Source: a virus. Taken from it: 23,038 nt of DNA. Location of the stretch: the IMG/VR virus record IMGVR_UViG_3300045999_010126, positions 1 to 23,038 of that record; one strand, given 5' to 3'. The notes beneath the pieces were generated by a model. That model was given only the letters and a program-made list of their open reading frames with translations. It was not told where the DNA came from and searched no databases. This document shows positions 1 to 23,038 of this stretch, in pieces; position 1 is the first letter of the stretch, and every line of letters starts with the position of its first letter. Position numbers and translations under genes: made by a program.

Positions 1-1677
1 GGCTCTAACGTTGCTAATACTTCTAATACTATATTTATAAACACATCTTCTTTTGCAGCATCTGCTCTTCCTGACTATGTTGCTACATCCTCTATAATAT
101 TTGATTTTAGCAGCTCAGTTGCCCCATATAGTGCATCCTTACCATTTATTTCTTCAAGTTATTCCTCCCCTAACATAACATTTACTTATATAGGGCAAAA
201 TGGAATTCTCGGAAATTCTAACTACATAACCTCAGAAAGTATTAGCTATTACTTTACTGGTGGTACTAACACAGAAGCATTTGTATTAGCTACTATTTCT
301 AAAGGTGAATTGATGAATAGTACTGGCCCTACTGGCTCCTACAATACACTACTAAGTGGATCATCAGAAAACTACAGATGGCAAGTTACAAATACTAACA
401 TAGAAGATGGAACTTTTACCATAATAATAAGACAAGGAAATGATTCTGATATTGCACCGTCTATCTTAGAAACTTGGTTGTGTTCTTTAGATCCATACTC
501 TCCTAATTACATTGAAAAAGTAATAGGTAACCAAGTTGAATCTGTAACTAATGATAATGGCGAATACTTTGTCCAAACTACAGGCAATTTCCCTAACATA
601 TCAAAGTATGTTTACGTAAAACAAGTAAATGTTCTAACCCCTAACTACTTCAACAACGTTGGAGACCCTAAACCAGAGTATACTGGATCTATCCCATATA
701 TTTCAAATGGGACTTTTGGGGCAGGGAAAGGCTCTAACATACCTACAGGAACAGCAGCAGACTACTATGAAAACATTACCTCGGACACTAACATACAAGG
801 ATTACGAGCTACAGATTATTTAGAATCTATTAATCTATTAGCTAATAAGGATGCATATAATTATAACTTCATAGTTGCCCCTGGCCTTATGACAGACATA
901 GGACCAGATGCAGCTAATGCCATTACATTATTAAACTCTATAGCCCAAACCAGAGGAGATATGATGGTAGTATTTGATTCATCTAAATATAATTCCCAAA
1001 TCAATACAGTTTTAAGCAATGTAATAGGATATAATACATCATATGCGGCAACATATTGGCCTTGGGTAAAAACAATTGATCCTAATACTGCATTTCGAGC
1101 ATGGGTACCTGCTTCTGTTATGATAGCAGGAGTATACGCGTTTAATGACTCTATAGCATACCCTTGGTTTGCGCCTGCTGGGATTGAAAGAGGTGTTATT
1201 TCTAATGCAGTTCAAACTGAGCGTATCTTAACTCAAGGTAACAGAGATACATTATACCAAAGGAATGTTAATCCTATTGCTTCATTTCCTGGTGGAGGAG
1301 CAACTTCTGGTATAATAGTATTTGGGCAAAAGACATTACAAAAGAAAAAAAGTGCTTTAGATCGTGTAAATGTAAGACGTTTACTAATAGAATTAAAAAA
1401 TTACATATCTCAAATTGCAAATTCATTTGTATTTGAACAAAACACAGAAACAACTCGTAGTAATTTCTTAGCTCAAATTAATCCTTATTTATCAACAATA
1501 CAACAACAACAAGGTTTAACTTCATTCCAAGTTGTAATGGATGAATCAAATAATCCACCTAGCGTTGTTGATAATAACCAATTAGTAGGCCAAATTTATT
1601 TACAACCTACACGAACAGCAGAGTTTATCATACTAGACTTTAATGTGTTACCTACAGGGGCAACTTTCCCTGCTTAA
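1..1677 (+). CDS. Contractile tail sheath protein, copy 1 (gp18-like), 5' end missing
   Basis: The frame is open from base 1 to the stop at 1675-1677, so the gene runs off the left edge; in-frame TTG/ATG codons at 310 and 313 are internal. At least 558 residues are visible. From about codon 94 to the end it aligns by eye with the next gene: the block YAATYWPWVKTIDP, the WVPAS..IAGVYAFNDS stretch, ALDRVNVRRLLIELKNYI, and the ending QPTRTAEFIILDFNVLPTG. These are typical of the C-terminal half of T4-like sheath proteins, which polymerise around the tail tube and contract on infection. The first 93 visible residues are Ser/Thr/Asn-rich and match nothing in copy 2, so this paralogue seems to carry an extra or divergent domain. 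The call as sheath is firm; the true start is outside the window. Confidence 0.9.
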   Translation, partial: GSNVANTSNTIFINTSSFAASALPDYVATSSIIFDFSSSVAPYSASLPFISSSYSSPNITFTYIGQNGILGNSNYITSESISYYFTGGTNTEAFVLATISKGELMNSTGPTGSYNTLLSGSSENYRWQVTNTNIEDGTFTIIIRQGNDSDIAPSILETWLCSLDPYSPNYIEKVIGNQVESVTNDNGEYFVQTTGNFPNISKYVYVKQVNVLTPNYFNNVGDPKPEYTGSIPYISNGTFGAGKGSNIPTGTAADYYENITSDTNIQGLRATDYLESINLLANKDAYNYNFIVAPGLMTDIGPDAANAITLLNSIAQTRGDMMVVFDSSKYNSQINTVLSNVIGYNTSYAATYWPWVKTIDPNTAFRAWVPASVMIAGVYAFNDSIAYPWFAPAGIERGVISNAVQTERILTQGNRDTLYQRNVNPIASFPGGGATSGIIVFGQKTLQKKKSALDRVNVRRLLIELKNYISQIANSFVFEQNTETTRSNFLAQINPYLSTIQQQQGLTSFQVVMDESNNPPSVVDNNQLVGQIYLQPTRTAEFIILDFNVLPTGATFPA

Positions 1678-1700
1678 TAATACATTTTAAAAAAAATATT

Positions 1701-1716
1701 AATATTTATAATAAAA
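1701..1716 (+). promoter_or_regulatory. Putative late promoter box upstream of sheath 2
   Basis: The 16-mer aatatttataataaaa ends 7 bases before the ATG at 1724. The same 16-mer occurs at 3466 and 8885, and with one change at 6489, always just upstream of a structural gene. No TTG lies about 20 bases upstream, unlike the host-type sites elsewhere in this window. It is a phage-specific promoter candidate; a translation enhancer is the alternative. Confidence 0.55.
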
Positions 1717-1723
1717 AAATAAA

Positions 1724-3451
1724 ATGGCAAACTTTACAACTTCTCCAGGAGTAGCAATTAGTGAAATAGACAACACATTTTTAACTGGCCAACCTATCCA
1801 AGCAGGCGCTGCTATAATAGGACCAACAGTTACAGGCCCAGTTGAAAACCCAATCCTAGTAACATCATATTCAGATTTTAAAACAATATTTGGTGATATT
1901 TTTATTAGTGGTGGTAATTCTTATTCTTACTTAACTTCAATTGCTGCTTTTAATTACTTTAATTATGGAGGAACTTCATTATTAGTAACAAGAGTTGTTT
2001 CTGGATCAGGAGCTGCTTGGACTCCTGCAGTTAGTACTACAATCTCTAACTATTTAAACTCTACTTCTTCTTCTTTTGAATTAGAAACTATATCAGAAGG
2101 AGTAATCATGAATAACTCTGGTTCTAACATGCTTGGAGCATCAGGATCATTAGTTTCAGGGTCTACTGATAATATTCGTTGGGAGGTTACCAATTCAAAT
2201 ACTGGGTCAGGTACATTTAACGTATTAGTTAGAAGAGGGAATGATACTCAAAATAGTAAAGTGATTCTTGAGTCTTGGAATAACTTAACATTAGACCCAA
2301 ATTCAAACCGCTACATTTCTAGAGTAATTGGAGATCAAGTATTAAGTTATAATGCTACTGAAAACCAAATGGATTTAAATGGAAGTTTTCCTAACAACTC
2401 AAGATATATCCGTGTAAAATCAGTAACTTCTCCTACACCAAACTACTTTGATCCTAACGGAATTGCAGTAACTGCTTACACAGCTTCTATCCCAGTTAAT
2501 GGAAGTGGATCAGCTGGAGGTGCTTTTTACAATGCAACAGGTAATGTAAGTGCTTCTATTAGTTTATACGATCAAATAGGAAATAATACTCAAGGATTAG
2601 TAGGTAGTGATTACAATAGAATGATTGCTTTACTAGGAAATACTGAAGCATACAATTATAACTTACTATTTACCCCTGGTTTATTAGATGATACTCATAC
2701 TGGTCAAGTAACTAATATTATAGCTAATACTATTACAAGAGGTGACAATATGTACGTTGTAGACTTAACAAGCTACAGTAGCTCATTAGGTGATGCAGTA
2801 ACACAAGCACAATCTAGAGACACCTCATATGCAGCAGCATATTGGCCTTGGGTTAGAATCATAGACCCAGCAACCGGAAAACATGTTTGGGTACCAGCTT
2901 CAACAGTAATCCCAGGAGTATATGCATTTAATGATAAAGTATCTGCCCCGTGGTTTGCACCAGCAGGTATTAATCGTGGTGGATTAAACACAGTGTTACA
3001 AGCTCAATATAAATTATCTCAATCTAATAAAGATGTTTTATATGCAAATAATATTAATCCAATTGCAACACTACCTAAACAAGGTGTAGTAGTATTTGGA
3101 CAAAAAACATTACAAAAATCACAATCTGCTCTTGATCGTGTAAATGTAAGACGTTTAATGATTGAATTAAAATCATATATTAAACAAATTGCTGATACAA
3201 TTGTGTTTGAACAAAATACTATAGCTACAAGAAATTCATTTTTAGCTAGAGTAGAACCATTCTTAAGCACAATCCAACAAAAACAAGGACTTTATGCTTA
3301 CCAAGTTGTAATGGATGATTCAAATAATGGGCCTGCGGTAATTGACCAAAATCAATTAGTTGGACAGATTTATATTCAACCAACTAGAACAGCAGAATTC
3401 ATTTCTTTAGATTTTATCTTGTTACCAACAGGAGCTGAATTTCCTGGATAA
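1724..3451 (+). CDS. Contractile tail sheath protein, copy 2 (gp18-like)
   Basis: A 575-residue sheath subunit, close to the usual length for T4-like sheaths. The N-terminal segment (SPGVAISEID near residues 7-16, then a GPTVTGPVENPILVTSY stretch) is the standard start of phage sheath proteins, including the arm that links neighbouring subunits. The C-terminal part holds SYAAAYWPWVRIIDP, WVPASTVIPGVYAFND, WFAPAGINRG, ALDRVNVRRLMIELKSYI and QPTRTAEFISLDF. The ATG at 1724 fits the family start and follows an A-rich leader without a Shine-Dalgarno motif. It lies directly after sheath copy 1 and before the tail tube gene, the classical gp18-gp19 order. It is a complete intact gene and presumably co-assembles with, or substitutes for, copy 1. 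Confidence 0.95.
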   Translation: MANFTTSPGVAISEIDNTFLTGQPIQAGAAIIGPTVTGPVENPILVTSYSDFKTIFGDIFISGGNSYSYLTSIAAFNYFNYGGTSLLVTRVVSGSGAAWTPAVSTTISNYLNSTSSSFELETISEGVIMNNSGSNMLGASGSLVSGSTDNIRWEVTNSNTGSGTFNVLVRRGNDTQNSKVILESWNNLTLDPNSNRYISRVIGDQVLSYNATENQMDLNGSFPNNSRYIRVKSVTSPTPNYFDPNGIAVTAYTASIPVNGSGSAGGAFYNATGNVSASISLYDQIGNNTQGLVGSDYNRMIALLGNTEAYNYNLLFTPGLLDDTHTGQVTNIIANTITRGDNMYVVDLTSYSSSLGDAVTQAQSRDTSYAAAYWPWVRIIDPATGKHVWVPASTVIPGVYAFNDKVSAPWFAPAGINRGGLNTVLQAQYKLSQSNKDVLYANNINPIATLPKQGVVVFGQKTLQKSQSALDRVNVRRLMIELKSYIKQIADTIVFEQNTIATRNSFLARVEPFLSTIQQKQGLYAYQVVMDDSNNGPAVIDQNQLVGQIYIQPTRTAEFISLDFILLPTGAEFPG

Positions 3452-3465
3452 AAAATAGAAAATTA

Positions 3466-3481
3466 AATATTTATAATAAAA
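3466..3481 (+). promoter_or_regulatory. Putative late promoter box upstream of tail tube gene
   Basis: An exact copy of the 16-mer aatatttataataaaa, 16 bases upstream of the ATG at 3498 and inside the 46-base gap after sheath 2. No TTG is found at the host-type -33 distance. Confidence 0.55.
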
Positions 3482-3497
3482 CTAAAACTAAAATAAG

Positions 3498-3986
3498 ATG
3501 CCAATATTACCTTTTGACGACATATTTTTTACCCCGTTTGAACCCAAACAGACAAACCGTTTTATCCTTTATATGGATGGAGTACCTGCCTTTTTGGTGA
3601 AAGGAGTAGGAGCCGTATCATTAACCCAAACTGCAGTTGCCCTTAACCATATTAACATCCAACGATATGTAAAAGGAAAAACCATTTGGAATACCATCCA
3701 GTTTACAATGTATGAATCAATTACTCCTTCTGCTGCCCAAGCAGTAATGGAATGGGTACGTTTGGGTCACGAATCTGTAACAGGTAGAGATGGTTATTCT
3801 GATTTCTATAAAAAGGATATTAAATTTAATGTTCTTGGACCTGTAGGTGATGTTGTTTCTGAGTGGGTAATTAAAGGAGCATTAATCACTGAAGTAAATT
3901 TTGGAGATTACAACTGGGATGATGATGGTACACCTGTAAACATTACAGTTACCGTACAACCAGATTATTGTATCTTGAACTACTAA
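3498..3986 (+). CDS. Tail tube protein (gp19-like)
   Basis: A 162-residue protein matching the length and pattern of T4-like gp19 tube subunits, which stack as hexameric rings inside the sheath to form the channel for DNA. Visible hallmarks are an N-terminal NRFILYMDGVPAFLVKGVG segment, a central YVKGKTIWNTIQFTMYESI strand pair, an AVMEWVRLGHESVTGRDGY helix and turn, and a C-terminal GALITEVNFGDYNWDDDGTPV followed by the final strand ITVTVQPDYCIL. Its position directly after the sheath gene supports the call. It has its own upstream late-type box and is followed after 20 bases by a strong hairpin terminator, so it ends a transcription unit. Confidence 0.95.
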   Translation: MPILPFDDIFFTPFEPKQTNRFILYMDGVPAFLVKGVGAVSLTQTAVALNHINIQRYVKGKTIWNTIQFTMYESITPSAAQAVMEWVRLGHESVTGRDGYSDFYKKDIKFNVLGPVGDVVSEWVIKGALITEVNFGDYNWDDDGTPVNITVTVQPDYCILNY

Positions 3987-4006
3987 CATATTTTACATAT
4001 GAAATC

Positions 4007-4039
4007 AAAAGCTCCAATTTTATTGGGGCTTTTGTTTTG
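4007..4039 (+). terminator. Strong intrinsic terminator after the sheath/tube unit
   Basis: A 12-base-pair stem is formed by aaaagctccaat (4007-4018) and attggggctttt (4022-4033), with one G-T wobble and a 3-base loop, followed by gttttg. It is the clearest hairpin in the window and separates the late tail genes from the secreted cargo gene. Because the stem starts with A and ends with T runs it may also work on the opposite strand, but no convergent gene is present. Confidence 0.85.
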
Positions 4040-4043
4040 AAAT

Positions 4044-4074
4044 TTGGATTTTGTTAAAAACTTTCGTATATTTA
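4044..4074 (+). promoter_or_regulatory. Host-type (Bacteroidota) promoter for the T9SS cargo gene
   Basis: TTTG ends at 4046, and after 20 bases TATATTTA lies at 4067-4074. This matches the Bacteroidota primary-sigma pattern (TTG at -33, TAnnTTTG at -7) except for the last base. The extended string tatatttaaataaa recurs exactly at 20917-20930 before the helicase gene, with the same 20-base spacing to TTG. The ATG follows at 4090. Confidence 0.6.
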
Positions 4075-4089
4075 AATAAATAAAAAATT

Positions 4090-5376
4090 ATGAAAAATTT
4101 AATAAAGGTTTTGTGTTTATTTATATCTTGCATAGGATATACTCAACAATGTTCTTATTTAGGCCCTGATGTATATTTACCATATAATACTACATCAACA
4201 ACATTATATGCTGACCTTACTCAATGTGTTGCTACCCCTAACCCAAACCAAACAACAGGGTATGAAGCTATAAGCATACCATACACTACTCAAACCAACA
4301 CAGGAACTTCATTATCAATGTATGATGATGCCCAACAAGGACCATTCAACATAGGATTTACTTTTAGCTTCTTTGGACAAGCATATAACCAATTTTATGT
4401 AGGATCTAACGGATGGATCTCATTCTCAGATGAACAACCAATAACATTCGTTTCAACCACTATACCTGATAATACAGGAATAGTACCTAGAAATTGCATT
4501 ATGGGACCATGGCAAGATTGGCACCCAGGAGCAGGAGGACAAATTAAGTATCAAGTTCAAGGAACAGCACCGTGTAGAAAATTAATAGTAAGTTGGATAG
4601 ATGTTCCTATGTATTCTTGTACTAGTTTAAAAGGGACATTTCATATAGTAATATATGAATCATCAAATATAATTGAAAACTACATCCAAGACAAACCAAA
4701 TTGCCCAAGTTGGTCTAATGGTACTGCAGTTCAAGGATTACATAATGAAAATGGAGATGTTGCCATTACTACTCCAAATAGAAACTCAACACAATGGACA
4801 ACTGTAAATGAAGCTTATAGATACAACCCAAATGGACCAGAAGCATTACCTATACTTACATGGTATAAAATAGGTGATTCTAACCCAATAGGAACAGGAG
4901 ATATACTTAACATAACCCCATCAGTAGAAGGAGCATATTACGTGTGCAAACCAACTTACCCTGAAGGCTACACCACTTGGAACCAATGTAATGAAATACC
5001 AACATTAAGTTCAGATACTATATTTATACAACTTAACCCCCCAACACTAACAATTGAGCCTACAACCCCAGAATTTAACTTGCGTCAAGAAACAACATGT
5101 TACGTTCCTAATACATTTACTCCAAATGGAGATGAATTTAACCAAACTTTTGGTCCTGTATTTGTTCCTGGATTTATCCCATATGAATTTAGTATGATTA
5201 TATATAATAGATGGGGGGAAGTTATATGGGAATCATTTGAATTTAATTCGTATTGGGATGGTACATATAAAGGAAACGTATTATCTGAAGGTGTATATTC
5301 TTGGAGAATTGCTTATACTTTAGATGAAAGTGCTTATACTGAAGAAATGTATGGACATGTAACTATCCTTAAATAA
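4090..5376 (+). CDS. Secreted protein with type IX secretion (CHU_C/gliding-type) C-terminal sorting domain; phage cargo gene
   Basis: 428 residues. It starts with a signal peptide (basic MKNLIK, hydrophobic core to about residue 17, then TQQ). A beta-rich domain spans about residues 30-245 (VGSNGWISF at 104-112, CIMGPWQDWHPGAGG at 136-150, SWIDVPMYSC at 168-177), a form I know from Bacteroidota surface proteins. An Ig/PKD-like segment follows (about 250-320). Residues 338-428 form the gliding-motility-associated C-terminal domain: YVPNTFTPNGD, YNRWGEVIWES, WDGTYKG, GVYSW and a final GHVTILK. In the family this domain directs export through T9SS and attachment or release at the cell surface. 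Several cysteines (136, 162, 177, 205, 286, 300) fit an extracytoplasmic protein. It lies between tail genes but has its own terminator and promoter upstream. Adhesion, superinfection exclusion or virion decoration are all possible; the actual function is unknown. An FISC at residues 11-14 is only a weak lipobox. Confidence 0.85.
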   Translation: MKNLIKVLCLFISCIGYTQQCSYLGPDVYLPYNTTSTTLYADLTQCVATPNPNQTTGYEAISIPYTTQTNTGTSLSMYDDAQQGPFNIGFTFSFFGQAYNQFYVGSNGWISFSDEQPITFVSTTIPDNTGIVPRNCIMGPWQDWHPGAGGQIKYQVQGTAPCRKLIVSWIDVPMYSCTSLKGTFHIVIYESSNIIENYIQDKPNCPSWSNGTAVQGLHNENGDVAITTPNRNSTQWTTVNEAYRYNPNGPEALPILTWYKIGDSNPIGTGDILNITPSVEGAYYVCKPTYPEGYTTWNQCNEIPTLSSDTIFIQLNPPTLTIEPTTPEFNLRQETTCYVPNTFTPNGDEFNQTFGPVFVPGFIPYEFSMIIYNRWGEVIWESFEFNSYWDGTYKGNVLSEGVYSWRIAYTLDESAYTEEMYGHVTILK

Positions 5377-5462
5377 AGTTTAAAAATATTTGGAGATACA
5401 ATAATAATTTTGTTTCTTTAATATATGTATATAAGACAATTAAGTTATAACAAATAAAAATT

Positions 5463-6191
5463 ATGAGTGAATTTAAATTACCTACTGAACAAGTAGAATT
5501 ACCCTCTAAAGGTTTACTTTATCATGAAGATTCTGAATTAGCAAAAGGTATTATCGAAATGAAATACATGACTGCTAAAGAAGAAGACATCCTTACAAAC
5601 CAATCATATATCAGAAATGGTACTGTGTTAGATAGACTAATGAAATCATTAATTGTATCTAAAATTAACTATGATGATTTATTGATTGGTGATAAAAACG
5701 CAATCATGGTTGCTGCTCGTATCCTAGGGTATGGATCAGAGTATACATTTGAATATAACGGAGAAGAACAATCAGTAAATTTAGCTCAACTTGAAGCTAA
5801 GCCGCTTAAAGAAGAATTGTTTAAAGGAAGAATAAATGAATTTCATTTTACTCTCCCAAAAACAAAACATGATGTTACTTTTAAACTTTTAACCCATAAA
5901 GATGAACAAGACATCAGCCGTGAATTAGAAGGACTTAAAAAAATAAACAAAGACAGCTCCCCAGAACTATCTACAAGATTAAAGTATATAATCACTTCAG
6001 TAGGTGGAAATCGCGAAAAAAAAGATATCCGAGAGTTTGTCGATAATTACCTCCTAGCATCAGATGCTAGGGCGCTCAGAGAATATATTCGCGAAGTTCA
6101 ACCAGATGTTGATCTAACTTTTTTTCCCGACGGCAGCGATGATAGAGTCAATCTCCCAATTGGGCTTAAGTTTTTTTGGCCTGACGTATGA
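5463..6191 (+). CDS. Baseplate/tail assembly protein, gp26-like (T4 baseplate family)
   Basis: 242 residues. The opening ELPSKGLLYHEDSELAKG, then EMKYMTAKEEDILTNQSYI, LDRLMKSLIV and DLLIGDKNAIMVAARILGYG, is the pattern I recognise from the T4 gp26-type baseplate family of T4-like phages. The C-terminal half is charged and ends in IGLKFFWPDV. In T4, gp26 belongs to the central hub or its assembly. It lies just before a small overlapping gene and the tape measure gene, which is where many tailed phages encode their tail assembly chaperones. The last 53 bases overlap the next gene in the +1 frame. The leader (5377-5462) has no late-type box and no clear terminator, so it may be read from upstream. 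Confidence 0.75.
   Translation: MSEFKLPTEQVELPSKGLLYHEDSELAKGIIEMKYMTAKEEDILTNQSYIRNGTVLDRLMKSLIVSKINYDDLLIGDKNAIMVAARILGYGSEYTFEYNGEEQSVNLAQLEAKPLKEELFKGRINEFHFTLPKTKHDVTFKLLTHKDEQDISRELEGLKKINKDSSPELSTRLKYIITSVGGNREKKDIREFVDNYLLASDARALREYIREVQPDVDLTFFPDGSDDRVNLPIGLKFFWPDV
6118..6188 (+). other. Overlap window with two T7 runs: possible programmed frameshift
   Basis: The frame of the downstream 111-aa gene is open from 6118 to the upstream gene's stop at 6189-6191. Two seven-T runs lie here: 6119-6125 (read ACT TTT TTT CCC in the upstream frame) and 6171-6177 (read AAG TTT TTT TGG). At the second run a +1 slip of two tRNAs on TTT TTT keeps perfect pairing and would fuse the two proteins. 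The position before the tape measure gene resembles the lambda G/GT arrangement, but the required shift is +1 (or -2), not -1. Independent start at ATG 6139 is an equally simple explanation. Confidence 0.3.
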
Positions 6192-6474
6192 TATAGCTCC
6201 CCAAAGTAGAGTTAATTTATTTTCCCAAATACATCAAATTGTATTCTATGGAAAAGGTGGGTACGACTGGCATACTGTTTACAATATGCCAGTTTGGCTC
6301 CGTAAATATACTTTTAATGAAATAAAAAAACATTATGAGGAAGAAAAAGAAGCATATGAAGGTAAAGGTAAAAAAGGAGGATCTACAACAGTAATAGATC
6401 CTAGTGGAAAAGTTAAAGCTCCTGAATTCTTACAAAAAGCCCAAAATTCGTCTAGACCTGTAAAATATAAATAA
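6139..6474 (+). CDS. Small conserved tail/baseplate assembly protein overlapping the gp26-like gene
   Basis: 111 residues from ATG 6139, if translated independently. The N-terminal part is globular (LGLSFFGLTYDIAPQSR, IHQIVFYGKGGYDWHTVY, MPVWLRKYTFNEI), followed by a highly charged helix (KKHYEEEKEAYEGKGKK) and a low-complexity basic tail ending RPVKYK. From memory, similar short proteins occur between the gp26-like and tape measure genes of marine T4-like phages, sometimes compared with T4 gp51, but I cannot confirm this here. Its place directly before the tape measure gene suggests a chaperone or hub-assembly role. It overlaps the previous gene by 53 bases in another frame and may also be made as a frameshift extension of it. 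Confidence 0.7.
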   Translation: MIESISQLGLSFFGLTYDIAPQSRVNLFSQIHQIVFYGKGGYDWHTVYNMPVWLRKYTFNEIKKHYEEEKEAYEGKGKKGGSTTVIDPSGKVKAPEFLQKAQNSSRPVKYK

Positions 6475-6488
6475 GAGCATTAATCTTT

Positions 6489-6504
6489 AATATTTATAAC
6501 AAAA
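6489..6504 (+). promoter_or_regulatory. Putative late promoter box upstream of tape measure gene
   Basis: The sequence aatatttataacaaaa differs by one base (t to c at position 12) from the 16-mer found before three other structural genes. It ends 7 bases before ATG 6512 and has no TTG about 20 bases upstream. Confidence 0.5.
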
Positions 6505-6511
6505 TATTTTA

Positions 6512-8881
6512 ATGGCTGATAAGGACGAAATAAAAAAACGCATAAAAGAAGAAATTGCTCGCCTTGATAAGGAAAGTGCTAAAGCATATCAAGAGAAATT
6601 AAAAGCTCTTAATGCGATTAATGCGTCTCTTGACACATATGAATCTCTTTTAAGCAACATTAAAAATGAGGTTGCTGATATAAATAAAGGTTTTTCTGGG
6701 ATACTAGGTGAAATTAAAGCAATAGTTGGTGAATTAGAAAAAGGAAATAAGTCTACAAAAGATGTTACTAAAGCATTTAAGGGGCTTGAATCTATAGCCT
6801 CAAAACTTAAATACGATCAACAAGGGTATAACGAGTTAAGTTTAGAACAACTAAAGAATGAAAAATCTAAACTTGGCATTTTAGAAAACCAAGCAAGAGC
6901 AGCAGCAAAACAATTAGCTCAAGATAAAGGTATTGTAGATCTTGCTAAAACCAATTTATCTTTTAGACGCGACCTCACAGACGAAGAAAGAGCTATTCTT
7001 GAAGCTGCTAAAGAAGGTTTTACTATATATGAAGAAACTAATAAACTTCTTAAAGAAAGAATTAAAGAAGAAGAAAAAATAAATAGAAAATTAGGCCTTA
7101 CTGGGGTTTTACTTCATGGTATGGGTAAAATACCAATAGTAGGTCCATTACTTAAAACTAATGAAGCTTTAGATGCTGCTAAAGAAAAAGCTAAAGCCGG
7201 AGGGAATGCTTTTACCATAATGGGTACTGCTGCAGCTAGTATGGGAAAAGGCTTATTAACATCTTTAATGGATCCTTTAACAACTATAGGTTTAATTGTT
7301 AAAGCTTTCCAATTTTTAATAGAATTAGGATTTAAAGTAGACAAAACCCAAACAGAATTAGCTAAATCCTTCTCACTTTCTTCTGATAGTGCTGAAAGGA
7401 TGTATCAAAGTTTTAACGATATCCAAGCAACTAATCAACCTATGGTAAAAGGATTAGAGGTTGCTTTGTTAAATACTACTCGTATGGCTGGAGCTGCTAA
7501 CGAGTTAGGCCAAGCATTTGGAGGAGCTTTAGTTCCTACTAGATCACAAATAGAAAACCAAATAGTTTTAACTAAACAAATTGGCCTCTCAGTAGAAGAA
7601 GCTAATGAGCTACAAAAATTAGCATTTCAAAATAAGATGTCTGCAGATGATATTACTCAGGAAGTATTATCTCAAACTAAAGCTTATAGAAACCAAACCG
7701 GAGTCCAATTAAACAATAAAAAAATACTACAAGAAATATCTAAAGTTTCAGGGCAATTACGTTTGCAGTATGGTAATAGTGTTAAAGAATTAACATCTGC
7801 TGTAGTACAAACCCAAAAATTAGGAATATCTTTAGAACAAAGTAAAAAAATTGCTGAAGGATTACTTAACTTTGAGGAATCAATTGAAAACGAATTATCA
7901 GCAGAATTATTAATTGGGAGAGATCTTAACCTAGAACAAGCTCGTTTACTAGCACTTAATGGAAAATCAGCAGAAGCGGTTGCTTTATTATCTCAAGAAA
8001 TGGGGGGATCGGCAGCATTTGCTGCTATGAATGTTATCCAACAAGAACAATTAGCTAAAGCATTGGGAATGAATGCTGATGAGATGGCTGATATGATGAT
8101 ATATCAAGAACAATTAAATAGTTTAGGAGAAATTCAATCCCAATTAATTAAAGATAGAATTGAAGAATTAGAAAAACAAGGCAGAACCGAAGAAGCCCAA
8201 CAGCTCCAGAGAGATATATCTAATGGAGTAGCAGCTGAAGAAGCTCTTAAACGGATAGATGAACAAACCAAATTTAATGAATCTATTGAAAAATTAAAAT
8301 TGTTACTTGCCGATGTTGTTGACGGTCCTGCACAAGCGTTAGTTAAAGGTATTACATATTTAGTAAGTAATTCTAGTGTTTTATTAGGTATAATAAAAAA
8401 TATTGGTATTGCTTTTGTCGCTATTAAAGTTGGTGGTATATTAAGTAGCCTAGCTACTATGGTTGCTAGCTTATCAGCAGGAGCAGCAGCTGCTTTTTCC
8501 ATCGCTAGTGCTTTAACTCTTGGAATTGGGTTAATTGCTATTACTGCTGCTGTAGGATCTGCTATATATTCTCTTCAATCACAAAAAGAAGAAGTAGCAA
8601 CAGTCCCTGAACCTAAAAATATACCTGGAGTTAAACTAGCTAAAGGTGGTGTCGTAAAAAGCAGAATAGATAATGCTACTATAGGTGAAGCAGGACCAGA
8701 AGCTATTGTCCCATTAAGCTCCCCAGCAGCTCAACAAATGATGGGTGGAGGGCCTATTCAAGTAACGGTTTATGGTCAAATAGATAAACAAACATTATTT
8801 AGTTTTATAGCAGAAGGTGAAAGAACAAACTCTAATAATCTAGGATCTGAAAGACAAATAAACAATAGAGGAATTCAATAA
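6512..8881 (+). CDS. Tail tape measure protein
   Basis: 789 residues. The first roughly 190 are strongly helical and charged, with coiled-coil character (KDEIKKRIKEEIARLDKES, LLKERIKEEEKINRK). The middle is long and helical, and a hydrophobic stretch lies at about 613-686 (ILSSLATMVASLSAGAAAAF, ALTLGIGLIAITAAVGSAIY). Residues 712-737 carry GGVV...ATIGEAGPEAIVPLS, a motif seen near the C-terminus of many tape measure proteins. Such proteins set tail length and pass into the host envelope during DNA injection. Its length, position after the assembly genes and before the baseplate genes, and its own late-type box agree. The C-terminal motif is more usual in siphovirus and P2/Mu-like tape measures than in T4 gp29. 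Confidence 0.9.
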   Translation: MADKDEIKKRIKEEIARLDKESAKAYQEKLKALNAINASLDTYESLLSNIKNEVADINKGFSGILGEIKAIVGELEKGNKSTKDVTKAFKGLESIASKLKYDQQGYNELSLEQLKNEKSKLGILENQARAAAKQLAQDKGIVDLAKTNLSFRRDLTDEERAILEAAKEGFTIYEETNKLLKERIKEEEKINRKLGLTGVLLHGMGKIPIVGPLLKTNEALDAAKEKAKAGGNAFTIMGTAAASMGKGLLTSLMDPLTTIGLIVKAFQFLIELGFKVDKTQTELAKSFSLSSDSAERMYQSFNDIQATNQPMVKGLEVALLNTTRMAGAANELGQAFGGALVPTRSQIENQIVLTKQIGLSVEEANELQKLAFQNKMSADDITQEVLSQTKAYRNQTGVQLNNKKILQEISKVSGQLRLQYGNSVKELTSAVVQTQKLGISLEQSKKIAEGLLNFEESIENELSAELLIGRDLNLEQARLLALNGKSAEAVALLSQEMGGSAAFAAMNVIQQEQLAKALGMNADEMADMMIYQEQLNSLGEIQSQLIKDRIEELEKQGRTEEAQQLQRDISNGVAAEEALKRIDEQTKFNESIEKLKLLLADVVDGPAQALVKGITYLVSNSSVLLGIIKNIGIAFVAIKVGGILSSLATMVASLSAGAAAAFSIASALTLGIGLIAITAAVGSAIYSLQSQKEEVATVPEPKNIPGVKLAKGGVVKSRIDNATIGEAGPEAIVPLSSPAAQQMMGGGPIQVTVYGQIDKQTLFSFIAEGERTNSNNLGSERQINNRGIQ

Positions 8882-8884
8882 TAT

Positions 8885-8900
8885 AATATTTATAATAAAA
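8885..8900 (+). promoter_or_regulatory. Putative late promoter box for the baseplate operon
   Basis: An exact copy of aatatttataataaaa, 10 bases before ATG 8911. The genes from 8911 to 15772 follow with gaps of only 2-12 bases and no other clear box or terminator, so this site may drive all five. Confidence 0.55.
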
Positions 8901-8910
8901 ACAAATCATT

Positions 8911-9210
8911 ATGGGACTATTAGACAAATTAACTACACAAGGCTCAACTTTAAGTCAATATGATGGGGGTATTATTCCTGTAAACCCTTTAGCTACTAAT
9001 CAATCAAATCTTCATGCTAATTTATCAGGCCAACCTGGATATTCATTAGATGGGGCTAATACAAGTACTGTTACTGCTCAATACAATGCATATGATGATG
9101 GAGTACCTAACCAAATCCCACTCCCATCTTTACTAGATACAAATGGAGTTGTCCCCCCAATATCAGCAGGAGGACAAGCATTGCCATACTTGAACAACTT
9201 ACCTCAGTAG
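8911..9210 (+). CDS. Small virion-associated protein of unknown function (99 aa)
   Basis: 99 residues, low in charge and rich in Gly, Pro, Asn, Ser and Leu, with no membrane segment or known motif. Its first residues, MGLLDKLTTQGSTL, resemble the start of the next gene, MGILDKLNSGDTGL, so the two share an N-terminal tag. The rest (DGGIIPVNPLATNQSNL, QYNAYDDGVPNQIPLPS) looks extended rather than globular. It is the first gene of the baseplate operon, 7 bases upstream of the tube-cap-like gene and directly behind a late-type box, so a minor baseplate or tail-tip component is likely. I do not recognise a family. Confidence 0.7.
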   Translation: MGLLDKLTTQGSTLSQYDGGIIPVNPLATNQSNLHANLSGQPGYSLDGANTSTVTAQYNAYDDGVPNQIPLPSLLDTNGVVPPISAGGQALPYLNNLPQ

Positions 9211-9217
9211 TATTTAA

Positions 9218-11161
9218 ATGGGGATTTTAGATAAATTAAATAGTGGGGACACTGGGCTTAAGTCTCTTCCATATGGTAAAGATAGACCAAATGGAGGGAG
9301 TAGTAATCAACCTTATATTCGCATTCCCTTCCCTGAAGATGCTAAAGCAAGTACTTCAATTAATTTTATAGCCCCCCAAATTAGCATTGGGTACAATGCT
9401 TTTTCTGTAGGATTTGATTTCACCTCAGGTAATTTATTTCCTTATTTATATTCTCAAATTAAATCGGGTTTTAATGCAATTAGATATAACCCTCAAGATT
9501 GGGGCCCTGACTTTTTAACTAGAGGAAATCTTTTTGGATTTTTAAGAGCATCAGATGATGTTAAAAGATTAACTAAATATTTTTTTGACTTTAAAAGTTC
9601 AAGTGCTCTTTTATTTATTGCTAAACAAGAAATTTTATCTAAAGCAGCAGTAAGAACCGAAGCATCTATTGGAATACTTAATGAAGGAGCATACACTCCT
9701 TTATCTACAGTTGCCCAAGCTGGAGTTAGTATTTTAGGATTCCACTTAAAAAAACAAGGACTTGACCCTACAGGAACTTTCCCCGGTTTATCTATAAAAG
9801 GATATCAAGAATCAATAATTAAAGAACAAAAATTAGGAGTTGATCCTTTACCTAAAGAAAATAGACTTTATAATTTATATGCTAGTATAGCTCTTAATGA
9901 GACTACAAAAGAAGTTAAAGGGTTTAAATTAAATAATGGTGATGTTTTAATTTCTTATAAAGGAGGCCCTGGGTCTTTAGTAGGTATAGGAAATACTAAA
10001 ATAAAATTTGCTACTTCTAACATTAACATTCCTGTTAAAACATTAGCTAATACTGCTATTGGAAATAACTTAGATTCTTCGTTATATAAAACATGGGATA
10101 GTAAAAAACTTTTAGAACAACCTACTAATCCTGATGTTAAAACACTTAATGATTTTAGACAAGTTTTAGACCCTGAAGGAAAATACCAAAATACCTTCCT
10201 AAGTAAATCCCCTATCTACACTACTAAAAATATTGAAGACAACATAGGACTAAGTAACCCAGGAAGCAGAAAAAATAGATCAAACTATGATAAAGGAGCA
10301 TTAGACCAGAATGGGGTTTCTTTAGGAGCTGTAGATAAAGTAAATTTTTCTCCTATATATAAATCTTCATCTAATGAAGGAAGTAAATATTATAGTGATC
10401 CTCAATACAAAGACTTAATTCCATTTTTTATAGCTATTTTAAATAATGATATACAAGACGATGGAAAAACTTATAAAAAATACATCCATTTTAGAGCATT
10501 TATTGACTCTATTTCTGATTCGTTTAATGCAGATTGGAAATCTATAGAGTATATGGGTAGAGCTGAAAAATTCTACAAATATGGTGGGTTTGATAGGAAA
10601 ATGCAAATGGCATTTACTGTAGCAGCCCAATCTAGGAATGAAATTAATGAAATGTACAATAAGCTAAATTTCTTAGCTTCATCCTTGGCTCCTGAATATT
10701 TAGATAGTATATCCCAAGGGTATATGACAGGAAATATAGCATACATAACAGTAGGAGGTTATATCCATGAACAACCTGGTATAATAACATCTTTAGATTT
10801 TGACATACCTGAAGAATCTCCATGGGAAATAGGTATAGATGTAAATGGAGATGACACTCAAGGAACAGAAGCAGGAAGAAAAGAAGTTAGGCAACTCCCT
10901 CATATTATAAGAGTAAAACTTAACTTTACCCCAATACATAAATTTAGACCTGAAAAAGTAGTATTTGAACCAGACATAGATGCTAGTGGGAACCTTGTCC
11001 CTAACAGCACATTACTTAGAAACCCTGGCCCCCAATTATTTATTGATCAAAGAAGAAAAGAAAAAGATAACACTAGTTTAAATTCAGCAGATTCATCAAT
11101 AAATAAACAAGAAGGTACCCCTAATAGTCCTGCAAACTATACTTATGATAATCTTACATAA
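9218..11161 (+). CDS. Baseplate protein, probable tail-tube cap/initiator (gp48/gp54-like)
   Basis: 647 residues. The C-terminal third (about residues 420-580) has the pattern IHFRAFIDSISDSFNADW, YMGRAEKFYKYGGFDRKMQM, a Tyr/Asn-rich helix (NEINEMYNKLNFLAS), ITVGGYIHEQPGIITSLDFD, PEESPWEIGID and RVKLNFTPIHKF. I associate this with baseplate or tube-initiator proteins of the gp48/gp54 type in myoviruses. The N-terminal two thirds are unfamiliar and begin with the MGILDKL tag shared with the upstream 99-aa protein. Position between the tape measure gene and the gp53-like gene fits a protein that nucleates tube growth on the baseplate. The leader has no Shine-Dalgarno motif. The structural role is well supported; the exact T4 equivalent is uncertain. 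Confidence 0.65.
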   Translation: MGILDKLNSGDTGLKSLPYGKDRPNGGSSNQPYIRIPFPEDAKASTSINFIAPQISIGYNAFSVGFDFTSGNLFPYLYSQIKSGFNAIRYNPQDWGPDFLTRGNLFGFLRASDDVKRLTKYFFDFKSSSALLFIAKQEILSKAAVRTEASIGILNEGAYTPLSTVAQAGVSILGFHLKKQGLDPTGTFPGLSIKGYQESIIKEQKLGVDPLPKENRLYNLYASIALNETTKEVKGFKLNNGDVLISYKGGPGSLVGIGNTKIKFATSNINIPVKTLANTAIGNNLDSSLYKTWDSKKLLEQPTNPDVKTLNDFRQVLDPEGKYQNTFLSKSPIYTTKNIEDNIGLSNPGSRKNRSNYDKGALDQNGVSLGAVDKVNFSPIYKSSSNEGSKYYSDPQYKDLIPFFIAILNNDIQDDGKTYKKYIHFRAFIDSISDSFNADWKSIEYMGRAEKFYKYGGFDRKMQMAFTVAAQSRNEINEMYNKLNFLASSLAPEYLDSISQGYMTGNIAYITVGGYIHEQPGIITSLDFDIPEESPWEIGIDVNGDDTQGTEAGRKEVRQLPHIIRVKLNFTPIHKFRPEKVVFEPDIDASGNLVPNSTLLRNPGPQLFIDQRRKEKDNTSLNSADSSINKQEGTPNSPANYTYDNLT

Positions 11162-11173
11162 TAAAATTTAGTT

Positions 11174-11488
11174 ATGGCACGATACAATGGAATTCCTATA
11201 TTTTTAGCAACAGATGACCCTAAAAGAAGGTTTATAAACGTTAAATACCCTTCAATCCCCCTTGCTTCTGATGATACTTATGTGTATGTTAGCCAAGGTG
11301 ATAGGTATGATACTTTGGCACTTTCATTCTATAATGATACTTCATTATGGTGGGTTATTAATAGATCTAACCCTTCCCAACCTTCAGACTCATTATATCC
11401 AAATGTTGGAACCCAAATTAGAATACCATCTTCTAGGCGAGTAGCCTTAATAGTAAATCAATATGAAACCTTAAATGGGATAAGATAA
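11174..11488 (+). CDS. Baseplate wedge protein, gp53-like with LysM-type domain
   Basis: 104 residues. The core YVYVSQGDRYDTLALSFYNDTSLWWVINRSNP is the LysM-like pattern (hydrophobic strand, GDR.D.LA helix, W.I...N helix), followed by PNVGTQIRIPS, the usual closing strand of LysM repeats. T4 gp53 and several short baseplate proteins have this fold and clamp the wedges around the hub. The N-terminal 30 residues (YNGIPIFLATDDPKRRFINV) are extended. The ATG at 11174 is preceded by tagtt with no Shine-Dalgarno motif. It sits between the tube-cap-like and hub genes, 12 bases after one and 4 bases before the other, so all are likely co-translated. Confidence 0.7.
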   Translation: MARYNGIPIFLATDDPKRRFINVKYPSIPLASDDTYVYVSQGDRYDTLALSFYNDTSLWWVINRSNPSQPSDSLYPNVGTQIRIPSSRRVALIVNQYETLNGIR

Positions 11489-11492
11489 AGTT

Positions 11493-14400
11493 ATGGCAAA
11501 TATAATAGGAGAACCTCTTAAAGCATATGTTGCAAATCAAATAAATGCAAGACAAAAACTTCATGGGAGTGGGGTTTTTAAAACAATCCCTAATTCTTCA
11601 ACAAACGATAATAGTAGTTTATATTCACTATTTGAAAATTATTCAAGAAACGAAGACCAAATAAGCACTCTAAATTCTAATACAGCTTGGATAAAATTAG
11701 CTTCTGGAGTTTCTTTAAATGGAAATGAAGGGATTCAACGTTTAAAAGATATAGGATTTTTAGATGAAGAAATTCCTCAACTTTTAGGAGATTCTTTAGC
11801 TAAAAATTTTATTCTTTATGGAGGAACTGCAACCTGGGGAACTAATGGTTATGGAAATATTGCAACAACCCAAAGGCAAGGATTTTTAGAAAATTTTAAC
11901 CCTAACAGCTCCTACATGTATAGTTACACCCCAGTAACTGTAAAAAACCCAACAACAGGTAAAAATGAACAAGTAAAAGCTGCTGATTTTGGATATAGCC
12001 CAATGCCGGGTATAGTAAGTGCTGAAATAAAATCATTAAATAGAGGATCATTAGAAAAAGCATTTATAAAAATAAAAGCTAATGATAGAAGACAACTAGA
12101 TATTCTTGATATTCTATATATGAGATTAGGATATACTGTTTTACTTGAATGGGGGCATAGTTTATATACTACTGATGGAGAAAATAAAAAAAGGGTAAAC
12201 AAAACCCTAATTGAAGATAAGTTTTTTCAAGTTGGAGAGGCTAGTTCATACTTTGATTTTATGGGGGTTGGTGGGTTAAGCCTAATAGAATCATATAGAA
12301 ATGAATATGCAGGAAATTACGACGGGATGTTAGCCGTAGTCTCTAATTTTAGTTGGACTTTTAATCCTGATGGCTCCTATGATATAGACCTAACTTTAAT
12401 TAGTATGGGAGACGTTATAGAGTCTTTAAAAAGTAATGTTTCTATTGATTCTACCCTAGCTAGTGCTATTAATACAGTTACAACATCTTCAGAAAGCAAT
12501 GACCCTGTACTAGAACAAAGTAGAAGTACTAATATAATATCATCAGCACTTTACATATATAAATTATTAGGATATACTTACCCTGCAAAACCAGTATCAA
12601 TTACAACAGCTGATGCTCAAAAGTATGAGATAGGTCGTATTTTAAATCCCCCATCTGGTGTAACTATTCTCCAAGAAACTTTTGAATTCTATTACCGCGC
12701 CCCTAACCCATATGATGGAGTCTCACTCGCTGTATCTATAGGCACCAGACAAACTTTTACTAGCCTAGACCCAGATAATGAAGCCCGCTTATACATCCAA
12801 ACCCTTCCAGAATATATTGAAAAAACTAAATCATCAGAAACAGTCGTCCAAGCTATTGGGGGCATATTAGTTATTGATTCTGGTGGAAAAAGCCATTGGT
12901 TTAGTTTTACTAAACTTTCTTCTAATGTTTCAAATACAATACCTAACCCTTTAGATACTTCTATAATAGGAGATGCTATAGTAATCAATACCGATACTAC
13001 TAAATGTTATTATTTAAGATTTGGGTATTTATTGCAATTTCTTCAAGAAAAAATCATCCCTGTTATAAAAGGGACTAGTAACCCACCATTAACTAAAATA
13101 GATTATGATGTTAGTACTAATAAAATGTATTTTATTTCTAACCAAATTTCTTTAGATCCTAGGGTATGTTTAGTTAGAAATGATTCCTTTTTAAAATCTA
13201 ATGGAAACTTTGCCCCTTCTTTTACAGCTTTAAACCCTTTTACAGATAAAGACTCTTCAGGAACTAGAACAAAAAATTCAAATGTAGCATACCCAATGAA
13301 TATTTATTTAAACTTTGAATTTATTATTTCAAGTTTAAACAACAACACTAATGAAAAAGGAGATGTAAGTATTTATGGACTCATTTCATCCATTTGCTCA
13401 GGTATAAACAAAACTTTAGGAGGAATAAATAATCTTGAACCGGTAATTGATAAAAATACTAATGTCCTTAAAATTATAGATTCTACTCCAATTCCTGGAG
13501 TGTCTTGTCCTGACGCTTCAACCCCATATGATCTTAATTTGTTTGGATATTACCAAATTGATAAATCTAAAAGAACAAATGCCGAAATAGCAGAATATAC
13601 TTCTACATTTGTTAGAAAAGTAGACTTAAAAACAGCTATTACTCCTGAATATGCTACTATGGTTACAATAGGGGCAACAGCTGGAGGCTATGTTAAAGGG
13701 ACAGAAGCAACCGCTTTTTCAAGGTGGAATTTAGGATTAAAAGATAGATTTAAAAATGAAGTTGTTGCCCCTAACCCCCCATCATCTACAACTACATCAG
13801 GATTGGATGAAGCAGAATACAATTATGCTACTCAATTTTTAAGAAAAAAATTCCAATGTTATGGGTTTAATGACCCCCCAACAATAGCTGGAAGTGTTCT
13901 TTCCCCAGGTATAGATACATCTAATATTAGAGTAAACAACTTATTAGGCGATGTTAACCCAGAAGTTATAGAAAAAAATTTATCTGTTGTTACTGAATTT
14001 TACAAATATTTAATAGCTAAAAAAGGGCAAAAATCTCAACAAGCAGGTACTATTGGATTTATTCCATTTAAATTAGGAATTAATATGGATGGTATTTCTG
14101 GTATTAAAATATATAATAAACTTGAAGTAAATTCTAAATTTTTGCCTACTAAATATGGAGATACTTTAAATTTTATTATAACAGGTGTAAACCATAGTCT
14201 TAAAGATAATGATTGGGAAACTAATTTAGAAACCATTGTAATGCCTAAAACTTCTACAATAGATTCTTTAGATCTTAATTTAGCTACTATTAAAGAAATA
14301 ATAAAAAAGCTTGAAGCCTCAGAAGCACTTATATGCACCCCAGAAGCATCTGCTGGAACCTTAGGAACTAATCCTTCAGCCGCTTTAAGAAATCCAAATG

Positions 14401-15107
14401 CACTTTCATTATCAAAAATATCAGCTATAGAACAAAAAGCAAAACAATCCTTAGAAGATGCTGAACTTTATTGGAGGCCTAAAAATGAAGCAATTGCAGA
14501 CCAAATAAAAGCTAGCACCCCTCTTAGATTAGCTATAGTAAGAGCAGCAGCTTCATATGTTGGTCAAACAGAATCTAACAAAGGAGATAACCTCCAATTC
14601 TGTGACCCAGTATTTGAAACTGCTATGAAAGACATAGGATGGAGTTCAGGACTTATGTGGTGTTCTCTATTTGCTAAAAGAGTTTGGAAAGATGCATATT
14701 ACTCTGGGAATAATGTAATATCCTCAGGGATCCCCGATGCAACAACTAAAGAAATATGGACAACTACTTTAAAAAATGGGGCATTAATAGCTTCATCTGG
14801 ACAACAAATTATGAATAACTTTGCCAATGTACAAATAAATTCAAAATCAACTAGAAAAGCAATTACTCTTAATGAAGCAATAACTGGAGCTAAACCATTA
14901 CTTCCTGGGGACATGTTTAGAGCAGATATAGGCCACACTGGAATTGTAGTATCTGCAGCTTATGGACCTGGGGGAAAAGTAACAAATATAGGGGGTATTG
15001 ATGGTAATTGTTTAAATAAAGTTTGTTACCAACCAAGCATGGGATTCGCCTCTATAGGAGTAAATTATAAGTATACAAGTTACGATTTTGCTCAAGTAAT
15101 TTTTTAA
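11493..15107 (+). CDS. Baseplate hub protein with C-terminal cysteine-peptidase/amidase-like lysin domain
   Basis: 1204 residues. The N-terminal part (MPGIVSAEIKSLNRGSLEKA, DILDILYMRLGYTVLLEWG, VVSNFSWTFNPDGSYDIDL) and a segment near 850-920 (GFIPFKLGINMDGISGIKI, ITGVNHSLKDNDWETNLET) look like a tail hub protein that caps the tube. The last roughly 190 residues form a separate domain like CHAP/NlpC-type cell-wall hydrolases: RAAASYVGQTE, then GLMWCSLFAKRVW with candidate nucleophile Cys1057, PGDMFRADIGHTGIVVS with His1148, and IGGIDGN with Asp1170 or Asn1172 as the third residue. By analogy to T4 gp5, whose lysozyme opens the cell wall, this domain probably cuts peptidoglycan during entry. 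A Lys/Ala/Glu-rich helical linker precedes it (about 970-1010). The domain fusion is clear; the bond cut is not known. Confidence 0.8.
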   Translation: MANIIGEPLKAYVANQINARQKLHGSGVFKTIPNSSTNDNSSLYSLFENYSRNEDQISTLNSNTAWIKLASGVSLNGNEGIQRLKDIGFLDEEIPQLLGDSLAKNFILYGGTATWGTNGYGNIATTQRQGFLENFNPNSSYMYSYTPVTVKNPTTGKNEQVKAADFGYSPMPGIVSAEIKSLNRGSLEKAFIKIKANDRRQLDILDILYMRLGYTVLLEWGHSLYTTDGENKKRVNKTLIEDKFFQVGEASSYFDFMGVGGLSLIESYRNEYAGNYDGMLAVVSNFSWTFNPDGSYDIDLTLISMGDVIESLKSNVSIDSTLASAINTVTTSSESNDPVLEQSRSTNIISSALYIYKLLGYTYPAKPVSITTADAQKYEIGRILNPPSGVTILQETFEFYYRAPNPYDGVSLAVSIGTRQTFTSLDPDNEARLYIQTLPEYIEKTKSSETVVQAIGGILVIDSGGKSHWFSFTKLSSNVSNTIPNPLDTSIIGDAIVINTDTTKCYYLRFGYLLQFLQEKIIPVIKGTSNPPLTKIDYDVSTNKMYFISNQISLDPRVCLVRNDSFLKSNGNFAPSFTALNPFTDKDSSGTRTKNSNVAYPMNIYLNFEFIISSLNNNTNEKGDVSIYGLISSICSGINKTLGGINNLEPVIDKNTNVLKIIDSTPIPGVSCPDASTPYDLNLFGYYQIDKSKRTNAEIAEYTSTFVRKVDLKTAITPEYATMVTIGATAGGYVKGTEATAFSRWNLGLKDRFKNEVVAPNPPSSTTTSGLDEAEYNYATQFLRKKFQCYGFNDPPTIAGSVLSPGIDTSNIRVNNLLGDVNPEVIEKNLSVVTEFYKYLIAKKGQKSQQAGTIGFIPFKLGINMDGISGIKIYNKLEVNSKFLPTKYGDTLNFIITGVNHSLKDNDWETNLETIVMPKTSTIDSLDLNLATIKEIIKKLEASEALICTPEASAGTLGTNPSAALRNPNALSLSKISAIEQKAKQSLEDAELYWRPKNEAIADQIKASTPLRLAIVRAAASYVGQTESNKGDNLQFCDPVFETAMKDIGWSSGLMWCSLFAKRVWKDAYYSGNNVISSGIPDATTKEIWTTTLKNGALIASSGQQIMNNFANVQINSKSTRKAITLNEAITGAKPLLPGDMFRADIGHTGIVVSAAYGPGGKVTNIGGIDGNCLNKVCYQPSMGFASIGVNYKYTSYDFAQVIF

Positions 15108-15109
15108 AA

Positions 15110-15772
15110 ATGGCATACTACCCAAAATCTCAAGTTAAAACAGACCTCTACACTAATGGAGGCCAATATGTGCTCTCTACTACCCAAGAAGAATACACAG
15201 GCTATTACTACGAAATATCCACAGGGCAAAAATACACAGGGAAAAACCCACAACAAGGTCCTAGCATATTGTTACAAAAATTAAGAAATTATATTAATGA
15301 TGTAAAATTACCAAATTCTTCTACTCCACAAGATAGTACTCCATTAATTATATATGATGATGATACTTTAATAATTGGAGATACTGTTTATGCTTCTCAA
15401 GTCCAACCTTCCGAATATTATAATTTAACTAATACATTTCCTGTAAGAAATATTCCTAAATCTAACCTTACTCTTCCAACAGACCAAGATAAACAAACAG
15501 GACAATTTACTAGATATTTTTGTAAAAAAACAAATGAAAATATATATTTAGAAATTTCAAAAACAACATATACCCAATTATCAACTAATTCTCCTGAAAT
15601 AGCATGGGATTTATATGCTCCTGTTTCATTACTATGGCAAATGAAAGGAGATAAAGAACAAGTATATAAAACTAACAAAACATTTGTTCAATTAATAGAA
15701 CAAAGACAAAAATGGTATGGTTTTACTCAATTCTTTCAAGATAAATTTTTAAAATATTATTTGGGATTGTAA
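15110..15772 (+). CDS. Probable structural protein of unknown role (220 aa)
   Basis: 220 residues, starting only 2 bases after the hub gene stop, so it is almost certainly translated with it. The N-terminal part holds PKSQVKTDLYTNGGQYVLS and YTGYYYEISTGQKYTGKNP, a Tyr/Gly-rich beta pattern. The middle has IIYDDDTLIIGDTVYASQ. The C-terminal part contains RYFCKKTNENIYLEISKTTY, then AWDLYAPVSLLWQMKGD and an aromatic tail (KWYGFTQFFQDKFLKYYLGL). From memory, proteins with this Y.GYY...G..YTG start occur in tail regions of marine T4-like phages, without assigned function. No signal peptide or membrane segment is seen. A baseplate or virion component is the likeliest role, by position only. Confidence 0.7.
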   Translation: MAYYPKSQVKTDLYTNGGQYVLSTTQEEYTGYYYEISTGQKYTGKNPQQGPSILLQKLRNYINDVKLPNSSTPQDSTPLIIYDDDTLIIGDTVYASQVQPSEYYNLTNTFPVRNIPKSNLTLPTDQDKQTGQFTRYFCKKTNENIYLEISKTTYTQLSTNSPEIAWDLYAPVSLLWQMKGDKEQVYKTNKTFVQLIEQRQKWYGFTQFFQDKFLKYYLGL

Positions 15773-15792
15773 AATTTTTTTTCTTATATTTA
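15761..15792 (+). promoter_or_regulatory. Host-type promoter before the DNA polymerase gene
   Basis: TTG at 15761-15763, then 21 bases, then TATATTTA at 15785-15792. ATG 15798 follows 5 bases later, so the message would be nearly leaderless. It overlaps the end of the structural operon and marks the switch to replication genes. Confidence 0.5.
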
Positions 15793-15797
15793 ACCTA

Positions 15798-17045
15798 ATG
15801 TATTGGTTAATAGAAGATAAACAGAAAATAGAAACACTTTGTCGTATTAAATACGAGGTTGCTTATGTTGATATAATTCCTACCTCTCATAATCTACATC
15901 CTGTTAAAAATGAAGTATGTGCTTTATATATTCGCCCAAAGGATAATTCAAAAGGATATATTGTACCTGTTAACCATAGTGAAACTATAAATGCAACAAT
16001 AGAGGATTGTTTAGAAATATTAAATAGTATAAAATACATTTACGTAAGGGATAGAAAGGAATTTTTACATTATTTTGCCCTTAAGCATTGCCACCAACCC
16101 TCACCCTCCCCCCATACGTATATACCCCAATTAACAACAGCCCATACACAAATATATAACAGATGTTCTAATTTTGATAATCTAAACACGATAGTTCCAA
16201 TTGTAAAACATTATGAGGTATGTGAACAGAATTTTGCAAACTTTAATAGTATAAGAATGAACCCGTTCTACAACAAAGCAGCATTGGTGTTTAATCAATT
16301 AGAGAGAGCGGGTATAAAAGTAGACCAAACATTATTTAAACAACACTTCAATAAAGAAGTAGACGAGTTTATCTACACGCAATATAATTTAAATACATTA
16401 ACTACAAGACCTTCAAATACATTTGGGGGTATAAATTTTTCAACCTTAAACAAAGACAATGGAGAAAGAGAATGCTTTATCCCCCGCAACGATATTTTTT
16501 TGGAAATGGATATTTCCGCTTATCATCCTACCCTTCTTAGCCATTTATTGGATTATACTTTTGACAGTGATGATATCCATGGCCATTTTGCTAGAATGTA
16601 TGATGTGGATTATGCCAGAGCAAAAGAGATCACATTTAAACAGCTTTACGGTGGAATCTGGAAAGAATACAGGGATATTCCGTTTTTTCAAAAGGCACAA
16701 GCATATATAGATGATTTGTGGGATACCTTTAATTATGGAGGATATATTGAGTGTCCTGTTTCAAAACATAGGTTTATAAAAAGAGAAATGGAGGATATGA
16801 ACCCTCAAAAACTTTTAAATTATGTTTTACAAAATTTGGAAACCGCAAATAATGTTCTTATATTATACGATATATTTAAAATATTACGAGGAAAAAATAC
16901 TAAACTCGTATTATACGTTTATGATTCATTTTTGTTTGATTGGGATAAAAATGAAAAGGGAGTAATGCTTCAAATATTAGGAATATTTAACAAATATAAA
17001 TTACAAACAAAAATTAAAAAAAGCACAAATTACAATTTTAATTAA
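15798..17045 (+). CDS. Short family A DNA polymerase-like protein with degenerate exonuclease region
   Basis: 415 residues. Polymerase motifs can be read in order: YTQYN.NTLTTRPS (about 193-206), GINFSTLNKDNGER (211-224), motif A LEMDISAYHPTLL with Asp238, motif B KEITFKQLYGG with Lys276, Phe280 and Tyr284 in the K-x3-F-x3-YG spacing of Pol I, and motif C LVLYVYDSFLFD with Asp376. A LERAGIKVD helix (168-176) is also typical of Pol I relatives. The N-terminal 150 residues contain VDIIPTS, which sits where a 3'-5' exonuclease would have its Asp-x-Glu pair; the Glu is missing, so proofreading is probably lost. In motif C the usual Glu after Asp is Ser. T4 itself uses a family B polymerase, so this is a different replication enzyme in a T4-like setting. 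Whether it is the sole replicase cannot be judged from this window. Confidence 0.75.
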   Translation: MYWLIEDKQKIETLCRIKYEVAYVDIIPTSHNLHPVKNEVCALYIRPKDNSKGYIVPVNHSETINATIEDCLEILNSIKYIYVRDRKEFLHYFALKHCHQPSPSPHTYIPQLTTAHTQIYNRCSNFDNLNTIVPIVKHYEVCEQNFANFNSIRMNPFYNKAALVFNQLERAGIKVDQTLFKQHFNKEVDEFIYTQYNLNTLTTRPSNTFGGINFSTLNKDNGERECFIPRNDIFLEMDISAYHPTLLSHLLDYTFDSDDIHGHFARMYDVDYARAKEITFKQLYGGIWKEYRDIPFFQKAQAYIDDLWDTFNYGGYIECPVSKHRFIKREMEDMNPQKLLNYVLQNLETANNVLILYDIFKILRGKNTKLVLYVYDSFLFDWDKNEKGVMLQILGIFNKYKLQTKIKKSTNYNFN

Positions 17046-17051
17046 CAAGTT

Positions 17052-17513
17052 ATGCACACTTCAATCTTGACCCACTCCCCCAATATGTATCATCAGTATG
17101 ATTTTGAATCAATCGACCTTAATTCAATGAATAACAGACTGTTTTGTACATTTACCTCTCTTGATGATTTAGATAATTTATTATCTGGGTTAATTAAAAA
17201 GTATGATATTTTATATAATAAAATGTTTGTGCTACATGTTAAAAGTAACAATGAATACGCTGTTACATATAATGTAGATCAAGGTAATGTGAATGACATT
17301 CCTGAAAATACTATTCTTGTGCATAGAAAAAAGGAAACAAATTCTCTTTATACAATAAATGCACTTAATCAACTAATTAAAAGTTTAAACGGTGGTGTAG
17401 TTGATACAAAATTTACCATAAACTGGCAACATTATAAAAATTGTATATTGTTAACTCAACATAACGAACTTAAACAACTTAATACGAGGATTTTTAGGAT
17501 AGTTGATTTATGA
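17052..17513 (+). CDS. Unrecognised protein (153 aa) between polymerase and gp32 genes
   Basis: 153 residues, 6 bases after the polymerase-like gene, with ATG preceded by caagtt. It has a mixed alpha/beta pattern: LLSGLIKKYDILYNKMFVLH, NEYAVTYNVDQGNVNDIP, a conserved-looking core NTILVHRKKETNSLYTINAL, then NQLIKSLNGGVVD and LLTQHNELKQLNTRIFRIVD. No signal peptide, membrane segment or metal-binding cluster is seen. I believe similar proteins occur in marine T4-like phages without function. Its tight coupling to a polymerase on one side and replication genes on the other suggests a role in DNA metabolism or its control, by context only. Its stop overlaps the next start by ATGA. Confidence 0.75.
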   Translation: MHTSILTHSPNMYHQYDFESIDLNSMNNRLFCTFTSLDDLDNLLSGLIKKYDILYNKMFVLHVKSNNEYAVTYNVDQGNVNDIPENTILVHRKKETNSLYTINALNQLIKSLNGGVVDTKFTINWQHYKNCILLTQHNELKQLNTRIFRIVDL

Positions 17514-17872
17514 AACTAACAGATATTTTAAATGAAATCAAAATTGTCCCTGGTAGTAGGCAAATATTATGGGGAATGAACGATAACAATCGATTTACTG
17601 AGTTAGTTAAAATAAAAGGATATAGGACATATCAACAAGTAGAGGATGCTATTAACCAAGCTTTAAACCTCCCCAATGACACAACAACCAAATTTGAACT
17701 TGATGTTAACTACACCCCAGAGGACCAAATACCTAATGAAAACTATGTTTACATTGTCCCAGATGGAGTTTTAATTGTTGTTGACAGTTTATCTAAATTT
17801 GGTACCGGCTCAGGCTATGATACAGAAGAAGGTTGGAGGGTTGCTAATTGGTCAAAACAGCCTCCTTTATAA
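17510..17872 (+). CDS. Unrecognised small protein (120 aa)
   Basis: 120 residues, beginning MKLTDILNEIKIVPGSRQ, with the start overlapping the previous stop as ATGA, so the two are translationally coupled. It continues LVKIKGYRTYQQVEDAINQA and LDVNYTPEDQIPNENYVYIV, and ends in a Gly/Trp-rich tail (GTGSGYDTEEGWRVANWSKQ). It is acidic and soluble with no known motif. The amphipathic MKLTDILNEI start is of a kind found on many unrelated-looking phage proteins. It is the last gene before the gp32 promoter. No function can be assigned. Confidence 0.7.
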   Translation: MKLTDILNEIKIVPGSRQILWGMNDNNRFTELVKIKGYRTYQQVEDAINQALNLPNDTTTKFELDVNYTPEDQIPNENYVYIVPDGVLIVVDSLSKFGTGSGYDTEEGWRVANWSKQPPL

Positions 17873-17879
17873 GCTGTTT
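17855..17879 (+). terminator. Weak hairpin at the end of the small-gene pair
   Basis: AAACAGC (17855-17861) and GCTGTTT (17873-17879) form a perfect 7-bp stem around an 11-base loop that holds the stop codon at 17870-17872. The following bases are AT-rich but have no clean T run, so termination would be partial at best. It overlaps the TTG element of the gp32 promoter. Confidence 0.3.
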
Positions 17880-17908
17880 GGCTATTTAATTAAGGTTTTG
17901 TATATTAA
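17878..17908 (+). promoter_or_regulatory. Host-type promoter before the gp32-like gene
   Basis: TTG at 17878-17880, exactly 20 bases, then TATATTAA at 17901-17908. A 28-base A/T-rich leader precedes ATG 17937. This is the longest leader among the host-type sites and could hold autoregulatory binding by the gp32 product, as known for T4 gene 32; no specific operator structure is visible. Confidence 0.5.
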
Positions 17909-17936
17909 AAGTTGTAATCAATAAATAATAAATCAT

Positions 17937-18773
17937 ATGGATTTAAGTCTAATCAAAAGTAAGCTAAACGCCTTACAAACAAATGGGCAAAAGAAAGAAA
18001 AAGTCGATTATTCGTTGACATTATGGAAGCCCAAAGCCGAAGGCAAGTATGAGATTCGAATCGTACCCTCAAAACTTGACAAGAAAAACCCGTTTAAAGA
18101 AGTATATCTTCATTATGGTTTTTCTAAATTTCCAATTTATGCATTAACAAACTGGGGTGAAAAAGATCCAATTGTTGAGTTTGCAAAACAATTACGTGGC
18201 ACTAATGATCGTGCTAACTGGCAGTTAGCCAAAAAATTAGATCCTAAAATGCGAATATTTGCTCCTGTTATCGTTCGCGGTGAAGAAGACAAAGGAGTTC
18301 GCCTTTGGGAATTTGGTAAAGAAATCTACATGCAACTTTTAGCATTAGCAGAAGATGAAGATTATGGTGATTTCACAGATATCAATGAAGGATTTGATTT
18401 TACACTTGAAGCTGTAATGGGTGATGTCGGTGGTCGCCAAGGTCTAAAATCATCTATTCGCCCAAAACGAAAAAATTCTCCATTATCTAAAGATGCTGCT
18501 CAAATTGAAGTTTGGCTAGAAGAACAACCAGACATTCTTGAATTACAAGAACGTTATAAAAAATCATTTGACGATTTAAAAGTAATCTTACAAAATTTCC
18601 TTGACCCTGAAGATGAAAGCGAAAGTGAAAATGAAGTAACTACAGATATTGATGAAGAAATAGAAGAAACACCTAAATCAAATTATAGTTTATCTACTAA
18701 AAAAGACACTAAAAAACCAGTAGATAAATTTGATTCACTGTTTGATGAGGATGATGAAGATGTTCCATTTTAA
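17937..18773 (+). CDS. Single-stranded DNA-binding protein (gp32-like)
   Basis: 278 residues in the T4 gp32 plan: a basic N-terminal segment (LIKSKLNALQTNGQKKEK), a core with YSLTLWKPKAEGKYEIRIVP, FKEVYLHYGFSKFPIYALTNWGEKDPIVEFAKQL, RIFAPVIVRGEEDKGVRLWEFGKEIY, and a long acidic tail from about residue 222. gp32 proteins coat ssDNA during replication and recombination. Two departures are visible. The protein has no cysteine at all, so the zinc site of T4 gp32 (one His, three Cys) is absent although the LHYGF histidine remains. The last residues, DEDDEDVPF, resemble the acidic Phe-ended tip of bacterial SSB (DDDIPF type). It is directly followed by the uvsX-like gene, its usual functional partner. 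Confidence 0.88.
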   Translation: MDLSLIKSKLNALQTNGQKKEKVDYSLTLWKPKAEGKYEIRIVPSKLDKKNPFKEVYLHYGFSKFPIYALTNWGEKDPIVEFAKQLRGTNDRANWQLAKKLDPKMRIFAPVIVRGEEDKGVRLWEFGKEIYMQLLALAEDEDYGDFTDINEGFDFTLEAVMGDVGGRQGLKSSIRPKRKNSPLSKDAAQIEVWLEEQPDILELQERYKKSFDDLKVILQNFLDPEDESESENEVTTDIDEEIEETPKSNYSLSTKKDTKKPVDKFDSLFDEDDEDVPF

Positions 18774-18790
18774 TTAATCAAAAATAAGTT

Positions 18791-19876
18791 ATGGCTAGAA
18801 CGAGAAAATCGCTAACTGAGGCGGCGGACAGAGAACTGAAAACCGCCTTTAGTTTAGACAAATTTAAAGCAAATAAAGGTTTAGCGTCAAACGTTAAATT
18901 TAAAGAACAAAAATGGATACCGTTTTCTTCTGCATTACAAGAAGCACTATCTATTCCTGGGATTCCTATGGGTCATGTTTCAATGGTTCGAGGTAAAAGT
19001 AATACTGGCAAATCTACTACTACTATTGAAATTGCTGTTAATGCCCAAAAAATGGGAGTATTACCTGTACTGATTATCACAGAAATGAAACATGACTGGA
19101 ATCACTGGAGGACAATGGGGTTTCAAATGGAAGATATTGTTGATGAAGAAACAGGTGAAATAATTGATCAAACTGGATTTTTTATCTATCGAGATAGAAG
19201 TACACTAAATTCAATTGAAGACATTGCTGATTTTATAATGGATCTTTTAACTGAACAAAAGAAAGGTAATTTACCTTATGATTTATTGTTTATTTGGGAT
19301 TCTGTAGGATCAATTCCATGTCAAATGTCAATTGAACAAGGTAAAAACAACCCAATGTGGAACGCAGGGGCTATTGCAACTCAATTTGGAAACTTTATTA
19401 ATCAACAGATTATAATGTCTCGTAAAGAAAGTTCAAAATATACAAATTCTTTGTTTATAGTGAATAAAGTAGGCGTAGCACCTGCATTAACTCCAATGTC
19501 GCAACCAAGGATGACAAATAAAGGCGGAGACACGTTTTACTACGATGTATCACTTTGCTTAACATTTGGTAACGTTACAAACGCAGGCACATCTAAAATC
19601 AGCGCTCAAAAAGATAAAAGAAAAGTTGAATTTGCATTACGTACTAAAATTGCTTGCGATAAAAACCACATTAATGGTATTACCACATTAGGAACTATTA
19701 TTAGTACAGTACATGGATTTATACCTGATAAACCAACAGCCGTAGAGAAATACAAAAAAGAACATTCACATGAATGGGCTGATATCCTAGGGCAAGGTGA
19801 ATATACAGTACAAGAAGACAACTCAGAGTGGGACGAGAAAGCACCTACACCAGATTTATTTGAAAATGAAGATTAA
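18791..19876 (+). CDS. uvsX: UvsX/RecA-like recombinase
   Basis: 361 residues. Walker A GKSNTGKS lies at 68-75 and the Walker B strand YDLLFIWDSVGS at 163-174, with Asp170. The lead-in PFSSALQEALSIPGIPMGHVSMVRG and the later IIMSRKESSKYTNSLFIVNKVGV are the UvsX pattern of T4-like phages, and the length fits (T4 UvsX is 391 residues). UvsX forms filaments on ssDNA and drives strand invasion for recombination-dependent replication, working with gp32, which is encoded immediately upstream. The C-terminal 30 residues are acidic (VQEDNSEWDEKA.TPDLFENED). The start is ATG 18791 with the leader ataagtt and no Shine-Dalgarno motif; the next gene begins 3 bases after its stop. Confidence 0.93.
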   Translation: MARTRKSLTEAADRELKTAFSLDKFKANKGLASNVKFKEQKWIPFSSALQEALSIPGIPMGHVSMVRGKSNTGKSTTTIEIAVNAQKMGVLPVLIITEMKHDWNHWRTMGFQMEDIVDEETGEIIDQTGFFIYRDRSTLNSIEDIADFIMDLLTEQKKGNLPYDLLFIWDSVGSIPCQMSIEQGKNNPMWNAGAIATQFGNFINQQIIMSRKESSKYTNSLFIVNKVGVAPALTPMSQPRMTNKGGDTFYYDVSLCLTFGNVTNAGTSKISAQKDKRKVEFALRTKIACDKNHINGITTLGTIISTVHGFIPDKPTAVEKYKKEHSHEWADILGQGEYTVQEDNSEWDEKAPTPDLFENED

Positions 19877-19879
19877 AAT

Positions 19880-20908
19880 ATGAGAAAAGACCTTCTAAAC
19901 CTCCTCAATAATATACAAGAAGATGGAGAAGAATTGCCAACATACGAACGCTACATGCTAATAGATGGGCTCAATTTATTTTTTAGAAATTTTAGCGCTA
20001 TAAACGCTGTAAATTCAAATGGAGTCCATATTGGAGGTTTAGGAGGATTTTTTCGCTCTTTAGGTGCTTTAATTCGACATATTCAACCAACACAAGTATA
20101 TGTTGTGTTTGATGGAGTAGGTTCTTCTAACCACAGAAAGAATATTATTCCTGAATATAAAGCAAATAGGAATATAACTAGAGTTACTAAGCATGAGTTG
20201 TTTGAAAGTTTAGAAGAAGAAGATGACTCAAAAGTAGATCAAATTGTTCGCATCATCCAATACTTAAAAACATTACCTGTTAAAACTGTATCCCTACCAA
20301 GAGTAGAAGCAGATGATATTATTGCATACTTAAGCAGCACACTCCCAACAAAACCAGAAGATAGAGCATTTATAGTATCTAGCGATAAAGATTATTTACA
20401 ATTAGTTACTGAACAAGTAATCGTTTATCGACCTGTAGAGCGAGAATATTACACAGAAAGCGTAGTTAAAGATAAATTCGGAGTCAATCCATCTAATTTC
20501 CTCCTATATAAACTACTCATAGGTGATAATTCAGATGGTATTACTGGAATTAAAGGTTTAGGCCCTAAAGGGTTATTTAAAAAATTTCCTGAATTAGCAA
20601 TTGATGATTTATCTTTTGAAGATTTATTAGATATTGCTGAGTCTAAATTAAAAGAACATGTTGTATATGCAAGGGTGTTACATGATGTAGAAAATTTAGA
20701 GAATAAATACAAAATAATGGACTTATCTAATCCTATGATGACAGATCAAGACAAAATATTCATAAATAAATTCACCCAAAACACACAACTAAATTTTTAC
20801 CCATCAGAATTTATTAAGATGTGTAATGAAGATCAATTAGGAAATTTAATTCGAAATGTAGACGTTTGGGTTAAAGATATCTTTAAAGATTTATTGGAAA
20901 AACAATAA
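19880..20908 (+). CDS. 5'-3' exonuclease / RNase H (T4 Rnh-like, FEN family)
   Basis: 342 residues. FEN-family metal-binding acids are visible in order: LIDGLNLFFRNF with Asp29, YVVFDGVGSSNHRK with Asp78, RVEADDIIAYL with Glu143, Asp145 and Asp146, SSDKDYLQL with Asp169 and Asp171, and LIGDNSDGITGIKGLGPKG with Asp216 and Asp219 leading into the helix-hairpin-helix DNA clamp. Length and order match T4 RNase H (305 residues) and the related 5' nucleases that remove RNA primers from lagging-strand fragments. Its place between uvsX and the helicase gene supports a role at the fork. It is 3 bases after the uvsX stop and followed by a promoter-like site, so it ends that transcription unit. Confidence 0.9.
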   Translation: MRKDLLNLLNNIQEDGEELPTYERYMLIDGLNLFFRNFSAINAVNSNGVHIGGLGGFFRSLGALIRHIQPTQVYVVFDGVGSSNHRKNIIPEYKANRNITRVTKHELFESLEEEDDSKVDQIVRIIQYLKTLPVKTVSLPRVEADDIIAYLSSTLPTKPEDRAFIVSSDKDYLQLVTEQVIVYRPVEREYYTESVVKDKFGVNPSNFLLYKLLIGDNSDGITGIKGLGPKGLFKKFPELAIDDLSFEDLLDIAESKLKEHVVYARVLHDVENLENKYKIMDLSNPMMTDQDKIFINKFTQNTQLNFYPSEFIKMCNEDQLGNLIRNVDVWVKDIFKDLLEKQ

Positions 20909-20924
20909 TAAGTTATTATATTTA
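20894..20924 (+). promoter_or_regulatory. Host-type promoter before the helicase gene
   Basis: TTG at 20894-20896, 20 bases, TATATTTA at 20917-20924. The 14-mer tatatttaaataaa from 20917 is identical to that at 4067 before the T9SS cargo gene. The TTG lies inside the end of the nuclease gene. ATG 20942 follows. Confidence 0.55.
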
Positions 20925-20941
20925 AATAAAAGTTATAAAAA

Positions 20942-22297
20942 ATGACATTAAACTCAATTGAAGAGTATGGAACTGATTTCCAAATTAAAGTGATATCTTC
21001 ACTTTTAACTCATAAAGAATTTTTAGTAAACATACATGATATTTTAGATGAAGAACATTTTGGTAATCAAGCTCATAGATGGATTATTAAAGAAATTTTA
21101 AACTACTACCAAAAATACCACACATCACCTACTATGGAGGTATTAAAAGTAGAAATGAAAAAACTTGAAAATGATGTACTAAAATTATCCGTTAAAGAAC
21201 AATTAAGAGAAGCATACCAAACTAGTACTGATGATTTAGAATATGTGCAAGAAGAATTTTCTACGTTTTGTAAAAATCAACAGTTAAAAAAAGCATTATT
21301 GAGTAGTGTTGATTTGTTAAAAGCTGGGGATTATGACTCAATTAAAATAATGATTGAAAATGCTATTAAAGCTGGTCAAGATAAAAATATAGGTCATGAG
21401 TATAATAAAGATGTTGAATCTCGATATAGAGAAGACAATAGAAAAATTATACCTACACCTTGGCCTGAAATTAATGAATTATTACAAGGTGGTTTAGGTA
21501 ATGGAGACTTTGGATTGATATTTGGTAATCCTGGGGGTGGTAAATCTTGGTCATTAGTTGCTTTAGGTGGTTTTGCTGTTGAACAAGGATATAATGTTTT
21601 ACATTATACTTTAGAATTAGGTGAAGATTATGTTGGTAGAAGATATGATTCATTTTTTACTCGTATACCTGTAAACCATATTTTAGAACATAAAAATAAA
21701 GTAGAAGAAGTTATACCTCAATTAGAAGGTGAATTAATTATTAAAGAGTTCCCAACAGGAAAAGCAACAATCAACACAGTAGAATCACACATTAAAAAAA
21801 TAATTTCACTAGGAACACAACCAGATCTTATTATAATAGATTATGTGGATCTTCTTTCATCAAAACGTAAATCTACTGATCGTAAATTTGAAATAGATGA
21901 TATTTATACAAGCACAAAAGGACTAGCTCGTGAATTAAATCTCCCAATATGGAGCGTATCACAAGTTAACCGTGCAGGATCAAAAGATGATATTATTGAA
22001 GGTGATAAGGCAGCAGGATCATATGATAAAATGATGATTACTGATGTCGCTATTTCACTTTCAAGAAAAAAAGAAGATAAAGTAAGCAATACAGGTAGGT
22101 TTCATATTATGAAAAACAGATACGGAATGGACGGGGTTACTTTCCACTTAAATGCTGATACTTCAACTGGACATTTTGAAGTAATTGATGCACCAGATTC
22201 TGATAGTGAACCTAGGTTGCCTAAGTCTCAAAACACAAATTTTGATTCTTTAGATAGACAAATGTTGGCAAATAAATTTTTTGAACTAAATACATGA
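20942..22297 (+). CDS. Replicative DNA helicase, DnaB/gp41-type
   Basis: 451 residues. An N-terminal DnaB-like helical domain (about 1-145; FQIKVISSLLTHKEFLVNI, FGNQAHRWIIKEILNYY) is followed by the RecA-like motor. Walker A GNPGGGKS lies at 195-202, HYTLELGED holds the likely catalytic Glu225, Walker B PDLIIIDYVDLLSS holds Asp300, and LPIWSVSQVNRAG carries the polar sensor Gln. This matches T4 gp41 and DnaB, hexameric 5'-3' helicases that unwind the fork and bind primase. The length is close to gp41 (475 residues). The last codon overlaps the nrdB start as ATGA, so the two are coupled. Confidence 0.92.
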   Translation: MTLNSIEEYGTDFQIKVISSLLTHKEFLVNIHDILDEEHFGNQAHRWIIKEILNYYQKYHTSPTMEVLKVEMKKLENDVLKLSVKEQLREAYQTSTDDLEYVQEEFSTFCKNQQLKKALLSSVDLLKAGDYDSIKIMIENAIKAGQDKNIGHEYNKDVESRYREDNRKIIPTPWPEINELLQGGLGNGDFGLIFGNPGGGKSWSLVALGGFAVEQGYNVLHYTLELGEDYVGRRYDSFFTRIPVNHILEHKNKVEEVIPQLEGELIIKEFPTGKATINTVESHIKKIISLGTQPDLIIIDYVDLLSSKRKSTDRKFEIDDIYTSTKGLARELNLPIWSVSQVNRAGSKDDIIEGDKAAGSYDKMMITDVAISLSRKKEDKVSNTGRFHIMKNRYGMDGVTFHLNADTSTGHFEVIDAPDSDSEPRLPKSQNTNFDSLDRQMLANKFFELNT

Positions 22298-23038
22298 TTA
22301 CAGAACTAAGACCCCATTACAAACCCTTTGAGTACCAGATTGCGTTTGAATTTTACAAAGACCAACACAGAGCTCATTGGTTAGCAGACGAGGTACCACT
22401 TTCCTCAGATTTAAATGATTGGAAGTTAAAGTTAACTGAAAGTGAAAAAAACTTAATTGGTAACATTTTAAAGTCATTTGCTCAAACAGAGACGTATGTA
22501 AACGATTATTGGGCAACAAAGGTAGCAGTATGGTTTCCTAAACATGAAATTAAAGCTATGGCGTGTGCATTCGCTGATTTTGAATCAATTCATGCTGAAG
22601 CTTATGCTCGATTAAATGAAGAATTGGGTCTAGATGACTTTGAAGCATTTATGGAAGACGAGGAAGCAAAAGCCAAAATTGATCGTTTAGTTGAATTGCC
22701 TGGAAATACATTACATGAAAAAGCACTTTCATTAGCTATATTCTCTGCGTTTACAGAAGGTGTAAATTTATTTTCTTCATTTGCAGTATTAATGTCTTTC
22801 CAATTACGTAATTTGATGAAAGGAACAGGACAAATTGTAGAATGGAGCGTACGTGATGAATCTTTACATTCAAAAGCAGGATGCTGGTTATTCAGAACAT
22901 TATTAGAGGAAGACCCATCGTTAGACACAACTGAATTAACTCAAGCAATATATGAAGCTTGTGATTTATCTGTAAAATTAGAATTTGATTTTATAGAAAA
23001 AGCATTTGAAATGGGTAATATTGAAGGTTTAAATAAAG
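22294..23038 (+). CDS. nrdB: Ribonucleotide reductase beta subunit, class I (NrdB), 3' end missing
   Basis: Open from ATG 22294 to the window end: 248 codons plus one base, about two thirds of a normal NrdB. All six di-iron ligands can be placed: Glu66 (AQTET), Glu97 and His100 (DFESIHAEAY), Glu155 (TEGVNLF), Glu189 and His192 (RDESLHSKAG). Tyr104 lies four residues after His100, the position of the radical tyrosine in E. coli NrdB, so this is a tyrosyl-radical class I enzyme. With NrdA it makes dNTPs for phage replication. The start overlaps the helicase stop. The gene ends only because the window ends; nothing suggests it is broken. Confidence 0.93.
   Translation, partial: MITELRPHYKPFEYQIAFEFYKDQHRAHWLADEVPLSSDLNDWKLKLTESEKNLIGNILKSFAQTETYVNDYWATKVAVWFPKHEIKAMACAFADFESIHAEAYARLNEELGLDDFEAFMEDEEAKAKIDRLVELPGNTLHEKALSLAIFSAFTEGVNLFSSFAVLMSFQLRNLMKGTGQIVEWSVRDESLHSKAGCWLFRTLLEEDPSLDTTELTQAIYEACDLSVKLEFDFIEKAFEMGNIEGLNK

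Follow-up and report, generated by a model that had tools for sequence, protein, structure and literature searches.

A probable accessory gene in a T4-like phage tail cluster encodes a predicted type IX-exported protein of the gliding-adhesin type

Export by the type IX system (T9SS) through Sec, the SprA translocon and a shuttle is established biology (PMC12618676, PMC9143113, PMC10994853). Type B substrates have five conserved motifs, A to E, in their last 100 residues that are required for secretion (PMC12618676), and they require PorP/SprF shuttles, which anchor them at the surface (PMC12618676, PMC9143113). The closest described systems to the phage gene discussed here are SprB (type B C-terminal domain, CTD, with SprF as shuttle) and RemA of Flavobacterium johnsoniae. 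Its product shares with both a signal peptide, extracellular beta or Ig domains and a T9SS CTD; moreover, residues 50-191 of RemA are related to its central domain, and the SprB repeats are shared by longer phage relatives. Unlike SprB and RemA, the gene is phage-encoded, with no shuttle gene adjacent to it or in the virus records searched. It was found in a virus record of IMG/VR (IMGVR_UViG_3300045999_010126), of which the whole stretch analysed, 23,038 nucleotides, is called the window. The window form is repeat-free and far shorter than the 669 kDa SprB, and its CTD is of type B, whereas that of RemA is of type A.

Phage genes of related kinds have been described. Cryophage likewise encodes cargo for the host T9SS, for which its authors suggested superinfection exclusion, but this cargo consists of enzymes and a PA14 protein with type A sorting domains that vary between phage variants, whereas the window family is one conserved type B adhesin family in many phages (PMC7468147). 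In crAss-like phages the sorting domain occurs in phage ORFs of Bacteroidota, as here, although near BACON repeats and in gut phages, and the N-terminal domain of the window family was not reported there (PMC6949934). Viral proteins annotated in UniProt as 'Gliding motility-associated C-terminal domain' (A0A6J5NJX2; A0A7S9STS8 of Virus NIOZ-UU157) have the same CHU_C-type fold, but their match to the window protein looks mostly limited to the C-terminal domain. GhpA of Aureispira (9flp), a 5898-aa protein of a predatory bacterium, matches the repeats and CTD (5801-5886) of long phage homologs, whereas the window protein has only the class of CTD in common with it. As far as the published phage T9SS cargo could be read, what is new is a single widespread type B family of gliding-adhesin type, with a tail-cluster moron site, a relation to RemA and a predicted dependence on a host shuttle.

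The gene is an ORF for 428 aa with an ATG start. An earlier note had read it as encoding a signal peptide and a CHU_C/gliding-type sorting domain, and both were confirmed, the first by hydropathy and the second by two profile models above their cut-offs. The note had named the lack of either as refuting its reading, and neither lack was seen. The features of the gene and its predicted product are as follows.

4090..5376, plus strand: phage-encoded, putative T9SS type B surface protein of 428 aa (ORF, CHU_C, TIGR04131, synteny, tree)
4090..4146, plus strand: Sec signal peptide, residues 1-19, with a predicted cut after ...GYTQ (hydropathy; 72/72 complete relatives)
4201..4845, plus strand: central beta domain, residues 38-252, RemA/nidogen-like, with conserved cysteines (AlphaFold pLDDT 93.7; RemA profile match)
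4852..5037, plus strand: Ig-like domain, approximately residues 255-316, completed by the N-terminal strand 22-30 (DSSP of the model)
5104..5367, plus strand: type B T9SS sorting domain, CHU_C / TIGR04131, residues 339-426 (profile and fold matches)

The sorting domain is matched by Pfam CHU_C (PF13585) on residues 339-422 (E 1.3e-13, 51.3 bits, cut-off 27) and by the T9SS type B model TIGR04131 of NCBIfam on residues 339-426 (E 1.9e-11, 43.9 bits, cut-off 35), in both cases at the very C-terminus. The sorting signal that the earlier note had placed there can now be specified as type B. TIGR04131 is matched by all 37 of the 37 aligned family members, and a CHU_C profile search of fourteen control genomes gave no match. 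Residues N341, FTP343-345, N351, NRWG373-376, W389, G391, G401, Y403 and G422 are invariant in the family alignment.

The N-terminus consists of MKNLIKVLCLFISCIGYTQ before the predicted cut and QC after it, with Lys followed by a hydrophobic core. Its best 11-mer has a mean hydropathy of 2.58, compared with at most 0.94 in eight other window proteins tested. Under the hydropathy rule used for calling signal peptides, the feature is kept in every relative with a complete N-terminus versus 52/931 other ORFs of the same loci, and its letters vary among relatives even though the feature is conserved. A lipoprotein was ruled out, as there is no lipobox: Gln or Tyr, and not Gly, Ala or Ser, stands ahead of the first Cys. 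The N-domain has 11 conserved Cys columns in the family; the lineage of the window no longer has Cys 32, 93 and 293. Cys 21 and 46 are both present in 83 members and both absent from 12, with no mixed case; the same pattern holds for Cys 93 and 293 (81, 4 and 0). This co-occurrence is as expected of a disulfide, but it is partly confounded by shared descent.

An AlphaFold model based on 37 sequences (pLDDT 78) is all-beta past the signal peptide, except for one 4-residue helix. The proposal of cysteine-containing beta domains is borne out by this model together with the 8 of 11 Cys columns kept by the window protein. In the model, an Ig-like unit closed by the N-terminal strand and the central domain are joined to the sorting domain by a linker of low confidence (320-334). 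Structural matches spanning residues 22-319 are Ig domains, a common fold, with Z up to 7.9. The sorting domain superposes on translocon-bound CTDs of F. johnsoniae, NucA (8glk_D, Z 8.4, 73 residues, 2.1 A) and RemZ (8gl8_D, Z 8.0), and also on the CTDs of PorZ, PorU and RgpB (predicted model). The fold alone is unspecific, since some streptococcal proteases score equally high or higher (Z 10.2). The central domain is modelled as a confident fold, with a best Z of 5.4 in structure comparison; Foldseek against the PDB gave no hit with E <0.001 for either the whole model or this domain, and a single-protein sequence search of the PDB gave no significant match. On the model, the central domain is without a close solved relative, which does not make the fold new, RemA being matched by sequence only.

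Taken together, the sorting models, the conserved signal peptides and the fold match to translocon CTDs support the claim that a phage tail cluster encodes a host-like T9SS substrate. Judging from these sequence features, we think that the protein is very probably exported and displayed on the surface, or released, by the host T9SS. Infected cells would then probably display a viral protein, because the product bears host T9SS export signals. In the mechanism that we propose, the protein made by the phage would carry a Sec signal peptide, beta domains prone to form disulfides and a sorting domain of type B, a step supported by sequence. From established T9SS biology, Sec would be expected to bring it into the periplasm and the SprA translocon of the host to pass it across the outer membrane. 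A host shuttle of the PorP/SprF kind may take the protein from the pore and retain it at the surface, perhaps on the gliding track.

A host shuttle is probably needed because the sorting domain is of type B and no virus record searched encodes one: none was found in 22 virus records, whereas the L085 bacterial genome, which bears a relative, has 17. In F. johnsoniae, 3/12 type B genes are orphans, and the three orphan CTDs (>44% identity) share one shuttle (PMC12618676). Between the phage CTDs and their best bacterial counterparts, identity is 46-56%. The phage protein therefore resembles these orphan substrates, having no shuttle and a CTD identity in the range at which the orphans share theirs. 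Overproduced type B CTD fusions were not secreted unless a shuttle was co-produced (PMC12618676), so export of the phage protein, with no shuttle from the phage, could be inefficient.

In the 23-kb fragment, two tail-sheath genes are followed by the tube gene, the 428-aa gene, a gp26-like hub gene, a large gene placed like a tape-measure gene, and then genes for the baseplate. T4-like replication genes (gp32, RecA-like, 5'-3' exonuclease, DnaB and RNR small chain) follow downstream of the tail cluster. The two sheath-like genes are in tandem at window 1-3451, and both are kept in relatives. In the baseplate region, a 1204-aa protein (window 11493-15107) ends in 170 residues that look by eye like a CHAP/NlpC-type cell-wall endopeptidase; it has no Pfam match at 0.01. 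The features flanking the gene are the following.

3498..3986, plus strand: tail tube gene, upstream flank (PHROG 4542 tail tube, E 2.1e-22; 52.5% identical to the tube of Flavobacterium phage immuto)
4006..4034, plus strand: intrinsic-terminator-like hairpin that may close the tube transcript (stem-loop of -16.6 kcal/mol, then a T-rich tract)
4043..4074, plus strand: candidate promoter, TTTG + 20 bases + TATATTTA, unlike the ATATTTATA motif of the tail genes (read from sequence; promoter function putative)
5463..6191, plus strand: gp26-like baseplate hub gene, downstream flank (PHROG 150 baseplate hub, E 3.5e-8; directly after the tube gene in relatives without the insert)

The same hairpin occurs in most of the relatives' intergenic stretches examined, with or without the inserted gene; a stricter terminator scan did not list the window hairpin. 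Among the tail-locus phages, the ATATTTATA motif lies upstream of the tube gene in 29/31, of the second sheath gene in 25/26 and of the tape measure gene in 6/6, and upstream of the sorting-domain gene in 0/25. Hits of a sigma-70 scan were no more numerous than in shuffled sequences. The upstream hairpin and the different promoter-like motif make the gene a candidate for regulation of its own, apart from the flanking tail genes.

A tblastn scan of IMG/VR gave 152 relatives, and the 80 most similar to the window were kept. Homologues at the same locus, a search for which the earlier note had proposed, were found: the tube gene stands immediately before the homolog in another 35 contigs, and those that extend far enough have sheath genes upstream. 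In one case (L003) the protein is 98% identical. An assembly chimera was ruled out by this shared gene order. A search with the tube protein gave 79 further contigs, a pattern-limited sample, in 58 of which the hub follows the tube without the gene; 7 have the gene, and the remainder end or hold other genes. The gene is missing in relatives whose tube is 77-89% identical. One of them (L166, tube 89% identical) is a clean empty site consisting of tube, hairpin, ATATTTATA motif and next gene, and in carriers the gene is inserted between the hairpin and the ATATTTATA motif. In the cultured Flavobacterium phage immuto the hub comes directly after the tube, and no CHU_C protein was found in its whole 160 kb genome. 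Given the empty sites, the placement between hairpin and motif and the missing ATATTTATA motif, the best reading of the sequences is that the gene is a moron, that is, an accessory gene between conserved phage modules.

The position behind the tube gene in so many contigs might suggest a core part of the tail or baseplate that is made in the cytoplasm and has a host-like C-terminus by chance. A core tail gene was largely ruled out by the close empty-site relatives that share the tail genes, and the same absence supports the earlier note in its view against a simple structural part. Besides, every complete relative has a signal peptide and the upstream signals differ from those of the tail genes, so that we regard this explanation as extremely improbable. 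Adjacency to tail genes is also a point in favour of virion decoration, in which the protein would leave the cell, or be freed at lysis, and bind particles in the manner of Hoc-like head decorations or tail appendages. Some support comes from the Hoc-like head decoration profile PHROG 2973 (phrog_2973), matched by 8/37 members, and from weak tblastn matches that link the repeats to T5-like decoration proteins. These matches, however, concern Ig/PKD-type repeats that are absent from the window protein, for which the PHROG profiles gave no match, Hoc-like head decoration included. With a conserved signal peptide and T9SS sorting domain, relatives that have the same tail and lack the gene, and larger phages in which the gene is not beside these tail genes, decoration is in our opinion improbable.

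Apart from the gene itself, the tube-hub interval looks like an insertion hot spot from the sequences compared. It holds a RecA/KaiC-like ATPase in L203 and L205, a large zinc protein of treble-clef type, perhaps a homing endonuclease, in L196, small membrane-type ORFs in L183 and possible fibre genes in L186. In most relatives (L016, L021, L048 and others) there is an extra 123-aa ORF (MKLDSLRTLVKEEL...) between the homolog and the hub. It occupies a constant pre-hub interval of 431 bases and is absent in the window, L003 and L043, where the interval is 83-86 bases; its L166 copy gave no Pfam match.

Most other relatives lie away from those tail genes, in contigs of up to 436 kb and in the 634 kb phage LR745206 (HMM search), and a GH19 endolysin and other phage genes are near some of those in large contigs. 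No isolated phage with the gene was found, only LR745206 and LR756502, both metagenomic. The dN/dS values against two relatives are 0.15 and 0.31, versus 0.03-0.09 for the tube gene; by this sequence measure, the gene is under purifying selection, looser than on the tube. In one locus (L169:3865-5630) three consecutive ORFs stand in place of the homolog, and all three have a signal peptide of their own. They encode a new N-terminal domain, a PKD-like piece and, in the last of them, an Ig plus CHU_C piece. As every split piece carries an export signal, export looks like a kept trait.

A scan of bacteria, with one genome per species, gave 131 relatives, and the listed ones come almost entirely from Bacteroidota bins. 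In a quick tree of the N-domain with 71 viral sequences, drawn from the 80 most similar to the window, and 80 bacterial ones, all the viral sequences are on one side of a branch against the bacterial ones (SH-aLRT 95). Tail-locus and large-phage members are intermixed in the viral clade, where starred branches force at least 9 changes of label. With one viral clade of mixed locations, the most economical history is a single capture from the host, followed by exchange among phages, and the tree suggests one capture from a Bacteroidota host. A profile of 113 central domains, phage and bacterial, matches RemA residues 50-191 with E 3.9e-11, and Pfam NIDO (nidogen-like) is weakly matched by 16/113 members; RemA was not listed at E 0.1 with the phage-only full-length profile A2.

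A gene so clearly host-derived in the tree could serve the infected host, aiding its persistence through attachment, biofilm or nutrient capture in a long or chronic infection, much as auxiliary metabolic genes do. The enzymatic T9SS cargo of Cryophage (PMC7468147) also points this way; the window protein, in contrast, has no catalytic domain, and the T4-like gene set suggests a lytic life. A host-benefit role thus appears quite unlikely to us. No integrase is visible in the fragment; the gene set hints at lytic life, 23 kb being insufficient to judge.

The reading that we favour, and to which we give slightly better than even chances, is that of a moron captured once, kept and exchanged among phages, exported by the T9SS and displayed so as to mask host adhesins, for instance in superinfection exclusion. 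The weakest step of the proposed mechanism is the last one, in which the displayed protein would change or mask the adhesins of the infected cell, either by competing for shuttles or by covering. Further phages would then adsorb less well, and progeny would not be trapped on cells or debris. Masking or shuttle competition is favoured because of the protein's likeness to the adhesins that move on the host surface. In F. johnsoniae, mutants in gliding adhesins are resistant to phages; a published tie of SprB or RemA to phage resistance was sought and none was found among the papers searched. As the main job of the protein, superinfection exclusion or adhesin masking is a tentative assignment, somewhat short of an even chance, and nothing in the sequence favours exclusion over adhesion, biofilm or virion binding. 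The type B domain could also act as a decoy that takes the PorP/SprF shuttles of the host, replaces moving adhesins on the gliding track, alters motility and closes the cell to further phages, which we consider unlikely. We know of no earlier phage take-over of the gliding machinery.

The main rival to exclusion or masking is an adhesin for spread, displayed or released before or at lysis, by which infected cells would stick to neighbours, surfaces or glycans so that progeny reach new hosts. The family has the RemA-related domain, and longer relatives carry SprB and PKD repeats; the repeats and CTD are also like those of the grappling-hook protein GhpA of Aureispira (long-homolog profile, E 2.6e-93 overall). 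The window form has none of these repeats and, at only 428 aa, would be a poor long-reach adhesin; nor was a ligand-binding site identified. We see such spreading as a doubtful alternative.

Most phage proteins known to remodel the cell surface work at the inner membrane, in the periplasm, or on LPS and porins. In the case described here, T4-like and large phages of Bacteroidota that form a widespread lineage retain a host gliding-adhesin-type gene, the product of which should exit by the T9SS. If this is true, infection reaches the T9SS and the gliding surface, and the orphan sorting domain is a natural probe of shuttle choice by type B substrates. An exported protein would also be added to the possible weapons of phages against competing phages in lakes and seas.

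Two observations on the large phages may be added. In 8 large-phage loci, L072 and L020 among them, the homolog has beside it or close by a gene for an FKBP-type peptidyl-prolyl isomerase-like protein without signal peptide, the FKBP-type identity being assigned by eye and the adjacency possibly a coincidence; the T9SS translocon includes an isomerase of this kind. In addition, some huge phages have several CHU_C proteins, of up to 1670 aa: there are four matches in LR745206 and three in LR756502, and L015/L017:556-4599 is a further case.
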